Part shown: positions 1 through 64,000 of the stretch, piece after piece
How positions within the stretch are numbered: the first letter of the stretch is position 1
How the letters are laid out: every line of letters starts with the position of its first letter
NCBI RefSeq assembly: GCF_028864635.1
Contig: NZ_CP104850.1
Coordinates: 1,432,001-1,496,000, forward strand
Direction of reading: 5' to 3'
Length of the DNA: 64,000 nt
Origin: Cloacibacterium sp. TD35
GTDB taxonomy: Bacteria > Bacteroidota > Bacteroidia > Flavobacteriales > Weeksellaceae
The notes under the pieces: model-generated
Databases searched by the model: none
Seen by the model: the letters and a program-made list of their open reading frames with translations, nothing else
What the model was told of the DNA's origin: nothing
Made by a program: the position numbers and the translations under genes

Positions 1-282
1 ACGGATAATATGTCTGGGAATTATCTTTCTGGTGAAGGGATTATAGAATATGATGTTTCTAAGAAAAATGATGGTTCATTAATCCTTAGAGCTTATTCTA
101 AACCATCTAACTTAGGTCTAGGAAACACATTTACTTCTACTGCAAACCAAACTTATGGAGCAGGGGTGGTGTATAGTAAAAGCTTTAATAATCTTTTCAA
201 AAAGAAAAATAAATCTAAAGATTCATTAAAAAATTCTAACAAAAATAAACCCGAAACTATTAAAATTGATTCTACTAAGTGA
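1..282 (+). CDS. C-terminal end of a TamB-like translocation/assembly protein (partial)
   Basis: The frame is open from base 1, so only the last 93 residues are present. The text around residues 3-60 (SGNYLSGEGIIEY, then NQTYGAGVVYSKSFN) resembles the end of the very long TamB/DUF490-type proteins of Bacteroidota, which bridge inner and outer membrane and help place outer-membrane proteins or move lipids. The tail after that is a low-complexity Lys/Asn/Ser stretch, which may be lineage specific. The family assignment rests on this short C-terminal motif only; the upstream sequence would settle it. Confidence 0.6.
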   Translation, partial: TDNMSGNYLSGEGIIEYDVSKKNDGSLILRAYSKPSNLGLGNTFTSTANQTYGAGVVYSKSFNNLFKKKNKSKDSLKNSNKNKPETIKIDSTK

Positions 283-359
283 TAGATTTTTAGAAATTTT
301 GTGATAAAAATCAATGTTTTTTTATCAAAATAATATTTTATATTCTCGATTAAATTTCA

Positions 360-367
360 TAAATTTG
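360..367 (+). promoter_or_regulatory. Bacteroidota -7 element (TAAATTTG) before the Lrp gene
   Basis: Exact match to TAnnTTTG, the -7 element described for Flavobacterium/Bacteroides sigma factor. It lies 49 nt before the ATG at 417. No clear TTG is seen at the -33 distance, so the assignment is moderate. Confidence 0.4.
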
Positions 368-416
368 CAAAAATATATAGCAATTTTTATAAATTTAATA
401 ATCTAAAAATACTGGT

Positions 417-887
417 ATGAATTATCAATTAGATGAAATAGACAAAAAAATCTTAGATTTTTTAGTTGAAAATACAAGAATGCCTTTCACTGAAATCGCT
501 AAACAGATGGATGTGTCTGCGGGTACTATTCACGTAAGAGTAAAGAAAATGGAAGATGCTGGGATTATCCTAGGTTCTTCTCTAAATATAGATTATGGTA
601 AATTAGATTATCATTTTACTGCATTTATTGGAATTTTATTAACCAAATCAAACAGAACTCAAGAAGTTCTTAAAGAATTAGCGTCTATTCCAAATGTGGT
701 AGAAGCTAGCGTAATTTCTGGAAAATATAACATCTTCTGCAAAGTAAGAGCTAAAAATACTGAAGATGCTAAAAGAATTATTTATCAAATAGATGATATT
801 CAGGATGTTATGAGAACTGAATCTATGATTTCTATGGAAGAATATCTAAGTGATAAAAATAGATTAATTAATGCTATTTCTGTATAA
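417..887 (+). CDS. Lrp/AsnC family transcriptional regulator
   Basis: A 156-residue protein of the usual Lrp/AsnC size. Residues about 1-60 form the N-terminal helix-turn-helix (LDEIDKKILDFLVENTRMPFTEIA). Residues about 70-145 form the alpha/beta ligand-binding (RAM) domain, with a pattern typical of the family near AFIGILL. Such proteins sense amino acids or related small molecules and act as global or local regulators. The gene stands alone between a TamB-like gene and a small membrane protein gene and is followed by a strong terminator, so the target cannot be inferred from neighbours. Confidence 0.93.
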   Translation: MNYQLDEIDKKILDFLVENTRMPFTEIAKQMDVSAGTIHVRVKKMEDAGIILGSSLNIDYGKLDYHFTAFIGILLTKSNRTQEVLKELASIPNVVEASVISGKYNIFCKVRAKNTEDAKRIIYQIDDIQDVMRTESMISMEEYLSDKNRLINAISV

Positions 888-911
888 TAATTTATTATTT
901 TCGCAAAGTAT

Positions 912-941
912 AAAGCTTTTGAATTTTCAAAAGCTTTTTTT
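912..941 (+). terminator. Intrinsic terminator after the Lrp gene
   Basis: A perfect 12-bp inverted repeat (AAAGCTTTTGAA / TTCAAAAGCTTT) with a 2-nt spacer, followed by a T run. It lies 24 nt after the stop codon. Confidence 0.85.
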
Positions 942-956
942 ATAAATTTAAAAAGA

Positions 957-1331
957 ATGGAAGATAACTATTTTGATAAAAATCCTCAAAAAACCACTTT
1001 TTTTTATGTTGCCATTTTCTTCTTGGTAGCATTATCTTTTTTAGGAATAGGAGTAGATCTTACAGAGTATTCTCAGAGAACAGACATTAACATTCCAGTT
1101 TGGTACTTTTATATGATTTTTACCATAGATGCTATTGGTCTTTTATCAATAGTAGGAATTTATTTTTATAGAAAAATAGGGGTATTCTTATTCCCAATAG
1201 CAATTTTGCTACATTTTTTCATGCATGAATTTTATCTTTCTACTATGCTTTATTCTGATTTATTTACTTTATTCTCTTATGTGGCGTTAGGACTATTAGC
1301 AATCATACCAAAATGGAATTTTTTCAAATAA
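957..1331 (+). CDS. Small integral membrane protein of unknown function
   Basis: A 124-residue hydrophobic protein with about four predicted membrane helices (near residues 15-35, 48-70, 74-90 and 100-120). I recognise no family motif. The N-terminus is charged and probably cytoplasmic. It lies between an Lrp regulator, separated by a terminator, and an Rrf2 regulator, so it is probably its own transcription unit. Coding is supported by length, composition and fit to the intergenic spacing, but the function is unknown. Confidence 0.7.
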   Translation: MEDNYFDKNPQKTTFFYVAIFFLVALSFLGIGVDLTEYSQRTDINIPVWYFYMIFTIDAIGLLSIVGIYFYRKIGVFLFPIAILLHFFMHEFYLSTMLYSDLFTLFSYVALGLLAIIPKWNFFK

Positions 1332-1356
1332 GATAAAAAAATCCGAATAAATTACT

Positions 1357-1364
1357 TAACTTTG
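1357..1364 (+). promoter_or_regulatory. -7 element (TAACTTTG) before the Rrf2 gene
   Basis: Exact TAnnTTTG match, 30 nt before the ATG at 1395. The AATCCGAATAAAT sequence just upstream (about 1340-1352) recalls ATTCGGATAAAT upstream of the RIC gene (about 1860), so the two promoters may share an operator. This is an inference from similarity only. Confidence 0.5.
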
Positions 1365-1394
1365 ATGAAGTAATGATGATTAAAATGAATAAAA

Positions 1395-1829
1395 ATGTTT
1401 TCTAAAGCTTGTGAATACGCTATAAAATCTGTGATTTTCATAGCACAAGAAGCTCTTGCTGGTAAAAAAACCAATGTAAAACAAATCGCTGAAGCTACGA
1501 ATGCTCCAGAAGCTTTTGTTGCAAAAATTTTACAACCTCTTTCTAAAAAGGGAATATTGACGTCTAATAAAGGAAAACAAGGTGGTTTTTCGGTAGAATT
1601 AGACAAGATTGATAAGATTAAACTCATAGAAATCGTACTCGCTACAGATGGACCAGATATTTTAACAAGGTGTGCATTTGGTTTAGAAAAATGTACTTCA
1701 GAGAAACCGTGCCCTTTTCATGATAAATTCAAAGGAATAAGGGAAGAGTTAAGAGATTCTCTCAGTGAGATATCAGTCTATGATATGGCGCTTAAAACAG
1801 AACAAGGTATAGCCTTCTTAAAGAACTAG
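1395..1829 (+). CDS. Rrf2 family regulator with a three-cysteine [2Fe-2S]-type site
   Basis: A 144-residue Rrf2-type winged-helix regulator (MFSKACEYAIKSVIF start; recognition helix near residues 28-58). Cys93, Cys100 and Cys106 lie in the spacing zone where IscR and NsrR bind a [2Fe-2S] cluster, so the protein probably senses nitric oxide, iron-sulfur status or oxidative stress. The next gene encodes a RIC/ScdA iron-sulfur repair protein, which fits an NsrR-like role. A terminator overlapping the stop codon and a separate promoter for the next gene argue against a simple co-transcript. The exact cluster and ligand are inferred, not shown. Confidence 0.9.
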   Translation: MFSKACEYAIKSVIFIAQEALAGKKTNVKQIAEATNAPEAFVAKILQPLSKKGILTSNKGKQGGFSVELDKIDKIKLIEIVLATDGPDILTRCAFGLEKCTSEKPCPFHDKFKGIREELRDSLSEISVYDMALKTEQGIAFLKN

Positions 1830-1846
1830 AGATAGTTCTTTTTTTA
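1821..1846 (+). terminator. Terminator overlapping the Rrf2 stop codon
   Basis: Inverted repeat AAGAACT / AGTTCTT with a 6-nt loop followed by seven T. The TAG stop codon (1827-1829) is inside the hairpin. Confidence 0.7.
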
Positions 1847-1870
1847 TTTCTTAAATTTAATTCGGATAAA

Positions 1871-1901
1871 TTTGTCCTGTTAAGATATTTTTGTAATTTT
1901 G
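1871..1901 (+). promoter_or_regulatory. Complete -33/-7 promoter of the RIC gene
   Basis: TTTG at 1871-1874 and TAATTTTG at 1894-1901, separated by 19 nt, match the flavobacterial promoter pattern. The -7 element ends 21 nt before the ATG at 1923, so the in-frame TTG at 1899 cannot be the start. Confidence 0.65.
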
Positions 1902-1922
1902 TCTTGTCAAAAAAGAAAAGTT

Positions 1923-2642
1923 ATGGAAATAAAAGACAAAACAATAGGCGGAATAGTAGCCGAAGATTTCAGAACAGCTGCTGTATTTAAAAAATACGGA
2001 ATCGATTTTTGTTGCAAAGGAAATAGAAGTATAGAAGAAGTTTGTGCAGTGAAAAAGAAAAATCCAGAAGATATTTATGCAGATTTAGAAAGAGTAACGC
2101 AAAATGCAACTCAGAACATCGATTTTAAAACTTGGGATTTAGATTTATTATCAGATTATATCGAGAAAACGCACCACCGTTATGTAGAAGAAAAAACCAT
2201 TTACTTGCTTCAGTTTTTAGATAAATTAAGAAGAGTAAAAGGCGATAGATATCCAGAGTTAATCGAGGTTCACGAATTGTTTAAACAATCTGCCGAAGAT
2301 TTAGGTGCTCACATGAAAAAAGAAGAATTGGTGTTATTCCCATTCATTAGAAACATGGTAGAAGCAAAAAGAAGAGGCGTAGAATTGCCAAAAGCACATT
2401 TTGGCGCAGTAGAAAATCCAATTGAGATGATGAAGCATGAACATGAAAATGAAGGAGATCGTTTCGAAAAAATTGCCCAACTTTTAAATCAATATATACC
2501 ACCTGCAGATGCATGTAATACGCATCAGGTTACTTATAAGATGCTTCAGGAATTCGAAGAAAATTTACATACTCATATCCATTTAGAGAATAATATTCTG
2601 TTTCCAAAAGCAATTGAGTTGCAAAAAGAATTGCAAAATTAA
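1923..2642 (+). CDS. ric: Iron-sulfur cluster repair di-iron protein (RIC/ScdA/YtfE family)
   Basis: A 239-residue protein that repairs nitrosative or oxidative damage to iron-sulfur clusters. Residues 1-60 form the ScdA N-terminal (DUF542) domain, including AEDFRTAAVF and the DFCC motif. From about residue 80 onward lies a hemerythrin-like domain with His and Glu ligands (for example KTHHRYVEE, HMKKEE, KHEHENEG and HTHIHLENN). The chosen ATG gives the usual start of the family and lies downstream of the promoter. Its neighbour is a three-cysteine Rrf2 regulator, so a stress-responsive unit is likely. The gene ends before a strong bidirectional terminator. Confidence 0.95.
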   Translation: MEIKDKTIGGIVAEDFRTAAVFKKYGIDFCCKGNRSIEEVCAVKKKNPEDIYADLERVTQNATQNIDFKTWDLDLLSDYIEKTHHRYVEEKTIYLLQFLDKLRRVKGDRYPELIEVHELFKQSAEDLGAHMKKEELVLFPFIRNMVEAKRRGVELPKAHFGAVENPIEMMKHEHENEGDRFEKIAQLLNQYIPPADACNTHQVTYKMLQEFEENLHTHIHLENNILFPKAIELQKELQN

Positions 2643-2666
2643 ATTCACTTTAATTGTTTTTTTCAA

Positions 2667-2701
2667 AAAATAACCCTAGAATTTTTCTCTAGGGTTATTT
2701 T
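2667..2701. terminator. Bidirectional terminator between ric and transketolase C-part
   Basis: A 14-bp stem (AAAATAACCCTAGA / TCTAGGGTTATTTT) with a 7-nt loop between convergent genes. A/T flanks allow function in both directions. Confidence 0.85.
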
Positions 2702-2721
2702 ATATGGTATGATAAGTTAAA

Positions 2722-3669
2722 TTATCTTGCTAAAACTCTTTTTACCGCTTTTACTACAGCTTCTGCATCTATTTCGTATTTGTGCATTAATTCTGCTGGA
2801 GTTCCACTTTCTCCGAAAGTATCATTTACGGCAACAAACTCTTGTGGAGTTGGTCTTTTTCTAGATAACATTCCTGCTACAGATTCACCTAAACCACCTA
2901 AGTAATTGTGCTCTTCTGCGGTAACAATTTTACCTGTTTTTTCTACAGATTTTAGAATAATTTCTTCATCTAAAGGTTTGATGGTGTGAATGTTAATCAC
3001 TTCACAAGAAATACCTTCTTTTTCTAATTCTTCCGCAGCAAGAAGAGATTCCCAAACTAAGTGTCCAGTTGCTACAATCGTAACATCTTTTCCTTCTTGT
3101 AGTAAAATTCCTTTACCAATTTCGAAAGGCATATCTTCTGGAATGAAAACAGGAACTACAGGTCTACCAAATCTTAAATAAACAGGGCCTTCATATTCTG
3201 CAGCAGCTAGAGTAGCTTGTTTGGTTTGGTTATAGTCACAAGGATTGATTACGACCATTCCTGGTAACATTTTCATTTGACCGATATCTTCTAAAACTTG
3301 GTGAGTAGCACCATCTTCTCCTAAAGTTAAACCAGCGTGAGAAGCTGCGATTTTCACATTTTTATTAGAATAAGCGATAGATTGACGAACTTGGTCTAAA
3401 ACTCTAGAAGTAGCAAAGTTAGCAAAAGTTCCTGCGAAAGGAATTTTACCAGCAGTAGCTAGACCAGCAGCAATACCCATCATATTTGCTTCTGCAATAC
3501 CTGTTTGTACAAATCTTTCTGGAGCTTTTTCTATGAATTTCTCCATTTTTAGAGAACCGATTAAGTCTGCACAAAGTGCTACTACATTTGGATTTTTGTC
3601 TGCTAACTCAGCTAAACCTGCTCCAAAACCGCTTCTTGTATCTTTTTTTTCTGTGTATGTAAATTTCAT
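2722..3669 (-). CDS. Transketolase, C-terminal subunit
   Basis: A 315-residue protein corresponding to the pyrimidine-binding and C-terminal domains of transketolase, which exchanges two-carbon units between sugar phosphates in the pentose phosphate pathway. Visible features include the GTFANFATSRVLDQVRQSIA region, AASHAGLTLGEDGATHQ and a C-terminal regulatory-like domain from about residue 190. It follows the N-terminal subunit by 20 nt on the same strand, so the two are co-transcribed and should form one enzyme. Split transketolases are known in bacteria and archaea. A DXP-synthase-like activity is less likely because the N-part has transketolase motifs. Confidence 0.93.
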   Translation of the reverse strand: MKFTYTEKKDTRSGFGAGLAELADKNPNVVALCADLIGSLKMEKFIEKAPERFVQTGIAEANMMGIAAGLATAGKIPFAGTFANFATSRVLDQVRQSIAYSNKNVKIAASHAGLTLGEDGATHQVLEDIGQMKMLPGMVVINPCDYNQTKQATLAAAEYEGPVYLRFGRPVVPVFIPEDMPFEIGKGILLQEGKDVTIVATGHLVWESLLAAEELEKEGISCEVINIHTIKPLDEEIILKSVEKTGKIVTAEEHNYLGGLGESVAGMLSRKRPTPQEFVAVNDTFGESGTPAELMHKYEIDAEAVVKAVKRVLAR

Positions 3670-3689
3670 GTGTATTAAATTTAGAAGAA

Positions 3690-4541
3690 TTAATAATCTG
3701 CTTCGGTTTCTACATAAAGTTGAGAAAGTGCACTTTCTAACTGTGTATCATTCGGAGCTTTTCCGTGCCAAGCATGAGATCCCATCATAAAATCTACACC
3801 TTGTCCCATTTCTGTATGAAGAATGATGGCAACTGGTTTTCCGTTTCCTGTTTTAGATTTTGCATGTTCTAAAACTGCAATTACTGCTTCTAAATCGTTT
3901 CCGTTTTTCTCTTCTAAAACTTCCCAACCGAAAGCTCTTAATTTAGCGTTTAAATCTCCTAAAGATAATACATCATCTGTATCACCGTCGATTTGTCTTC
4001 CGTTATAATCTATTGTAGAAATTAGGTTGTCTACTTTTTTAGCTGCAGCAAACATTAATGCTTCCCAGATTTGTCCTTCTTGTAATTCTCCGTCTCCATG
4101 AAGGGTATATACTAAAGATGAATCTCCATCTAATTTTTTAGCTAAAGCTACCCCTATTCCTACAGATAAACCTTGACCAAGAGAGCCAGAACTCATTCTG
4201 ATGCCTTCTAAATGTTCGTGTGTCGTAGGGTGTCCTTGCAATCTAGAATTTAATTTTCTAAAAGTAGAAAGTTCAGAAATTGGGAAAAATCCGTTTCTTG
4301 CTAATGTAGAATAGAAAACGGGAGAAATGTGACCGTTAGAAAGGTAGAAATGATCTTCGCCTTTTCCTTCCATAGAGAAAGGGAGTTTGTAGTTCATTAC
4401 TTTGCCATAAAGTGCAGTAAAGTACTCTACACAGCCAAGACTACCTCCTGGGTGTCCTGAATTTACGGCGTGAACCATTCTTAAAATGTCTCTTCTGATT
4501 TGTGTTGTCTGAGCTTTTAACTCTTCAATAGATTTACTCAT
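3690..4541 (-). CDS. Transketolase, N-terminal (thiamine diphosphate) subunit
   Basis: A 283-residue protein holding the thiamine diphosphate/pyrophosphate-binding half of transketolase. It shows HAVNSGHPGGSLG near the N-terminus, then GSLGQGLSVGIG and the GDGELQEGQIWEA motif with a downstream IDYNGRQIDG segment that coordinates the metal-diphosphate. The stop codon is 20 nt before the C-terminal subunit gene. A -7 element lies 20 nt upstream and the symporter terminator lies beyond it, so this gene begins a two-gene operon. Confidence 0.94.
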   Translation of the reverse strand: MSKSIEELKAQTTQIRRDILRMVHAVNSGHPGGSLGCVEYFTALYGKVMNYKLPFSMEGKGEDHFYLSNGHISPVFYSTLARNGFFPISELSTFRKLNSRLQGHPTTHEHLEGIRMSSGSLGQGLSVGIGVALAKKLDGDSSLVYTLHGDGELQEGQIWEALMFAAAKKVDNLISTIDYNGRQIDGDTDDVLSLGDLNAKLRAFGWEVLEEKNGNDLEAVIAVLEHAKSKTGNGKPVAIILHTEMGQGVDFMMGSHAWHGKAPNDTQLESALSQLYVETEADY

Positions 4542-4561
4542 GATTTAAAAAATAAGTTTTG

Positions 4562-4569
4562 CAAATTTA
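4562..4569 (-). promoter_or_regulatory. -7 element (TAAATTTG) of the transketolase operon
   Basis: Exact TAnnTTTG on the minus strand, 20 nt before the ATG whose top base is 4541. Confidence 0.55.
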
Positions 4570-4627
4570 CTAAAATTAAGGGGCATGTAAGAACTAAAAA
4601 TGAAAAGATTTCTTACTTTTTGAAATA

Positions 4628-4659
4628 AAAAAATTCGGCAATGATTTACCGAATTTTTT
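4628..4659 (-). terminator. Terminator of the sodium:solute symporter gene
   Basis: An 11-bp perfect stem (AAAAAATTCGG / CCGAATTTTTT) with a 10-nt loop, located directly after the symporter stop codon at 4665. Confidence 0.8.
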
Positions 4660-4664
4660 AAAAT

Positions 4665-6221
4665 TTATTTCTTTCTCACTAACCATAGTCCTATAAAGGT
4701 GAGAAGTCCGTTTAGAATAATCAGTTCTACTCCAATTTTATAGTCACTGAAATTACTTACCACATAATTAATTAGATAAGTGAAAATTGGTGCGAGTATG
4801 GTTACTGATAGAATTGCATATTTTTTAGAAATCGTGTGCTTCGTAAAAATACCGAAAGCAAATAAGCCTAAAAGTGGACCATAAGTATAACCCGCTACTT
4901 CCATGATGAGGTAAACGATAGATTTATCATCAATCCATTTGAAAATCATAATGAGAAGGAAGAATACTACAGTGAAAATTAAGTGAATTTTCATTCTCAA
5001 TGTTTTCTTTTGTTTTTCGGCTCTGGTAGTATCTTCGTTTAAGTTTAATAAATCTACACAGTAAGAACTCGTAACTGCGGTTAAAGCACCATCAGCAGAC
5101 GGGAAAAGAGCAGAAGTAAGCCCGATAATGAAAATAACAGAAATAAACATAGGAAAATAACCTTGCAGAGAAAGTGCTGGGAATAAATCGTCTCCCATAA
5201 TATTGTTAATATTTCCCGCAGCGTCTTTAAACCCAAAAATATTGGTAATATTTTCTTTACCATTGACTACATCTACCAATTGCGAGTATTCTGCGCCGTT
5301 TTGCATCGCAAAAAGATAAAGTAAACCTCCTAAAAACAAAAATGCCAAGTTTACTAGCAACAGCGTTCCAGCAAAAGTGAGCATGTTCTTTTTAGAATTC
5401 TTAAGGTTATCTACAGAAATATTTTTTTGCATCATTTCTTGGTCTAGGCCAGTCATGGCAATGGTAATAAACATTCCGCCTAGAATTGTTTTTAAGAAAA
5501 ATGTTTTAGAATTAATATCAGTATTAATGAAATGGGTGTAGTCTTTATCTGCCAAAATGTTGAAGGCTTCAGGAGTAGAAAGATTAAGATTTGATAAAAT
5601 ATAAATAATACAGGCAACTAGGCTGATAATCATAAATGAAGTTTGTAATGTATCTGTAATAACAATGGTCTTTACACCGCCTTCATAGGTGTAGAGCAGT
5701 ACCATTAAAAGTATTACTGCTGCAGTAACCCAAAATGGGACACCAAGATTTTCTAATAAAAATAATTGCAAAACATTAACCACTAAATATAATCTTGCAG
5801 TGGCACCAATAGCTCTAGAAATGATGAAGAATAAAGAACCAATTTTGTGAGCTTCTACATTAAATCTTTTTCCTAAATAGGTGTAGATAGAAGTAAGATT
5901 CATCTTGTAATAAAGAGGAAGCAAAATAGCGGCAACAATGAAATATCCGATGAAAAAACCAATCACCATCATGTAATATTCAAATCCGCCAAAAGGATAA
6001 TTACCGGCAGTCATTTTACCTACGGTTCCCGGAACAGAAATAAAAGTTACACCGCTTAAACTAGTGCCAATCATTCCAAAAGCAACGAGCCACCATTTAC
6101 TTTTTTTGTTCCCGATGAAAAAAGATTGATTGTCTGAATTTCTACTAGTGAAATAAGAAATTACGAGAAGTCCTACAAAATATACAAATACAAAAATTAG
6201 CAACACCTTTGCTGAATCCAT
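4665..6221 (-). CDS. Sodium:solute symporter (SSS family)
   Basis: A 518-residue polytopic membrane protein with about 13-14 helices. The SSS family signature is seen in the N-terminal third (TSLSGVTFISVPG, AIGATARLYLV) and in GLTSALFPSADGALTAVTSSYCVDLL, where the family has its Na+-coordinating serines. It should import an organic solute with sodium; the substrate cannot be read from sequence. I chose ATG at 6221 (MDSAKVLL) because a longer TTG start at 6245 lies within the -7 element. It is monocistronic, bounded by a promoter and a terminator. Confidence 0.92.
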   Translation of the reverse strand: MDSAKVLLIFVFVYFVGLLVISYFTSRNSDNQSFFIGNKKSKWWLVAFGMIGTSLSGVTFISVPGTVGKMTAGNYPFGGFEYYMMVIGFFIGYFIVAAILLPLYYKMNLTSIYTYLGKRFNVEAHKIGSLFFIISRAIGATARLYLVVNVLQLFLLENLGVPFWVTAAVILLMVLLYTYEGGVKTIVITDTLQTSFMIISLVACIIYILSNLNLSTPEAFNILADKDYTHFINTDINSKTFFLKTILGGMFITIAMTGLDQEMMQKNISVDNLKNSKKNMLTFAGTLLLVNLAFLFLGGLLYLFAMQNGAEYSQLVDVVNGKENITNIFGFKDAAGNINNIMGDDLFPALSLQGYFPMFISVIFIIGLTSALFPSADGALTAVTSSYCVDLLNLNEDTTRAEKQKKTLRMKIHLIFTVVFFLLIMIFKWIDDKSIVYLIMEVAGYTYGPLLGLFAFGIFTKHTISKKYAILSVTILAPIFTYLINYVVSNFSDYKIGVELIILNGLLTFIGLWLVRKK

Positions 6222-6242
6222 TCTTATAAAATTTAAGTTGAG

Positions 6243-6250
6243 CAAATATA
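6243..6250 (-). promoter_or_regulatory. -7 element (TATATTTG) of the symporter gene
   Basis: Exact TAnnTTTG on the minus strand, 21 nt before the ATG at 6221. It decides the start codon. Confidence 0.6.
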
Positions 6251-6290
6251 GTTTTTTTAGCGTTTTCAGAAAGTTATTTCAGGGAAAGTT

Positions 6291-7691
6291 TTAAGACTTC
6301 ATGTTTTCTCCGTCTCTAAAATGTAGTCTTCTAAAGACAAAACCAGATAAAATAGTGAGAATTCCCATGACTAAAAAAGTATATCGAAATGCATTGTGAA
6401 TATTTCCTTTGATAAGCTGCGTATCTCCTTCGAAAAGTTTTAAAATGATTAAGCCAAATGCAATTCCAAACCCAATAGCAATTTGTTGGTTTACAGAGAT
6501 TAAGGAGTTTCCACTGCTCGTGTGACTGTCTCGTAAATCCGAAATGGAGATGGTATTCATAGAGGTAAATTGAATAGAATTAAAAAATCCTAAAACCAAA
6601 ATTAAAGGAATGAACCAATAAATAGGAGCGTTAATTCCTGGGATTGCCATTAAACAGATAAGTGTTCCGATGAGAAAAGTATTGAACATCAGAGTTTTTC
6701 GATAGCCAAAACGATTCAGGATTTTAATAACGGCAGATTTTCCAAACATGGCGGTAATAGCCATAGGAGCTACAATCCATCCAGAAACTACTCCAGATTG
6801 TCCATAAGCAATTTGTATCATCAAAGGAATCAATAGCGGAATAGAGCTAATGCCTAATCTCGTAGCTAGGTTTCCTAAAAATCCTACTCTGAAGGTTCTT
6901 ACCATGAATAATTCTAAAGGAAAAATAGGGTTATCTTGTTTTTTGGCATGTCTATAATAAAGGTAAATAAAAATAAAACCCATTAAAAATACCAATAGAA
7001 CAGGGGTTATATTTTTAGCATTACCCATCCATTCTAAAGAGATGGAAAGTAATAAAGATGCTGCGGCAAAGAAAAGAAAACCTTTGAAATCAAAATCTAT
7101 GATTTCTGAAAAATAATCAGGCATATATTTTATGCTAAGCACTACACCTAAAATCCCAATAGGAATATTCATTAAAAATATCCAATGCCAAGAAAGATAA
7201 TCTACCATATACCCTCCAATTAATGGGCCGAGAACAGGGCCAATAAGTGCTGGAACTATTGCAAAATTCAATGCTTTTAGGAGTTCGCTTTTATCAAAAG
7301 TTTTAATAAGGGCGAGTTTGCCAACTGGCGTCATCAAGCTTCCTCCAATTCCTTGAATGACTCTTGATATTACTAAAAATGTTAAGTTTGGGGAAAGTGA
7401 ACATAGCAGAGAGCCTAAACTGAATAGGATTAATGAAATGATAAATATTTTTTTCGTTCCAAATTTATCTGCCAGAAAACCACTAACAGGCATGAATAAA
7501 GCTAATGTTAAAACATAACTGATAATGGCATTTTGCATATTTAGCGGTGATTCGTTTAAATCTTTTGCAATAGATGGTAGAGAGGTGTTGAGAATAGTAG
7601 AATCCAACATCTGCATAAAAATAGCAGTAGCCAATATTAATGGAAGAATTTTTTTAGTGGTTTCTATATTTTCAATCTGGGATGGTTTCAT
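6291..7691 (-). CDS. MFS transporter, DHA2 (EmrB/QacA) drug-exporter type
   Basis: A 466-residue membrane protein with about 14 predicted helices, as in the DHA2 family of proton-driven multidrug exporters. Visible motifs are MLDSTILNTSLPSIA in helix 1 (the motif D1-like LDxTxxNVALP), GFLADKFGTKKIF (motif A) and IQGIGGSLMTPVG (motif B-like). No membrane-fusion partner (EmrA) is adjacent, so it may act alone. The ATG is only 5 nt after its -7 element. The real substrate is unknown. Confidence 0.92.
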   Translation of the reverse strand: MKPSQIENIETTKKILPLILATAIFMQMLDSTILNTSLPSIAKDLNESPLNMQNAIISYVLTLALFMPVSGFLADKFGTKKIFIISLILFSLGSLLCSLSPNLTFLVISRVIQGIGGSLMTPVGKLALIKTFDKSELLKALNFAIVPALIGPVLGPLIGGYMVDYLSWHWIFLMNIPIGILGVVLSIKYMPDYFSEIIDFDFKGFLFFAAASLLLSISLEWMGNAKNITPVLLVFLMGFIFIYLYYRHAKKQDNPIFPLELFMVRTFRVGFLGNLATRLGISSIPLLIPLMIQIAYGQSGVVSGWIVAPMAITAMFGKSAVIKILNRFGYRKTLMFNTFLIGTLICLMAIPGINAPIYWFIPLILVLGFFNSIQFTSMNTISISDLRDSHTSSGNSLISVNQQIAIGFGIAFGLIILKLFEGDTQLIKGNIHNAFRYTFLVMGILTILSGFVFRRLHFRDGENMKS

Positions 7692-7696
7692 TTCAT

Positions 7697-7704
7697 CAAA
7701 TTTA
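7697..7704 (-). promoter_or_regulatory. -7 element (TAAATTTG) almost touching the MFS start codon
   Basis: Exact TAnnTTTG on the minus strand with only 5 nt before the ATG (top base 7691), so the mRNA may be leaderless. Confidence 0.5.
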
Positions 7705-7806
7705 CAAAAAATAAAACCTCTAAAATGTTAAGTTTTGATAGTTTATACTAATCGTTTTTGTTGTTTTGAACAATGAAAGCTTTAACAAAGTTTTTTGGTT
7801 TCAAAT

Positions 7807-7838
7807 TAAAAAGCCTGCCCAAATTTTTTGGACAGACT
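7807..7838 (-). terminator. Terminator of the asparagine synthetase gene
   Basis: On the minus strand AGTCTGTCC pairs with GGGCAGGCT (two G-U pairs), followed by T residues. It lies 32 nt after the asnB stop. Confidence 0.75.
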
Positions 7839-7869
7839 TCTCTTCATATCAAATTTCAAATAACAATTT

Positions 7870-9540
7870 CTAATAAGAATCTTCATGAACGGAAATCACG
7901 GCTCTTCCGCTCGGATCATTCATTTTTTTGAAAGCTTCGTCCCATTCCAAAGCAATTGGCGTAGAACAAGCTACCGAAGGTACAGATGGAACGGTTAAAG
8001 CTGCTGTTTCACTTGGGAAATGCTCTTCAAAAATTGTTCTGTATCTGTATTCTTCTTTATTTTGTGGGGTGTTTTGAGGAAAACGGAATTTTGCATTCGC
8101 CATCATTTCATCAGTCACTTCTTTTTCGGCAACTTCCTTTAAAGAGTCAATCCAGCTATAACCAACTCCGTCAGAAAACTGCTCTTTTTGTCTCCAGGCA
8201 ATCGATTCTGGTAATAAATCTTCAAAAGCTTTTCTCAATAACCATTTTTCAATTTTTGGTTCGTGAGCAGTAACCATTTTATCCGCAGGATTTACGGTCA
8301 TGGCAACATCCATAAATTCTTTATCCAAGAAAGGAACTCTTCCTTCAATTCCCCAACTCATTAATGCTTTGTTGGCTCTCAAACAGTCGTATAAGTGTAA
8401 TTTCCCTAGTTTTCTTACCGTTTCATCATGGAATTCTTTAGCATTTGGAGCTTTGTGGAAATATAAATATCCACCAAAAAGTTCATCGCTTCCTTCACCA
8501 GAAAGTACCATTTTAATTCCCATTGATTTAATGACTCTCGCTATTAAATACATCGGGGTAGAAGCACGAACTGTTGTTACATCATACGTTTCGAGGTGAT
8601 AAATCACATCACGAACGGCATCTAAACCTTCTTGAACGGTGAAATGAATTTCGTGGTGAACAGAGCCTATATGTTCTGCAGCTTTTTGAGCGGCAGCTAA
8701 ATCTGGAGAGCCTTCTAATCCTACTGCAAAACTGTGCAATCTTGGGTACCAAGCTTCCTGTTCGTCTCCACTTTCAATACGTTTTTTAGCATATTTTGCC
8801 GCAATTGCCGAAATAATAGAGGAATCAAGACCTCCAGAAAGTAAAACTCCATAAGGAACATCACTCATCATTTGTCTGTGTACTGCATCTTCTAAATCTT
8901 TTCTAATGGCTGCAATACTGGTTGCGTTGTCTTTTACATTTTCAAAATCTTCCCAGTCTCTTTTGTACCATTGTTGAAGTTCTTGACCGTCTTTGCTGTA
9001 TACAAAATGCCCTGGTAAAAAAGTTTCTATTTTATTGCAAACGCCTTCTAAAGCTTTCAGTTCAGAAGCTACAAAATAGTTTCCGTGTTTGTCCCAACCT
9101 TGATAAAGCGGACAAATCCCCATGTGATCTCTTGCGATTAAATAAATGTCGTTTTCAATGTCATAAAGTGAAAATGCAAAAATTCCGTTAAGTTTTTCAA
9201 TAAAATCCTTACCGTATTTTCTATAAAGTGCCAAGATAACTTCACAATCAGACTGAGTAAGAAATTCATAATCAGGGAATTCTTTTCTGAGTTCTTGGTG
9301 GTTGTAGATTTCGCCATTTACGGCAAGCACTACTTTTCCATCTTTGGTAAATAAAGGTTGCTTCCCAGAAGTTGGGTCTACAATCGCTAATCTTTCGTGA
9401 GAGAAAACTGTTTTTTCTGATTGGAAAATACCGCTCCAATCTGGACCGCGGTGTCTAATTTTTTTAGACATTTCTAATATCTGAGGACGCAGGGCGTCTG
9501 TTTTTAGTTTCGCATCAAACAAGCATACAATTCCGCACAT
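7870..9540 (-). CDS. asnB: Asparagine synthase B, glutamine-hydrolysing
   Basis: A 556-residue cytoplasmic enzyme that makes asparagine from aspartate, ATP and glutamine. The N-terminal glutamine amidotransferase domain (residues 1-210) begins with the catalytic Cys2 (MCGIVC) and shows RHRGPDWSG and NGEIYNH. The synthetase domain has the ATP-pyrophosphatase loop SGGLDSS at 235-241 and LSGEGSDELFGGY further on. Length and domains agree with the E. coli AsnB type. It is monocistronic, with a -7 element 49 nt upstream and a terminator downstream. No key residue is missing. Confidence 0.97.
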   Translation of the reverse strand: MCGIVCLFDAKLKTDALRPQILEMSKKIRHRGPDWSGIFQSEKTVFSHERLAIVDPTSGKQPLFTKDGKVVLAVNGEIYNHQELRKEFPDYEFLTQSDCEVILALYRKYGKDFIEKLNGIFAFSLYDIENDIYLIARDHMGICPLYQGWDKHGNYFVASELKALEGVCNKIETFLPGHFVYSKDGQELQQWYKRDWEDFENVKDNATSIAAIRKDLEDAVHRQMMSDVPYGVLLSGGLDSSIISAIAAKYAKKRIESGDEQEAWYPRLHSFAVGLEGSPDLAAAQKAAEHIGSVHHEIHFTVQEGLDAVRDVIYHLETYDVTTVRASTPMYLIARVIKSMGIKMVLSGEGSDELFGGYLYFHKAPNAKEFHDETVRKLGKLHLYDCLRANKALMSWGIEGRVPFLDKEFMDVAMTVNPADKMVTAHEPKIEKWLLRKAFEDLLPESIAWRQKEQFSDGVGYSWIDSLKEVAEKEVTDEMMANAKFRFPQNTPQNKEEYRYRTIFEEHFPSETAALTVPSVPSVACSTPIALEWDEAFKKMNDPSGRAVISVHEDSY

Positions 9541-9589
9541 ATCTTATATAAATATTTTAAAAGTTGATTAAATGTTTACATTTCGTATG

Positions 9590-9597
9590 CAAAAATA
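9590..9597 (-). promoter_or_regulatory. -7 element (TATTTTTG) of asnB
   Basis: Exact TAnnTTTG on the minus strand, 49 nt before the start codon at 9540. The 5' UTR of about 45 nt is AT-rich and shows no clear structure. Confidence 0.5.
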
Positions 9598-9736
9598 GAT
9601 TTAAAGTTTATAAATAAAAATAAAATATTAAAATTAGTTAATAATTTAAACTAATAAATTTTATTTTAGAAAAATTTTAATTTAAACAATTGTTTTGAAA
9701 CAAGGATGCGAATTTTTTTAAGTTGAAAAAACAAAA

Positions 9737-9763
9737 AAAGCAACCTTAGATAAAGGTTGCTTT
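9737..9763 (-). terminator. Terminator of the RNA methyltransferase gene
   Basis: An 11-bp stem (AAAGCAACCTT / AAGGTTGCTTT) with a 5-nt loop, 23 nt after the stop codon at 9787. T/A-rich flanks are present. Confidence 0.75.
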
Positions 9764-9786
9764 AGAAACTATATTTTGAAATTTAT

Positions 9787-10989
9787 TTAAACTCTTTCAA
9801 TCAGCGCCATATAAAATCCGTCAAAACCCGTACTTGGCATTACTTTTTCTTCTTTCACTAATTTAAAATCAGGGTTGTTTTTCAAGAAATTTTCTACCTG
9901 TTCATTGTTTTCACTTGGTAAGATAGAACAAGTGGCGTAAACCATTTTACCACCTTTTTTAATGATTTTAGAATAATCTTGAAGAATGGTTTCTTGCTCT
10001 TTTCTAATTCTATCGATGAAATCTTGGTCTATTTTCCATTTAGAATCTGGGTTTCTTTTTAAAACGCCTAAACCAGAACACGGTGCGTCTATCAAAAGTC
10101 TGTCTGCCTTTTCGTGCAGTCTTTTGATGACTTTATTATCTGTAATTTCTCTGGTTTCTATATTATGAGCTCCCGCTCTTTTTGCTCTTCGTTTCAGTTC
10201 GGCTAATTTCCAACCGTGAATATCCATAGCAATAATTTGCCCTTTGTTTTCCATCAAAGCAGCCAGGTGAAGCGTTTTTCCGCCAGCTCCAGCACAAGCA
10301 TCTACTACACGCATTCCGGGTTTTACGTCTAGAAATTCTCCAATTTTTTGCGAACCAGCATCTTGTACTTCGAAAAAGCCATCTTTAAAAGCTGAAGTTA
10401 AGAATACATTTTTCTTTTCTTCTAATTGAACAGCATTTTCGAAGCCTGGAACTTGAAAACTTTCTACATTTTCGTGTTTTAGTTCTTCAATTAAGTGTTT
10501 TGTTGAGGTTTTCAAAGAATTAGCACGCAATATAGTTGGCGCTTGTTCATTGAGTGCAATCATTTCTTTTTCCCAGTTTTCACCGAGTTCTTTTTCTAAA
10601 GTTTCTACCAACCAATCTGGGATAGAATGTTCAAAAGCTTTAGTAGGAACGGTTCCTTTCTTCAATTTGGTAATAATGTCTGCAACTTTAATTCCTTGAA
10701 ATTCTTCAAATTTTTTATATTCAGTTTCGCTCCAAAGCAAATAAGCTAGGATGAGCTTATATATATTTCCAGGTTTTGCGCCTTCACCAATGTAATATTC
10801 TAGGCGTTTTTTCCAACGGATAATGTTGTAGAAAATTTCAGAAACTACCTTTCTGTCGTCGCTTCCCCATTTTTTATGAGCCTTCAAAAGTCTTTCTATA
10901 ACTTTATCTGCGTATTTATTTTTTTCGAAAAAAGTTTCTTGTAGTGCATCGTGAATACCGATGAGTAGATTTCTGTGAATAAGTTGCAT
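9787..10989 (-). CDS. RsmB/NOP2-type RNA (cytosine-5) methyltransferase
   Basis: A 400-residue SAM-dependent methyltransferase that modifies cytosine in rRNA or tRNA. The N-terminal third resembles the NusB-like helical region of RsmB. The catalytic domain shows the SAM motif DACAGAGGKT, the DAPCSGLG cysteine motif and YATCSILPSEN, so both conserved cysteines are present. The C-terminal end matches the family. The site methylated (for example 16S C967) is inferred from family similarity only. A -7 element lies 47 nt upstream, and the gene is monocistronic. Confidence 0.92.
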   Translation of the reverse strand: MQLIHRNLLIGIHDALQETFFEKNKYADKVIERLLKAHKKWGSDDRKVVSEIFYNIIRWKKRLEYYIGEGAKPGNIYKLILAYLLWSETEYKKFEEFQGIKVADIITKLKKGTVPTKAFEHSIPDWLVETLEKELGENWEKEMIALNEQAPTILRANSLKTSTKHLIEELKHENVESFQVPGFENAVQLEEKKNVFLTSAFKDGFFEVQDAGSQKIGEFLDVKPGMRVVDACAGAGGKTLHLAALMENKGQIIAMDIHGWKLAELKRRAKRAGAHNIETREITDNKVIKRLHEKADRLLIDAPCSGLGVLKRNPDSKWKIDQDFIDRIRKEQETILQDYSKIIKKGGKMVYATCSILPSENNEQVENFLKNNPDFKLVKEEKVMPSTGFDGFYMALIERV

Positions 10990-11036
10990 AGAGATTATTG
11001 AATTATGAATTTTAGATTTTATTTCTAAAATTTTTG

Positions 11037-11044
11037 CAAAAATA
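11037..11044 (-). promoter_or_regulatory. -7 element (TATTTTTG) of the methyltransferase gene
   Basis: Exact TAnnTTTG on the minus strand, 47 nt upstream of the start codon at 10989. Confidence 0.5.
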
Positions 11045-11208
11045 CGGAATTATTTGATGATTTCAATTTTGGATATTTTTTACTTTTAGAGTGAATTGTT
11101 GTTTGTTTTTGTTGTTTAATGATTTAAAAAGTGTTTTTTTTATGTTAATAAATTGTAAAATAGTTAAAAAAAGTAAAAAATGACTCTTTTTATTATAGAT
11201 AAAAAAAT

Positions 11209-11216
11209 TATATTTG
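11209..11216 (+). promoter_or_regulatory. -7 element (TATATTTG) of the beta-barrel gene
   Basis: Exact TAnnTTTG, 16 nt before the ATG at 11233. Confidence 0.55.
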
Positions 11217-11232
11217 CCGAAAATCAAAATAA

Positions 11233-11976
11233 ATGAGAAAACTACTATTTGGAACATTATTTTTACTGAGTTTAGGAATGAATGCTCAGGAAAATGACAC
11301 ACAAAGAAAAAACATCATCAAAACCAACGTTACTGCTTTTGCATTTAAAAATTTTCAATTGAATTATGAAAGAGTTTTTACAAAAACGTTTTCATTATCT
11401 GTAAGTTATGGTATGATACCAGAAGGTAAGTTACCATTTTCTTCATTATTTTCTAGTGATACAGACGCAAACCTAGAAGAAATACAATTGGGAGGAAGTA
11501 ATGCAACAGTAGAAACCAGATTTTATTTAGGGAAAAAAGGATATGGTCAAGGTTTTTATTTAGCTCCATATTATAGATATTCTACCTTCAAAGTTTCTAA
11601 TTTTACTGAAACCATAGATATGGAAGCCAATGGAGTAGTATATGATACTGTAGATGTAACTTTCAAAGGGAATTCTACAGCTCACAGTGCTGGTTTATTA
11701 ATCGGTGCGCAATGGTTTTTAGGCAAAAAAGATAATTTTGTTTTGGATGCATGGTTTTTAGGTGCGCATTATGGTGCTTCTACAGGTGAATTAGATGGTA
11801 TTACTGATAGAGTGTTATCTTCAACCGAGCAACAGCAAGTTCAGCAAGAGCTGGATAATCTAGATATCCCAGTAGTAAAATACAAAGCTACTGTAAATGC
11901 AAACGGTGCTAATCTAAAAGTAGATGGACCTTGGGCTGGTTTAAGAGCGGGGATTTCTTTAGGTTACAGATTTTAA
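11233..11976 (+). CDS. Secreted outer-membrane beta-barrel-like protein (DUF3575-like)
   Basis: A 247-residue protein with a Sec signal peptide (residues 1-18, ending at LGMNAQ). The mature part has alternating hydrophobic/aromatic strands, for example NVTAFAFKNFQLNYERVF and GFYLAPYYRYSTF, and ends with the terminal strand GLRAGISLGYRF, whose final Phe is typical of outer-membrane barrels. The first part resembles DUF3575. Its role is unknown. It has its own promoter, and the next gene starts 24 nt later after another -7 element, so the two may be transcribed separately. Confidence 0.8.
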   Translation: MRKLLFGTLFLLSLGMNAQENDTQRKNIIKTNVTAFAFKNFQLNYERVFTKTFSLSVSYGMIPEGKLPFSSLFSSDTDANLEEIQLGGSNATVETRFYLGKKGYGQGFYLAPYYRYSTFKVSNFTETIDMEANGVVYDTVDVTFKGNSTAHSAGLLIGAQWFLGKKDNFVLDAWFLGAHYGASTGELDGITDRVLSSTEQQQVQQELDNLDIPVVKYKATVNANGANLKVDGPWAGLRAGISLGYRF

Positions 11977-11978
11977 AG

Positions 11979-11986
11979 TATCTTTG
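11979..11986 (+). promoter_or_regulatory. -7 element (TATCTTTG) of yjdM
   Basis: Exact TAnnTTTG 14 nt before the ATG at 12001 and directly after the stop of the preceding gene. Confidence 0.55.
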
Positions 11987-12000
11987 CAAAAAATTAAAAA

Positions 12001-12333
12001 ATGAGTGAATTAATGCCTTGCCCAAAATGTGGCAGCGAATTTACCTACGAACAAGACAATCTTTTGGTTTGCAGCCAATGTTTCCATGAGTTTGATCCTG
12101 CAGAAGTAGGTGCAGAAGATAAAATTTTCGATAGCAACGGAAATGAATTGCAAAATGGTGATTCTGTGGTAGTTATTAAAGATCTACCTGTAAAAGGGGC
12201 GCCGAAACCTGTAAAAGCAGGAACTAAGGTGAAAAATATTAGATTAAGACCAGGTTCTGATCATAATATAGATTGTAAAATAGATGGTTTCGGAGCAATG
12301 GCATTAAAGTCTGAATTCGTTAAGAAAGCTTAA
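12001..12333 (+). CDS. yjdM: YjdM (PhnA) family zinc-ribbon protein
   Basis: A 110-residue protein with an N-terminal zinc ribbon (Cys7, Cys10, Cys24, Cys27) followed by the compact SH3-like PhnA domain ([34 protein letters not shown]). The old name PhnA came from its place near the E. coli phosphonate genes, but the family is not phosphonoacetate hydrolase and its molecular role is unclear. No phosphonate genes are near here. Length and motifs match the family very well. Confidence 0.95.
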
Positions 12334-12662
12334 TATTTTAAATGCGAAGATGAAAATCAGAGATTTTCATTATAAATGCAATAATTTTAAAAATATGAAA
12401 CGCAAGGATTTAATCTTTGCGTTTTTTTATGCATAAAAAAAGGAAAGATTTGGCAGGGTTCTTTTCTAAGACTTTGATTGTTCGTATGAAACGAATCTAA
12501 TTTCAGTCCATCAAGGCAGAAAGAGAATTAACCAAAAATTTCCTTACGTTTTTCAGGGATGACAAAATTAATAAATTTTCTACAAATGAGTAAAAAATTT
12601 TTGTGAACTTGATGATTAATGAAGTTCTAAAATTTTGAAATGATTGTGAATAGCTGAATTTT
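12334..12662. other. Gene-free intergenic region of 329 bp
   Basis: It holds the yjdM terminator (12398-12428). The rest, about 12430-12660, has no open frame that I can support. A small hairpin, TTCGT...ACGAA, lies near 12479-12494. The sequence near 12550 (TCAGGGATGACAAA) is loosely like the tail of the short repeat found at 40977-40990, so the gap may contain a decayed repeat copy. I see no RNA gene. Confidence 0.5.
12398..12428 (+). terminator. Terminator of yjdM
   Basis: A 12-bp stem (AAACGCAAGGAT / ATCTTTGCGTTT with one G-U pair), a 3-nt loop and a T run. It lies about 65 nt after the stop. Confidence 0.8.
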
Positions 12663-13601
12663 CTAAATATTGATTTTAATTTTCACATTTCCCTCTAATC
12701 TGTTTTCTGAGTACATAATAAGCGGAATATTATGAACCAAAATTTTATTCCAATAATGGTTTCCTGCGAATCTACTCTCTACAATTTGAGCATCTAACCC
12801 ATTTTCGGTGAGTTTTACTTGATGCGGGAAGAAATAATTTTTAGAAATGTCTAGTACAGATTTTTCTTCTTCGGAAATGGTGTTTACTTCGCCCAGAAGT
12901 TTTGCTACGTATGCGTTGTAAGGATTTCTGAAGGTTTCTTCAGCATTGTCATTTTGAATCAATCGTCCTTCTTGTAACACAATAATTTGGTCAGTCCAAG
13001 GAAGAATTTCTTGAATTTCGTGGGTAGAAATCATCACAGAAAGTTCATGTTCTTTAGCATAATTAAACAAACGCTCTCTCAATTCCATTTTTCTAGAATA
13101 ATCCAAATTACTGAAAGGTTCGTCTAATAGAAGTAGTTTCGGCATTACAGAAAGTGCTCTGGCAATGGCAACACGCTGTTGCTGACCACCGCTCAAGTTT
13201 TTTGGCAAAATATGAGCGTAATCTTCTAATCCTACTACTTTTAAAAGCTCCTGAATTTTTTGCTTTTTCTCCGAAAGATTGGTGTTAGAAATAAATTTTC
13301 CTATGTTTTCTGCCACGGTAAGATAGGGCATTAAATCATAATTTTGAGAAACCAGCTTCATGCCCAATTCTCCTGGAACAATGTTACCTTTCGGTCCGAA
13401 AAGTCTTTCGTCTTCCAAATAAATTTCTCCGCTTTGCCAATCAAACAAACCGTAAATAATATTAAGAAGAGTAGATTTTCCACAGCCAGATTCGCCAGCC
13501 AAAGCAATAATTTTACCTTTTACTACAGAAAGATTGATATTTCTGAAAAGTAAAGTTCCGGGTTTGTAACCGAAATATAAGTTTCTAACATTCAAAAGCA
13601 T
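12663..13601 (-). CDS. ABC transporter ATP-binding protein with C-terminal TOBE-like extension
   Basis: A 312-residue ATPase subunit. Walker A GESGCGKST lies near residue 35, the Q-loop near VSQNYDL, the signature LSGGQQQR and Walker B LLLLDEPFSNLD follow, and the switch His is in STHEIQE. Residues about 235-312 form an extension like the TOBE domain of importers in the CysA/FbpC/PotA group. No permease or binding protein is adjacent, so it is an orphan subunit and the substrate is unknown. I use ATG 13601; the longer TTG start at 13607 lies within the -7 element. Only 3 nt separate motif and ATG. Confidence 0.9.
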   Translation of the reverse strand: MLLNVRNLYFGYKPGTLLFRNINLSVVKGKIIALAGESGCGKSTLLNIIYGLFDWQSGEIYLEDERLFGPKGNIVPGELGMKLVSQNYDLMPYLTVAENIGKFISNTNLSEKKQKIQELLKVVGLEDYAHILPKNLSGGQQQRVAIARALSVMPKLLLLDEPFSNLDYSRKMELRERLFNYAKEHELSVMISTHEIQEILPWTDQIIVLQEGRLIQNDNAEETFRNPYNAYVAKLLGEVNTISEEEKSVLDISKNYFFPHQVKLTENGLDAQIVESRFAGNHYWNKILVHNIPLIMYSENRLEGNVKIKINI

Positions 13602-13604
13602 ATA

Positions 13605-13612
13605 CAAAAATA
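13605..13612 (-). promoter_or_regulatory. -7 element (TATTTTTG) touching the ABC ATPase start
   Basis: Exact TAnnTTTG on the minus strand with only 3 nt before the ATG at 13601, which predicts a leaderless mRNA. Confidence 0.45.
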
Positions 13613-13692
13613 AGCATAATAAAAGAATTTTTGAAAATTTGAAGAGAAATTTCTTACTTTAGCAGAAGTAAAATGATAAAAAACAGTTAAAA

Positions 13693-14349
13693 ATGAAAAA
13701 GAATTTATATAGAGCCTTAGGGATTTTAGCCATCTCATTTTTAGTTCTTTCTTGTGGTAAAGATAAACCTGTATCTAGCGAAGCTAACGAAGTTTTAACC
13801 GAAACAGATGGTGTACTCTACAAAGTAGACACCATGAATAGTAGAATAGAGTGGAAAGGTTATAAAGTGCTAAAGTCTGATCAAACCACACATTTTGGTT
13901 CTATAAAATTTGAAAGTGGAGATGTTACCGTAAAAGAAGGTAAACTGCAATCAGGAAAATTTGTGGCGGATATTACCACATTAGAAAATATAGATTTAAA
14001 AGATGACCAAGAAATGAAAGCTAAATTAGAGGGTCATCTAAAAAGTGGAGATTTCTTCGAAGTAGAAAAATTTCCTACTGCTTCTTATGAAATAACCAAA
14101 GTAACCGAAAATACAGCTGGAGATTACAATACGCTTTTAGAAGGAAATCTTACGATTAAGGGTATTACAAAACCAGTACATTTTAAGGCAAATGTAACCG
14201 TTTCTGGCGAAAATGTAAACATCGCAACTGAGCCTACAGACATTAACAGAGAAGATTTCGGGTTGAAATTTGAGCTTCCTCTAGAAAATGGTTTGCTGAA
14301 CAAAGAAATTAACCTTCAGATTTTGGTAAAGGCTTTAGAAAACAAGTAA
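13693..14349 (+). CDS. YceI family lipoprotein
   Basis: A 218-residue protein with a lipoprotein signal peptide (lipobox LVLSC, Cys21), so it is anchored in a membrane on the periplasmic or outer side. Residues about 45-216 form the YceI lipocalin-like barrel (SRIEWKGYKV, FPTASYEITKV, GNLTIKGITKPVHF). Members bind polyprenoid-type lipids in known structures; the ligand here is not known. It ends shortly before a terminator and is likely monocistronic. Confidence 0.93.
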   Translation: MKKNLYRALGILAISFLVLSCGKDKPVSSEANEVLTETDGVLYKVDTMNSRIEWKGYKVLKSDQTTHFGSIKFESGDVTVKEGKLQSGKFVADITTLENIDLKDDQEMKAKLEGHLKSGDFFEVEKFPTASYEITKVTENTAGDYNTLLEGNLTIKGITKPVHFKANVTVSGENVNIATEPTDINREDFGLKFELPLENGLLNKEINLQILVKALENK

Positions 14350-14375
14350 TTCTAAAGCGCCAAGTTGAAAAAAAT

Positions 14376-14406
14376 AGGAACTCGCAGTTTTGTGAGTTCT
14401 TTTTTT
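14376..14406 (+). terminator. Terminator after the YceI lipoprotein
   Basis: An 11-bp stem (AGGAACTCGCA with TGTGAGTTCTT, including one G-U pair) and a 4-nt loop, followed by seven T. Confidence 0.75.
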
Positions 14407-14463
14407 ATGACTTAAGTTCGGGATTATTCTGTGAAGGTTTTTGTGGTTAAAAATTAAAAATCG

Positions 14464-14471
14464 TATTTTTG
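14464..14471 (+). promoter_or_regulatory. -7 element (TATTTTTG) of pheS
   Basis: Exact TAnnTTTG, 20 nt before the ATG at 14492. Confidence 0.6.
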
Positions 14472-14491
14472 CAATTCTATAAAGCAAACCG

Positions 14492-15502
14492 ATGTTAGAA
14501 AAGATAGATGAGTTATTGAAAGAAGTGCAAGGTTTTACTTCTACTAACAAAGACGAAATAGAACAATTTCGTATCAAATTCAATGGTAAAAAAGGAATTT
14601 TAAATGATTTTTTCGAAAAATTTAAAGAAGTTCCGAATGAGCAGAAAAAAGAATTTGGTCAAAAAATCAATACACTCAAACAAGTCGTAAATACTAAGTT
14701 AGAAGAGTTGAAAGAAGCTACTTCTAGCCAAATCATTTTAGAAAAAGAAGACCTTACGAAACCTGCTTTTCCGTTGGAATTAGGTTCGCGTCATCCTATT
14801 AATTTAGTTAAAGGCAGAATTATTGAGATTTTTAAATCTATTGGTTTTGCAGTTTCTGATGGACCAGAAATAGAAGATGATTGGCACAACTTTACTGCGC
14901 TTAATTTACCAGAATATCATCCTGCAAGAGATATGCAAGATACATTCTTCATTGAGCAAAATCCAGATGTTTTATTAAGAACGCATACTTCTTCGGTGCA
15001 GATTCGTCATATGGAAGAAAATCAGCCGCCAATTAGAATTCTTTCTCCGGGAAGAGTTTTCAGAAACGAAGCTATTTCTTCTCGTTCACACTGTATTTTT
15101 CACCAAATAGAAGGTTTATATATAGACGAAAACGTGAGTTTTGCAGATTTGAAACAGACTTTGCAGTTTTTCACTACAGAACTTTTCGGAAAATCAAAAA
15201 TCAGAATGAGACCTTCTTATTTCCCTTTTACAGAGCCAAGTGCAGAAGTAGATGTATATTGGGGACTGAATTCTGAAACTGATTACAGAATTACCAAAGG
15301 AACCGGTTGGTTAGAAATTATGGGTTGCGGAATGGTAGATCCTGCCGTTCTTAAAAATGTAAATATTGATGCGGATAAATACTCTGGTTATGCATTCGGA
15401 ATGGGAATTGAGAGAATCGTAATGTTGCTTTATCAATTGGGAGACATCAGAATGTTCTTCGAAAATGATAAGAGAATGCTAGAGCAATTCGGGCATTTAT
15501 AA
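14492..15502 (+). CDS. pheS: Phenylalanine-tRNA ligase alpha subunit
   Basis: A 336-residue catalytic subunit of the heterotetrameric enzyme that charges tRNA-Phe. The N-terminal coiled coil (residues 1-85) binds tRNA. The class II catalytic core shows [14 protein letters not shown], the motif 2 region [21 protein letters not shown] and the motif 3 region [20 protein letters not shown]. The beta subunit gene pheT is not next to it, as is common in Bacteroidota. It is monocistronic with its own promoter and terminator. Confidence 0.98.
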
Positions 15503-15542
15503 ATTAGAATTTATTATTGAAATTTTCAGAAATGATAAAAAG

Positions 15543-15575
15543 AAAGCGTTCAAAATTTTTTGAACGCTTTTTTAT
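15543..15575. terminator. Bidirectional terminator between pheS and the DUF5916 gene
   Basis: A 13-bp perfect stem (AAAGCGTTCAAAA / TTTTGAACGCTTT) with a 2-nt spacer, flanked by A and T runs, between convergent genes. Confidence 0.9.
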
Positions 15576-15577
15576 TT

Positions 15578-18004
15578 TTAAGATTTTTTGAACCAATTTT
15601 TTGCTCTGTTGTAATCTAAGAAATAAGTAATTCTGAGTGAAAGGTTGTTAATCATAGGTTCATTGAACAATCGGTCAAAATTATCTCTCATGCTTAATCT
15701 GGCTACATCTAAGAAATTTTGAGCTTGATTTCTGTACAGTAAAGTGAGCTGTGAACCTGGTGCAAACCACCAACTGTAGCGTAAATCTAGATTCCATGAA
15801 TTGAAGGTTCCGTCTCTGTTTTCTGTGAAACTAGTGTCTGGATTAAGTTCTCCATTATCTTTTAATGTATAAAATTGTCTGTAGGCAACTTCTGAAAAAT
15901 AATGACGGAAAGTAAGGTTAATCGCCATTTTTTCATTAAATGTATATTGAGAAGAAACACTATTTTCTACAGAGTTTCTTAATCTTCGGCCAATGAAAAT
16001 GTTCGTGGCATCTTTTCCTACAAATCCTGTTTCATTGTTATAATTAGCATAATTTAAAGTATGAAAAATAGAAAAATGGTCATTAAATCGATATCGGGTA
16101 TTGATTTCAGACATGTAGGTAATTCTCTTGTCTTCATTATATTTATAAAACTCTACATAACCACCGATTTTGAATTTTTTCCTTTCGTCTGTATTGGCAA
16201 AAATCCAAGGATTATACATGGCTGGAATAAATAAGTATTTACCAAAAGTTCTCGGTTCGTAAATATCATTAGTTCCAAGTGGTTTTACCATTAATCCTCC
16301 TCCGTAATTGAAGAAATTTTTATTGGTAATTTGTAAATTTTGGTGAATCACGAAATCTGCAAATAAATCAGTTTCTAACCTTCTGTTGTTGTTTACTTTA
16401 AGGCTGTAATTTAATTGATTGATATTGCCTTTTGGTTGCAAATAACGGTAATTATAATTAGCACTATAATTCACATAATTGGTCTGTCCAGTAAATCCTA
16501 AGTCATTAATGTCATAGTTTTTATCTCTCAAAAAAACATCTGCACCGAATTGATGGCCTTTAATAATTTGATTAAAACCAGCATTTGTTTCAAAGCCGAA
16601 TTTTTGTTTTTGATTTTCGAAAACCCAACTTCCTTCTGTGGAACCGTAAACATTAAAAGTATTTTTCTTATTGGTTAAATCGAGGAAAACTCCAGTTGCA
16701 TTAGCATCTCTGAAATCTCCGCTTCTCATTACGCTCGTATTGATGAGTGAAACCGAAGAGTTTTCGCGAAATCTTTGGTCTAAAACAAAAACATTATAAT
16801 TTGCCAAAGGTTCTGTTACTTCTTTTCTGATTTCACCAGTGTTGATATTTCTGATGGAAGCTTCGGTTTTTTCGGTAATGGCATTGAAAAATCCAATTCC
16901 TAAGCCTTTCTTAGTTCTTCCTGAAATTTTAGTAGCGTTGAAAAGTTTTACTTTTTCTGGATTTTCAGCAAATTTTTCATTGGCAGCAAGATGAGGGAAT
17001 TTACTCGGGAAACCACCAATTCTTCTGGAATAAAACATGTTTCCTTTGTTGAAAAGTTCTGTTCCTTCATTGAAAAACGAACGCTGTTCACTGAATTGTT
17101 GTTCAAATGGTCCCAAATTTAGAACGGTAGCATCAAAATTGGTTTGTCCAAAATCTGGAATTAAAGTGGTGTCTAATGTAAAAGCGTCATTAATTCCATA
17201 TTTCACATCCATTCCGCCATTTACATTGGTAGTGGTTTTTCCGTCATAATAATTTACATAACTCGAAAAATAGGGAAGGAATGACAATCTGGTAGGCGTT
17301 TGTATATTTTCTACACCATTTAGAATACCGTCATATAATAAGAAGCTTCCTTTTTGATTGTTCACATGATTCCATGTATAAGCGGTTTTCAATCTATTAA
17401 TTTGTCGGAAAAAATTAATTCCCCATTGTTGTCTTTCGCTTTCAGGAAATCTCATTTCGAAATAAGGGATTTTCATTTCTACAGACCAACCATTTTCTAA
17501 AATTTTCACGCCAGAATACCAAATTCCGTTCCATGAAAAATCTTCGCCATTTTGGTTAGTAATTTTACTATCTGCTTGTACACCTGCAGCCGTTACGAAT
17601 AACTCTAAACTCTGCTGTTTATCATTATATCCATTAATAAATAGTACGAAAAAATCATCATTTCCTATATTGTCTCTTTCGGTAAGTTCTTTCCCGATTT
17701 TAGAAGGTTCTTTGTCATACATCATCGCAGAAACATAAATCCCGGTATCGTCATAAGCGACTTTTACTTCTGTTTTGAAGTCAGGATTTTCAGTTTTACC
17801 ATTATTAGGTCTTAGTTCTATAAAATCGTTGGCAATAGGTGCGTTTTTCCAAATATCATCATCAAGAATTCCATCAATCTTTGGTGCTTTTTCTACTCTT
17901 ACTGCATTGATGGTTTTCCGGGTAATGTTTTCGGTTTTTTCTTCTTGTGCCGAGGAAAAACCTACAAAAAGAAAAGTGAATAAGATGATGATTTGAACTT
18001 TCAT
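15578..18004 (-). CDS. DUF5916 outer-membrane protein with CBM9-like N-terminal domain
   Basis: An 808-residue exported protein with signal peptide (residues 1-19, ending FSSAQ). Residues about 35-230 resemble a family 9 carbohydrate-binding-like domain (APKIDGILDDDIWKNAP, WGINFFRQINR). The rest is DUF5916, rich in Tyr/Asn beta-strands and ending in LRITYFLDYNRAKNWFKKS, so it probably forms an outer-membrane barrel. Function is unknown; the family is common and multi-copy in Bacteroidota. It lies near another exported protein (DUF3108) on the same strand but is separated by a terminator. Confidence 0.9.
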   Translation of the reverse strand: MKVQIIILFTFLFVGFSSAQEEKTENITRKTINAVRVEKAPKIDGILDDDIWKNAPIANDFIELRPNNGKTENPDFKTEVKVAYDDTGIYVSAMMYDKEPSKIGKELTERDNIGNDDFFVLFINGYNDKQQSLELFVTAAGVQADSKITNQNGEDFSWNGIWYSGVKILENGWSVEMKIPYFEMRFPESERQQWGINFFRQINRLKTAYTWNHVNNQKGSFLLYDGILNGVENIQTPTRLSFLPYFSSYVNYYDGKTTTNVNGGMDVKYGINDAFTLDTTLIPDFGQTNFDATVLNLGPFEQQFSEQRSFFNEGTELFNKGNMFYSRRIGGFPSKFPHLAANEKFAENPEKVKLFNATKISGRTKKGLGIGFFNAITEKTEASIRNINTGEIRKEVTEPLANYNVFVLDQRFRENSSVSLINTSVMRSGDFRDANATGVFLDLTNKKNTFNVYGSTEGSWVFENQKQKFGFETNAGFNQIIKGHQFGADVFLRDKNYDINDLGFTGQTNYVNYSANYNYRYLQPKGNINQLNYSLKVNNNRRLETDLFADFVIHQNLQITNKNFFNYGGGLMVKPLGTNDIYEPRTFGKYLFIPAMYNPWIFANTDERKKFKIGGYVEFYKYNEDKRITYMSEINTRYRFNDHFSIFHTLNYANYNNETGFVGKDATNIFIGRRLRNSVENSVSSQYTFNEKMAINLTFRHYFSEVAYRQFYTLKDNGELNPDTSFTENRDGTFNSWNLDLRYSWWFAPGSQLTLLYRNQAQNFLDVARLSMRDNFDRLFNEPMINNLSLRITYFLDYNRAKNWFKKS

Positions 18005-18093
18005 GTATTTTTATTTAGAGAAATTAGTTGCAAAAAAAAATCATTTGTTTCAAGTAGAACAACTAATCTTTTAGTTTTATTACATAAAGCGCA

Positions 18094-18122
18094 AAAAAAT
18101 CCAACAATTTTTGTCGGATTTT
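18094..18122 (-). terminator. Terminator of the DUF3108 gene
   Basis: Minus-strand hairpin AAATCCGACAA / TTGTTGGATTT (one G-U pair) followed by T residues, 15 nt after the stop at 18138. Confidence 0.75.
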
Positions 18123-18137
18123 ATATTTCTTAAAATT

Positions 18138-18902
18138 TTATTTAGAAAAATTCAAAGGGTATTTTACATTAGCGTATCCGTCTATACTTGCTTTTAGAGA
18201 ACCTACTAGAAGTTCTGCTCTAATTTCTACAGGAACGTGGTTCTCGTCGTTGGTTACCCACATTGTAACGCCTTCTTGGGATTTAAAAATTCTACCACTC
18301 ATTACGTAAGGTTTAATTTTAAGGCAAGAAATGTCCCCAAATTTGGTGGTTTTGTTTTCCACAGCAACTACTTTTAGCATAAAAGGATAAGATTCATCAT
18401 CAATCCAAACGTTCATTTTAATATTGCTCCCTACTTTAAACTTTGACTGATCCATACTTCTAAGATTGTAAAAAGAAGAAAGCATGTCTTGAATTCCTCT
18501 CATGGTTTTAAAATTTTTAGAAGTCTGGTCTAGTTTGTTGGTGAGTGTAAGTGATTGATTATCATGGTTAAATTCGGTTTCGTAATGTCTTCTGTAGCCA
18601 CCTTCCGAAACGTTTCTCACATAATAACTTGGCAATCCAGTTGCGATATTTATATAACTTTCATAGATATCATCTACTTTGAAAAAAGCTCTTACTGCAC
18701 CAGTACTTCTCCCAACTCCTGTCACTCTGTAATGAGGTTTTCCTTTAAAAGTGATTTGGTTAGTGGTCAATGTAGCAGTGCCTGCATTTAAGAAACCATA
18801 GTGCAGTCTATAAGAAAGTTTTTCACCACTTTTAATATTGTCAATTTGTGAAAAAACAGTGATTGAAATTAATAAAAATATAAAATTGAATATTTTTTTC
18901 AT
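18138..18902 (-). CDS. DUF3108 exported protein
   Basis: A 254-residue protein with a signal peptide (MKKIFNFIFLLISITVFSQ). The mature part matches DUF3108: GEKLSYRLHYGFLNAGTATLT at the start, RMKV-like DDIYESYINIATGLPSYYVRNVSEGGY in the middle, and IKPYVMSGRIFKSQEGVTMWVTNDENHVPVEIRAE segments near the end, which I name only by position (residues about 190-240). The family is periplasmic or outer-membrane associated, of unknown function. No partner gene is adjacent. Confidence 0.9.
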   Translation of the reverse strand: MKKIFNFIFLLISITVFSQIDNIKSGEKLSYRLHYGFLNAGTATLTTNQITFKGKPHYRVTGVGRSTGAVRAFFKVDDIYESYINIATGLPSYYVRNVSEGGYRRHYETEFNHDNQSLTLTNKLDQTSKNFKTMRGIQDMLSSFYNLRSMDQSKFKVGSNIKMNVWIDDESYPFMLKVVAVENKTTKFGDISCLKIKPYVMSGRIFKSQEGVTMWVTNDENHVPVEIRAELLVGSLKASIDGYANVKYPLNFSK

Positions 18903-19025
18903 AATCGATTTTTAAATAATTATTCCCTCGCAAATTCTTTGCCAAAATTTTAAAGTGGCCGTTTTATAGATAATCAGTATTGATAAATCTCATAAAAGTT
19001 ACATAGGCCAAACCACAAAATTTGC

Positions 19026-19033
19026 TATATTTG
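19026..19033 (+). promoter_or_regulatory. -7 element (TATATTTG) of the ferredoxin reductase gene
   Basis: Exact TAnnTTTG, 54 nt before the ATG at 19088. Confidence 0.5.
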
Positions 19034-19087
19034 CAAAAAATGAAAAGTTTTTATTCGTAATTCAAATTTACAATAAAAAATATATAA

Positions 19088-20140
19088 ATGATAAATACAG
19101 ATTTATTGATTATCGGAGCCGGACCAACCGGTCTTTTTGCTGTTTTTGAGGCAGGGTTACTTAAAATTAAATGTCACATCATAGATGCATTACCACAGCC
19201 TGGTGGTCAACTTGCAGAGTTATATCCTAAGAAGCCAATTTTTGATATTCCTGGTTATCCATCAGTGTTAGCGGGGGAGTTGGTAGATAATTTAATGGAA
19301 CAAATTAAACAGTTTGAACCTGGATTTACCTTGGCAGAAACTGCAACTACTCTTCATAAATTAGAAGACGGAACTTTCGAAGTGATTACCAATAAAGGTA
19401 CAGTTCACCGTGCAAAAGCCGTTGCAATTGCTGGTGGTTTAGGAACTTTCGAGCCTAGAAAACCTTTGATTGACAATATTGCAGACTACGAAGAAAAAGG
19501 GGTAGAATATTTTGTGAAAAATCCTGAGCATTTCAGAGATAAAAATATTGTAATTGCTGGTGGTGGTGATTCTGCACTAGACTGGAGTATTTTCTTGTCT
19601 AATGTGGCAAAATCTGTTACACTTATTCACCGTAGAAATGAGTTTAGAGGTGCTCTTGACTCTGTAGAAAAGGTACAAGAACTTAAAAATGCTGGTAAAA
19701 TTAATTTGATTACCCCAGCAGAAGTAATTGGTTTAAAAGGCGATGGTCATATAGAAGCGATTACGATTGACAAAGAAGGTGAAGTTTACGATTTAGAAAC
19801 AGATTATTTTATTCCGCTTTTTGGATTGACTCCTAAATTGGGTGATATAGCGAACTGGGGATTAGAAATAGAAAAAAATGCGATTGTAGTGAATAACGCT
19901 TTGGATTATCAAACCAATATTGAAGGTGTTTATGCAATTGGCGACGTAAATACTTATCCAGGAAAATTAAAACTAATTTTATGTGGTTTCCACGAAGCAA
20001 CTTTGATGTGTCAAAGTGTCTACAATAGAATGAATCCTGGTAGAAAATATGTCTTAAAATATACCACTGTAAGTGGAGTAGATGGTTTTGACGGAACTAG
20101 AAAAGAAGCTGAAAAAGCAGTAGTAAAGAAAATTGATTAA
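19088..20140 (+). CDS. Ferredoxin-NADP+ reductase, thioredoxin-reductase-like type
   Basis: A 350-residue flavoprotein with two nucleotide-binding folds: FAD site GAGPTG (residues 9-14) and NADPH site IAGGGDSALDW. It lacks the redox-active CxxC of thioredoxin reductase, which places it with the TrxR-like ferredoxin-NADP+ reductases (YumC/Chlorobium FNR type). It should move electrons between NADPH and a ferredoxin. A [2Fe-2S] ferredoxin gene follows 52 nt downstream, a strong contextual support. The pathway served, for example hydroxylation, desaturation or cluster assembly, cannot be read here. Confidence 0.93.
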   Translation: MINTDLLIIGAGPTGLFAVFEAGLLKIKCHIIDALPQPGGQLAELYPKKPIFDIPGYPSVLAGELVDNLMEQIKQFEPGFTLAETATTLHKLEDGTFEVITNKGTVHRAKAVAIAGGLGTFEPRKPLIDNIADYEEKGVEYFVKNPEHFRDKNIVIAGGGDSALDWSIFLSNVAKSVTLIHRRNEFRGALDSVEKVQELKNAGKINLITPAEVIGLKGDGHIEAITIDKEGEVYDLETDYFIPLFGLTPKLGDIANWGLEIEKNAIVVNNALDYQTNIEGVYAIGDVNTYPGKLKLILCGFHEATLMCQSVYNRMNPGRKYVLKYTTVSGVDGFDGTRKEAEKAVVKKID

Positions 20141-20144
20141 GTGG

Positions 20145-20175
20145 TAAGATGCTTGATGTTGCATCCATCATCTTA
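20145..20175 (+). repeat. Intergenic hairpin between reductase and ferredoxin genes
   Basis: Arms TAAGATG (20145-20151) and CATCTTA (20169-20175), with inner arms GATG/CATC. No T run follows, so it is not a classical terminator. It may be an mRNA processing or stability element. Confidence 0.6.
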
Positions 20176-20192
20176 CACCCAACAAAAATATT

Positions 20193-20525
20193 ATGGCATT
20201 AGACGTAAACATAAAAATTACAGATAGAAACGGAGTTACCCATGAAGTAGCAGCGCCTACAGACATGGCTATGAACTTAATGGAAGTAGTAAAACTCTAT
20301 GAATTAGCGGAAGAAGGAACGATTGGTGTTTGCGGAGGAATGGCAATGTGTGCTTCTTGTCAATGCTATGTAAATAGTGATACTTCGCTTCCTGAAAAAT
20401 CAGATGAAGAAGAAGCGATGCTTTCTGAAGCTTATAATGTGAGAGAAAATTCAAGATTAGGCTGCCAGATTCACATCACCGAAGATTTGGAAGGTTTAGA
20501 AGTAGAATTGGCACCTTATGAATAA
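20193..20525 (+). CDS. [2Fe-2S] ferredoxin, adrenodoxin type
   Basis: A 110-residue ferredoxin. Four cluster cysteines are visible: Cys47, Cys53, Cys56 and Cys91 (C-x5-C-x2-C-x34-C), the adrenodoxin/ISC-type spacing, with an acidic C-terminal half (EKSDEEEAML, HITEDLEG) that usually docks the reductase. It follows the reductase gene on the same strand, so the pair forms an electron-transfer chain from NADPH. It ends at a strong terminator. Confidence 0.96.
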   Translation: MALDVNIKITDRNGVTHEVAAPTDMAMNLMEVVKLYELAEEGTIGVCGGMAMCASCQCYVNSDTSLPEKSDEEEAMLSEAYNVRENSRLGCQIHITEDLEGLEVELAPYE

Positions 20526-20544
20526 TTGAAGTAAAAAGATAAAG

Positions 20545-20574
20545 AAAAAAGACGCAAATTTTTGCGTCTTTTTT
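20545..20574. terminator. Bidirectional terminator between ferredoxin and pepD
   Basis: A 14-bp stem (AAAAAAGACGCAAA / TTTGCGTCTTTTTT) with a 2-nt spacer between convergent genes. Confidence 0.88.
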
Positions 20575-20594
20575 TATGGGTAATTATTTGATAA

Positions 20595-22037
20595 TTAATT
20601 TTTTACAGGAATGTTTTTCAAGATTTCTTGTAAATATTTCCAGAATTTTTGAGCAGATGGAATATTCGCTCTTTCGTCTGGAGAATGCGCTCCTCTAATC
20701 GTAGGCCCGAAACTTACCATTTCCATTTTTGGATAATTAGCGCCAATAATTCCGCATTCTAAACCAGCATGACAAGCAACAACGTGAGGTTTTGCTCCGA
20801 AATCTTTTTCATAAATTTCGGTCATGATTTTAATGATTTCTGCACCTGGTTTTGGTTTCCAGCCTGGGTATGATCCCGAAAAGTCAACTTGCATTCCTGC
20901 CAGTTCAAAAACAGATTTCAGTTGTTCGGCAACAGCCATTTTGGTAGATTCTACTGAAGAACGAGTAAGATTTAAGATTTTTAAACCTCCGTTTTTCAAT
21001 TCTACTCTTGCAATATTATTAGATGCTTCTACTAAATCTGCAACGTCTGGAGACATTCTGTATACACCATTGTGAGCAGATTTTAAAGCTAAAATAATTT
21101 TTTTAGAGTCATCCACAGAAAGTCCGTTTTCTGTATTTTCAGCGGTATCGAAATTAATTTCTAAATCTTTTTCAACCGAAGCTAGTTCTTCTAAAATATC
21201 AGATTTAATGGCTTCTAATTTTTGTAAATATTCAGAAGTATTATTTACGGCAACCAAAGCGTGAGCTTCTCTAGGAATAGCGTTTCTCAATCCGCCTCCG
21301 TCAATAGAAATCAATTGAATTTGGTTTGAAACTCCAGTATAAAGTAATCTTCCCAGAATCACATTAGAGTTTCCGAAACCTTTGTGAATATCCATTCCAG
21401 AGTGACCACCTTGTAAACCTTTGATTTCAATTTTTACAAAATTTGCAGAAGTGGAAGTCAGATTATAGCTTGCAGAAGCCGTTACATCGATACCACCAGC
21501 ACAACCTATATCTATTTCGTCATCTTCTTCTGTATCTAGATTTAATAAAATTTCACCCGTTATTTGACCAGGTTTTAAACCAAGCGCACCTGTCATTCCA
21601 GTTTCTTCATCTATGGTAAAAAGAGCTTCAATAGAAGGATGAGCAATGTCTGTACTTTCTAAAATACTCATAATGGCTGCAACTCCTAGTCCGTTATCTG
21701 CGCCTAAAGTGGTTCCTTTTGCTTTCACCCAGTCTCCGTCTACATACATTTCGATTCCTTGTGTTTCAAAATCGAAATCTACATCATTATTTTTCTGACA
21801 AACCATGTCAAGGTGAGATTGTAAAACCACTGTTTGACGGTTTTCCATTCCTGCGGTTGCTGGTTTTTTGATGATGACGTTTCCTACTTCGTCTACAGAA
21901 GTTGATAAACCAAGATTTTCGCCAAAATTTTTAATAAAAGCGATAACTCTTTCTTCCTTTTTAGAAGGACGTGGAACGGCGTTGAGTGCCGCGAAGTTTT
22001 TCCAAATATTTTGAGGTTCTAAATGGGTAATTGACAT
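20595..22037 (-). CDS. pepD: Aminoacyl-histidine dipeptidase (cytosol non-specific dipeptidase)
   Basis: A 480-residue M20-family metallopeptidase that cleaves Xaa-His dipeptides. Metal-site motifs are visible: VVLQSHLDMVCQ, TLGADNGLGVA, FTIDEETGMTGA, NLDTEEDDEIDIG and the C-terminal HAGLECG. The length agrees with E. coli PepD. The ATG at 22037 (MSITHLEPQN) is used because a longer ATG at 22070 lies upstream of the -7 element. It is monocistronic and cytoplasmic. Confidence 0.96.
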   Translation of the reverse strand: MSITHLEPQNIWKNFAALNAVPRPSKKEERVIAFIKNFGENLGLSTSVDEVGNVIIKKPATAGMENRQTVVLQSHLDMVCQKNNDVDFDFETQGIEMYVDGDWVKAKGTTLGADNGLGVAAIMSILESTDIAHPSIEALFTIDEETGMTGALGLKPGQITGEILLNLDTEEDDEIDIGCAGGIDVTASASYNLTSTSANFVKIEIKGLQGGHSGMDIHKGFGNSNVILGRLLYTGVSNQIQLISIDGGGLRNAIPREAHALVAVNNTSEYLQKLEAIKSDILEELASVEKDLEINFDTAENTENGLSVDDSKKIILALKSAHNGVYRMSPDVADLVEASNNIARVELKNGGLKILNLTRSSVESTKMAVAEQLKSVFELAGMQVDFSGSYPGWKPKPGAEIIKIMTEIYEKDFGAKPHVVACHAGLECGIIGANYPKMEMVSFGPTIRGAHSPDERANIPSAQKFWKYLQEILKNIPVKN

Positions 22038-22053
22038 ATAAAATGATTTCTTA

Positions 22054-22061
22054 CAAAGATA
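22054..22061 (-). promoter_or_regulatory. -7 element (TATCTTTG) of pepD
   Basis: Exact TAnnTTTG on the minus strand, 16 nt before ATG 22037. It rules out the upstream in-frame ATG at 22070. Confidence 0.6.
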
Positions 22062-22084
22062 ATGAATCATGAAAATGTAAGCAC

Positions 22085-22110
22085 AAAAAAAACCTGCAAA
22101 ATGCAGGCTT
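22085..22110 (-). terminator. Terminator of the small exported protein gene
   Basis: Minus-strand hairpin with arms CCTGCA/TGCAGG followed by eight T, just after the stop at 22116. It sits upstream of the pepD promoter. Confidence 0.75.
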
Positions 22111-22115
22111 TTCTT

Positions 22116-22499
22116 TTATTCTTTAGCAAGTAAATCTACTTGTTCGTAAATTCTTTTTTTGTATTGTTCTAATTCTTCGTTGTATTTTTCTAAAAATAAT
22201 TGAGCACTCATTTCGTAAACCGCCTTATTAATGGTGGTAAAGTCTTTTTCGTTTTGCTTCATCAGTGTTTTGTAATCTTCATCAGAAAGTTGCTCTTTTT
22301 TTGATTTAATATATTTTTTTATGTCAAAATAATATTTGCTAATTTCTAGATTTGCTTCATTATTTTTGAACAAATTATCATTAACTGTAAAATAAGTTTG
22401 ATAGTTATCGCTCTCTCTCTTTACATTATTAGAAGCGCTTTGCTGCGCAAAAGTAGTCACAGAAAAGATTATTGCAGAAAGTAATATTAGTTTTTTCAT
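22116..22499 (-). CDS. Small exported protein of unknown function
   Basis: A 127-residue protein with a signal peptide (MKKLILLSAIIFSVTTFAQ). The mature part is highly charged and probably helical, with repeated Lys/Glu (ISKYYFDIKKYIKSKKEQL, EKYNEELEQYKKRIYEQ) suggestive of a coiled coil. I recognise no family. The signal peptide, terminator and position between real genes support it as coding. Confidence 0.72.
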   Translation of the reverse strand: MKKLILLSAIIFSVTTFAQQSASNNVKRESDNYQTYFTVNDNLFKNNEANLEISKYYFDIKKYIKSKKEQLSDEDYKTLMKQNEKDFTTINKAVYEMSAQLFLEKYNEELEQYKKRIYEQVDLLAKE

Positions 22500-22545
22500 A
22501 AGTTATTGGATTTTATTAAAGATAATAAGTATTTTATATTCGATG

Positions 22546-23142
22546 TTAACCTTTTGCTCTTTCTAAAAGAACCATCATCATTAGGCTTAAAACCACTAAA
22601 GTTTCGTCTTCATCTGCAATATCATTGATTTGGTCTAACTGAAATTTTCTACCAAAAAATGAAGGCATCTTTTTCAAACGATAAATTTCTTTTCCATTAT
22701 TGTCATGAACGATATAAGTAGGATTGAAAAAATAACCTGTAAAAATCCCCAAAATAGGAATCTCGGTAAAGAATCCGTCTATAATTTTTACCCAAGCATT
22801 TTCTTCCTGAACTTTATATTTTTGGTCGTCAAAAGCATCTAAAACAAAATATGTTGCTTTCCAAATAGAGCGCATTCCTTTTCTGGTGATTTTTCCTAAA
22901 TTCTTTCCAGTGTGGTCTGTTATGGCATAACTTGCGTTAAAATCTATCCATTGATTGGCTCTAATTCTAAAGTTTTCCTGCGTTCTAGTTTCATTATTGT
23001 AAACAACTACATCTTCTTTTAGTTTGAATAATTTTTGACGAACATAAGCCAAGGAATTTCCGTTTTTGTCAGAAATATTGAAATCACTCGCCAATGTAGA
23101 AATTTTGAATTTTAAAAATAGCGGATACTGAAGATTCTGCAT
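22546..23142 (-). CDS. LURP-one-related / scramblase-like (tubby fold) protein
   Basis: A 198-residue protein that looks like the LURP-one-related family (tubby C-terminal-like barrel): FKISTLASDFNISDKNGNSLAYVRQKLFKLKEDVVVY-like opening (residues 11-48) and repeated Y-x-I-x-D/N-x-x-G-K units such as YAITDHTGKNLGKI and YIVHDNNGKEIYRL. A hydrophobic stretch, FFTEIPILGIFTGYFF, lies near residues 128-143. Function in bacteria is unknown. The assignment is by motif memory and is moderate. Confidence 0.65.
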   Translation of the reverse strand: MQNLQYPLFLKFKISTLASDFNISDKNGNSLAYVRQKLFKLKEDVVVYNNETRTQENFRIRANQWIDFNASYAITDHTGKNLGKITRKGMRSIWKATYFVLDAFDDQKYKVQEENAWVKIIDGFFTEIPILGIFTGYFFNPTYIVHDNNGKEIYRLKKMPSFFGRKFQLDQINDIADEDETLVVLSLMMMVLLERAKG

Positions 23143-23171
23143 AGAAATATATTTTGGATAAAGATAATTTT

Positions 23172-23204
23172 AAATATTCAGATTTTCAGATTTTCAAATT
23201 AAAA
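23172..23204 (+). repeat. Short period-8 repeat before recR
   Basis: The stretch near 23176-23200 reads as copies of a CAGATTTT-like octamer and lies directly before the recR promoter motif. It is reminiscent of the heptamer arrays before adk and obgE but shorter. Confidence 0.4.
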
Positions 23205-23206
23205 AG

Positions 23207-23214
23207 TACATTTG
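23207..23214 (+). promoter_or_regulatory. -7 element (TACATTTG) almost touching recR
   Basis: Exact TAnnTTTG with only 4 nt before the ATG at 23219, which predicts a leaderless or nearly leaderless recR mRNA. Confidence 0.5.
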
Positions 23215-23218
23215 TATA

Positions 23219-23830
23219 ATGAATTTTCCTAGTAAAGTTTTAGAAAAAGCCGTAGAAGAAATTTCTAGTTTGCCTGGAATTGGCAAAAAATCTGCATTGA
23301 GACTTGCTTTGCATCTGCTTCGCGTTCCAGAATCTCAAGGAATGGCGCTTGGTAAGGCTATACAGAAATTGGTAACAGAAATTAAATACTGTCAGGAGTG
23401 TCATAATTTTTCAGATGAGGATATTTGCGAAATTTGCAGTAATCATAAGAGAAATGATGACGTGCTCTGTATTGTAGAAGATGTAAGAGATGTAATGGCG
23501 ATAGAAAATACAGCTAAATTTAATGGTAAATATTTGGTTTTGGGCGGTAAAATTTCTCCCATGGAAGGAATTGGACCACACCAATTGAATATTTCTTCGA
23601 TTGAAAGAAAGTTGAACGAAGGAAAAGTAAAAGAATTAATATTTGCCCTTTCTGCAACCATGGAAGGTGATACTACAGCATATTATTTATACAAAAAATT
23701 CAAAGAATTTCCGGTGACTTTTTCTACTATTGCTCGTGGAATTTCTGTGGGTGATGAACTAGAATATGCAGACGAAATTTCCCTAGGAAGAAGTATTGTA
23801 AACCGATTACCTTACAACGAGTCTAATTAA
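23219..23830 (+). CDS. recR: Recombination mediator RecR
   Basis: A 203-residue protein that with RecO (and RecF) loads RecA at single-strand gaps. The N-terminal helix-hairpin-helix (LPGIGKKSALRLALHLL) is followed by the four-cysteine zinc finger (Cys58, Cys61, Cys70, Cys73) and a Toprim domain (LCIVEDVRDVMAIE; GGKISPMEGIGP). Length matches the family. Its stop codon overlaps that of the convergent pseudogene (TTAA at 23827-23830), and no terminator separates them. Confidence 0.97.
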   Translation: MNFPSKVLEKAVEEISSLPGIGKKSALRLALHLLRVPESQGMALGKAIQKLVTEIKYCQECHNFSDEDICEICSNHKRNDDVLCIVEDVRDVMAIENTAKFNGKYLVLGGKISPMEGIGPHQLNISSIERKLNEGKVKELIFALSATMEGDTTAYYLYKKFKEFPVTFSTIARGISVGDELEYADEISLGRSIVNRLPYNESN

Positions 23831-25389
23831 TTATAAATTATTAATTCTGTATCTTTTGGAAGCTGTTTTTTTAAATTTTTAAGAGACTCAAGTAAGTCTT
23901 TTTTTAAATTACTATTTTGGGGAATATAAAAACTTACTTTGTTATCACCGAATACTTGGTGATGTAGATTTTTTAATTCTGCAATTTTTACTCTCGTCTT
24001 CATTTTATCATTGGAAAACCAGCTGTCGTAAATTACCATTAAATCATAATTTACATGATTTAGATAGTATTTATATTGTTCTGGATTATTTTTCTTTAAA
24101 ATTAAAATATTAGTAGAGCCTAGTCCCATTAAATCTATAATTTTTACATCTGAGAAGTAACAAATTGCACCAATATCATTAGCGATTACAGTTTTTATTT
24201 TTTTATTTTTTTGTAAAAACATCCCTATTTGTACTTGTTGACTATAAATATTCTTTGCAGAAAATTCTAAATCTTTTTCAGATTGTAAAAATCTAGGTGT
24301 GAAGAAGGCAAAAATGAGCAATATAGTAGCTAAATAATATCTGTTTGTGTATTTTATTACGTTTTTTTTAAAAAATAATGGAACAGATACGATAATTAAA
24401 GTGAGGAGATACGATTCATATCTGTATAACCAATTAAATTTTGCAAATAATGAATGTAATATAATAGTAATGAATATTATTAAAAAAGTATCATTTTTTA
24501 ATAAAATATTATATAATTTTTTATAAAGTTCCTTTTTCGTTTTTTTATTAAGCGTAAAATTTAAAAATATAATAATGATTAAAAAAAATATAATTGAGAT
24601 TATAATAATCTTCCCTATAATACTGGTTTGCTGAAAAAAAACGAAAGGATTTAATGATAAGTTACCTTTAACTAATAAACTGTTTGGGAAAAAAAGCCAC
24701 CTTTTTTTATGGAAAATAATCCAAAACTTATAACTGGGATTAATGATAATGTTAAAATTGTGATGGCTTCGAAATTTCTTTTTTTTATCAATAGAAAAAT
24801 TATAGCTGGAAATAATATAAATAAGCTTTCGTATCTAGAAATAATTAAAAAGAAGGATGAAAGATAAACAAGGTATAGATGGTTATTTTTTAAGTAATTA
24901 CTTTCAACCCATTTAAATAAACTTAACCAAAAAATTGTGATAAAAGATATATGCAAAACATGTTCTAATCCCGTAACTGTTTGTATTTTTAATAAAACAA
25001 TGAAATATAAGCCAGTAAATATAGATGCTAATACTTATTGGTTCATCTTTGAAATATAAATAAATAATTATTAGAAATAAATTTGCAATGAATATGTTTA
25101 GATATAATGATACAAGTGGATTATTCTCCCATAAATTCATTAAAGATGACAATAAAATGCTAAAAAATGGAGATGATGAAGTACTACTGAATTCATGTCT
25201 AGTAATACCCCAAACTTCATGAAAACTAATGTTTTTAGCTATACTAAGATGGATGTAACTGTCGTCTAAAGGATAATAGTAATCTCCAAATTTTTCTTTT
25301 AAATCGTTTATGTAATTTATGACATCAAAATTGAAAATTACTATGGCAAGTATTAAGATAAAGAAGGATAAATATATGTTTTTTTTCAT
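23827..25389 (-). pseudogene. GT-C-like polytopic membrane glycosyltransferase gene, broken by two frameshifts
   Basis: Read continuously, the region encodes about 520 residues: start MKKNIYLSFF, then PLDDSYIHLSIAKN (a loop typical of GT-C membrane sugar transferases), about ten hydrophobic segments, and a soluble C-terminal part (VIANDIGAICYFSDVKIIDLMGLG, IYDSWFSND). The frame changes twice. Near 25033-25040 an extra or missing base moves reading from KDEPIS to VLASIFTGLY. At a 7-A run on the plus strand (24689-24695) one base seems lost, turning FFFPNSLLVKGN into FFSQTVY and a stop. Promoter and C-terminus are intact, so either the mutations are recent or they are sequencing errors. It probably belonged to the adjacent glycan locus. 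Confidence 0.78.
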
Positions 25390-25407
25390 TAGAGTATGAC
25401 TATAATA

Positions 25408-25415
25408 CAAATGTA
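25408..25415 (-). promoter_or_regulatory. -7 element (TACATTTG) of the broken GT-C gene
   Basis: Exact TAnnTTTG on the minus strand, 18 nt before the ATG at 25389. It shows that the promoter is still intact. Confidence 0.5.
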
Positions 25416-25435
25416 AATAAATTTATAGTATGCTA

Positions 25436-25443
25436 TATTTTTG
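25436..25443 (+). promoter_or_regulatory. -7 element (TATTTTTG) of the first glycan operon
   Basis: Exact TAnnTTTG, 41 nt before the ATG at 25485 and divergent from the promoter of the broken gene. Confidence 0.55.
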
Positions 25444-25484
25444 TATCAAGGGTAGTTTTTGTATTTTAGTAAATAAATTTAGAG

Positions 25485-26630
25485 ATGTATAATTGCTCCA
25501 TAAAAAAAATAAATGTTTTATTATTAATTTACTTGTTTATAAATAGTTTGTTTATAATAAAATATACTTCCAATTTTGAAGTTTTTATATTGATTATCTA
25601 TAATTTATTGATTTTTAATTTATTGTGTTTCTATGATAAAATAAACTTAAATGAAAGGATATATACATTTCTCTTTTTCATGTTTATTATAGTTTTTTTT
25701 CTTTTTACTATTTATCTAAACTATTCTGTAGACGGTAATACTCTAAATGTAGATCGATGGTCTGCTCTGGAAAACGGAGTAAAAGCTCTAATTAATGGAG
25801 ATTATCCATATAATTTCTTAAGTCACATGCAGCATAAATCATCTAATTTGCCTATGCTGATGATTTTAGGATTGCCTTTTTATCTTATTTTTGGGAGTGT
25901 AGGGTATTTACAATCTTTTTGTTTTCTTCTTTTTGCCTTTTTAATCTATAAGATGTTTGAATCTTACAAAGAAAGGATATTAATACTTTTACTCATCATA
26001 TTATCTCCAAGTTATGTATATGAAGTATACACCAAAAGTGATATGATGTCTAATTTTATAATCTTGCTATTGGGAATGTATTTAATTTTGAGAAACCTAG
26101 AACAAAAGAGTGCAAAAAAAATAATGATTTTAGGATTATTTTCATCAATGCTATTTTTAACAAGAATATCTAGTGTTATTCCTTTACTCTTGGTTTTATT
26201 TTATCCATTCATAAGTTTTTCTTTAAAAGATAAATTAATTTTTATAATATCATCCCTTACAACTTCTATCATTATATTATATATAGGTTTTCATAATGCA
26301 GATAACTTTTCAGAAATTGTAAAAAATAATCCTTTTACAGTTCAGGCTACTAGGCAACCTTTATATATTACTCTAAGTTTTGTGATTTTATCTATTCTAT
26401 TGTCTTTTAGGATTAAAGCTAAGTCACAATATTATAGTTTTTCTGGACTTTTATTGTTTATGATGATCTTCATTTTCTTTATAATAAGTTTATTAAATTA
26501 TGGATTACAAAATGTTATCGCGAATTCCTATTTTGATGTCAGTTACTTTAATATGTGTATGCCCTTTGTTATAGTGTCAATTGGGTTAATGTTTTTTAAT
26601 AATAAAAGATTAAAATTGTGGTCTCTGTAA
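25485..26630 (+). CDS. Polytopic membrane protein of a glycan locus (GT-C- or polymerase-like)
   Basis: A 381-residue protein with about ten membrane helices and one larger loop (residues 85-125, SVDGNTLNVDRWSALENGVKALINGDYPY in several pieces). The Asp/Arg-containing first large loop and its place before a glycosyltransferase 2 gene suggest a membrane sugar transferase of the GT-C fold, or a Wzy-like polymerase. It is shorter than most GT-C enzymes. The end overlaps the next gene by 13 nt, so translation is coupled. Base composition is more AT-rich than the surroundings, as is common for glycan loci. Exact function unknown. Confidence 0.72.
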   Translation: MYNCSIKKINVLLLIYLFINSLFIIKYTSNFEVFILIIYNLLIFNLLCFYDKINLNERIYTFLFFMFIIVFFLFTIYLNYSVDGNTLNVDRWSALENGVKALINGDYPYNFLSHMQHKSSNLPMLMILGLPFYLIFGSVGYLQSFCFLLFAFLIYKMFESYKERILILLLIILSPSYVYEVYTKSDMMSNFIILLLGMYLILRNLEQKSAKKIMILGLFSSMLFLTRISSVIPLLLVLFYPFISFSLKDKLIFIISSLTTSIIILYIGFHNADNFSEIVKNNPFTVQATRQPLYITLSFVILSILLSFRIKAKSQYYSFSGLLLFMMIFIFFIISLLNYGLQNVIANSYFDVSYFNMCMPFVIVSIGLMFFNNKRLKLWSL

Positions 26631-27418
26631 TTATTCCTCTATATAACGCAGAAACTACCATTTTAGCAGCACTAGAATCGGTAAAGAATCAATATGGTAA
26701 TTTTGATTTTGAAATTATAGTAGTGAATGATGGCTCTACAGATTCTAGTATATATAGAGTAAAGGAATTTATAGAAAAAAAATCAGAACTCAATATTCAG
26801 TTGATTCATCAAGAAAACAAAGGGGTTTCTGCGGCTAGAAATACGGGTTTGAGAATGGCTAAAGGTGAATTTATAGCTCTTCTTGATGCAGACGATGTGT
26901 GGCTTCCTCATAAAACTGCTGAACAATTAAAAATATTACAACAGCTTTCGTTAGATGTTGATTTTATTTCATGTAGAATTAATGATAACAAGTTGCTTTT
27001 TCCTTACTTTTCTAAAAATAAATTAGTGAAAGTTACATTTAGAAAACTGCTCATTAGAAATGGAATTCCTACACCTACAGTAATTTTTAAAAGAAAAGTA
27101 CTTTCTAACACAGGTTTTTTTGATGATAATCAGAAATTTGCTGAAGACCACAACTATTGGTTGAAAATTTCACTTCATAACAAAATGTATATATTAGACG
27201 AGAGTTTAGTGATTGCTGGAGGTGGAAAAAGAACTTTTGGTGTTTCTGGTTTATCAGCTAATTTGAAAAAAATGAAAAAAGGTTTTGCTAAAAATATTTT
27301 AGAGATGTATGAGGGTAATAGAATAAATGTAATAGAATATTTTTGTTTGAAATTTTTTTATGAAGCAAAATATTGGTTACTTTTAGTTAGACAATTTTTT
27401 TTTAACCTCAATAAATAA
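26618..27418 (+). CDS. Glycosyltransferase family 2
   Basis: A 266-residue GT-A fold enzyme that moves a sugar from a nucleotide donor. Visible motifs: VSVIIPLYNAETTI at the start, VVNDGSTDSS, the metal-binding LLDADDVW (DxD-like) and AEDHNYWLKIS near residue 180, which holds the usual catalytic-base region. The start is a GTG that overlaps the previous gene by 13 nt. Donor and acceptor cannot be read. It belongs to a four-gene operon. Confidence 0.93.
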   Translation: MVSVIIPLYNAETTILAALESVKNQYGNFDFEIIVVNDGSTDSSIYRVKEFIEKKSELNIQLIHQENKGVSAARNTGLRMAKGEFIALLDADDVWLPHKTAEQLKILQQLSLDVDFISCRINDNKLLFPYFSKNKLVKVTFRKLLIRNGIPTPTVIFKRKVLSNTGFFDDNQKFAEDHNYWLKISLHNKMYILDESLVIAGGGKRTFGVSGLSANLKKMKKGFAKNILEMYEGNRINVIEYFCLKFFYEAKYWLLLVRQFFFNLNK

Positions 27419-27422
27419 TTCT

Positions 27423-28553
27423 ATGAATATATTGATAACTGGTGGCGCTGGCTTTATTGGGAGTAATCTTAGTCTCAGACTTTTAGAAAAAGGTTATCAG
27501 GTAACCGTTTTAGATAATTTATTGCCTCAAGTGCATGGCGAAAATCCAGAGGAAGAATCTCCGCTATTTCAGAATATTTTAGGTAAAGTAAATTTTATTA
27601 AAGGAGATGTAACCAAAAAATCTGATTGGTTAAAAGCTATTAAGCAGCAAGATAGCATTATCCATTTGGCTGCATTAACAGGAACTGGTCAATCTATGTA
27701 TCAGATAGATAAATATACAGATGTTAATGTTTCTGGAACTGCAAAAATGTTAGATGTTTTGGTAAATGAGAATCATCAAATTAAAAAAGTAATCCTAGCA
27801 TCTTCCAGAGCAGTTTATGGTGAAGGAAAATATTTTCATAAAGATTTAGGGATTGTTTATCCAAAATCTAGAAATTTAGAAAATATGGAAAAAGGTGAAT
27901 TCGAAATAAAAAATGAAAGTGGAAAAACACTTAAGCCACTTCCTACTGACGAATCATCACTACTGCAGCCTATTTCGGTTTATGGAATTACCAAACAAAT
28001 TCAAGAACAACTAGTAATGTCTGTTTGTAGTTCAGTTAATATTGATGCAATTGCGCTAAGATTTCAGAATGTATATGGTGCTGGACAGTCTTTACAAAAC
28101 CCGTATACAGGAATTCTTTCTATTTTTTCTAGTCAAATATTGAATGATGAAAACCTCAATATTTTTGAAGATGGTGAAGAATCTAGAGATTTTATTTATA
28201 TAGACGATGCAGTAGAAGCTATCATTTTATCCCTAGAAAATACAGATGTAAAGAATAAAGTTTTTAACATCGGGACTGGAGTTTCTACTACCGTTTTAGA
28301 GTTGGCAAAAACTCTAAAAAAATATTATAATAAAGATATTGAAATTAATATTTCGGGACAGTTTAGAATAGGAGATATTAGACATAATTTTGCAGATATT
28401 TCTTTAGCGCAAGAAAAACTGAGTTTTTTCCCAAAAGTTTCTTTTGAGGAAGGCATTAGAAAATTTACTACTTGGGTTCTCAAACAAAATATGGGTAAAA
28501 TAAAATATAATCAATCATTACATGAGATGATTGAAAAAGGACTTTTAAAATGA
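27423..28553 (+). CDS. NAD-dependent epimerase/dehydratase (dTDP-L-rhamnose 4-epimerase-like)
   Basis: A 376-residue short-chain dehydrogenase of the extended type. The Rossmann motif is GGAGFIGSN (residues 7-15), and the catalytic YGITK (YxxxK) lies near residue 187. The segment ALTGTGQSMYQIDKYTDVNVSGT (in pieces near residues 83-105) and SSRAVYGEGKY resemble dTDP-L-rhamnose 4-epimerases, so it may make 6-deoxy-talose or a related sugar. A UDP-glucose 4-epimerase-like role is possible. It starts 4 nt after the GT2 gene, and its stop overlaps the next start (ATGA). Confidence 0.88.
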   Translation: MNILITGGAGFIGSNLSLRLLEKGYQVTVLDNLLPQVHGENPEEESPLFQNILGKVNFIKGDVTKKSDWLKAIKQQDSIIHLAALTGTGQSMYQIDKYTDVNVSGTAKMLDVLVNENHQIKKVILASSRAVYGEGKYFHKDLGIVYPKSRNLENMEKGEFEIKNESGKTLKPLPTDESSLLQPISVYGITKQIQEQLVMSVCSSVNIDAIALRFQNVYGAGQSLQNPYTGILSIFSSQILNDENLNIFEDGEESRDFIYIDDAVEAIILSLENTDVKNKVFNIGTGVSTTVLELAKTLKKYYNKDIEINISGQFRIGDIRHNFADISLAQEKLSFFPKVSFEEGIRKFTTWVLKQNMGKIKYNQSLHEMIEKGLLK

Positions 28554-29572
28554 ATCAACTTAAAAATAAAAGAATACTTTTTATTTCCGTACATTTTTTT
28601 TACTACGAAAAAGCAATTGTTTCTAAACTCGAAGAATTAGGAGCAGAAGTTGATTTTTATGATGATAGACCTTCTAATTCTCTCATTACTAAAGGTATTG
28701 TAAGATTAAACAAAAAACTGGTTTCTTTTAAAATTAATAATTATTATAAAAGCATTTTAAAAGAAATAAAACATAAAAATTATGATTATTTTTTTCTCAT
28801 AAAAGGAGAGGCTATTCCTCAATTTTTTATAAAAGAATTGAAAACAAATCTTCCTAATCTCAAGACAATATATTACAGTTTTGACTCATTTGAAGAATAT
28901 CCTCATCTTATTTCCCATTTAGATGATTTTGATGAAAAATTTACTTTTGACAGAAACGATGCGCAAAAATTCGGTTTACATTTCCGACCTTTATTTTTTA
29001 TAGATGAGTATTTTAAAGAAAGGTTGGTAAAAAAAACTATAGAATTTGATATTGCATTTGTAGGAAGTGCACATACAGACAGATACATTATCGGCGAAAA
29101 AGTAAGAAATGTTGCGGAAAAACTTCATTTAAAAACTCATTTTTATTATTACGCAATGAGTAGATTTATTTTTATGATAAAAAAAATATTTGATAAAAAA
29201 TTAAAATATTTCAATATAAAAAAGCTTAGTTTTAAAACACTTTCTCATCAACAAATTATTGAAATTTATCAAAAGACAAAATCCGTATTAGATATCAATA
29301 AACCATTTCAAAATGGATTAACCATTAGAACTTTTGAAGTTTTAGCATTAGGCAAAAAACTCATTACCACAAATGCAGATGTAATAAATTATCCATTTTA
29401 TCATCCACAAAATATTTTGATTATAAACAGAGAAAATATAATCTTAGAAAAATTTTTCTTTGAAACAGAATTCAAAGAAATTGAAAATAAAATTTTACAG
29501 AAAATGTCTTTAGAATCTTTTATAGAATGCCTTTTTGTAAAAAATCAAGATGAATATTGGAACAACCAATAA
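28550..29572 (+). CDS. Glycosyltransferase-like protein (CgeB/GT-B type)
   Basis: A 340-residue soluble protein. It opens with KRILFISVHFFYYEKAIVSKLEELGAEV, a Rossmann-like start, has TIYYSFDSFEEYP and FTFDRNDAQKFG in the middle, and ends with a GT-B C-terminal half (SVLDINKPFQNGLTIRTFEVLALGKKLITTN). This pattern is seen in CgeB-like and capsule glycosyltransferases of Bacteroidota. It overlaps the epimerase gene by 4 nt (ATGA) and is the last gene of the operon, followed by a strong terminator. The sugar is unknown. Confidence 0.82.
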   Translation: MNQLKNKRILFISVHFFYYEKAIVSKLEELGAEVDFYDDRPSNSLITKGIVRLNKKLVSFKINNYYKSILKEIKHKNYDYFFLIKGEAIPQFFIKELKTNLPNLKTIYYSFDSFEEYPHLISHLDDFDEKFTFDRNDAQKFGLHFRPLFFIDEYFKERLVKKTIEFDIAFVGSAHTDRYIIGEKVRNVAEKLHLKTHFYYYAMSRFIFMIKKIFDKKLKYFNIKKLSFKTLSHQQIIEIYQKTKSVLDINKPFQNGLTIRTFEVLALGKKLITTNADVINYPFYHPQNILIINRENIILEKFFFETEFKEIENKILQKMSLESFIECLFVKNQDEYWNNQ

Positions 29573-29604
29573 AAAAGCGATTCAGAATTTCTGAATCGCT
29601 TTTT
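29572..29604. terminator. Terminator of the first glycan operon (also facing secG)
   Basis: A 15-bp stem (AAAAAGCGATTCAGA / TCTGAATCGCTTTTT) with a 3-nt loop between convergent genes. Confidence 0.88.
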
Positions 29605-29623
29605 AAATATCGTAAATAATAAA

Positions 29624-29962
29624 TTATTTCGTAGCAGTTGGTTTTTGAACCGGAGCCTGTGGAGCTGATTGAGCAGGAGCTTTAGCTTCTTTTTTCTCTG
29701 GTGCATTTACGTCTTTAATTTGTACGCTTGGTTTTGCTGTAAGCACTACACTTAAGAAAATCAATGAAACAATGATAATTGCTAATACCCAAGTTGCTTT
29801 TTCCATAAAATCATTCGTTCTCTGTACGCCGAATTGTGCAGAAGAACCGCCGAACGTAGCAGATAAACCTCCACCTTTTGGGTTTTGTGCCATTACAATA
29901 ATAACTAATAAAACACAAGCTATGATGATTAACACCATGAAAAGACTAAATATAGTACTCAT
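29624..29962 (-). CDS. secG: Preprotein translocase subunit SecG
   Basis: A 112-residue membrane protein of the SecYEG channel. The first helix (residues 3-24, SLFMVLIIIACVLLVIIVM) is followed by the family signature AQNPKGGGLSATFGG, then a second helix (WVLAIIIVSLIFLSVVLT). The C-terminal tail is Lys/Ala/Pro rich (KKEAKAPAQSAPQ) and is an extension typical of Bacteroidota. It is monocistronic with a -7 element 23 nt upstream. Confidence 0.96.
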   Translation of the reverse strand: MSTIFSLFMVLIIIACVLLVIIVMAQNPKGGGLSATFGGSSAQFGVQRTNDFMEKATWVLAIIIVSLIFLSVVLTAKPSVQIKDVNAPEKKEAKAPAQSAPQAPVQKPTATK

Positions 29963-29985
29963 CTTATATTAAAATTTTTGAGTTG

Positions 29986-29993
29986 CAAATGTA
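29986..29993 (-). promoter_or_regulatory. -7 element (TACATTTG) of secG
   Basis: Exact TAnnTTTG on the minus strand, 23 nt before the start codon at 29962. Confidence 0.55.
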
Positions 29994-30029
29994 GTGATTA
30001 TTTTTATAAAATTTGTAAAATATTATAAA

Positions 30030-30518
30030 TTAATTTGTTGGTAAAGGTGCGCCAACTGGAATATCACATCTGTGACCAGGCTGTCCGTGTGCAGGATTCA
30101 TACCATCTGCTACTGTTGTAGAATTGGCATTGTTTTCTGTTGGAGCAATAGGATTAGTTGTAGTAGTTTGAATATCAGGGGTTTTTACCGTTATAGCTTC
30201 TGCTTTTTTAGAATTTAATGGAGCGCCAACTGGGATGTCACATCTGTGATTCGGTTGTCCGTGTGGTGGATTCATTCCCGGTGCAGTTTGCTGCGGCTGA
30301 TTGCTTGAAATGGTGTTGCTCTGTGATGCAGTAGGCGCAGAGTTATTCATCGTGATAGGCGCAGAATTCTGTTTACTTACAGCATTTGATGAATCAGAAG
30401 CCGATGCATTTTCCTGCTCATAAGATGCCAATTCAGGAGAAAGGGTTTCAGGGGCTTCATTTTTTTTCTGACAAGAAAGCAAAGCGAGCGCTATTAAAAC
30501 TAAAGATATTTTTTTCAT
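30030..30518 (-). CDS. Lipoprotein with two HRCDIPVGAPL repeats
   Basis: A 162-residue protein with a lipoprotein signal peptide (lipobox LLSC, Cys16). After a Ser/Asn/Gln-rich linker it carries a conserved 21-residue block twice, at residues 81-101 and 139-159; each block holds HGQPxHRCDIPVGAPL with invariant His, Cys and Asp. The linkers between are low-complexity Thr/Asn/Pro. I recall single copies of this motif at the ends of other Bacteroidota exported proteins, but no function. The His-x-Cys-Asp pattern could bind a metal or haem-like ligand; this is speculation. Confidence 0.8.
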   Translation of the reverse strand: MKKISLVLIALALLSCQKKNEAPETLSPELASYEQENASASDSSNAVSKQNSAPITMNNSAPTASQSNTISSNQPQQTAPGMNPPHGQPNHRCDIPVGAPLNSKKAEAITVKTPDIQTTTTNPIAPTENNANSTTVADGMNPAHGQPGHRCDIPVGAPLPTN

Positions 30519-30632
30519 ATTTTTTATTTAAAATCAAAACGATAAAATTAACTTGATATTTATTGATTGTAAATCTAAGTAAAATTTAGATTTAAATTTT
30601 ATAAATTCGCAGCACAAAAATTTTTGCACAGA

Positions 30633-32957
30633 ATGGATTATTTGAAAGGACTCAACGAACCTCAGTATGAAGCAGTTACCACTTTGCACGGACCATTGAT
30701 GGTTTTGGCAGGGGCGGGTTCTGGTAAAACGAGAGTTCTTACGATGAGAATTGCACATTTAATTACCAACGGAATTGATCCTTTTAATATTTTGGCACTT
30801 ACATTTACCAACAAAGCCGCCAAAGAAATGAAACTGCGTATTGCAAAAGTAGTAGGAGAAGGAAATGCCAAATCTCTTTGGATGGGAACTTTCCACTCTG
30901 TGTTTGCTAGAATTCTGAGAAGCGAAGCACATTATCTCGGCTTTCCTTCTAATTTTACCATTTATGATACGCAAGATTCTCTGAATGTTCTTAAAAAAGT
31001 CTTGAAAGACCTGAATATTGACCAAGAATTATACAAGCCTAAAAAAGTTCAATCCAGAATTTCTACCTATAAAAATAATCTAATCACGGTTCGTGCGTAT
31101 CAGAATAATCCTGAATTAATCGAAGCAGACGAACGTGCAAACATGAAATACATTGGCAAAATTTACGAGAAATATGTAGAGCAGTGTTTCAGAAATGGCG
31201 CGATGGATTTTGATGATTTACTCTTGAGAACCAATGAATTATTGACCAGATTTCCTGAAGTTCTAGCGAAATATCAAGACCGTTTCAGATATATTTTGGT
31301 AGATGAGTACCAAGATACCAACCATTCTCAATATTTAATTGTAAAAGCACTTTCTTCAAAATTTGAAAATATTTGTGTAGTAGGAGATGATGCACAGTCC
31401 ATTTACTCTTTCCGTGGTGCGAATATTTATAATATTTTGAACTTCAAGAAAGATTATCCAGATGCCAAAACCGTTTCTCTGGAGCAGAATTACCGTTCTA
31501 CGCAAAATATCGTGAACGCTGCGAATGTAGTCATTGCCAGAAACAAAGAACAGTTCAAGAAAAATGTATTCAGTGATAATGAAGTAGGCGATAAAATAAA
31601 GGTTTTCAGAGCGCTTTCAGATGCAGACGAAGCCAATTTTGTAGCGAATAATATTTGGGAACAGCACAATGCAAACCAAAGAAAATTTACAGATTTTGCC
31701 ATTTTATATAGAACCAATTCCCAGACCAGAGCTTTCGAAGATGCGCTGAGACGTAAAAATATTCCGTACAGAGTTTATGGCGGTTTAAGTTTCTACCAAA
31801 GAAAAGAAATCAAGGATTTGGTGGCGTATTTAAGACTTTTGGTCAATGAAAATGATAGTGAAGCTTTGCTTAGAGTCATCAATTATCCTACTCGTGGAAT
31901 TGGAGAAACGACTCAAAATAAATTGATTGTTTTTGCGGATTCACAAAATGTGAGTTTGGCAAACGTTTTAGATAATTTGGGGATTTATGCACCACATTTA
32001 GGTTTTAACAATGGCGTGATTTCTAAATTAGCAGATTTCTGGAGCATGATTAAAGCCTTCCAAGTGATGCTAAAAACCGAAAATGTGTACACCGTTGCGA
32101 TGGAAGTTGCCCAAAGAAGTGGTTTAATCAAGTTTTTGAAAGACGACCAAACTCCTGAAGGAATTTCTAGAGTAGAAAACGTGCAAGAACTCATGAACTC
32201 TATGCAGGGTTTCATAGAGGAGCAGCAACAGTTAGAAGACGGTGACCCAAGTTTATCAAATTTCCTAGAAAATATTGCTCTTTCTACAGACCAGGACAAG
32301 AAATCTGAAAACGAAGACCAGGTTTCTTTGATGACGATTCACTTGTCAAAAGGATTGGAGTTTCCAGTGGTTCATTTGGTAGGTTTAGAAGAAAATTTGT
32401 TCCCAAGTTTTATGAGTTCTTCCACACGTGAAGAGCTGGAAGAAGAGCGAAGATTATTCTACGTAGCTTTAACCAGAGCCGAAAAACAGGTGTTCTTTTC
32501 TTATGCCGTTTCTAGATTTCAATGGGGTAAAATTACAGATGCAGAACCTTCCAGATTCTTAAGCGAAGTAGACGAAGAGTATATAGAATTCTTAAATCCA
32601 GTGTTAGAAAGCAGATTTGTGAATAAATCTGGGTTAAGTTCTGATATTTTTGGAGATAACTTTTCAGAACCAAGATTCTTCAAAAAAGCAGAAAAGAAAA
32701 AACTGCCAAGTTCTGATGAGCCAAAACCTTTACCTAAAAATTTAAAGCCAGTTGCTTCGGCAAAAATCATCAATCCGAGCGGAAATTCTTCTCAAGATAT
32801 TGAAGTAGGAGACCGAGTTCGCCATGATAGATTTGGAGTAGGAGAAGTGATTTTCCTTGATGGAACCGACCCAGAAAACATTAAAGCTAAAGTGAAATTT
32901 GTAACTGAAGGAGAAAAAAATCTAATCCTAAAATTTGCAAAATTGACGAAAATATAA
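30633..32957 (+). CDS. UvrD/PcrA-type ATP-dependent DNA helicase
   Basis: A 774-residue superfamily 1A 3'-5' helicase used in repair and in removing proteins from DNA. Motifs: Q motif LNEPQYEAV, Walker A AGAGSGKT (26-33), motif II VDEYQDTN, motif III DDAQSIYSFRGA, motif IV EQNYRST, motif V MTIHLSKGLEFPVV and motif VI FYVALTRAE. The end has a Tudor-like domain (VGDRVRHDRFGVGEVI) as in PcrA. I use ATG 30633 rather than the in-frame TTG at 30624. A terminator follows. Confidence 0.95.
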   Translation: MDYLKGLNEPQYEAVTTLHGPLMVLAGAGSGKTRVLTMRIAHLITNGIDPFNILALTFTNKAAKEMKLRIAKVVGEGNAKSLWMGTFHSVFARILRSEAHYLGFPSNFTIYDTQDSLNVLKKVLKDLNIDQELYKPKKVQSRISTYKNNLITVRAYQNNPELIEADERANMKYIGKIYEKYVEQCFRNGAMDFDDLLLRTNELLTRFPEVLAKYQDRFRYILVDEYQDTNHSQYLIVKALSSKFENICVVGDDAQSIYSFRGANIYNILNFKKDYPDAKTVSLEQNYRSTQNIVNAANVVIARNKEQFKKNVFSDNEVGDKIKVFRALSDADEANFVANNIWEQHNANQRKFTDFAILYRTNSQTRAFEDALRRKNIPYRVYGGLSFYQRKEIKDLVAYLRLLVNENDSEALLRVINYPTRGIGETTQNKLIVFADSQNVSLANVLDNLGIYAPHLGFNNGVISKLADFWSMIKAFQVMLKTENVYTVAMEVAQRSGLIKFLKDDQTPEGISRVENVQELMNSMQGFIEEQQQLEDGDPSLSNFLENIALSTDQDKKSENEDQVSLMTIHLSKGLEFPVVHLVGLEENLFPSFMSSSTREELEEERRLFYVALTRAEKQVFFSYAVSRFQWGKITDAEPSRFLSEVDEEYIEFLNPVLESRFVNKSGLSSDIFGDNFSEPRFFKKAEKKKLPSSDEPKPLPKNLKPVASAKIINPSGNSSQDIEVGDRVRHDRFGVGEVIFLDGTDPENIKAKVKFVTEGEKNLILKFAKLTKI

Positions 32958-32963
32958 ACGATG

Positions 32964-32990
32964 AAACGTGCTTATTTGCACGTTTTTTAT
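32964..32990 (+). terminator. Terminator of the helicase gene
   Basis: AAACGTGC / GCACGTTT stem with a 6-nt loop and T run, 6 nt after the stop. Confidence 0.75.
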
Positions 32991-33016
32991 TTTTTTAACC
33001 AAATTCAATTTCTACT

Positions 33017-33853
33017 ATGAAAAAGTTGTGGGCATTTTTATTTTTCATCTTTATTTCAATACAATTATTTGCACAAAATAAAGATTATCAAACGATTACG
33101 AATATTAATTATTATAGTGAATCTATTAATAAATCAGATGTTTATATCAATGAACGTTGTGTTTTAGATGTTTATATTCCTAAAAATGTGAAGAATTTTT
33201 CTACGGTTATTTGGTTTCACGGTGGTGGATTAACTGGCGGAAACAAAGAAATTCCTAAATATTTACAGGAGAAAGGAATTGCGATCATTGGTGATAATTA
33301 CAGACTTTCACCTCAGGTAAATGCAGCGAAAGCAATTGAAGATGCAGCTGCGGCAACAGCTTGGGTTTTTAAAAATATTAAAAATTATGGTGGTAATGAA
33401 AATTTAATTTTTATCTCAGGACATTCTGCAGGTGGTTATTTGGCGAGCATGGTTGCGCTAAACAAAGATTACCTTGCAAAATACGATATTGATGCGAATA
33501 GATTGGCGGGAATTATTCCTTTTAGTGGACATACCATTACGCATTTTACTATCAGAAAAGAAAAAGGTTTTCCAGAATATAAACCGCTGATTGATGAATA
33601 TGCACCGCTGTATTTTGTAAGAGCAGATGCGCCCCCTATGTTGTTAATTACAGGCGATAGAGAATTAGAATTATTCGGTAGATACGAAGAAAACGCTTAC
33701 ATGCAAAGAATGATGAAACTAGCTGGTCATCAACAAACTACCTTGTATGAATTGCAAGGTTTCGACCATGGCGGAATGGCAGAACCAGCATTTCCATTGC
33801 TTTTAAAAGAAATAAAAAAAATAGAAAAATTGAAAGAAGTAAAAGTGAAATAA
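33017..33853 (+). CDS. Exported alpha/beta hydrolase (esterase/lipase-like)
   Basis: A 278-residue protein with a signal peptide (MKKLWAFLFFIFISIQLFAQ). The alpha/beta hydrolase fold shows the oxyanion-hole motif WFHGGG (near residue 67), the nucleophile elbow GHSAGG (near residue 138) and a late DHGGM (near residue 250) with the catalytic His. This is the hormone-sensitive lipase/carboxylesterase type. It probably acts in the periplasm on an ester; the substrate is unknown. It ends 4 nt from the convergent DUF3037 gene. Confidence 0.9.
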   Translation: MKKLWAFLFFIFISIQLFAQNKDYQTITNINYYSESINKSDVYINERCVLDVYIPKNVKNFSTVIWFHGGGLTGGNKEIPKYLQEKGIAIIGDNYRLSPQVNAAKAIEDAAAATAWVFKNIKNYGGNENLIFISGHSAGGYLASMVALNKDYLAKYDIDANRLAGIIPFSGHTITHFTIRKEKGFPEYKPLIDEYAPLYFVRADAPPMLLITGDRELELFGRYEENAYMQRMMKLAGHQQTTLYELQGFDHGGMAEPAFPLLLKEIKKIEKLKEVKVK

Positions 33854-33857
33854 TTTT

Positions 33858-34241
33858 TTATTTAACTAATTCTTCAAATAATCGTTCGAAAGTTTTGTCA
33901 AGGTCTTTAGATTTCCCAGGATGAGGTCTGGATGTTTGAATCACAGCACTTCTTACTGCAGTGAGCCAACGAAAACGTTCAGGAATATCTAGCAAAGCAA
34001 TTGGACCACCTTCTTTTTCGCCTTTGGCAACTTTTTGAAAGTTTTCCAGATTTTTAAAAACTTCATCGTAGTCTAATTTGCTGTGCATCAGTTGGAATTT
34101 ATCTTTGCAGAGATAAAATTCTACTCTTATGTATTTCTCTTTCTTAGAAAACATCACCAATCCTATGTTGAAAAATTCTTCTCTTTCAACCTTCGGAACG
34201 AGTCTTATGACTGCGTATTCGTAAATTTTATCCTCTTGCAT
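33858..34241 (-). CDS. DUF3037 domain protein
   Basis: A 127-residue soluble protein that fits DUF3037: YEYAVIRLVPKVEREEFFNIGLVMF at the N-terminus and a terminal Arg-rich segment (RSAVIQTSRPHPGKSKDLDKTFERLFEELV). It overlaps the end of the HipA-like kinase gene by 14 nt, so they are translationally coupled. This pairing is, to my knowledge, conserved in many bacteria, yet neither function is known. The protein may be a partner or substrate of the kinase. Confidence 0.88.
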   Translation of the reverse strand: MQEDKIYEYAVIRLVPKVEREEFFNIGLVMFSKKEKYIRVEFYLCKDKFQLMHSKLDYDEVFKNLENFQKVAKGEKEGGPIALLDIPERFRWLTAVRSAVIQTSRPHPGKSKDLDKTFERLFEELVK

Positions 34242-35007
34242 TTTTGGCTTCGTTTAAAAAGATTTCTGAATGTTCTAATCTGGTTTTCAAGAAATTAAAA
34301 TAAATTTCTCGTATTTCTTCTGGCGATTCATCGGCATCATTCCATTGCAACCAATCTTCAGGAATTAAATTCACAATCGCTTTGAAAACGTCATCATTTA
34401 AAACCGATTTTGCAAATGCATCTGCTTCGTCTAATTTGCTGGCTTGAGGAAGCAAAACGTGGTCTTTTATATATTTGAAAGGCGTTTTTGCTGCTGTATC
34501 AAAATTTTGCCATGAATGATGGAAGTAAAAAGAAGCTCCATTATCAATCACCCATAATTCTTTATGCCACCAAAGAAGATTAGTATTCTTGAAAGTACGG
34601 TCAATATTGGTAATGAACGCATCGAGCCAAACAATTTTGGAAGCTAAAAGTGCATCTATTTTCATGCTTGGATCATACGCAATGGCACCAGAAAGATAAT
34701 GCAAACCTAAGTTTAAACCTTCTGAAAATTTCAGTAAATCCTGAATTTCTTCATCGGCTTCAGTTCTTCCGAAATCTACATCCAGATTTGCAAAAACCAA
34801 TTCTGGAATTTTCAAGCCTAAAATTTCAGCGATTTTACCGCCCAAAAGTTCAGAAATCAGCATTTTTACACCGTGACCAGCACCTCGAAATTTCAAAACG
34901 TATTTAAAATCATCATCCGCTTCTGCTAATGCAGGCAAACTTCCACCTTCACGAAGCGGAAGAATATAACGCATTACCGTAACGTTCCTTAAATTCAAAT
35001 CTTTCAT
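34228..35007 (-). CDS. HipA-like (PI3/4-kinase-fold) protein kinase
   Basis: A 259-residue protein like the short HipA-family kinases. Visible elements are a Gly-rich loop REGGSLP (19-25), a candidate ATP lysine Lys39 in VLKF, a catalytic loop DAFITNIDRTFKNTN (129-143) with N-x-D-R, and a metal-binding DNG (155-157). It lacks the larger N-terminal lobe of E. coli HipA, and there is no HipB-like DNA-binding antitoxin nearby. It overlaps the downstream DUF3037 gene by 14 nt. All catalytic residues appear intact; substrate unknown. Confidence 0.87.
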   Translation of the reverse strand: MKDLNLRNVTVMRYILPLREGGSLPALAEADDDFKYVLKFRGAGHGVKMLISELLGGKIAEILGLKIPELVFANLDVDFGRTEADEEIQDLLKFSEGLNLGLHYLSGAIAYDPSMKIDALLASKIVWLDAFITNIDRTFKNTNLLWWHKELWVIDNGASFYFHHSWQNFDTAAKTPFKYIKDHVLLPQASKLDEADAFAKSVLNDDVFKAIVNLIPEDWLQWNDADESPEEIREIYFNFLKTRLEHSEIFLNEAKNARG

Positions 35008-35012
35008 TGAGC

Positions 35013-35020
35013 CAAAAATA
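35013..35020 (-). promoter_or_regulatory. -7 element (TATTTTTG) almost touching the HipA-like start
   Basis: Exact TAnnTTTG on the minus strand with 5 nt before the ATG at 35007, predicting a leaderless transcript for the two-gene operon. Confidence 0.5.
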
Positions 35021-35109
35021 CGATTTATTTATAAAATTTGGATGAAAATACATCCAACTTTCAGTCCAAAAAACTTTTTACTAGGTTATTTTTACTTGGC
35101 TCTTTTTAT

Positions 35110-35117
35110 TACCTTTG
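35110..35117 (+). promoter_or_regulatory. -7 element (TACCTTTG) of polA
   Basis: Exact TAnnTTTG, 4 nt before ATG 35122. It excludes the longer in-frame start at 35038. Confidence 0.55.
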
Positions 35118-35121
35118 TTTT

Positions 35122-37962
35122 ATGACAAATTCTGACAAAAGACTTTTTCTCATCGATGCTTATGCGATGATTTTCCGCGGTTATTACGCTCTGATTAGAA
35201 ACCCTAGATTAACTTCTAAAGGTTTTGATACGTCTGCTATTTTTGGATTTACCAATTCATTAATTGAGTTGATTAGAAGAGAAAAACCAACGCATTTGGC
35301 TGTGGTTTTTGATGTGGGAAAAGAAAATGTGAGAACCGCTGATTTTACAGAATACAAAGCCAATAGAAGTGACACTCCAGAAGCGATAAAAAATGCAGTT
35401 CCCTATATTCACAGAATTTTAGAAGCCATGCATATTCCGATTTTGGGAGTTGAAGGTTATGAAGCAGATGACGTGATAGGAACCATTGCCAATAAAGCCG
35501 AAAAAGAAGGTTACAGCACCTTTATGGTAACGCCAGATAAGGATTTTGCGCAGTTGGTCACCGACAGAATTAAAATCTATAAACCAGGTTTAAAAGGAGG
35601 TGATGTAGAAATTTTAGGAGTGGAAGAGGTTAAAGCCAAATACGAAATTGAAGATCCGAAACAGGTCATCGATTTCCTTGCAATGATGGGAGATGCTGTG
35701 GATAATATTCCAGGATTAGAAGGAGTGGGCGAAAAAACAGCTATGAAATTTTTGAAAGAATTTGGCAGCATCGAAAATCTTTTGGCAAACACAGACCAGC
35801 TAAAAGGTAAACTTAAAGAAAAAGTTGAAAACTCTGCAGAAAGAGGGATTTTGTCAAAAAAATTGGCTACGATTATTTGTGACGTTCCCGTTGAATTTCA
35901 CCAGGAGCAATACGATTTAGATATTCCAGATTTTGAAAAAGTTCGTGAGATTTTTGACGAAATAGAATTCAGAAGATTGTATGAAAATCTGTACAGAGCA
36001 TTTCATCAGAATCAGGAACCGAAAAGCGAGAATCAAGACAATTCAATTGAAAAAACAGTTGAAACTTCCCAACCTTCAGCTTCCAGCAATAAACCACAAC
36101 AGCTCGATTTATTTGCAGATTTCGAAGCGTTAGAACAATCTACTTCTACTACACTCAACATAGAAACTACGGATAAAATTTATCAATATATCGATACCGA
36201 AAAAGCACAGAAAATTTTAGTCAAAAATCTTTTGGCTCAAAAAGTAGTTTGTTTTGATACAGAAACCACTTCTCTTAATGAAATGGACGCAGAACTCATC
36301 GGGATGAGCTTCTGTTACAGAAAAGGATTGGCTTATTACATCCCGATTTCTGAAAATCAGGAAGAAGCAAAGAAAACTTTAGAAATTTTCCGTCCGTTTT
36401 TTGAGAAAAAAGAAATTTTAAAAATCGCTCACAATCTTAAGTTCGATTATAAAGTTCTGAAACATTATGGTGTAGAAGTAGAAGGAGCGATTTTTGACAC
36501 CATGATTGCCCATTATCTTCTGAATCCAGACGGAAGACACGGAATGGATTATCTTTCAGAGATTTATCTGAATTATAAACCTGTTTCTATTGAAAGTTTG
36601 ATTGGCAAAAAAGGTAAAAATCAAGGAACATTGCGTGATGTTTCACTGGAAGACCAAACCAATTACGCTGCGGAAGATGCAGATGTAACGTTTCAATTGT
36701 ACGAAATTTTTGCGCCTCAACTGAAAAAAGAAGGGGTAGAAGATTTGTTTTATCATATAGAAATGCCATTAATGCGCGTTTTAGCCAAAATGGAATTTGC
36801 AGGAATTTCTTTAGACGAAAATTGGTTGATTCAAGAAAGCAAGGATTTAGAAAACGATTTGAAAAACCTTGAAACCAAAATTTTTGAACTCTGTGGCGAA
36901 GAATTTAACATGAATTCTCCGAAACAACTCGGCGAAATTTTATTCGAAAAGTTGAAATTAGATCCGAAAGCGAAAAAAACCAAAACCGGTCAATACGCTA
37001 CTTCGGAAGATATTTTGCAGAAATTGGCTTCTAAACATGAGATTATCCAATATATTTTAGAATACAGAACCTACCAAAAACTGAAATCTACCTATGTAGA
37101 TGCATTGCCGAATCAGATTGATAAAGACACGAAAAGAGTACATACCAATTTTTCGCAAACCACTGCTGCTACTGGAAGATTGGCTTCTCTGAACCCGAAT
37201 TTACAGAACATTCCGATTAGAACTTTGCGTGGTCAACAAATTCGTGGAGCTTTCGTAGCAGATGAAGGAAACAAACTTATTTCTGCCGATTATTCTCAGA
37301 TAGAATTGAGGTTGATTGCAGAAATTTCTGGCGAAGAAAACATGATAAAAGCCTTCCAAAATGGCGAAGATATTCACGCTTCTACTGCGGCAAAATTATT
37401 TAAAATCCCAATCGAAGAAGTTACAAAAACGCAGCGTTCACAAGCCAAAACCGTTAATTTTGGAATTATTTATGGTCAAGGTGCTTTTGCTTTGGCAGAG
37501 CAAACTGGACTTTCACGAACGGAAGCAAAACAACTCATCGATTCTTATTACGAAACTTATCCTAAATTGAAAGAATTTATGGCAGAACAAGTTGCCAAAG
37601 CCAGAAAATTAGGGTATGTAGAAACGATTTTGGGCAGAAAACGCCATTTGCAAGACATCAATTCTAATAATTTTGTGGTAAAAGGTCACGCCGAAAGAAA
37701 TGCCGTAAACGCACCGATTCAAGGTTCTGCTGCAGATATTATCAAATTGGCGATGATTAAAATTCAGGAAGTTCTGGAACAGGAACATCTGAAAACCAAA
37801 ATGCTCTTACAAGTGCATGACGAATTGGTTTTTGAAGCGCCAGAAAACGAAGTAGAAACCGCCAAAAAACTCATTAAAGAAAATATGGAAAACGCCTACA
37901 AAACTGAAGTTCCTTTATTGGTGGAAGTTGGCGTTGGTGAAAATTGGCTTGAAGCACATTAG
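35122..37962 (+). CDS. polA: DNA polymerase I
   Basis: A 946-residue repair and Okazaki-fragment polymerase with all three domains. The 5'-nuclease (residues 1-290) has FLIDAYAMIFRGYYA and EGYEADDVIGT. The 3'-5' exonuclease keeps its acidic residues (CFDTETTSL, HNLKFDYK, YAAEDADVT), so proofreading is likely active. The polymerase domain shows ADYSQIELR (motif A), the O-helix region QAKTVNFGIIYG and QVHDELVFE (motif C). The start at 35122 (MTNSDKRLFLID) follows from the promoter position. A YciI-like gene follows 34 nt later. Confidence 0.97.
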   Translation: MTNSDKRLFLIDAYAMIFRGYYALIRNPRLTSKGFDTSAIFGFTNSLIELIRREKPTHLAVVFDVGKENVRTADFTEYKANRSDTPEAIKNAVPYIHRILEAMHIPILGVEGYEADDVIGTIANKAEKEGYSTFMVTPDKDFAQLVTDRIKIYKPGLKGGDVEILGVEEVKAKYEIEDPKQVIDFLAMMGDAVDNIPGLEGVGEKTAMKFLKEFGSIENLLANTDQLKGKLKEKVENSAERGILSKKLATIICDVPVEFHQEQYDLDIPDFEKVREIFDEIEFRRLYENLYRAFHQNQEPKSENQDNSIEKTVETSQPSASSNKPQQLDLFADFEALEQSTSTTLNIETTDKIYQYIDTEKAQKILVKNLLAQKVVCFDTETTSLNEMDAELIGMSFCYRKGLAYYIPISENQEEAKKTLEIFRPFFEKKEILKIAHNLKFDYKVLKHYGVEVEGAIFDTMIAHYLLNPDGRHGMDYLSEIYLNYKPVSIESLIGKKGKNQGTLRDVSLEDQTNYAAEDADVTFQLYEIFAPQLKKEGVEDLFYHIEMPLMRVLAKMEFAGISLDENWLIQESKDLENDLKNLETKIFELCGEEFNMNSPKQLGEILFEKLKLDPKAKKTKTGQYATSEDILQKLASKHEIIQYILEYRTYQKLKSTYVDALPNQIDKDTKRVHTNFSQTTAATGRLASLNPNLQNIPIRTLRGQQIRGAFVADEGNKLISADYSQIELRLIAEISGEENMIKAFQNGEDIHASTAAKLFKIPIEEVTKTQRSQAKTVNFGIIYGQGAFALAEQTGLSRTEAKQLIDSYYETYPKLKEFMAEQVAKARKLGYVETILGRKRHLQDINSNNFVVKGHAERNAVNAPIQGSAADIIKLAMIKIQEVLEQEHLKTKMLLQVHDELVFEAPENEVETAKKLIKENMENAYKTEVPLLVEVGVGENWLEAH

Positions 37963-37996
37963 AATTTGAAAATTAAATGTACCAAAACATAAAAAT

Positions 37997-38266
37997 ATGA
38001 AAACAGTAGTTCTTTACGAAACCGCACCAGATACGACTATGGAAAAAATGATGGAAGTTTTTCCTGCGCATCAGGCCAATGAAGAAATCTTTGTAAAAGC
38101 TGGAAAAATATTGGGAATTGGTCCGTTTGCAATTCCGGGAGAAGGAGCGATGGCGATTTTTACTGATAGAGAATCTGCCGAAGAATTTGTAAAAGGTGAT
38201 CCATTTGTAACCACAGGTTTGGTTTCGAAAGTAATCATTAAAGAATGGCATGACGAATTAATGTAA
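37997..38266 (+). CDS. YciI-like protein
   Basis: An 89-residue protein of the YciI/ferredoxin-like fold: VVLYETAPDTTMEKMMEVFPAHQANEEIF with a conserved His, then GPFAIPGEGAMAIFTDRESAEEFVKGDPFV, where the GDPF motif and acidic residues are typical (both are described here in pieces, residues 5-33 and 42-70). The biochemical role of the family is not settled. It lies 34 nt after polA and 3 nt before a glycosyltransferase, so it may be co-transcribed with the glycan genes. Confidence 0.88.
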   Translation: MKTVVLYETAPDTTMEKMMEVFPAHQANEEIFVKAGKILGIGPFAIPGEGAMAIFTDRESAEEFVKGDPFVTTGLVSKVIIKEWHDELM

Positions 38267-38269
38267 TCC

Positions 38270-39136
38270 ATGAAGTTTTTCATTATAATTCCCGCTCACA
38301 ACGAAGAAAAAAACATGCTTCCATGTTTAGAATCGCTGAAAAATCAGACGTTTCAGGATTTTAAATGCGTAATTGTGAACGATGGCTCTACGGATAAAAC
38401 CCAAGAAATTGCAGAAAAATTTATTAATAATGTCACATTGAGCGGAGTCGAAGCATCAAGTTTCAAAGTTTTAAATTTAGAAAAATCCGAACATCAACCC
38501 GGTGCAAAAGTCGTGAGAACTTTTAATAAAGGTTTAGAAACTGAGAATTTAGAAGAATACGATGTGGTTTGTAAATTCGATGCAGACATTATTTTCTCTG
38601 CTGATTATTTAGAAAAAGTAAATGAAGTGTACGAGAAAAATCCAAAAGCAGGAATGGTTTCTGGTTTGGTTTACATTGAAAAAAATGGAGAATGGGTTTT
38701 CGAAAATCTGTCTTCCAAAAATCACGTTCGAGGTCCTATAAAGTCTTATCGAAAAGAATTATTTCTTAAAATGAAAGGTTTGAGAGCGGTTCTCGGTTGG
38801 GATAATATAGATGTGATGCTGTGTAAAATGCACGGATTTGAAACGGTAACAATTCAAGAGCTTTGTGTGAAACATCTTCGCCCAACAGCCTATAAATATA
38901 AATCTCAAAAAGCCCAGAAATTGGGAGAATATTTTTACAATATTGGTCTTAATTTTCCTTTAGCTGTGATTTCTTCAGCGAAATCTTCTTGGAAAAATAA
39001 ATCGGTTTCAGAGTTTTTTATCACCATGAAATCATTTTTGAATCAGAAAAATCCTAGAGTTTTAAGCCAAGAAGAAATTGCATTTATCAGAAATTTGAGA
39101 TGGAATGAAATGTTTAAAAAAATTATGAAATCATAA
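38270..39136 (+). CDS. Glycosyltransferase family 2 with an in-frame repeat insertion
   Basis: A 288-residue GT-A enzyme: FIIIPAHNEEKNM, VNDGSTDKT, FDADIIF (DxD) and GWDNIDVMLCKMHG near residue 180. Residues about 54-64 (NVTLSGVEASS) do not look like family sequence and are encoded by a short palindromic repeat (38432-38454), so the gene seems to have taken up a repeat without loss of frame. The insertion lies in a loop between the nucleotide-binding strands, a tolerant place. It sits in the second glycan locus with 3-nt gaps on both sides. Sugar unknown. Confidence 0.9.
   Translation: MKFFIIIPAHNEEKNMLPCLESLKNQTFQDFKCVIVNDGSTDKTQEIAEKFINNVTLSGVEASSFKVLNLEKSEHQPGAKVVRTFNKGLETENLEEYDVVCKFDADIIFSADYLEKVNEVYEKNPKAGMVSGLVYIEKNGEWVFENLSSKNHVRGPIKSYRKELFLKMKGLRAVLGWDNIDVMLCKMHGFETVTIQELCVKHLRPTAYKYKSQKAQKLGEYFYNIGLNFPLAVISSAKSSWKNKSVSEFFITMKSFLNQKNPRVLSQEEIAFIRNLRWNEMFKKIMKS
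38432..38454 (-). repeat. Short palindromic repeat copy inside the GT2 gene
   Basis: On the minus strand it contains TTCGACTCCGCTCA (38452-38439), two mismatches from TTCGGCTTCGCTCA at 40967-40980. Both sit in coding regions. Such TTCGnCTnCGCTCAnnATGACA units are, from memory, widespread in Bacteroidota genomes. Confidence 0.75.
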
Positions 39137-39139
39137 AAT

Positions 39140-40804
39140 ATGAAAAACCTACAAATATTCTTTTTACTATTCTTCGGATTGTTTTCCGCACAGAAAAAAG
39201 CAGATTTAATTGTTTACAATGCTAAAATTTATACGGTAAATCAAAACTTTGATGTTGCTGAAGTCATGGCGATTTCCAAGGGGAAAATTGTAGCCATTGG
39301 AGGAAAAGAAATACTGAAAAAATACACCGCTACTCAAAAAATTGATGCTCAAGGAAAGCCCGTTTATCCAGGTTTTATAGATGCTCATTGCCATTTTACA
39401 GGCTATGCAACAGACCGTTGGAAAAGTGATTTGGTAGGAACTCAATCTTGGGAAGAAATTGTAGAAAAAATCAAAAAATACAGTGAAACGGCTCCTAAAT
39501 TTTGGTTATATGGAAGAGGCTGGGATCAGAATGATTGGGCGGTAAAAGAATATCCAACCAAAGAAAAACTAGATGAATTGTTTCCTAATCGTCCGGTTTA
39601 TTTAAAAAGAGTGGATGGTCACGCTGCCATAGCCAATCAAAAAGCCTTGGATTTGGCTAAAATTTCAACCGAAACTAAAGTTTTGGGAGGAGATATTGAA
39701 CAGAAAAACGGAAAATTAACCGGAATTTTAGTTGATAATGCCATGGATTTGGTAGAAAAAGTGATTCCAGAGATTGAAGATGATTTGGCAATCAAATATT
39801 TCGGGGAGTTGCAAAAAGAATGCTTTGCTTTTGGTTTAACTTCTCTTCACGATTGTGGTATTTCTGAACATACTTTGTCACTTTTAGAAAAATCCCAACA
39901 GCAGAAAGTTTTAAAAATGAATGTTTTTGCGCTTTTAAGTGACAATCCTGATTATTATGAAAAATGGACTAAAAAAGGTCGATACACAAACGGAAAAATC
40001 ACTGTTGGTGGTTTTAAAGTTTATGCAGACGGCGCTTTGGGAAGTAGAGGTGCGTGTTTGTTAAGTGATTATCATGATAAACCAAAATGGAGAGGTTTTC
40101 TATTAAGCGAAAAATCTCATTTTGAAAATTTAGCTAAAAAATTGGTTAATAGCAATTTACAGATGTGTACTCATGCCATTGGTGATTCTGCGAATAGAGA
40201 AATTCTGAAAATTTATGGTGATGTTTTAAAAGGCAAAAACGATAAAAGATGGAGAATAGAACACGCACAAATTGTAAATCCTGCTGATTTTCAGTATTTT
40301 GGAGAGTATAATATCGTTCCGTCTGTTCAGCCAACTCACGCCACTTCTGACATGTATTGGGCGGAAGAAAGATTGGGAAGTGAACGCATTAAAACGGCGT
40401 ATGCTTATCAAGATTTGTTGAAGCAGAACGGTTGGGTTGCATTGGGAACTGATTTTCCTGTGGAAGATATCAATCCGTTTAAAACGTTTTTGGCTGCAGT
40501 AGCAAGAAAAGATGCGCAAAATTATCCTGAAAATGGTTTCCAGAAAGAAAATGCCTTAAGCAGAGAACAAACCTTAAGAGGAATGACAATTTGGGCTGCA
40601 AAATCGGTATTTCAGGAAAAAGAAAGAGGAAGTTTAGAAGTGGGAAAAAATGCAGATTTTATAGTTTTAGATAGAGATTTAATGAGTATTGATGAAAAGT
40701 TTATACTTAATGTAAATGTTGTATCCACTTTTATTGATGGGAAGAAAGTTTTTGATAATGGTTTATTAGAAGTGCCAGAACCAATTAGAAATCCTAATAA
40801 TTAG
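39140..40804 (+). CDS. Exported metal-dependent amidohydrolase (YtcJ/NfdA type)
   Basis: A 554-residue amidohydrolase-superfamily enzyme with a signal peptide (residues 1-18, FGLFSAQ). Metal motifs include PGFIDAHCHFTGY near residue 80, GRGWDQNDW, CTHAIGDSANREILKIY (His), WRIEHAQIV (His) and LGTDFPVED (Asp). This subgroup includes NfdA and YtcJ, of broad or unclear substrates. Its place among glycan genes with a 3-nt gap upstream and a 6-nt gap downstream may be accidental. The export signal suggests a periplasmic substrate. Confidence 0.92.
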   Translation: MKNLQIFFLLFFGLFSAQKKADLIVYNAKIYTVNQNFDVAEVMAISKGKIVAIGGKEILKKYTATQKIDAQGKPVYPGFIDAHCHFTGYATDRWKSDLVGTQSWEEIVEKIKKYSETAPKFWLYGRGWDQNDWAVKEYPTKEKLDELFPNRPVYLKRVDGHAAIANQKALDLAKISTETKVLGGDIEQKNGKLTGILVDNAMDLVEKVIPEIEDDLAIKYFGELQKECFAFGLTSLHDCGISEHTLSLLEKSQQQKVLKMNVFALLSDNPDYYEKWTKKGRYTNGKITVGGFKVYADGALGSRGACLLSDYHDKPKWRGFLLSEKSHFENLAKKLVNSNLQMCTHAIGDSANREILKIYGDVLKGKNDKRWRIEHAQIVNPADFQYFGEYNIVPSVQPTHATSDMYWAEERLGSERIKTAYAYQDLLKQNGWVALGTDFPVEDINPFKTFLAAVARKDAQNYPENGFQKENALSREQTLRGMTIWAAKSVFQEKERGSLEVGKNADFIVLDRDLMSIDEKFILNVNVVSTFIDGKKVFDNGLLEVPEPIRNPNN

Positions 40805-40840
40805 ATTCATTTGAAACATTTAAATAATGAATTCAGAAAG

Positions 40841-41881
40841 TTGAAAAAAATCGCTTACATAGAACTCGATACTCACGCAGAAATTGCGCTGAATTTTATG
40901 GAATTAATGAATGATTCCGTTGCATTTTCTGTGGATTATTATTTCAGCGAAAAGATTCTGAGATTCTTCGGCTTCGCTCAGAATGACAAATTGCCTGAAA
41001 ATATCTTTAAAGCGACACCAGAAAAACTTTTACAACAACTATCAACCAACAACTATCAATTAATTATCATCGGAACGGTTCATCGTTATTTTAATGTTTT
41101 TGAGAAAGTTGTGGAACAATTCAATACTTCGATTATTTGTCATAATTTGAATTTTTTGAAGGCTTCAAACTTTGATTTGTTGAGTTCTATTTTCAAGGAA
41201 GATTTTCAATATCGATTAAAATTATTGTTGAAAGATGGTTTGTTGAGTAAGTCAAAAGTTTACAAAAAAGCAAAAAATCTTTTGGTTTTAGACCAGACTT
41301 TGGCAAAAGGAACTTATAAAAATCTTCCCATTTTTTATACCAAATTTTCTGAAAAATCAGATAACCCAATATTTACAATAGTCATTCCGGGAGCGGTTTC
41401 CCAGAAAAGAAGAGATTATGAAAGGGTTTTGAAATCAATTATAAAATTTCATTTTCCTTTCGAAATTATATTTCTAGGAAAAGCACAAGGAAAAGAATTA
41501 GAAATACTTCAAGATTTTGAACAATCAAAACCAGAAAATATTTCCATAAAATATTTCACAGAAAAAGTTCCACAAGATGTTTTTGATGATTATATGCAAA
41601 AAGCAGATATTTTGTGGTGCCCTATCCAACAAGAAACGGAGTTTCTTAGCCAAAAAGAACTCTATGGAATAACCAAAATGAGCGGAAACATTGGCGATGC
41701 AATTAAATTCGGCAAGTTGGCGATTTTTCCAGAAAATTATCCTTCAAAATATTCCTTTATTGTTCCTGAAAAAGGAGGTTTGGAAGACTTTCTATTTACA
41801 AAAAAAGATGTGGATTTTTCAGATTTCAGCAAAGAAAAAGTCTTACAAGAGCTAGAAAAAACTATTTTTGCACTCTTATAA
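40841..41881 (+). CDS. Glycosyltransferase-like protein with an in-frame repeat insertion
   Basis: About 346 residues from TTG 40841 (MKKIAYIELDTH); an upstream TTG at 40811 would add ten residues. No ATG fits. The C-terminal half looks like GT-B (FTIVIPGAVSQKRRDYERVLKSI, IIFLGKAQGKELE, ADILWCPIQQETEF, KMSGNIGDAIKFGKLAIFP), as in some LPS glycosyltransferases. Near the N-terminus, KILRFFGFAQNDK is encoded by a palindromic repeat (40955-40988). Peptides like RFFGFAQND are the typical translation of this repeat and are not part of the enzyme family. It lies between an amidohydrolase and an FkbM methyltransferase gene. Confidence 0.75.
   Translation: MKKIAYIELDTHAEIALNFMELMNDSVAFSVDYYFSEKILRFFGFAQNDKLPENIFKATPEKLLQQLSTNNYQLIIIGTVHRYFNVFEKVVEQFNTSIICHNLNFLKASNFDLLSSIFKEDFQYRLKLLLKDGLLSKSKVYKKAKNLLVLDQTLAKGTYKNLPIFYTKFSEKSDNPIFTIVIPGAVSQKRRDYERVLKSIIKFHFPFEIIFLGKAQGKELEILQDFEQSKPENISIKYFTEKVPQDVFDDYMQKADILWCPIQQETEFLSQKELYGITKMSGNIGDAIKFGKLAIFPENYPSKYSFIVPEKGGLEDFLFTKKDVDFSDFSKEKVLQELEKTIFALL
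40955..40988 (+). repeat. Palindromic repeat copy inside the glycosyltransferase-like gene
   Basis: Perfect arms ATTCTGAG (40955-40962) and CTCAGAAT (40977-40984) surround TTCGGCTTCG, and ATGACAAA follows. The core matches the reverse complement of the copy at 38439-38452 at 12 of 14 bases. Confidence 0.82.
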
Positions 41882-41888
41882 CTAATCC

Positions 41889-42683
41889 ATGAAACTCTAC
41901 CAATTTCTTATAGAAGCTTCTCAGTATATCATTCCTCAATTGTATAAACAGAGGTTTTTTAAAAAACAAAATCAGCTTACCCGCGAAAATGTTATTTCTA
42001 GAAAAGTAGAGCCAGAATTGCTTTGGTTAACAGAATTTCTTCCGAAAGATGCTGTTTTTATAGATGTTGGCGCAAACGTGGGACATTTTATTTATCAGTT
42101 AGAATATCATCTTTTTCCTCAAAATATTTATGCTTTTGAACCCAATAAATCTTTGAACAGAAGATTGAAAAGGCTATTTCCGAAGGTTAAACTATTTTCC
42201 GTGGCTTTGTCAGACGAAAATACGGTTGCAGAATTTAAAATTCCAGTTCTGAAAGGCGAGAAAGTGAATTCCAGAGGAACTTTGCAAACCAAATTCAGAG
42301 AAGAAAACGAAGAAAAAACCATTATTCAAAAGGTAAAAGTGGTGAAATTAGATGATTTTGCTCCAATTCAAAAATTACAAAAAGTAGATTTCATCAAAAT
42401 AGATGTAGAAGGAAACGAGATGAAAACGCTCTTCGGAGCGAAGGAAACGATTTTGAAATTTAAACCAACGGTAATGGTAGAAATGGAGCAGCGCCATCAT
42501 CAGGAACCTGTTTGGAACTTGATTTCAGAAATGGAAAGTTGGGGTTTCGAGGCTCATTATTTAGATAGAAATACTTTTGAATTGAAAAGACTTACAGAAG
42601 AGTTTATCAAATCTCAAAATGCTATCTTTGCAAAAGATTACGAAAATTACATTAACAATATTATTTTTATTGCAAAATCGTAA
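41889..42683 (+). CDS. FkbM family methyltransferase
   Basis: A 264-residue SAM-dependent methyltransferase. The Rossmann motif is VFIDVGANVGHFIYQL (near residue 57), followed by YAFEPNKSLNRRL, an acidic KLDDF motif and VDFIKIDVEGNEMKTLFGA, which is the FkbM signature. These enzymes O-methylate sugars or related hydroxyls, so in this glycan locus it may methylate a surface polysaccharide. It starts 7 nt after the preceding gene. Confidence 0.93.
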   Translation: MKLYQFLIEASQYIIPQLYKQRFFKKQNQLTRENVISRKVEPELLWLTEFLPKDAVFIDVGANVGHFIYQLEYHLFPQNIYAFEPNKSLNRRLKRLFPKVKLFSVALSDENTVAEFKIPVLKGEKVNSRGTLQTKFREENEEKTIIQKVKVVKLDDFAPIQKLQKVDFIKIDVEGNEMKTLFGAKETILKFKPTVMVEMEQRHHQEPVWNLISEMESWGFEAHYLDRNTFELKRLTEEFIKSQNAIFAKDYENYINNIIFIAKS

Positions 42684-42748
42684 AACTGTTAAGATGTTTT
42701 TCCTACTTAACAATTTTATAACTTCACAAATCAACAACTTAAAAAAGA

Positions 42749-44233
42749 ATGAGCGTAGTAGCCAGACAAAGTTTTAAATATTCTATCATAGGATACCTTG
42801 GTTTTTTACTGGGAACTGTTTCTGCTATTTTTATATTTCCGTTTGATATGGTTTTCTACGGAAAACTACGTTTCGTTTTGTCGGCTACCTTAATGCTGGT
42901 TCCTTTTGTTGTTTTCGGGTTGAGTTATTCTAACGTTTACTTTTTCGGGAAAGCCAAAGAAGAAGGAAAACATCAAAATCTTTTTAGCCTTTCTTTAGTA
43001 GGAGTTGGGATTAATTTCTTGATTTTTTTATTCGGATTTTTTGCTTTTTTCTATATTTTTTCTTCGTTTCAGGAAGATTCTGAGTTATGGGATATGAAGC
43101 GCTTGATTTTACCAATGGTTTTGGTGATGTCGCTTTCCGCGGTTTTTAACCGATATATTTCTAATTTCAAAAGAATAGTTGTTCCAAATATTTTTGAAAA
43201 TATTTTCCCAAAATTAGCCAACTTAGGGGCTTTTTGTCTGTTCTTTTTCTTGGGTGCTTCAGAAAAAATCTCTTACGGATTTTTCTTAGGCGTTTTTGTT
43301 CTGGGATTAATTGGTTATATTCTGTATACCAATAAATTAGAGAAAATATCGCCTGATTTCAGTACAGATTTTGTCAAAAAAGACAAACTTTGGAAAGAAA
43401 TTTTGAATTACAGTTTCTACGGGTTTTTAGGGAATTTAGGGAGTTTTTTAGCTTTGAATATTTCCAATTACATGATTGGCGAAAAGCTTTCATTCGAAGA
43501 AAACGGAATTTACAGCACTGTTTTTTCGGTGGTGCAGCTCATCAGCATTCCTTCAATGGGATTGTATAATATTTCTGCGCCGATTATCAGCAAACATTTT
43601 GCTGATAATACCATTAAAGAACTAGATGTTTATTATAAAAAAACCTCTCTGAGTTTATTTTTTCTGGGTTTGGTGCTATTTTCTTGTATTGCAGTTGGTT
43701 ATCCTTATCTCACGGATTTTATGCCAAAATCTGGAAAATTATTACTGGAAGCGCAACCGCTGGTTTGGGTGATTGGTTTTGCATTGTTATTTGAGTTGGC
43801 AACAGGTTTTAACAGTCACATTATTTCCATGTCAAAATATTATCGATTTAATATTTACGTGATGTTGTTTTTGGCGGTTCTTACCACGAGTCTTAACTTT
43901 TATTTCATCAATAAAACTAGTTTAGGAATTCTGGGAATTTCTATTTCTTACGCCGTTTCATTGACGATATTTAACTTGACCAAAATTGCGTTCAACTACT
44001 ATCAATTCAAGGTTTCTCCTTTTACGATAGAGATGTTGTACAGCGTTATTTTAGCAACTTTAGCTATTTCTGTAGCGATTGTTTTACCTAATTTTTCAAA
44101 TAGTTTTTTGAATTTGGTATACAAGCCAGCTTTGGTTTTGATTATTTTCTTCGTGGGGAATCACTTTATGAGAATTTATCCTTTAGATAAATTTTTAACC
44201 AAAGATTTTCTAAAGTCACTTTTTAAGTTTTAA
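42749..44233 (+). CDS. Polysaccharide flippase (Wzx/MOP superfamily)
   Basis: A 494-residue protein with about 14 membrane helices. The N-terminal part (RQSFKYSIIGYLGFLLGTVSAIFIFPFDMVFYGKLRFV in residues 6-43) resembles O-antigen/capsule flippases of the MOP group, and the central RIVVPNIFENIFPKLANLGAF segment repeats the family pattern. It should move lipid-linked sugar repeat units across the inner membrane. It is the last gene of the second glycan locus; a 65-nt gap precedes it. Confidence 0.92.
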   Translation: MSVVARQSFKYSIIGYLGFLLGTVSAIFIFPFDMVFYGKLRFVLSATLMLVPFVVFGLSYSNVYFFGKAKEEGKHQNLFSLSLVGVGINFLIFLFGFFAFFYIFSSFQEDSELWDMKRLILPMVLVMSLSAVFNRYISNFKRIVVPNIFENIFPKLANLGAFCLFFFLGASEKISYGFFLGVFVLGLIGYILYTNKLEKISPDFSTDFVKKDKLWKEILNYSFYGFLGNLGSFLALNISNYMIGEKLSFEENGIYSTVFSVVQLISIPSMGLYNISAPIISKHFADNTIKELDVYYKKTSLSLFFLGLVLFSCIAVGYPYLTDFMPKSGKLLLEAQPLVWVIGFALLFELATGFNSHIISMSKYYRFNIYVMLFLAVLTTSLNFYFINKTSLGILGISISYAVSLTIFNLTKIAFNYYQFKVSPFTIEMLYSVILATLAISVAIVLPNFSNSFLNLVYKPALVLIIFFVGNHFMRIYPLDKFLTKDFLKSLFKF

Positions 44234-44456
44234 AAAATCTCACCTCTAAAATTTTTATGGCAATCTTTTTCTGCCATTACTTTTGCCAAAGCAAGAAAAA
44301 GTCGGGCTATTCGTTACAATCTTTTATTTTTCCATTTGTCAAAGAAAAATAAAAGGATTTTCACTTCTATCCATATTGCAGAAATATATACCTTTTAACC
44401 AAATTTACCCTCCAAAATTCCTAAAATTTCTGTAAATTTGCGACTTACAACAAGTT
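44234..44456. other. Intergenic region with a possible decayed intergenic repeat
   Basis: A 223-bp gap without a supported gene. The stretch 44260-44390 (CTGCCATTACTTTTGCCAAAG, GGGCTATTCGTTACAATC, AAAATAAAAGGATTTTCAC in short pieces) looks like a repeat that I recall from other flavobacterial genomes, often translated as a spurious ORFan. I cannot confirm this from one copy. The end holds the hpt promoter. Confidence 0.4.
44433..44440 (+). promoter_or_regulatory. -7 element (TAAATTTG) of hpt
   Basis: Exact TAnnTTTG, 16 nt before ATG 44457. Confidence 0.6.
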
Positions 44457-45011
44457 ATGGAAAGCATACAAATTCACGACAAATCTTTCGTGCCTTACCT
44501 AAAGCACGACGAACTTCAAGAAATCGTAAAAAAACTTGCAGAAAAAGTTTACGAAGATTATAAAGATGAAACTCCTGTTTTTATCGGGGTTTTAAACGGT
44601 GTAATCATGTTTTTTTCTGATTTTCTAAAGTATTATCCAGGGAAATGCGAATTGGCGTTTATCCAAATGTCTTCTTATTCAGGAACACAATCTACAGGGA
44701 TTGTTTACAAGAAAATGGACTTGACAAAAGAAGTAGAAGGAAGACACATTATCTTAATGGAAGATATTGTAGATACAGGTAATACTATCGAAAGTTTATA
44801 TAATTATTTCGAAAATACACAAAGACCAAAATCTCTAAAAGTGGCAACGCTTTTACTAAAACCAGAAGTCTATAAAAAAGATTTCAAAATACATTATGTA
44901 GCCAAAGAAATTCCTAATAAATTCGTGTTGGGTTATGGATTAGATTATGATGAATTAGGAAGAAACTTACCAGATTTGTACCAATTAGAAGATGGTAGAA
45001 TAAATCACTAA
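44457..45011 (+). CDS. hpt: Hypoxanthine phosphoribosyltransferase
   Basis: A 184-residue purine salvage enzyme that joins hypoxanthine (and guanine) to PRPP. The PRPP-binding motif is HIILMEDIVDTGNT (near residue 99-112), and the flexible-loop region SSYSGT precedes it. The C-terminal VLGYGLDYDELGRNLPDLY holds the purine-binding and terminal Asp-rich part. Length is usual. adk and obgE follow on the same strand, an order known in Bacteroidota, though each is preceded by a repeat array. Confidence 0.96.
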   Translation: MESIQIHDKSFVPYLKHDELQEIVKKLAEKVYEDYKDETPVFIGVLNGVIMFFSDFLKYYPGKCELAFIQMSSYSGTQSTGIVYKKMDLTKEVEGRHIILMEDIVDTGNTIESLYNYFENTQRPKSLKVATLLLKPEVYKKDFKIHYVAKEIPNKFVLGYGLDYDELGRNLPDLYQLEDGRINH

Positions 45012-45062
45012 TAGAAAACAACCCCATAATATTTGTTTAACATTTGAATTTGAAAATTTATA

Positions 45063-45097
45063 AAATCTCAAATTTCAAATCTTAAATCTCAAATCTA
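45063..45097 (+). repeat. Heptamer array directly before adk
   Basis: Five near-identical heptamers: AAATCTC, AAATTTC, AAATCTT, AAATCTC, AAATCTA. The array ends 5 nt before the adk start codon. The upstream sequence (TTTGAATTTGAAAATTT) is partly complementary, so a hairpin is possible. Confidence 0.85.
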
Positions 45098-45102
45098 TAA
45101 AA

Positions 45103-45681
45103 ATGATAAACATCGTTCTATTCGGTCCTCCAGGTAGTGGTAAAGGAACCCAAGCGCAAAACCTAATTGAAAAATTTAACCTTAAGCAAATTTCTACAGG
45201 AGATTTATTCCGTTTTAACATGAAAAATGATACGGAGTTAGGTAAATTAGCAAAATCTTATATTGATAAAGGAGAATTGGTTCCAGACCAAGTTACCATC
45301 AATATGTTAGTAGATGAGCTTAAAAAACCTACAGAAGCAAATGGTTTCATTTTCGATGGTTTCCCAAGAACTTCTTACCAAACTGAAGTTTTAGACCAGA
45401 TTGTAAAAGACCAGTTACATTCAGAAATTTCTGTATGTCTTTCACTTATTGTAGAAGACGAAATCTTAGTTCAAAGATTAGTAAAGAGAGGTGAAACTTC
45501 TGGTAGAGTAGATGATAGTGAAGAAGGAATTATCAGACACAGAATTGAAGAATATTATGCTAAAACTGCTGAAGTAGCAGAACTATATAAACAACAAGGC
45601 AAATATGTAGAAATTAATGGAGTAGGAGAAATCTCTGAAATCTCTGAAAAACTTTTTGCCGAAGTAGAGAAAATAAAATAG
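45103..45681 (+). CDS. adk: Adenylate kinase
   Basis: A 192-residue enzyme interconverting ATP, ADP and AMP. The P-loop is GPPGSGKGTQ (residues 7-16), the AMP-binding region STGDLFR, FDGFPRT and the short LID with RGETSGRVDD. The LID lacks the four-cysteine zinc knuckle, so this is the short, zinc-free type. It lies between hpt and obgE; the repeat arrays in the spacers sit at its start and after its stop. Confidence 0.97.
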   Translation: MINIVLFGPPGSGKGTQAQNLIEKFNLKQISTGDLFRFNMKNDTELGKLAKSYIDKGELVPDQVTINMLVDELKKPTEANGFIFDGFPRTSYQTEVLDQIVKDQLHSEISVCLSLIVEDEILVQRLVKRGETSGRVDDSEEGIIRHRIEEYYAKTAEVAELYKQQGKYVEINGVGEISEISEKLFAEVEKIK

Positions 45682-45730
45682 ATTTTTAGGTAATAGGATT
45701 TAGGAAATAGCATTGAAATTTCAAAAAAAC

Positions 45731-45758
45731 TAAATCCTAAATCCTAAACCCTAAATTC
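45731..45758 (+). repeat. Heptamer array directly before obgE
   Basis: Four heptamers: TAAATCC, TAAATCC, TAAACCC, TAAATTC, ending 9 nt before the obgE ATG. A reverse-complement unit, GGATTTAGG (45699-45707), lies upstream, allowing a hairpin. Confidence 0.85.
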
Positions 45759-45767
45759 TTATAAAAC

Positions 45768-46751
45768 ATGAGCAATTTTGTAGATTACGTAAAAATACAT
45801 TGTAAATCAGGTCACGGTGGTGCAGGTTCTGCGCACCTTCGTAGAGAAAAATATATCCCAAAAGGTGGACCTGATGGTGGCGATGGAGGAAGAGGAGGAC
45901 ATGTTATTATGAGAGGAAATGCTCAGGAATGGACATTGCTTCCACTTCGTTATACTCGTCATGTAAAGGCAGAACGCGGCGAAAATGGTGGTAAAAACCA
46001 ATTGACTGGAGCTTATGGAGCAGATGTTTACATTAATGTTCCTATTGGTACAATTGCCAAAAATGAAGAAGGCGAGATTATTGGTGAAATAATGGAAGAT
46101 GGTCAAGAAATCATCATCATGAAAGGAGGAATGGGTGGTCTTGGAAATGAGCATTTCAAGTCTTCTACCAATCAAACTCCAAGATATGCACAACCTGGAA
46201 TGCCTGGCGAGGAAGGTTACGTAGTTTTTGAACTCAAAATTTTAGCAGATGTAGGATTAGTTGGCTTTCCAAATGCTGGGAAATCTACACTTTTAGCTGC
46301 TGTTTCTGCGGCAAAACCAAAAATCGCAGATTACGCCTTTACTACATTGACTCCCAATTTAGGAATTGTAGAATACAGAAATTTCAAGTCTTTTGTAATG
46401 GCAGATATTCCCGGAATTATTGAAGGAGCTGCAGAAGGAAAAGGTCTTGGTCACAGATTTTTAAGACATATTGAGCGAAATTCTATCTTGCTTTTTATGA
46501 TTCCTGCAGATTCTGAAGATCATTACAAAGAATATCAAATTCTACTGAATGAATTAGAAGAATACAATCCAGAATTAGTAGATAAAGACATTATTGTTTC
46601 TATTTCTAAATCAGATTTGCTAGATGATGAATTGAAAAAAGAAATCACGGCAGAGTTTCCAGATAAACTGAAACCGCTATTCTTTTCAGGTGTTACCCAA
46701 GAGGGTTTGGTAGAACTGAAAGATGTAATCTGGAAGAAATTACACGGATAA
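45768..46751 (+). CDS. obgE: Obg GTPase
   Basis: A 327-residue GTPase involved in late 50S ribosome assembly and growth control. The N-terminal Gly-rich Obg fold ([38 protein letters not shown]) covers residues 1-158. The G domain shows G1 GFPNAGKST, switch region [10 protein letters not shown]3 [10 protein letters not shown] and G4-like SKSD. No C-terminal TGS/OCT domain is present, which is normal for this lineage. A terminator follows. Confidence 0.97.
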
Positions 46752-46760
46752 AAAATATAG

Positions 46761-46788
46761 AAAGCGTTCATTTTGTGAGCGCTTTTTT
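46761..46788 (+). terminator. Terminator of obgE
   Basis: AAAGCGTTCA / TGAGCGCTTT stem (one G-U pair) and T run, 9 nt after the stop. Confidence 0.75.
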
Positions 46789-46807
46789 TCATTTATTTCT
46801 AAAAGAC

Positions 46808-46815
46808 TATCTTTG
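46808..46815 (+). promoter_or_regulatory. -7 element (TATCTTTG) with a long leader before the DEAD-box gene
   Basis: Exact TAnnTTTG, 135 nt before the start at 46951, so the leader is much longer than for other genes here. It can form two hairpins: ATCTGT...ACAGAT followed by T's (about 46869-46895) and GAAGTA...TACTTC (about 46907-46921). Confidence 0.5.
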
Positions 46816-46950
46816 TCCCATTATTCGCGGCATTCTTTAGCCAAAGTAGAAGATACTTTTTCAAATATCTGTAAATATTTCACAGATTTTTTGAGCAAAA
46901 AATGTTGAAGTAAAATACTTCGCCCGCACACATTTTTAAAATTTAAACAT

Positions 46951-48201
46951 TTGTTATTTACAGATTTACAATTGATTAAGCCCATCCTAGATGCGCTTAC
47001 CCAAGAAGGTTATGAAAAACCAACACCTATTCAATCACAAGCGATTCCACATTTATTAGAAGGCAAAGACTTATTAGGAACTGCTCAAACAGGAACCGGA
47101 AAAACTGCTGCATTTGCCATTCCTATTTTGCAGAATCTTTATCATAAAAACACCAAAAACCATCAAATTAAAGCATTAATTTTAACGCCAACCAGAGAAT
47201 TAGCGATTCAAATTGAAGAAAGTTTCAAAGCTTACGGAAGACATTTGCCGCTGAAAACTTTGGTAATATTTGGAGGCGTAAAACAAGGCGCTCAAGAACA
47301 AGCTCTTAAAAAAGGTGTAGATATTTTAGTAGCAACTCCAGGAAGATTACTCGATTTCATCAATCAAGGTATTATTTCGCTTAAAAATTTAGAAATTTTT
47401 GTTCTCGATGAAGCAGATAGAATGCTCGATATGGGTTTTGTGCATGATGTGAAAAGAGTAGTAAAGTTACTTCCGCCGAAAAGACAGACCTTGTTTTTCT
47501 CAGCGACTTTTCCTAAAGAAATTCAGGAATTGGCCAATTCTATGCTTCATAAGCCTGTAAAAGTAGAAGTGGCTCCTGTTTCTTCAACTGCAGACACGAT
47601 TAATCAATCGATTTATTTTGTAGAAAAAGACGACAAATTAGATTTGTTGACTCACATTCTTCAAGATGATAAATTAGACCAAGTATTGGTTTTTGCCAGA
47701 ACAAAACACGGTTCTGATAAAATTGCTAGAAAACTTCATAAAAGCAATATTTCTGCTGAAGCCATTCATGGAAATAAATCTCAGAATGCCAGACAAACAG
47801 CATTAAGCAATTTCAAAAATAAGAAAACAAGAGTTTTAGTAGCCACTGATATTGCTGCGAGAGGAATTGATATTGATGACTTAAAATATGTGATTAATTT
47901 CGAACTTTCTGACGTTTCTGAAACCTACGTTCACCGAATTGGTAGAACGGGAAGAGCAGGAGCAGAAGGAACTTCTATTTCGTTTGTAGATGGACTAGAT
48001 TTGGTGAATTTAAAAAATACCGAAAAATTAATTGGAAAGAAAATTCCTGTTGTAAAAGATCATCCTTATCATCCGGATAATTTGGTAGAACAAAAAAGAG
48101 ATTCTAACAATAAACCTTTTGTACCCAAACCTAAACCTCAAAAAAAAGAAGATATTAATTTTAAAAAACCGAAAAAGAAGGTTTTTTATAGAAAGAAATA
48201 A
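46951..48201 (+). CDS. DEAD-box RNA helicase (RhlE-like)
   Basis: A 416-residue RNA helicase. The Q motif (GYEKPTPIQ), Walker A AQTGTGKT, motif Ib TPGR, DEAD box VLDEADRMLDMGF, SAT motif FFSATFP and the C-terminal HRIGRTGR are all present. A short basic tail (KPKPQKKEDINFKKPKKK) likely binds RNA. The start is a TTG (no in-frame ATG fits). A long leader with hairpins suggests cold- or auto-regulation. Belongs to the RhlE/CsdA group. Confidence 0.94.
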   Translation: MLFTDLQLIKPILDALTQEGYEKPTPIQSQAIPHLLEGKDLLGTAQTGTGKTAAFAIPILQNLYHKNTKNHQIKALILTPTRELAIQIEESFKAYGRHLPLKTLVIFGGVKQGAQEQALKKGVDILVATPGRLLDFINQGIISLKNLEIFVLDEADRMLDMGFVHDVKRVVKLLPPKRQTLFFSATFPKEIQELANSMLHKPVKVEVAPVSSTADTINQSIYFVEKDDKLDLLTHILQDDKLDQVLVFARTKHGSDKIARKLHKSNISAEAIHGNKSQNARQTALSNFKNKKTRVLVATDIAARGIDIDDLKYVINFELSDVSETYVHRIGRTGRAGAEGTSISFVDGLDLVNLKNTEKLIGKKIPVVKDHPYHPDNLVEQKRDSNNKPFVPKPKPQKKEDINFKKPKKKVFYRKK

Positions 48202-48227
48202 TTTCTCTAAATTGAAATAAAGAAAAA

Positions 48228-48258
48228 AAAGACCGTAATGACATTCATTGCGGTCTTT
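48228..48258. terminator. Bidirectional terminator between the DEAD-box and TatD genes
   Basis: A 13-bp stem (AAAGACCGTAATG / CATTGCGGTCTTT with one G-U pair) and a 5-nt loop between convergent genes. Confidence 0.85.
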
Positions 48259-48286
48259 GCTATTTTTTTTGCGACTTTGCGAGAAT

Positions 48287-49051
48287 TTATTTTCCGAAAA
48301 TACGATGTGCGTTTTCGGTAGTGATTCTATCAATTTCTGCAAAATCTTTGTTGTAAATATTGATCAATTTTCCAACGACCAAATCCAGGTAAGAACTTTC
48401 ATTTCTTTTTCCGCGGTGCGGAACTGGTGCCAAATAAGGCGAATCTGTTTCCAGAACAATTTTTTCTAAAGGAATTTCATTTAAAAATTGGTCGATTTTA
48501 CCATTTTTAAAAGTAACAACGCCACCAATTCCTAGTACAAAACCTAAATCTATCGCTCGATTTGCTTGTTCTAAATTTCCAGAAAAGCAATGAAAAATTC
48601 CTCGTAATTTCGGGTGTTTTTTTCTTTCTAAAACCTCGAAGGTTTCATCAAAACTTTCTCTGGTATGAATGACAATGGGTAAATCTCTCTCAATCGCCCA
48701 ATCTATCTGTTGTTCAAAAGCTTTTATCTGAATATCAAGCGTAGTTTTGTCCCAATACAAATCAATTCCGATTTCGCCAATGGCAGGAAATGGTCTTTGA
48801 TTCAAGTAATTTTCTACGATGTCTAATTCTTTTTTCCAAGTTTCTGGTTTTACATAACAAGGATGCAATCCCATCATTGCGAAAATCTGGTTGGGATATT
48901 CTGCTTCTAAATGAAGCATTTTTTCGTGAGATTCTGAATCTATGGCAGGTAGATAAAATTCGGTAACGCCCTTGTTAATGGCGCGATGAATCATTTCTGC
49001 CCTGTCTTCATCAAATTCTTCTGAATATAAGTGTGTATGTGTGTCAATCAT
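48287..49051 (-). CDS. TatD family hydrolase (metal-dependent DNase)
   Basis: A 254-residue TIM-barrel metalloenzyme. The metal-site residues are seen in DTHTHLYSEEF (residues 3-13), AIGEIGIDLYWD, VIHTRES, GIFHCFSGN and LETDSPYLAPVPHRGKRN. TatD proteins have 3'-5' DNase/RNase activity. ATG 49051 is chosen because MIDTHTHLY is the usual start. It is the last gene of a run with polyprenyl synthetase, GSCFA and GNAT genes, 45 nt after the latter. Confidence 0.95.
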   Translation of the reverse strand: MIDTHTHLYSEEFDEDRAEMIHRAINKGVTEFYLPAIDSESHEKMLHLEAEYPNQIFAMMGLHPCYVKPETWKKELDIVENYLNQRPFPAIGEIGIDLYWDKTTLDIQIKAFEQQIDWAIERDLPIVIHTRESFDETFEVLERKKHPKLRGIFHCFSGNLEQANRAIDLGFVLGIGGVVTFKNGKIDQFLNEIPLEKIVLETDSPYLAPVPHRGKRNESSYLDLVVGKLINIYNKDFAEIDRITTENAHRIFGK

Positions 49052-49096
49052 TTTTTTAGTTGAAAATTGAAATACAATTCTCAATTTTTTAATTTC

Positions 49097-49609
49097 TTAA
49101 TTAATAAAACGTTTCATCAATAAATCAGTCTGTACATCTTCGCCTAGAGTGAAATCATGTTTTCCGAAGATTTCAAAACCATTTTTTTCGTAAAAACGAA
49201 TGGCTCTGTGGTTTTCTTCCCAAACGCCAAGCCAAACATATTCTAAATTCTTTTCTCTTCCGATTTCTATTGCTTTATCAAAGAGAATTTGTCCGATTTT
49301 TTGGTCTAAAAATATTTTTAAAACATAAATTCTTTCAATTTCGAAGTAGTTTTCTTCTAATTTTTCGGTTTGAGCATCTTTGAAATTCAGTTTCAAGTAA
49401 CCCAAAATTTCATCATTGTTTTCAGCGAAATAAAACTCCGAATTTGGATTTTCTAACTCAGATTTTAGCTTTTCAATGCTCAGATTTTCATGGAGATATT
49501 TTTGCATATCTTCTTCGGTATTTACTTCAGAGAAAGTTTCCTTGAAGGTTTGAATGCTGAGATCTCTAAGCGTTTCTAAATCGTCGATATTGAGTTTTCT
49601 GATTTTCAT
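49097..49609 (-). CDS. GNAT family N-acetyltransferase
   Basis: A 170-residue acetyltransferase with the GNAT fold: MKIRKLNIDDLETLRDLSIQTFKETF at the start (residues 1-26), the acetyl-CoA-binding region DQKIGQILFDKAIEIGRE (like Q-x-x-G-x-G/A) and YVWLGVWEENHRAIRFYEKNGFE, the usual Asn/Tyr motif. The acceptor is unknown. Its start overlaps the GSCFA gene by 4 nt (ATGA-type coupling). Confidence 0.93.
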   Translation of the reverse strand: MKIRKLNIDDLETLRDLSIQTFKETFSEVNTEEDMQKYLHENLSIEKLKSELENPNSEFYFAENNDEILGYLKLNFKDAQTEKLEENYFEIERIYVLKIFLDQKIGQILFDKAIEIGREKNLEYVWLGVWEENHRAIRFYEKNGFEIFGKHDFTLGEDVQTDLLMKRFIN

Positions 49610-50562
49610 TCTATAAAAATCTTATGTTTTACTTTAAGTTGTTGAAGCGCTATTTTTTCTTTTAATTTTTCTAAAAACTCCAAATATTTTGGAGATTTTT
49701 CGTCATTTGGTCTGTGTTCTAAAGCTGCTTTTATTTTGTAGTTTTCAGTAATGAAATCTTTTACTTCTTCTGAAAAATAAACATTGCCAAATTTTTCCCA
49801 AATGTACTGTATCGCTTGATTATTGGGATGAATTAAGTCTTCTTTGTAAAACCTGTAATCTCGCAAATCGTCCATCATGATTTCGTAAATCGGTAAATAA
49901 TGACAGTTTTCGAAATGGGAAAGGGTTTCATGAAGCGCACAAATCAACTTGGATTTACTCAATTGATTTTCCGTCATTCCATCTTTGGTGTGACGAACTG
50001 GTGAAACTGTAAATAGAATTTGAACGTTATTTTCACAAATATCTTTTAGATTCTCTATGGTTTCTGTAATGGAAGTTTTCAATTCCTCATCTGTTAAAAG
50101 TCTTTTGTTGAAAAACTTTTGCGGAATTTTATGACAATTCGCCACCAATTGATTTTTAGGCAAAAATTCATATATAAATGAAGTGCCGTAGGTGATAAAT
50201 ACCCAATTGGTTTTTTGTAGAAATTGATTTCCCGTTTCTATGTTTTGATTGATTCTTTCTAGGGTTTTATGTGCATAAAAACTATTGAAAGAAGTGTGGT
50301 GATTTAGAGAAATGTACTCTTGATTATAAAGAATTAAATCTTCTTCTTTATATTTTTTGCAATCGTGTAGATTTTTGATGGCGATATTCAACGAAAATGG
50401 GTTAAAAATCGTTCCAAAAGGATTGCAAAGTGTTTGCATTTGTCCGTTTTTGAGCAATTTAGACATTTCTGCAGCAAAGCAAGAACCGACAGAAAAAATG
50501 CTGTCGGTTAAAAGGATTTTCTTTTCAGAAATAGGAATATTGACTTCTGTTCTGAATTTCAT
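49606..50562 (-). CDS. GSCFA domain protein
   Basis: A 318-residue protein carrying the eponymous GSCFA motif (SIFSVGSCFAAEM near residues 22-34), then NPFGTIFNPFSL, LNHHTSFNSFY and FTVSPVRHTKDG, and YDELIHPN-like EDLIHPNNQAIQYIWEKF near the end. The GSCFA family is SGNH-hydrolase-like and of unknown biological role; it is common in Bacteroidota. It lies 1 nt after the polyprenyl synthetase gene and overlaps the GNAT gene. Confidence 0.94.
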   Translation of the reverse strand: MKFRTEVNIPISEKKILLTDSIFSVGSCFAAEMSKLLKNGQMQTLCNPFGTIFNPFSLNIAIKNLHDCKKYKEEDLILYNQEYISLNHHTSFNSFYAHKTLERINQNIETGNQFLQKTNWVFITYGTSFIYEFLPKNQLVANCHKIPQKFFNKRLLTDEELKTSITETIENLKDICENNVQILFTVSPVRHTKDGMTENQLSKSKLICALHETLSHFENCHYLPIYEIMMDDLRDYRFYKEDLIHPNNQAIQYIWEKFGNVYFSEEVKDFITENYKIKAALEHRPNDEKSPKYLEFLEKLKEKIALQQLKVKHKIFIE

Positions 50563-50563
50563 T

Positions 50564-51535
50564 TTAAGAGTTTCTTCTCAATAAATAATTGGCCAATTCC
50601 ATGAAAGGTTTTTTCTTTTCTTCTGGTGCGTCAATTTGTTTTAAGAAATCGTGACCTATTTCGTTGTGTTTTTGGATAAGTCTTAACACTTTTTCGTCTA
50701 CCTTATTTCTTCTGAAAATTTTCTCTACGCTGTAGATTTTGTCTACATTTTCAGTTTTTTTAGAATACCAAAAATCGAGTTCTTTTTTCTCTGCTTCATT
50801 GGCATGCTCCATAGCAAGGAGATAAAGCACTGTTTTTTTATTTTCGAAGATGTCTCCAGCGTGTTTTTTACCGAATTGCTCTACATTTCCGAAAACATCT
50901 AAATAATCATCCATAATTTGGAACGCAATACCAATGTGTTTTCCGAAATTATAAAGAAGTTCTGCATCTTCTTTTTTAGCACCAGCAATGAGTGCTCCTA
51001 TTTGGAATGAAGCGGCACTTAGAACTCCTGTTTTGTTGGTAATCATTTCTATGTAATCATCATAGGTTACATTTTCCATCGTTTCGAAGTTCACATCCAT
51101 TTGTTGACCTTCACAAAGAACTGCACCTGTTTCAGAGAAAATTTTAATACATTCTTTGAAAAGTTCGGGTTCTAAATCTTCAAAAAATTGGTAAGCTTTT
51201 ATCAGTAATGCATCGCCAGAAAGTATGCCGATATTGATTCCGTGTAAAGTATGAATGGTAGGTTTTCCTCTTCTGAGAGGTGCTTCATCCATAATATCAT
51301 CATGAATGAGTGTGAAATTATGGAAAAACTCTATGGCAAGAGCTGGTTTCATTGCTTTTTCTGTGTCTCCACCAAAAAGTTCATTAGCCATAAGAACCAT
51401 AATGGGTCTTAATCTTTTTCCGCCATGAGAAATGATGTAATTCATGGGCTCGTAAAGTTCGGTAGGCTTATTTTTGAAGGAGTGTTTTTCGATTGCTTTG
51501 GCAACTATTTCTTGATATTTGTCTATGAATTCCAT
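50564..51535 (-). CDS. Polyprenyl (isoprenyl) diphosphate synthase
   Basis: A 323-residue trans-prenyltransferase. First Asp-rich motif LIHDDIMDEAPLRRGKPT and second DDYLDVFG are both intact, with KKHAGDIFENKKT after the second. It makes a linear prenyl diphosphate for the menaquinone side chain or other lipids; chain length is not certain from sequence. It heads an operon with GSCFA, GNAT and TatD genes and has its own -7 element 15 nt upstream. Confidence 0.95.
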   Translation of the reverse strand: MEFIDKYQEIVAKAIEKHSFKNKPTELYEPMNYIISHGGKRLRPIMVLMANELFGGDTEKAMKPALAIEFFHNFTLIHDDIMDEAPLRRGKPTIHTLHGINIGILSGDALLIKAYQFFEDLEPELFKECIKIFSETGAVLCEGQQMDVNFETMENVTYDDYIEMITNKTGVLSAASFQIGALIAGAKKEDAELLYNFGKHIGIAFQIMDDYLDVFGNVEQFGKKHAGDIFENKKTVLYLLAMEHANEAEKKELDFWYSKKTENVDKIYSVEKIFRRNKVDEKVLRLIQKHNEIGHDFLKQIDAPEEKKKPFMELANYLLRRNS

Positions 51536-51550
51536 ACATGTTAATTTTTA

Positions 51551-51558
51551 CAAAAATA
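51551..51558 (-). promoter_or_regulatory. -7 element (TATTTTTG) of the polyprenyl synthase operon
   Basis: Exact TAnnTTTG on the minus strand, 15 nt before the ATG at 51535. Confidence 0.55.
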
Positions 51559-51584
51559 CAATTCTTAAGGTTTAAAAAAAAGAA

Positions 51585-51610
51585 AAACTACTTGTAAAGA
51601 CAAGTAGTTT
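51585..51610 (-). terminator. Terminator of the phosphate transporter operon
   Basis: A perfect 11-bp stem (AAACTACTTGT / ACAAGTAGTTT) with a 4-nt loop and A/T flanks, 26 nt after the transporter stop. Confidence 0.78.
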
Positions 51611-51636
51611 AAATATTATTTAAAAAATATTATTTT

Positions 51637-52779
51637 TTATAAAGCCATTACGCCAAGATAGCATAATGCTGCAATAATTGCACTAATAGGAATAGTAATT
51701 ACCCATGCCCAAAGTAAACTGATGGTAACTCCCCATCTTACTGCAGAAACTCTTTTGGTAAGTCCTACACCAATGATAGAACCTGTAATGGTGTGTGTAG
51801 TAGATACAGGAATACCAAGATGGTCTGTAAGGAATAAGGTAATAGCACCAGCAGTTTCAGCACTTACACCTTCTAGTGGAGTCACTTTAGTGATTCTAGT
51901 ACCCATGGTTTTTACAATTTTCCAACCACCACTCATCGTTCCTAAACCTATGGCTAAGAAAGATACGAATGGTACCCAAATATAATCTGTGGTAAAGTGA
52001 TTAAAGCGATCAGCACTTTCCATAGTGGCATATACATCTGTACCACCAATCATATTTACGTGGTAATAAATAACAGCAGCACCTATGATTCCCATTACTT
52101 TTTGAGCATCATTTAATCCGTGACCTAAACTGAAAAGTGCAGAAGAAAACAACTGCCATTTTTTAAACTGTTGATCAGCTTTGTGTGGATTAGATTTCTT
52201 AGAAAAGTAAACAATGATTAAAGTAATGATTACCGAAACAATCATCCCAATAATAGGCGCTAAAAATATGAATAAAAAGATAGGTATTACCTTTTCATAT
52301 TTTACTACGTTTTGGGTAAAGAGCTCACTAAATGCGAACTTTATTTTTTCAATCATTGAAAAATCAGGGTGTGCAAGAGCTACTGCATTGTAGTCTAAAA
52401 CTAAAGCATGCATAAGAGCAGCTCCTAAGAAACCACCAATAAGTGTATGTGATGATGATGAAGGAATACCAAACCACCAGGTTAATAAATTCCAAGCGAT
52501 AGCCGCGATAAGTCCTGAGAAAATTACTTCTAGGGTAATGTAATTTTCATTTACTGTTTTGGCGATGGTATTACCGATTTTAAATTCTCCGATGACGTAT
52601 GCTGCAAAGAAAAAAGCAACAAAATTCCAAAGTGCAGCCCATAATACTGCCTGAAACGGCGAAAGTACTTTAGTAGAAACTATGGTTGCAATAGAATTCG
52701 CGGCATCGTGGAAACCGTTGATAAAATCAAAAATTAATGCAAGGGCAATAATGATGATTAATAGTATGGGAAAATCCAT
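51637..52779 (-). CDS. pit: Inorganic phosphate transporter (PiT family)
   Basis: A 380-residue membrane protein with about ten helices. The PiT signature GFHDAANSIATIVSTKVLSP lies near residue 22, and its repeat half has GLNDAQKVMGIIG and GIPVSTTHTITGSIIGVG. Low-affinity phosphate uptake driven by protons or sodium. It lies 34 nt after a DUF47/PhoU-like gene, the usual partner. Known as Pit in other bacteria. Confidence 0.95.
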   Translation of the reverse strand: MDFPILLIIIIALALIFDFINGFHDAANSIATIVSTKVLSPFQAVLWAALWNFVAFFFAAYVIGEFKIGNTIAKTVNENYITLEVIFSGLIAAIAWNLLTWWFGIPSSSSHTLIGGFLGAALMHALVLDYNAVALAHPDFSMIEKIKFAFSELFTQNVVKYEKVIPIFLFIFLAPIIGMIVSVIITLIIVYFSKKSNPHKADQQFKKWQLFSSALFSLGHGLNDAQKVMGIIGAAVIYYHVNMIGGTDVYATMESADRFNHFTTDYIWVPFVSFLAIGLGTMSGGWKIVKTMGTRITKVTPLEGVSAETAGAITLFLTDHLGIPVSTTHTITGSIIGVGLTKRVSAVRWGVTISLLWAWVITIPISAIIAALCYLGVMAL

Positions 52780-52813
52780 TCTCTATAAATTTTTAAGGTT
52801 AATGAAAATAGAT

Positions 52814-53452
52814 TTATGCGTATTTAATAACAATGTTTTCAATGGTATTGGCTACGTCTTCCGCTTTATCAGTTACGATTTCTAGATATTCTAAAACTGA
52901 TTTTACTTTAATGATTTTGATTGGGTCATTGCTTTCAAAAACATCTACGATTCCTTGGCTCAGTACATCATCAGCAATGTTTTCGTAAGAATTAATTTTG
53001 ATGCAAGATTCTTTAACTTCTTTAGGATTAACAAACTCTTTTAAGTTTTTAATCGCGTTTTGAATTTCTACACAAGATTTGTAAATCAATAAAGAAAGTT
53101 CTGAATATTGTTTTACTTCTGGGCTTTTGTACAAATAGATGTATTTTGCTGAAGCAAATAAATAATCTGCAATATCATCTAAACCAGCTGCAAGATAATT
53201 AATATCTTCTCTGTCAAAAGGAGTGATGAAGTTTTCACCTAATTGAACAAAAATTTCGTGAGTAAGGTCATCCATTTGATGCTCGTAATCACTCATTTTT
53301 TTTAGTAAAGTATCATCATTGATGTCAAAATCTGTAATTCCTTCGTGAAATTCTTTTGACATGTCTATCAATTTTTCTGCTACTTGTTCAAACAATACAA
53401 AGAAAATTTTGTCTTTTGGTTGAAATGCTCTGAAAATGTTTCCAATTCCCAT
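52814..53452 (-). CDS. DUF47 family PhoU-like protein (Pit accessory)
   Basis: A 212-residue all-helical protein of the TIGR00153/DUF47 type, similar to PhoU: PKDKIFFVLFEQVAEKLIDMSKEF at the start, GITDFDINDDTLLKKMSDYEHQMDDLTHEIFVQL in the middle (residues 39-72), then ITPFDREDINYLAAGLDDIADYL and SVLEYLEIVTDKAEDVANTIE. It likely modulates Pit activity. The gene lies 34 nt before pit. Confidence 0.95.
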   Translation of the reverse strand: MGIGNIFRAFQPKDKIFFVLFEQVAEKLIDMSKEFHEGITDFDINDDTLLKKMSDYEHQMDDLTHEIFVQLGENFITPFDREDINYLAAGLDDIADYLFASAKYIYLYKSPEVKQYSELSLLIYKSCVEIQNAIKNLKEFVNPKEVKESCIKINSYENIADDVLSQGIVDVFESNDPIKIIKVKSVLEYLEIVTDKAEDVANTIENIVIKYA

Positions 53453-53542
53453 TGTTTTATAATTTATTTATAATTTGTTACAAATTTCTGAAAAAAATGT
53501 GTTGCGATTGTTATAGTTTTGTTAAGTTTTATTAACATTGAC

Positions 53543-54265
53543 CTAGTCGGCTACGTTAAATGGTTCAGAATGACCAAGTTTAGCTCTGTCTAAGGTAAAA
53601 TTAAATCCTAGGTATAAAAAATGTAAACTTCTCTGGCTAGGGTAGAGTTCTCTTTGCCACATATAACCTAAATTAGCTGAAACTAAAGGGCTGAACACAT
53701 ATCCTAAACCTCCGAAAATTCTATTTCTCTTAAATAAATCTCCATTTGGACCAATAAAAACTTCGTTAAAAGCATTGGCGAAAATTGTTTTTGGAGCCAT
53801 TTTTTCATTGTTAAGAGGCATCGTTAAAGTGGTTCTTAGTCTATATCTTTCATCATTGGTGTCTACATCTGTTACGGCGTTGTGAAAGAAACGTTTTTCT
53901 AGTCGTAACCTATTGTCTATTTTTAGTTTATCTACACTAAATGAATAAGTGTGTTGTAGCCAGATTCTAAATTCTTCGTTTGCAATTCTGCTTTCTTTAT
54001 AGGTGGCATATCTTCCTAAACCCACGAAAGACTGGTTGTTTTTATTAATATTGTAACCTATTCCTCCTTTTATTTCGTAATAATCTGGCAAGCTGAAATC
54101 TTCTATAGAACGCTGTTGAAGTTCCAGGTAAGCACTCCATTTTTGGTCATGTTTGTAATTGAGAGAAACTACAGTAAAACCAGAAATATGTTCTGAATTA
54201 TTACTTTGTGATTTTGCGAAAATTGCAAAAGTAATCAGAAGGATAAAGCAAAATTTGCGTATCAT
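53543..54265 (-). CDS. DUF2490 outer-membrane beta-barrel-like protein
   Basis: A 240-residue protein with a signal peptide (MIRKFCFILLITFAIFAKSQ), which favours ATG 54265 over an in-frame ATG at 54301. The mature part has the beta-barrel pattern of DUF2490: KWSAYLELQQRSIEDF, NNQSFVGLGRYATY, LRLEKRFFHNAV, RYRLRTTLTMPL and NLGYMWQREL. It is upstream of the phosphate genes (90-nt gap), but a link is not established. The C-terminal end has no terminal aromatic residue, which is unusual for a barrel. Confidence 0.86.
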   Translation of the reverse strand: MIRKFCFILLITFAIFAKSQSNNSEHISGFTVVSLNYKHDQKWSAYLELQQRSIEDFSLPDYYEIKGGIGYNINKNNQSFVGLGRYATYKESRIANEEFRIWLQHTYSFSVDKLKIDNRLRLEKRFFHNAVTDVDTNDERYRLRTTLTMPLNNEKMAPKTIFANAFNEVFIGPNGDLFKRNRIFGGLGYVFSPLVSANLGYMWQRELYPSQRSLHFLYLGFNFTLDRAKLGHSEPFNVAD

Positions 54266-54403
54266 TAGAATGCTTTTTTTGAGTGGTGCGAAGCTAATCA
54301 TAATAAAGAAAATTAATGTTACGGTAATGTTAAATTAACATTTAAAATAAATGTTTACCATAACTTTAAAAATTTTATCTTCATACAAATGTACATAAAA
54401 TAA

Positions 54404-54432
54404 AAAAACGCTACCGAAAAAGTAGCGTTTTT
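54404..54432 (-). terminator. Terminator of the DEAD-box/DbpA-domain helicase gene
   Basis: A perfect 11-bp stem (AAAAACGCTAC / GTAGCGTTTTT) with a 7-nt loop, 18 nt after the stop. Confidence 0.85.
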
Positions 54433-54450
54433 ATGTTAAGTTAGAAAAAA

Positions 54451-56163
54451 TTAGTTGGCCACTTCGGCGCGCATATCTTTTCCTTTGAATTTCTGAGTTT
54501 GTAAACCTTTTAGAACTTCATCTTTGAAAGATTTTTCAACTTCGAAGAAAGAGAATTTTTCTAGGATTTCTATGTCACCAATATCTGCACGTTTCTTAGA
54601 TTTAGCCGTAGCTTTATTGATGATTTCTAGCATGTCCATTTTCTTTAGATTGTCTCTTTTACCAAGATTAAAGAAGAATCTGGTCATGTTTTCGTTTCTT
54701 CTTTTTGGTTTTCCTCCTCTTTCTCTTCCTCCGTCTCTGTCGCCTCTTTCAAAACGATTTCCTCTATCTCCTCTGTCTCTGTCTCTTCCTCTATCTCTGT
54801 CACGGTCTCTTCTGCTACCTCTATCATCTCTGTCGTTTGAGAATTTTTGGTCTGCCAAATCTTTTTTGTCTTTGTAGAACAGTGCCAAATCTCTTAGCTG
54901 AAGTTGAAGCAACTGGTGAACCAATTCTTCTTTAGTGAATGCAGATAAATCTGGGATAAGACTGTCATCAAAAGTAAATAAATCTTCGTGTTCTGTAAAC
55001 AGTTTTTCGAAAACACCTTCTACTTGAGCTTTGATAATTTCTTCACCCGTTGGGATTTTCTTCTCTACAATTTCAATTTTTGTAGAAAGCTTGATTTGTT
55101 TTAGTTTTCTAGATTCTTCAGGTTTAATTAAAGACATAGAAATACCATCTTTACCAGCTCTACCAGTTCTACCACTTCTGTGTACGAAAACTTCTGGGTC
55201 ATCTGGAAGCGAGTAGTGAATTACGTGTGTAAGAGAATTTACATCTAAACCTCTAGCTGCTACGTCTGTTGCAACCAAAATATCAATGTTTTTCAAACGG
55301 AATTTTTTCATTACCGTATCTCTCTGCGCTTGAGATAAATCACCGTGAAGTGCATCTGCTGCATACGCATTTTGCATCAAGAAATCTGCAACTTCCTGAG
55401 TTTCCATTCTTGTTCTACAGAAAATAATAGAATATTGATTAGGATTGGCATCCAATAATCTTTTTAATGCTTCTTTTTTCTGTCTGTAACCTACCACATA
55501 ATATTCGTGCTTAATGTTTTTCTTAACTTCGTTAATAGAACCTACAGAAATTCTGTGCGGATTAGTCAAATAATTTTTGGTAATACGTTCTACTTCTTTG
55601 CTCATCGTAGCAGAGAAAAGTAGCGTTTGTTTTTCAGAAGGTGTTTCGCTTAAAATAGTTTCCAAATCATCTTTGAAACCCATAGAAAGCATTTCATCAG
55701 CTTCGTCTAAAACGAGCCAATGGATTTCTGAAAAATCTAAAGCTTTTCTACCAATTAAATCAATTACACGTCCTGGAGTTCCTACAATAATCTGTGGTTT
55801 CTCACGAAGTGAACGAATTTGGTCTGTAATACTGCTTCCTCCATAAACTGCGGTAGTTTTTAGGTTAGGAAGGTACTTTGTATAGTTTTTAATGTCTTTG
55901 GTAATCTGAAGGCAAAGTTCACGAGTAGGGCAAAGCACTAATAACTGGATTTTACGACTTGCGTCGTCTATCATATCCAGAATCGGAAGCGAAAATGCTG
56001 CTGTTTTGCCTGTTCCTGTTGCCGCAAGTGCGATGAGATCGCGAGTATCCGAAAGGATAAAAGGAATAGTCTGTTTCTGGATTTCTGTCGGCTGTTCGTA
56101 GCCGAGTTCGCCAATTGCCTTCAATAAATCAGGACTTAAATTGGATTCCGTAAATAAATTCAT
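54451..56163 (-). CDS. DEAD-box RNA helicase with Arg/Asp linker and DbpA-type C-terminal domain
   Basis: A 570-residue helicase. Core motifs: Q motif YEQPTEIQ, AATGTGKT, TPGR, VLDEADEMLSMGF, FSATMS, HRSGRTGR. Residues about 438-490 are a disordered linker of RD/RG repeats (for example RDRDRDRGRDRDRGDRG in short repeats). The last 75 residues (MTRFFFNLGKRDNLKK, SFKDEVLKGL) match the DbpA/CsdA RNA-binding fold. It likely acts in ribosome assembly or cold-stress RNA remodelling. The linker DNA is a long pyrimidine-rich tract on the plus strand. Confidence 0.95.
   Translation of the reverse strand: MNLFTESNLSPDLLKAIGELGYEQPTEIQKQTIPFILSDTRDLIALAATGTGKTAAFSLPILDMIDDASRKIQLLVLCPTRELCLQITKDIKNYTKYLPNLKTTAVYGGSSITDQIRSLREKPQIIVGTPGRVIDLIGRKALDFSEIHWLVLDEADEMLSMGFKDDLETILSETPSEKQTLLFSATMSKEVERITKNYLTNPHRISVGSINEVKKNIKHEYYVVGYRQKKEALKRLLDANPNQYSIIFCRTRMETQEVADFLMQNAYAADALHGDLSQAQRDTVMKKFRLKNIDILVATDVAARGLDVNSLTHVIHYSLPDDPEVFVHRSGRTGRAGKDGISMSLIKPEESRKLKQIKLSTKIEIVEKKIPTGEEIIKAQVEGVFEKLFTEHEDLFTFDDSLIPDLSAFTKEELVHQLLQLQLRDLALFYKDKKDLADQKFSNDRDDRGSRRDRDRDRGRDRDRGDRGNRFERGDRDGGRERGGKPKRRNENMTRFFFNLGKRDNLKKMDMLEIINKATAKSKKRADIGDIEILEKFSFFEVEKSFKDEVLKGLQTQKFKGKDMRAEVAN
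54715..54838. repeat. Pyrimidine-rich hexamer tract encoding the RD-rich linker
   Basis: On the plus strand the region is dominated by CTCTGT/CTCTAT-like hexamers, encoding the Arg-Asp repeats on the minus strand. Such tracts can slip during replication, so copy number may vary between strains. Confidence 0.7.
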
Positions 56164-56191
56164 TTAAAGATCGTCTATAATAATTAAGCGG

Positions 56192-56199
56192 CAAAGATA
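56192..56199 (-). promoter_or_regulatory. -7 element (TATCTTTG) of the DEAD-box/DbpA gene
   Basis: Exact TAnnTTTG on the minus strand, 28 nt before the ATG at 56163. Confidence 0.55.
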
Positions 56200-56373
56200 G
56201 TGATTTTATTTTTAATAAAAAAAATAGGGTTTTATTGGGGATTTTTTAAAGTTGATTGATGTCGTAGTCTAGATGTTGGATTTTATTTGAATTTTTGCGA
56301 AGATTGCAGATTAAACTGAGTCAATAACCAAAGTGTTCTAAAATTCATTAATTTTGAATAAATAAATTACATT

Positions 56374-57027
56374 ATGCAATCATCCACACTTCAATTTCTT
56401 AGAAATTTAGAAAAGAATAACAATAGAGAATGGTTTAATGAAAATAAAACGCTTTATCAAGAAGCGCAACAAGATGTGATTTCTTTTGTGGAGAAATTAA
56501 TAGAAGAAATGGCGGATTTTGATGAAGAAATGGGAAAACTAGAGGCTAAAAAATCTGTTTTTAGAATTTATAGAGACACAAGGTTTTCTAAAGATAAAAC
56601 ACCTTATAAAACCAACTTCGGAGCTGGTTTAGGAATGGGGAAAGGCAATAAAATTTCAGGATATTATTTGCATATAGAACCCGGAAAATCTTTTTTAGCA
56701 GGTGGTGTTTATAAGCCAGAACCATCGGTTTTAAAAACGATAAGACAAGAAATTTCTGCTTTTGGTAATGAGTTCAAAGTAATTTTAGAACAAGATGAGT
56801 TTAGAAATTATTTCCGAGGATTAAGTGTAGAAGATAAGTTGAAAAAAGTGCCACAAGGTTTTGAAAAAGACGATAAAATGGCTGAATATTTGAAACTCAA
56901 GCATTTTATTGTAACACATCCTGTCTCTGATGAACAATTGCTCAGTGAAAATGCGGTTAAGGAATTTGCTAAAATTTTCAAAGCCATGAAACCGCTCAAT
57001 GATTTTTTACAAACACCTTTTATATAA
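56374..57027 (+). CDS. DUF2461 family protein
   Basis: A 217-residue protein with the DUF2461 pattern: LQFLRNLEKNNNREWFNENKTLYQ at the start (residues 6-29), RIYRDTRFSKDKTPYKTNFGA in the middle, and GYYLHIEPGKSFLAGGVYKPEP, ending with the usual PLNDFLQTPF. The molecular function is unknown, but the fold and motif order are clear. It is divergent from the DEAD-box gene and ends at a bidirectional terminator. Confidence 0.94.
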   Translation: MQSSTLQFLRNLEKNNNREWFNENKTLYQEAQQDVISFVEKLIEEMADFDEEMGKLEAKKSVFRIYRDTRFSKDKTPYKTNFGAGLGMGKGNKISGYYLHIEPGKSFLAGGVYKPEPSVLKTIRQEISAFGNEFKVILEQDEFRNYFRGLSVEDKLKKVPQGFEKDDKMAEYLKLKHFIVTHPVSDEQLLSENAVKEFAKIFKAMKPLNDFLQTPFI

Positions 57028-57030
57028 AGA

Positions 57031-57063
57031 AAAAGTCAGAGTGTAATTACTCTGACTTTTTTT
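57031..57063. terminator. Bidirectional terminator between DUF2461 and thioredoxin-like genes
   Basis: A perfect 12-bp stem (AAAAGTCAGAGT / ACTCTGACTTTT) and a 6-nt loop between convergent genes. Confidence 0.88.
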
Positions 57064-57577
57064 ATTTTGATAAATCGTCTATCGTTTTCTGAATTTCTGC
57101 ATCTTCTGGAGAAATCGCGTAATATTTTGCAATTCCAGATTTTTGATTGACTACCAAGTATCTCGGAATCCAGTTGAGGTCTATATAGTTATTAAAATCA
57201 TTTTTCCAACCTACATGGAACCAATAATTTTCTTTTTGGGTTATGTCATATTTTTGTAATCCTTTTTTCCATGCTTCTTCGTTTCGGTCTAGAGAGAGGA
57301 AAATAAATTTCACATTCGGATTTTTATCTTCTAATTCCTTGGCTTTTGGCATAGACTGTATACAATCTCTACACCAACTTGCCCATAAATCAAGCACGAG
57401 GATTTTTCCTTTATTTTGTTCTAAAATTTTAGAAATACTGATGGTTTTACCATTAATATCTGTTACTTTTTGAGCCAAAGCTTCTTTAGAAAACTTGGTT
57501 TTCAAAACCTTTGGAACTTGTTGCGAGACTCCCCATCCAAAGATGAGAAGCGCAAACAATAGGATAAACTTTTTCAT
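57062..57577 (-). CDS. Exported TlpA-like thioredoxin
   Basis: A 171-residue protein with a signal peptide (MKKFILLFALLIFGWGVSQ). The thioredoxin fold has DLWASWCRDCIQSMP with redox cysteines Cys69 and Cys72. The later WIPRYLVVNQKSG holds the cis-Pro (IPRY). It resembles TlpA/ResA-type periplasmic reductases, perhaps serving cytochrome or disulfide maintenance. It lies 23 nt downstream of the amylase stop codon on the same strand, so possible co-transcription, though a functional link is not evident. Confidence 0.9.
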   Translation of the reverse strand: MKKFILLFALLIFGWGVSQQVPKVLKTKFSKEALAQKVTDINGKTISISKILEQNKGKILVLDLWASWCRDCIQSMPKAKELEDKNPNVKFIFLSLDRNEEAWKKGLQKYDITQKENYWFHVGWKNDFNNYIDLNWIPRYLVVNQKSGIAKYYAISPEDAEIQKTIDDLSK

Positions 57578-57600
57578 ATTTTTTAAAAACAGAATTTTAA

Positions 57601-59226
57601 TTATAACTTTTCATACAAAACTATGCCAAATTCTGAATCTATGGAAACTTTTCCGTTAGTAACTTTTGCAGTTTTTCCGCTATAAGCGTCTCTTAACCTC
57701 GTTCCATTTTCGAAAATTCCTGCTACAGAAACTTCTTTTACGCCAGAATTTAAATCTAAACCTACTAAAACTTTGTCGTCTTTGTAAGCTCTGGTAAACC
57801 AATAGGGTGAATTAGAAACCATCTGATGTTTCCCAGCACCTACTGCTGCATGATTTCTACGGAACTGACCTATTTTTTGCCAGTGTGTTAATACTTTTTG
57901 GGTTTCAGGATTGTTTTTTACCTCATCCCAATTCATATTGCTTCTTAGGTTTGCATCACCAGTTGCGCCTTCCACAATTAATTTTCTAGCGGTTTCGTCG
58001 CCGTAATAAACTTGTGAAATTCCCGGAGCAAGTAGAAGTTTGGTTCCTGCTTCGTAATTTCTTTTTCTTTCTTTGTCAAAAGGCCCACCATCATCGTGAG
58101 AAGAAATGTAGTTCATTACGGTATTTCCAGAAAGGTCTGCGTGCAAAATTTGATCATAATTGCTGAAAATTTCTTCATAAGATTTATTGGCATCTCCTTT
58201 GAAATCGAAATTAATTAAAGAATTCAATCCGTTTTGGTAATAATTGACTTTTTTGTCTCCAAAATCATAAAATCTTTTCTGAGAAATTCCGTAACCATAA
58301 AGTTCTCCAATGGTGAAGAAAGGTGAGTTATCTAGAATTTTTTTAGGATTATTGAGTTTGTATTCAGCAAAAGCTAAGTCGCAAACTTTTTTGAAATCTT
58401 TCCAAACGTCTTCATTGGTGTGTTTCAGTGTGTCTATTCTGTAACCATCGATTCCATATTTTACAATATAATCAGCAAGCCATTTCATAATATAATATTT
58501 AGGCGCTCTCGGAAATCCAGTTTTTACGAAAAATACATTCAGTTCAGACATTTCTTTTTCGTAACGGCCTTCTTTTCTCCATTTTTGTTCTAACATTGGC
58601 GGAAGTCCTACATTCTCATCACTTTCTGTAAGTACATCTGGTAAATTTTTAACCAAAGTACAAGCTGTAGTGGTTTCGTAAGAGCTATAAGTGCATTGTG
58701 GTTCTGTTCTTACCCACTTATTAGGATATTCTGGATCTGCATACGTAACAGGTCCTGTGTGATTAATCACGGCATCTAATACGATTTTTATTCCGTTTTG
58801 GTGCGCTTTTTCTACCAATTCTTTTAAGTCTTCTTCCGTTCCAAAATTGGGGTCTAGAGCTGTCCAGTCTTTAGTCCAATATCCATGAAAAGCATAGGTG
58901 AGGCCAGTGCCTTCATCAGTAGCTCCGTGAATTTGTTCTACAATTGGAGTAAGCCAAATCGCGTTAATGCCTAATTCGTTGAAATAACCTTCGTCTATTT
59001 TTTGAATGACACCTCTTATGTCTCCACCTTCAAAGCCTCTTAAAACAGCAGCTTTTTCGGTTCTGTTGAAATTGACATCATTATCAGGATTTCCATTATT
59101 GAATCTATCGGTCACTGCGAAATATACATTGGCTCCTTTCCAATCAAAAGATGATGAGGTTGTGGTGTTTTGTGATGCGCAACTTGCTAAAAAAGCTAAC
59201 GCGGAAGCTAAAACTATTTTTTTCAT
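57601..59226 (-). CDS. Alpha-amylase family lipoprotein (GH13)
   Basis: A 541-residue exported enzyme. MKKIVLASALAFLASC gives a lipobox with Cys16, so I use ATG 59226. GH13 motifs: VLDAVINHTG (region I), GYRIDTLKHTN (II, catalytic Asp), FTIGELYGYG (III, catalytic Glu) and ISSHDDGG (IV, Asp). The YANPD-like HGYWTKDWTALDPNFG and GGDIRGVIQKIDEGYFNELG segments are typical. It probably degrades alpha-glucans at the cell surface, although no SusC/SusD pair is adjacent. Confidence 0.95.
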   Translation of the reverse strand: MKKIVLASALAFLASCASQNTTTSSSFDWKGANVYFAVTDRFNNGNPDNDVNFNRTEKAAVLRGFEGGDIRGVIQKIDEGYFNELGINAIWLTPIVEQIHGATDEGTGLTYAFHGYWTKDWTALDPNFGTEEDLKELVEKAHQNGIKIVLDAVINHTGPVTYADPEYPNKWVRTEPQCTYSSYETTTACTLVKNLPDVLTESDENVGLPPMLEQKWRKEGRYEKEMSELNVFFVKTGFPRAPKYYIMKWLADYIVKYGIDGYRIDTLKHTNEDVWKDFKKVCDLAFAEYKLNNPKKILDNSPFFTIGELYGYGISQKRFYDFGDKKVNYYQNGLNSLINFDFKGDANKSYEEIFSNYDQILHADLSGNTVMNYISSHDDGGPFDKERKRNYEAGTKLLLAPGISQVYYGDETARKLIVEGATGDANLRSNMNWDEVKNNPETQKVLTHWQKIGQFRRNHAAVGAGKHQMVSNSPYWFTRAYKDDKVLVGLDLNSGVKEVSVAGIFENGTRLRDAYSGKTAKVTNGKVSIDSEFGIVLYEKL

Positions 59227-59374
59227 AAAGAATCTTATTATTTGAAATGAAAGCAATTTTAGGGCTAAATTTCTTTAACTCAAAAAAATGGCGGCATAAA
59301 TTTAAGGAATATTCACGGAAAGCGGCTATCAAAAGGAATGAAATTTTTCAGGGTTTAAATTCATCAAAACTTAA

Positions 59375-59406
59375 TTTGGCGATACGGTTTTTTACAATTA
59401 CCTTTG
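59375..59406 (+). promoter_or_regulatory. -33/-7 promoter of purA
   Basis: TTTG at 59375-59378 and TACCTTTG at 59399-59406, spacer 20 nt. The -7 ends 30 nt before the ATG. Confidence 0.6.
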
Positions 59407-59436
59407 TAAAAATCTAATAAAAAATTCTAAAAATTT

Positions 59437-60723
59437 ATGTCAACTTACGTTGTTGTTGGTCTTCAATTCGGAGATGAAGGTAAAGGAAAAATTACCGATG
59501 TTCTTTCAGCTAAATCAGATTATGTAGTTCGTTTTCAAGGCGGTGACAATGCTGGTCACACTGTTTATGTAGGCGAAGATAAGTTTGTGCTACATTTACT
59601 TCCTTCTGGAGTTTTACAGTGCAAGGGAAAATGCATTATTGCGAATGGAGTAGTGGTAAATCCTAAAGCTTTTTTAAGAGAAATAGGACAATTAGAAGCT
59701 AAAGGTTATAAAACCGACCACGTTTTTATCAGTAGAAGAGCGCATGTAATTATGCCTTATCATATCATGCTCGATACTTACAGAGAAGAGGAATTGGGCG
59801 GAACGCAAATTGGAACGACCAAGAAAGGAATCGGACCTTGTTATGAAGACAAAATTGCAAGAGTAGGAATCAGAATGATTGACCTCTTGAATCCAGAAGT
59901 TTTAAAAGAAAAAATTGAAAAGAATCTTAAAATTAAAAACAATCTTTTCGAGAAATATTTTGGAAAACCAGCAATGAGTTTTGACGAAATTTACAATGAA
60001 TTTATAGAAATTGGAAAACAACTTCAAGATAGAATTGTAGATACAGAATTAGAATTAAACGAAGCGATTCGTGATAATAAAAACATCCTTTTCGAAGGAG
60101 CACAAGCATTGATGCTTGATATAGATTTCGGTACATATCCTTACGTAACTTCTTCTTCGCCTTCTACTGGTGGAGTTTGTACAGGAGCAGGAGTTCCGCC
60201 AACTTCTTTACAGAATTTAATTGGTGTTTCCAAAGCTTATACTACTAGAGTTGGTCACGGTCCTTTTCCTACAGAATTAGACAATGATTTAGGAGAACAC
60301 ATTAGAAAAGTGGGGCATGAATACGGAGCAACCACAGGAAGACCAAGAAGAACAGGTTGGTTAGATTTGGTAGCATTGAAACACGCTTGTATGATTAATG
60401 GTATCAATAATTTAGTGATTACTAAATTAGATGTTCTTACAGGAATTGATACGCTGAAAATCGCTACGCATTATAAAACTGAAGACGGAAAAATCATTGA
60501 TTATTTCACTTCTTCTACTACAAAACTATACGATTACGAAGCTATTTATACCGATTTACCAGGTTGGACAGAAGATATTACCACGGCTAGAACTTTTGAT
60601 GAATTGCCAGAAAATGCTAAGAAATATATTGGTTTTATTGAGGAATATCTTGGAATTAATGTATACTTGGTTTCTGTAGGTCCAGAAAGAAGTCAAAATA
60701 TTATTAGAAAAGAATTATTCTAA
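59437..60723 (+). CDS. purA: Adenylosuccinate synthetase
   Basis: A 428-residue enzyme that makes adenylosuccinate from IMP, GTP and aspartate, the first committed step to AMP. The GTP-binding loop GDEGKGK (residues 11-17) is followed by GGDNAGHTV, TTKKGIGPCYEDK and the aspartate-site region VGHGPFPTEL. TKLDVL is the G4-like guanine motif. Length and motifs match fully. The gene is monocistronic with its own promoter and a terminator. Confidence 0.98.
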   Translation: MSTYVVVGLQFGDEGKGKITDVLSAKSDYVVRFQGGDNAGHTVYVGEDKFVLHLLPSGVLQCKGKCIIANGVVVNPKAFLREIGQLEAKGYKTDHVFISRRAHVIMPYHIMLDTYREEELGGTQIGTTKKGIGPCYEDKIARVGIRMIDLLNPEVLKEKIEKNLKIKNNLFEKYFGKPAMSFDEIYNEFIEIGKQLQDRIVDTELELNEAIRDNKNILFEGAQALMLDIDFGTYPYVTSSSPSTGGVCTGAGVPPTSLQNLIGVSKAYTTRVGHGPFPTELDNDLGEHIRKVGHEYGATTGRPRRTGWLDLVALKHACMINGINNLVITKLDVLTGIDTLKIATHYKTEDGKIIDYFTSSTTKLYDYEAIYTDLPGWTEDITTARTFDELPENAKKYIGFIEEYLGINVYLVSVGPERSQNIIRKELF

Positions 60724-60746
60724 TCATAATTTTTTATAAAGTATTG

Positions 60747-60775
60747 AAAATCACGTTTATAGCGTGATTTTTTAT
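60747..60775 (+). terminator. Terminator of purA
   Basis: AAAATCACG / CGTGATTTT stem with a 7-nt loop and T run, 24 nt after the stop codon. Confidence 0.75.
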
Positions 60776-60929
60776 TTTGAAATTGTGTTATTTTCATTGA
60801 AAACAAATAAAACATTGAATTTTAAATAATTTTTTGGCAAGGTAATTGAATTACTTTAATTACTTTTTGCAAAAAGATAAAAAATTAATAATCGTGCTCG
60901 AAATTTGTTTAACCCATAAAAATCACACA

Positions 60930-61754
60930 ATGAGCAAAAATTTCTTTACTTATGACCCGCATCAAGCGCTGAACGAAGTTGTTTTCGAGAAGAGAAACAA
61001 AGAATATGGAGCATATGCTCTACGAAACGAAGCTAATGTCTTTCTAAAAAAAGCTTTATTTATTGGAGTCGGATTATTTGGTCTTTTAGCAATGACGCCA
61101 TTACTTATTAATACGCTAAAGCCTAAAGCTGCAAAAACAACTATTTATGTACCTATCAATCTAAAAGATTTAGATAGACCAGATGATAGAATAGAAAAAC
61201 CAGAACCAAGAGTTATTCCTCCGAAAGCTCCAGTTCAGGTAAAAACGCAAAGTTTAACTCCGCCTACTCCAACCAGAGACGCTGTAAAAGAGGAGACAAT
61301 TAATCAAAAAGTAGAAGATGCCGTAATTTCTACTACTACAACTCCGGGAGTTGCTGTTACCAACCCTAATCAGCATGTAGTTACAGGAGCAGAAAACGGA
61401 AAAGAAATTGTAAAAGAGACTACGAAACCTAAATCAATTGAAATTATTACAAATGTAGATGTAGAAGCAGATTTCATCGGTGGAGTAAATGCTTTTAGAG
61501 CTAAAGTTTTACAGAATTTTGATTCTAGTGTTATCGAAAATGAAACTGGTGAGGTGGTGAAAGCAGTCGTAACTTTCGTAGTAGAAAGAGACGGAACAAT
61601 TTCTAATATTAAAGTTTCTGGAGCGAATACAGATTTTAATAAAGAAGCAGAAAAAACGATAAAAGGAATTAAAGGAAAATGGAATCCTGCAAAATTTCAA
61701 GGCGAAAACGTTCGTTCTTATTTTAGATTTCCTATTTCTATGCAGTTTGAATAA
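60930..61754 (+). CDS. Energy transducer TonB
   Basis: A 274-residue protein. The N-terminal cytoplasmic part (MSKNFFTYDPHQALNEVVFEKRNKEYGAY, in residues 1-29) is the pattern of Bacteroidota TonB proteins. One membrane helix follows (residues about 38-60), then a Pro/Lys-rich spacer (EKPEPRVIPPKAPVQ) and the C-terminal TonB domain (VKAVVTFVVERDGTISNIKV, WNPAKFQGENVRSYFRFPI). It transmits proton-motive force to outer-membrane receptors. ATG 60930 is chosen; the longer open frame has no family match. ExbB/ExbD genes are not adjacent. Confidence 0.94.
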   Translation: MSKNFFTYDPHQALNEVVFEKRNKEYGAYALRNEANVFLKKALFIGVGLFGLLAMTPLLINTLKPKAAKTTIYVPINLKDLDRPDDRIEKPEPRVIPPKAPVQVKTQSLTPPTPTRDAVKEETINQKVEDAVISTTTTPGVAVTNPNQHVVTGAENGKEIVKETTKPKSIEIITNVDVEADFIGGVNAFRAKVLQNFDSSVIENETGEVVKAVVTFVVERDGTISNIKVSGANTDFNKEAEKTIKGIKGKWNPAKFQGENVRSYFRFPISMQFE

Positions 61755-61804
61755 CCATTTAGAATATATAATTTTAACATTGTCTTATCAATAGCCATTC
61801 AATT

Positions 61805-61843
61805 AATTATCCACATTTTCTAAAAATTGTGGATAATTTTTTT
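61805..61843. terminator. Terminator-like hairpin built from two DnaA-box sequences
   Basis: Inverted arms AATTATCCACA (61805-61815) and TGTGGATAATT (61829-61839) followed by T's. Each arm includes a perfect TTATCCACA DnaA box (61807-61815; complement 61829-61837). It can serve as the tonB terminator, and DnaA could bind it as DNA. Confidence 0.75.
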
Positions 61844-61875
61844 GTGCTTTAACCCATTAATTCACAATAGTTTAA

Positions 61876-61927
61876 TATTTTTGACAGTTATTAACATTCA
61901 ACCGAATTACTATTTATTGTATTTTTG
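61876..61927 (+). promoter_or_regulatory. Two candidate -7 elements before parA
   Basis: TATTTTTG occurs at 61876-61883 and 61920-61927; the latter ends 17 nt before the parA ATG. Both match TAnnTTTG. Confidence 0.5.
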
Positions 61928-61944
61928 GAAACTAATTCATTTTT

Positions 61945-62718
61945 ATGGGAAAAATTATTGGAGTTGCCAATCAAAAAGGAGGCGTAGGTAAAACCACTAC
62001 TGCAGTGAATTTAGCAGCTGCGCTTGGCGTTTTAGAGAAGAAAGTTTTATTAATAGATGCAGACCCACAGGCTAATGCTACCTCTGGTCTAGGTATAGAA
62101 GAAGTAAATTTTTCTACCTATAATTTATTGGAGCACAGTGCAGATGTGAAAGAATGTATTCAGAAAACATCTTCTCCAAATCTAGACCTTGTACCTTCTC
62201 ATATTGATTTGGTAGCAGCAGAAATTGAGTTAGTAGACCGTGATAAGAGAGAATATATGCTTAAAAAAGCATTAGATGAAGTGAAATCTGAGTATGACTA
62301 CATCATCATAGATTGTGCACCGAGTTTGGGACTTATTACGGTAAATGCACTTACTGCTGCAGATTCTGTTATTATCCCTATTCAGTGTGAGTATTTTGCT
62401 CTAGAGGGTTTGGGTAAATTGTTGAACACCATTAAAAATGTTCAGAAAATTCATAATAATGATTTAGACATTGAAGGTTTATTACTCACCATGTACGATT
62501 CTAGACTAAGACTTTCTAACCAAGTAGTAGAAGAAGTCAACACGCATTTCCCAGAAATGGTTTTCGAGACTGTAATTTCTAGAAATGTAAGACTTTCTGA
62601 AGCGCCAAGTTTCGGAGAAAGCATCTTGATGTACGATGCCGAAAGTAAAGGTGCAATTCAATACATTCAATTAGCAGAAGAAGTACTTCTGAAAAACGAA
62701 AAATTACAAAACGCATAA
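61945..62718 (+). CDS. parA: Chromosome-partitioning ATPase ParA (Soj)
   Basis: A 257-residue Walker-type ATPase. The deviant P-loop is NQKGGVGKTTT (residues 9-19); DADPQANAT and DCAPSLGLIT are the Walker A' and B regions. It acts with ParB to position origins. The gene follows a short intergenic region with DnaA-box-like sequences, and parB starts 59 nt downstream. Size fits chromosomal ParA rather than the longer plasmid type. Confidence 0.96.
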   Translation: MGKIIGVANQKGGVGKTTTAVNLAAALGVLEKKVLLIDADPQANATSGLGIEEVNFSTYNLLEHSADVKECIQKTSSPNLDLVPSHIDLVAAEIELVDRDKREYMLKKALDEVKSEYDYIIIDCAPSLGLITVNALTAADSVIIPIQCEYFALEGLGKLLNTIKNVQKIHNNDLDIEGLLLTMYDSRLRLSNQVVEEVNTHFPEMVFETVISRNVRLSEAPSFGESILMYDAESKGAIQYIQLAEEVLLKNEKLQNA

Positions 62719-62777
62719 AATTTTAGAATTGAGAAGAAACATTGTTTATTCTCATGACTAATGACTTATCATACAAT

Positions 62778-63665
62778 ATGAAAGACAAAAAAAGAGCAAT
62801 GGGACGTGGTTTGGGTGCTATTTTAAGTGCCGAAAGCAAAAGTACCATTAATTCTGCAACAGATACTGGAGCCGAAAAATTAGTAGGAAATATGGTAGAA
62901 GTAGCATTAGAAGATATCTATCCTAATGCAACTCAGCCTAGAACTTATTTTGATGAAACTGCCCTTAATGAATTGGCTCAATCCATAAAAAACCTTGGAG
63001 TAATTCAGCCTATCACTTTAAGAAAAGATGGCGATAAATTTGAAATCATCTCAGGAGAAAGACGTTACAGAGCTTCTAAAATTGCGGGTCTTAAATCTAT
63101 TCCAGCATACATTAGACTGGTAAATGACCAAGAATTGCTAGAAATGGCTTTGGTAGAAAATATCCAGCGTGAAGATTTAGATGCCATAGAAGTAGCACTT
63201 ACTTATCAAAGATTATTAGAAGAAATAGGTCTTACTCAGGAAACTTTAAGTTCTAGAGTAGGTAAAGAAAGAAGTACCATTACCAATTCTATTCGTTTAT
63301 TAAGGTTAAGTCCAGAAATACAAAATGCGATTAGAAGCGGCGAGATTTCTGCAGGTCATGGTAGAGCAATCATCAGTGTAGAAGATTCTGAGCTTCAACA
63401 AGAACTTTTTAAAAGAATCATCAAAGAAGGATTAAACGTAAGACAATCCGAAAAAGCAGCTTCGGAACTGAAAAATCCTAAAAAATCTATCCAAAAAACT
63501 GAAAAAGAACTTCCGAATCATTTAAGAAAAGTAGAAAAATCATTGGCGGATGTTTTAGAAGTAGGGGTAGAAATAAAATCTTCGGGCAAAGGGAAAAAAG
63601 GGAAAATCATCCTTGATTTCAATAACGAAGATGAACTGAACAAAATTCTTTCACATTTTAATTAA
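62778..63665 (+). CDS. parB: Chromosome-partitioning protein ParB
   Basis: A 295-residue centromere-binding CTPase. It starts MKDKKRAMGRGLGAIL, the usual ParB opening; ATG 62754 would add eight residues. The catalytic/CTP domain shows QPRTYFDE, GVIQPITLR, ISGERRYRA and NIQREDL. The helix-turn-helix (TLSSRVGKERSTITNSIRLLRL) covers residues about 155-180. The end binds another monomer. The stop overlaps the start of the next gene (TAATG). No parS site was recognised in the window. Confidence 0.96.
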   Translation: MKDKKRAMGRGLGAILSAESKSTINSATDTGAEKLVGNMVEVALEDIYPNATQPRTYFDETALNELAQSIKNLGVIQPITLRKDGDKFEIISGERRYRASKIAGLKSIPAYIRLVNDQELLEMALVENIQREDLDAIEVALTYQRLLEEIGLTQETLSSRVGKERSTITNSIRLLRLSPEIQNAIRSGEISAGHGRAIISVEDSELQQELFKRIIKEGLNVRQSEKAASELKNPKKSIQKTEKELPNHLRKVEKSLADVLEVGVEIKSSGKGKKGKIILDFNNEDELNKILSHFN

Positions 63666-64000
63666 TGAGAGCAGTATACTCCATCATATTATTGTTGTTC
63701 TTTGGGTTGTGTTTTTCTCAAGAAATTAAACCTTTTGACACCATCAAGACCGAAAAACAGGTAGTAGAGGAAATAGAAAAAGCCAGCGTGAGCACCATTC
63801 AAAAATACAATCCTACAAAAGCAGGGTTGTATTCTGCTGTTTTTCCAGGCCTTGGTCAGTACTACAACAAGAAATATTGGAAAATCCCAATTGTTTGGGG
63901 AGCTGTAGGAACTGGAGTAGGGATTATTATATATAATGATAAGCAATATCGTCGTTATAGAACAGCGTTTTTAGCAGAGTTAAATGGTCAGCCTCACGAG
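63665..64000 (+). CDS. DUF5683 domain protein (partial)
   Basis: The first 112 residues are present; the gene is cut by the window end. A signal peptide (MRAVYSIILLLFFGLCFSQ) precedes a spacer and the DUF5683 motif, PTKAGLYSAVFPGLGQYYNKKYWKIPIVWG (in residues 57-86), which is followed by a hydrophobic segment and YRRYRTAF. The family is exported, often next to parB in Bacteroidota, and of unknown function. The ATG overlaps the parB stop by one base, so translation is coupled. Confidence 0.9.
   Translation, partial: MRAVYSIILLLFFGLCFSQEIKPFDTIKTEKQVVEEIEKASVSTIQKYNPTKAGLYSAVFPGLGQYYNKKYWKIPIVWGAVGTGVGIIIYNDKQYRRYRTAFLAELNGQPHE

Follow-up and report, generated by a model that had tools for sequence, protein, structure and literature searches.

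Two short sequences, lying in opposite orientation within two protein-coding genes of the window (the whole 64,000-nt stretch of Cloacibacterium sp. TD35 DNA analysed here), are very probably copies of one very small, dispersed mobile hairpin of 24 nt that is tolerated within genes. The element recurs within the genus, stands in frame in many unrelated and unbroken genes, is present in some species and absent from others, and has compensated stems. In our view it is a mobile hairpin that genes tolerate and that decays slowly, and not a linker that has been domesticated.

Structure and abundance of the element

The element has the form GTCA-NNN-TGAGCGnAGnCGAA-N'N'N', which amounts to exactly eight codons and to which both window copies belong. 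It is composed of a tag (GTCA), a variable self-complementary stem of 3-4 bp and a constant 14-nt core, TTCGNCTNCGCTCA. Both window copies match this core exactly and agree with each other at 12 of 14 bases; this figure and the core positions listed in Table 1 confirm the earlier note from which the analysis started. The exact core is found six times in the 2.6-Mb genome that contains the window, against none for the reversed pattern, and 160 times in seven genomes of the genus Cloacibacterium, where the reversed controls again gave none.

The 156 exact cores analysed (four of the 27 copies in G005 were left out) fall into about 69 sites, about 37 of which hold the element in at least two genomes or species, and the suggestion that such insertions are recent thus holds only in part. 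About 31 sites, with 65 copies, lie inside open reading frames that span 120 aa or more and leave 20 codons to each side of the core, a definition to which disrupted genes are invisible. The clustering made at least one false merge and probably a second, so that 69, 37 and 31 are approximate; at one of the 31 intragenic sites (C93 in G004) the stem is unpaired and the match is probably due to chance. The intragenic share is below expectation if interior coding sequence is set at 78%, the value of the window, but the statement that such repeats are normally intergenic does not apply to the Cloacibacterium element. The tag is GTCA at 38 of the 69 sites; the tag position shows TGTC at 36 sites and CGTC at two, and GTC is missing there at the other 31; neither GTAG nor GTGG is among the eight commonest tags listed for these sites. 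The host genes, which include those for TilS, RnpA, MurE, HutI, a MenE-like protein, an E2 acyltransferase and a rhodanese, are functionally unrelated to one another.

The two copies in the window

Table 1. Positions in the window of the two element copies, their host genes and the intervening gene
Feature	Position	Strand	Description
Gene A	38270..39136	+	family-2 glycosyltransferase (PF00535), by domain match; hosts copy 1
Copy 1 (site A1)	38432..38455	+	GTCA CAT TGAGCGGAGTCGAA GCA; core 38439-38452, minus strand
Amidohydrolase gene	39140..40804	+	between genes A and B (context)
Gene B	40811..41881	+	356-aa protein without Pfam family; hosts copy 2
Copy 2 (site B1)	40964..40987	-	GTCA TTC TGAGCGAAGCCGAA GAA on the minus strand; core 40967-40980, plus strand

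Both copies are read without a frame break: copy 1 is translated as VTLSGVEA (residues 55-62 of gene A), and copy 2 encodes FFGFAQND on the plus strand (gene B, residues 52-59). Aligned with homologues, both appear as interruptions (L022 was left out of one alignment). The claim of one repeat family inserted in frame in two genes is borne out, since there are homologues without these residues and more copies exist; homologues carrying the same residues with unrelated codons were not found. The description of both hosts as glycosyltransferase-like stands for gene A, whereas gene B has no glycosyltransferase domain above threshold, with weak Glyco_trans_1_4 matches in three of eight alignment members. 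Similarly, "palindromic" suits copy 2, which has a paired stem and in which the arm CTCAGAAT can form a further 8-bp pairing with ATTCTGAG immediately upstream, but the element's own stem is only about 4 bp long and has decayed in copy 1 of the window species; in G003, G005 and G006 the copy 1 stem is paired (CGC/GCG).

Site A1 is filled in four of seven species and B1 in three of seven. Some Cloacibacterium species without these inserts have others at different loops of the same genes: relatives of gene A carry repeat insertions at a second loop (site A2, at about residue 139), and relatives of gene B at three more sites (B2, B3 and B4). Judged from sequence alignments, the inserts would sit in protein loops.

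Y1 transposases and the mobiliser

A classical REP would be mobilised by a Y1 (RAYT) transposase, an explanation that we consider rather unlikely here. Core copy number rises with the number of PF01797 matches over 79 genomes (Spearman 0.57, uncorrected for relatedness or genome size), and in G003, G005 and G031 gene A is separated from the amidohydrolase gene by a Y1-transposase-like gene, with a match placed there by coordinates in G010; in G003 and G005 (loci L157 and L159), about 0.8 kb separates this gene from the A1 copy. The window genome has six copies and no Y1 match, and no Y1-transposase-like gene between gene A and the amidohydrolase gene. However, the local gene carries its own GTAG-type inverted repeats and is unsupported as the mobiliser, and A1 is filled also in G000 and G006, two genomes without a Y1 match in that interval. 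The core was absent from the fetched flanks of all 28 other Y1 loci scanned outside the gene A/B locus (27 distinct, L153 and L324 being the same gene; flank lengths, checked for 19 of the 28, ran from 0.2 to 1.7 kb), and four of the 18 genomes holding at least ten copies have no Y1 match. No mobilising enzyme was found among the PF01797 genes, the only ones examined as partners.

Filled and empty sites

Fourteen insertions with an empty relative to hand, which are not a random sample, could be compared with their empty counterparts. The net gain was 9-21 nt in 13 of them and 27 nt in one, and never 24 nt; as it is almost always below 24, insertion usually costs target sequence. Target-site duplications, as looked for in a MITE, were not seen when filled and empty sites were compared by eye, although the flanks have diverged at several. 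Nor was a consistent match between stem and target seen by eye, and copying of the stem from the target is unsupported. The idea that empty sites are unusual hairpins found no support either (11 of 12 sites could be located; mean p 0.46 and Fisher p 0.22). Taken singly, MenE 247 (p 0.017) and RnpA (p 0.067) were striking in this comparison, but they do not carry the set as a whole.

We suggest that the element spreads as DNA, its hairpin probably being recognised in single-stranded form by shape and core and not by stem sequence. Landing would usually remove some target bases; within genes, only net multiples of three at protein-tolerant positions would survive, and the added codons would be tolerated and then drift. 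A more specific proposal, structure-only mobilisation by a kind of replacement that is not known for REPs, holds that a landing typically exchanges 3-15 nt of target for a unit of 24 nt whose stem is arbitrary but self-complementary, steadily rewriting the loops of housekeeping proteins across Bacteroidota. This seems to us unlikely, and is made less probable by the single 27-nt gain, which exceeds the length of the element.

Reading frames and the fate of the inserted codons

The earlier note had offered domesticated linker and tolerated insertion as two possible fates. Domestication, in which the peptides are useful in two glycosyltransferase-like proteins and were hence kept, would be consistent with the sharing of A1, B1 and about 37 of the 69 sites among species. 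The frames are also used unequally at the intragenic sites (14, 7, 6, 3 and 1), the commonest giving Ser/Thr-rich peptides (14 of 30 without the doubtful site, chi-square p 0.034). Yet four frames and both orientations are in use and yield unrelated peptides, so that the conserved unit is the DNA and not the peptide; one MenE loop holds the element in one orientation in G002 and in the other in G004. TilS has an intact copy in G002 and G003 and a decayed one, still in frame, in G005 and G006, whereas the copy is absent from G000, G001 and G004; TilS copies have drifted into residues as different as FNSSQNG and LESAQND. In the rhodanese gene, a two-sided stem change altered two residues (the G005 gene being compared as raw DNA only, not as an open reading frame). 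Given the frames, the orientations, the patchy occupancy and the decay in TilS, tolerated insertion fits better, and domestication appears quite improbable.

Stem covariation

Stem positions 1, 2 and 3 are paired at 64, 64 and 62 of the 69 sites, where the maxima over 1000 shuffles were 51, 31 and 35 (average 19.5 for position 2). Pairing above chance is confined to positions 1-4, the arms being separated by the 14-nt core, and the 58 fully paired sites hold 18 distinct stems, hypervariable yet complementary. The hairpin is thermodynamically unremarkable (z about -0.2 to 0.9 for six copies), so the case for it rests on covariation. Stem changes at inherited sites were one-sided in 16 cases and two-sided in four, a few of each coming from wrongly merged sites; compensatory drift after insertion is therefore unsupported as the source of stem diversity. 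The covariation would also suit a regulatory RNA or DNA hairpin that is selected in the mRNA or the chromosome and whose coding location is incidental. This reading is very improbable, considering that inherited stems decay mostly one-sidedly, that the hosts are functionally unrelated and that no Rfam family reached the gathering threshold at the five loci searched.

The view that the two sequences reflect a motif conserved in proteins, or similarity by chance, and not a repeat, we regard as already refuted by the 160 exact cores against none, the intergenic copies, the opposite orientations and the empty orthologues, although the mismatch-tolerant motif is not significantly enriched in the window (four core matches with up to two mismatches; shuffle mean 2.22, with 15 of 100 shuffles reaching four) and shows no clear excess in its genome (100 matches with at most three mismatches, against 88 in the control).

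Implications

The best-known palindromes within protein-coding sequence are those of Rickettsia, for which the reduced selection of intracellular life could be blamed. On our reading of a tolerated mobile hairpin, a process like that of Rickettsia appears in wastewater flavobacteria, with an eight-codon unit that reaches RnpA, TilS and MurE, whose genes would generally be regarded as essential. Genomes in which one site is filled, empty or decayed offer a natural experiment in the tolerance of foreign peptides by proteins and in their erosion, and the compensated but hypervariable stems raise the testable question of the means by which repeats of this kind are recognised and copied.

Comparison with known systems

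The GTAG REP/RAYT (TnpA-REP) systems are short tagged hairpins for which in-frame insertions within genes have been reported, and they include a Bacteroidetes subclass with atypical structures (PMC6006769). These REPs flank their transposase gene (PMC6006769), whereas the Cloacibacterium core was found beside none of the 28 Y1 loci scanned; the GTAG/GTGG tag of RAYT REPs also differs from the GTCA that prevails here.

Rickettsia palindromic elements lie in frame within unrelated protein genes and are apparently tolerated there, according to PMC2229807 and PMC10969869. The Cloacibacterium element resembles them in being in frame in several unrelated protein genes and missing from homologues. 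In contrast, the Rickettsia elements described in these papers are about 105-150 bp long, while ours is a 24-nt unit of Bacteroidota that uses four frames and has compensated variable stems; we liken the two by description and claim no membership.

The CGTC-tagged REP super-family, as described in PMC3733652, has a one-end tag with a TGTC variant, an unpaired tail, intragenic units, complementary stem variants and no association with transposase genes; it spans five phyla, including Bacteroidetes, and RPE-4 and RPE-6 are classed there as CGTC repeats. The Cloacibacterium element shares with this family the unpaired tail, the intragenic units, the complementary stem variants and the lack of transposase association at PF01797 loci; the TGTC variant of the one-end tag stands at 36 of its 69 sites, while 31 have no GTC there. 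The stems of CGTC REPs, given there as 8-9 bp with loops of 4-5 nt, differ from the 3-5 bp and 14-nt core found here. Rickettsia palindromic elements and CGTC-type REPs, both also found in coding regions, are the closest known relatives in kind of the Cloacibacterium element.

Two in-frame copies of a hairpin repeat

The element is a 24-nt hairpin repeat composed of a GTCA tag, a variable self-complementary stem of 3-4 bp and a constant 14-nt core. An earlier note had claimed that one palindromic repeat family is inserted in frame into two glycosyltransferase-like genes; both cores lie where it had placed them and have 12 of 14 bases in common, and the phenomenon is real. The product of gene A, which hosts copy 1 at site A1, is a family-2 glycosyltransferase. 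Gene B, which hosts copy 2 at site B1, matches no Pfam family and has no convincing match among solved structures; weak glycosyltransferase-family matches were found in three of the eight members of its alignment (best E 0.0028), and its homologues occur in C. normanense and C. rupense within the genus and, more distantly, in Kaistella and Chryseobacterium. Within the window alone, a mismatch-tolerant motif is not significantly enriched. The whole genome (G000; 2,595,287 bases) holds 6 exact cores versus 0 for the reversed pattern, and shows no clear excess of cores with up to 3 mismatches (100 versus 88 in the control).

Element copies and associated features in the window and in fetched loci of relatives (L numbers)
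Feature	Location	Strand	Remarks
Gene A	38270..39136	plus	window
Element copy 1	38432-38455	plus	24 nt, exactly eight codons, VTLSGVEA
Gene B	40811..41881	plus	window
Element copy 2	40964-40987	minus	24 nt, exactly eight codons, FFGFAQND
Y1-transposase-like gene between gene A and amidohydrolase gene	L157:8687-9229		G003
Same	L159:8180-8653		G005; score just under cut-off
Same	L162:7899-8435		G031
Truncated gene B duplicate	L157:11067-11318		G003
Same	L159:10402-10653		G005
Flavo-1 RNA (RF01705) near the locus	L157:16062-16147	minus	G003
Same	L156:6149-6234	plus	
Y1 gene flanked by a repeat resembling the B3 repeat	L170:1353-2070		
Hairpins flanking a Y1 gene	L173:1469-1565 and 2023-2114		
Same	L169:1356-1447 and 1905-2002		

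Sites, reading frames and host proteins

In seven Cloacibacterium genomes (G000-G006, in order) we counted 6, 10, 42, 38, 5, 27 and 32 exact cores, with controls at 0. The 156 of 160 cores covered by fetched sequence fall into about 69 sites, about 37 of them filled in more than one genome. We called a site intragenic when it fell inside an open ORF of 120 aa or longer and had 20 or more codons on either side, as 31 of the 69 do. Of the window, 78% is interior coding sequence; if this proportion holds for the other genomes, the element avoids genes (binomial p 3e-9), yet is far from excluded there. The intragenic sites are read in frames reverse-2 (14), reverse-0 (7), forward-1 (6), forward-2 (3) and reverse-1 (1). 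In the remaining forward frame the TGA of the core is always a stop, and in reverse-1 that of the tag is a stop whenever the tag is present; the stem of the single reverse-1 case is unpaired.

Twenty host proteins were scanned against NCBIfam and Pfam. TilS, RnpA, MurE, imidazolonepropionase HutI and a GlmM-type mutase score above curated cut-offs, and phosphoglycerate-dehydrogenase-like, MenE-like and mercaptopyruvate-sulfurtransferase-like (rhodanese) proteins and an E2 acyltransferase, in which the element directly follows the lipoyl domain, have a Pfam domain with sub-cut-off NCBIfam scores. Pfam further identifies an alpha-2-macroglobulin-like host with four sites, a P-type ATPase, an ABC-F-like ATPase, a chorismate-binding enzyme, a cytidylyltransferase-like protein, GH3, NA37, a group-1 glycosyltransferase and a UDP-sugar dehydrogenase; the L206 host has a weak NCBIfam match only.

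Compensated stems

Stem positions 1-4 are complementary in 64, 64, 62 and 43 of the 69 sites, against shuffle means of 42.9, 19.5, 22.5 and 28.1 (maxima of 1000 shuffles 51, 31, 35 and 41), and pairing at positions 5-8 is at chance level. All three inner positions are paired in 58 sites, with 18 different stems among them. Three genomes of other families follow the same trend in small samples (12, 11 and 28 copies) uncorrected for relatedness, several positions merely equalling the shuffle maximum. Folded as single-stranded DNA, the hairpins are weak and no better than shuffles. Stem changes at inherited sites are one-sided in 16 cases versus two-sided in 4, a few of both stemming from wrongly merged sites. 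We infer that paired stems acquired their variety before or at insertion and that copies decay afterwards. Template switching has reportedly been proposed as a means of correcting hairpin arms (PMC8794818). The tabulated hairpins at L173 and L169 have differing yet complementary stems and adjoin a constant GAAATC-like tag, a layout of constant part and compensated stem as in the main element.

Filled and empty sites

In a codon alignment of the seven genomes, A1 and B1 are both filled in G000, G005 and G006; G003 has A1 filled but B1 empty, and G001, G002 and G004 have neither site filled. At A2, the second loop of gene A, the insert reads GFDSAQPDK in G002 and G006, and other repeat families occur there in G003 and G004. 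B2 carries the element in G002 and G006, and B4 carries DSSTSLRMT in G003. In G005 (L159), A2 and B2 have the same longer variant, with its mid-core replaced and the end YAQPDK, where G002 and G006 have the short form at both. The window species has no insertion at A2, B2, B3 or B4. At B3, G003 (L157) and G004 (L158) carry a different, second repeat in frame, G[CT]TCCGTAGGA[GA]C then GAAACGTTTGTAGA. The truncated duplicates, of 83 codons, lie upstream of full-length gene B and carry an FLGFAQND insert, which the full-length gene of G003, unlike its duplicate, lacks.

Fourteen insertions could be compared with a relative that is empty at the site; an intact frame was required in both states, so net gains in multiples of three are expected. 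The gains are 21 nt at A1, 15 nt at A2 (G006 versus G001), 12 nt at B1, 9 nt at B2 and at B4, 18 and 9 nt in alpha-2-macroglobulin, 18 nt in rhodanese, 21 nt in MenE, 18 nt (G004) and 27 nt (G002) in its second loop, 9 nt in MurE, 21 nt in TilS and 18 nt in RnpA. Thirteen thus fall below the element's 24 nt, one exceeds it and none equals it; the cleanest case is rhodanese, with 24 bases in place of six. The frame requirement does not account for this shortfall, which may reflect trimming after insertion, and the 27-nt gain may include added flanking sequence. Among the seven genomes, G002 alone has the MurE insert, and one MenE loop holds the element in opposite orientations in G002 and G004.

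Distribution and candidate mobiliser

At least one exact core occurs in 44 of 79 genomes searched, including the window's own, and in 252 of 395 Bacteroidota genomes. Since single matches per genome are about as common with the reversed control, copy number is the better measure: by hand count, 51 of the 395 have ten or more copies, and the control never exceeds three. Of the seven genus genomes, all but G000 have matches to the Y1 transposase domain (Y1_Tnp, PF01797). The Y1-like gene between gene A and the amidohydrolase gene, absent from the window, is bounded by its own GTAG-tagged inverted repeats in G003, G005 and G031 and lies about 0.8 kb from the A1 copy in G003 and G005; the relative G010 has an additional Y1 match there, placed by coordinates. 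Allowing one mismatch, the core was not found in 28 other Y1 loci scanned (27 distinct genes). Copy number correlates with Y1 matches (rho 0.57, uncorrected for kinship).

Comparison with known repeats

Six core sequences, searched as running text, were not found in the open-licence literature searched, nor was a description of the element found in titles and opening abstract text among the open-licence papers listed for intragenic palindromes and for Flavobacteria, Chryseobacterium and Cloacibacterium. In-frame REPs within transposase genes are reported in excerpts of PMC6006769. Excerpts of PMC3733652 describe GTAG and CGTC repeats within coding regions and note a TGTC tag variant and complementary stem variants, with no transposase link reported there for CGTC-type repeats. 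In its tag and its behaviour the Cloacibacterium element is similar to the CGTC repeats, but it falls outside their stem and loop definition and is therefore not filed as a member. It is best read as a mobile hairpin of very small size, defined by its structure, whose copies proteins tolerate and which decay once there, and it works like the Rickettsia elements (RPE) described in excerpts of PMC2229807 and PMC10969869.
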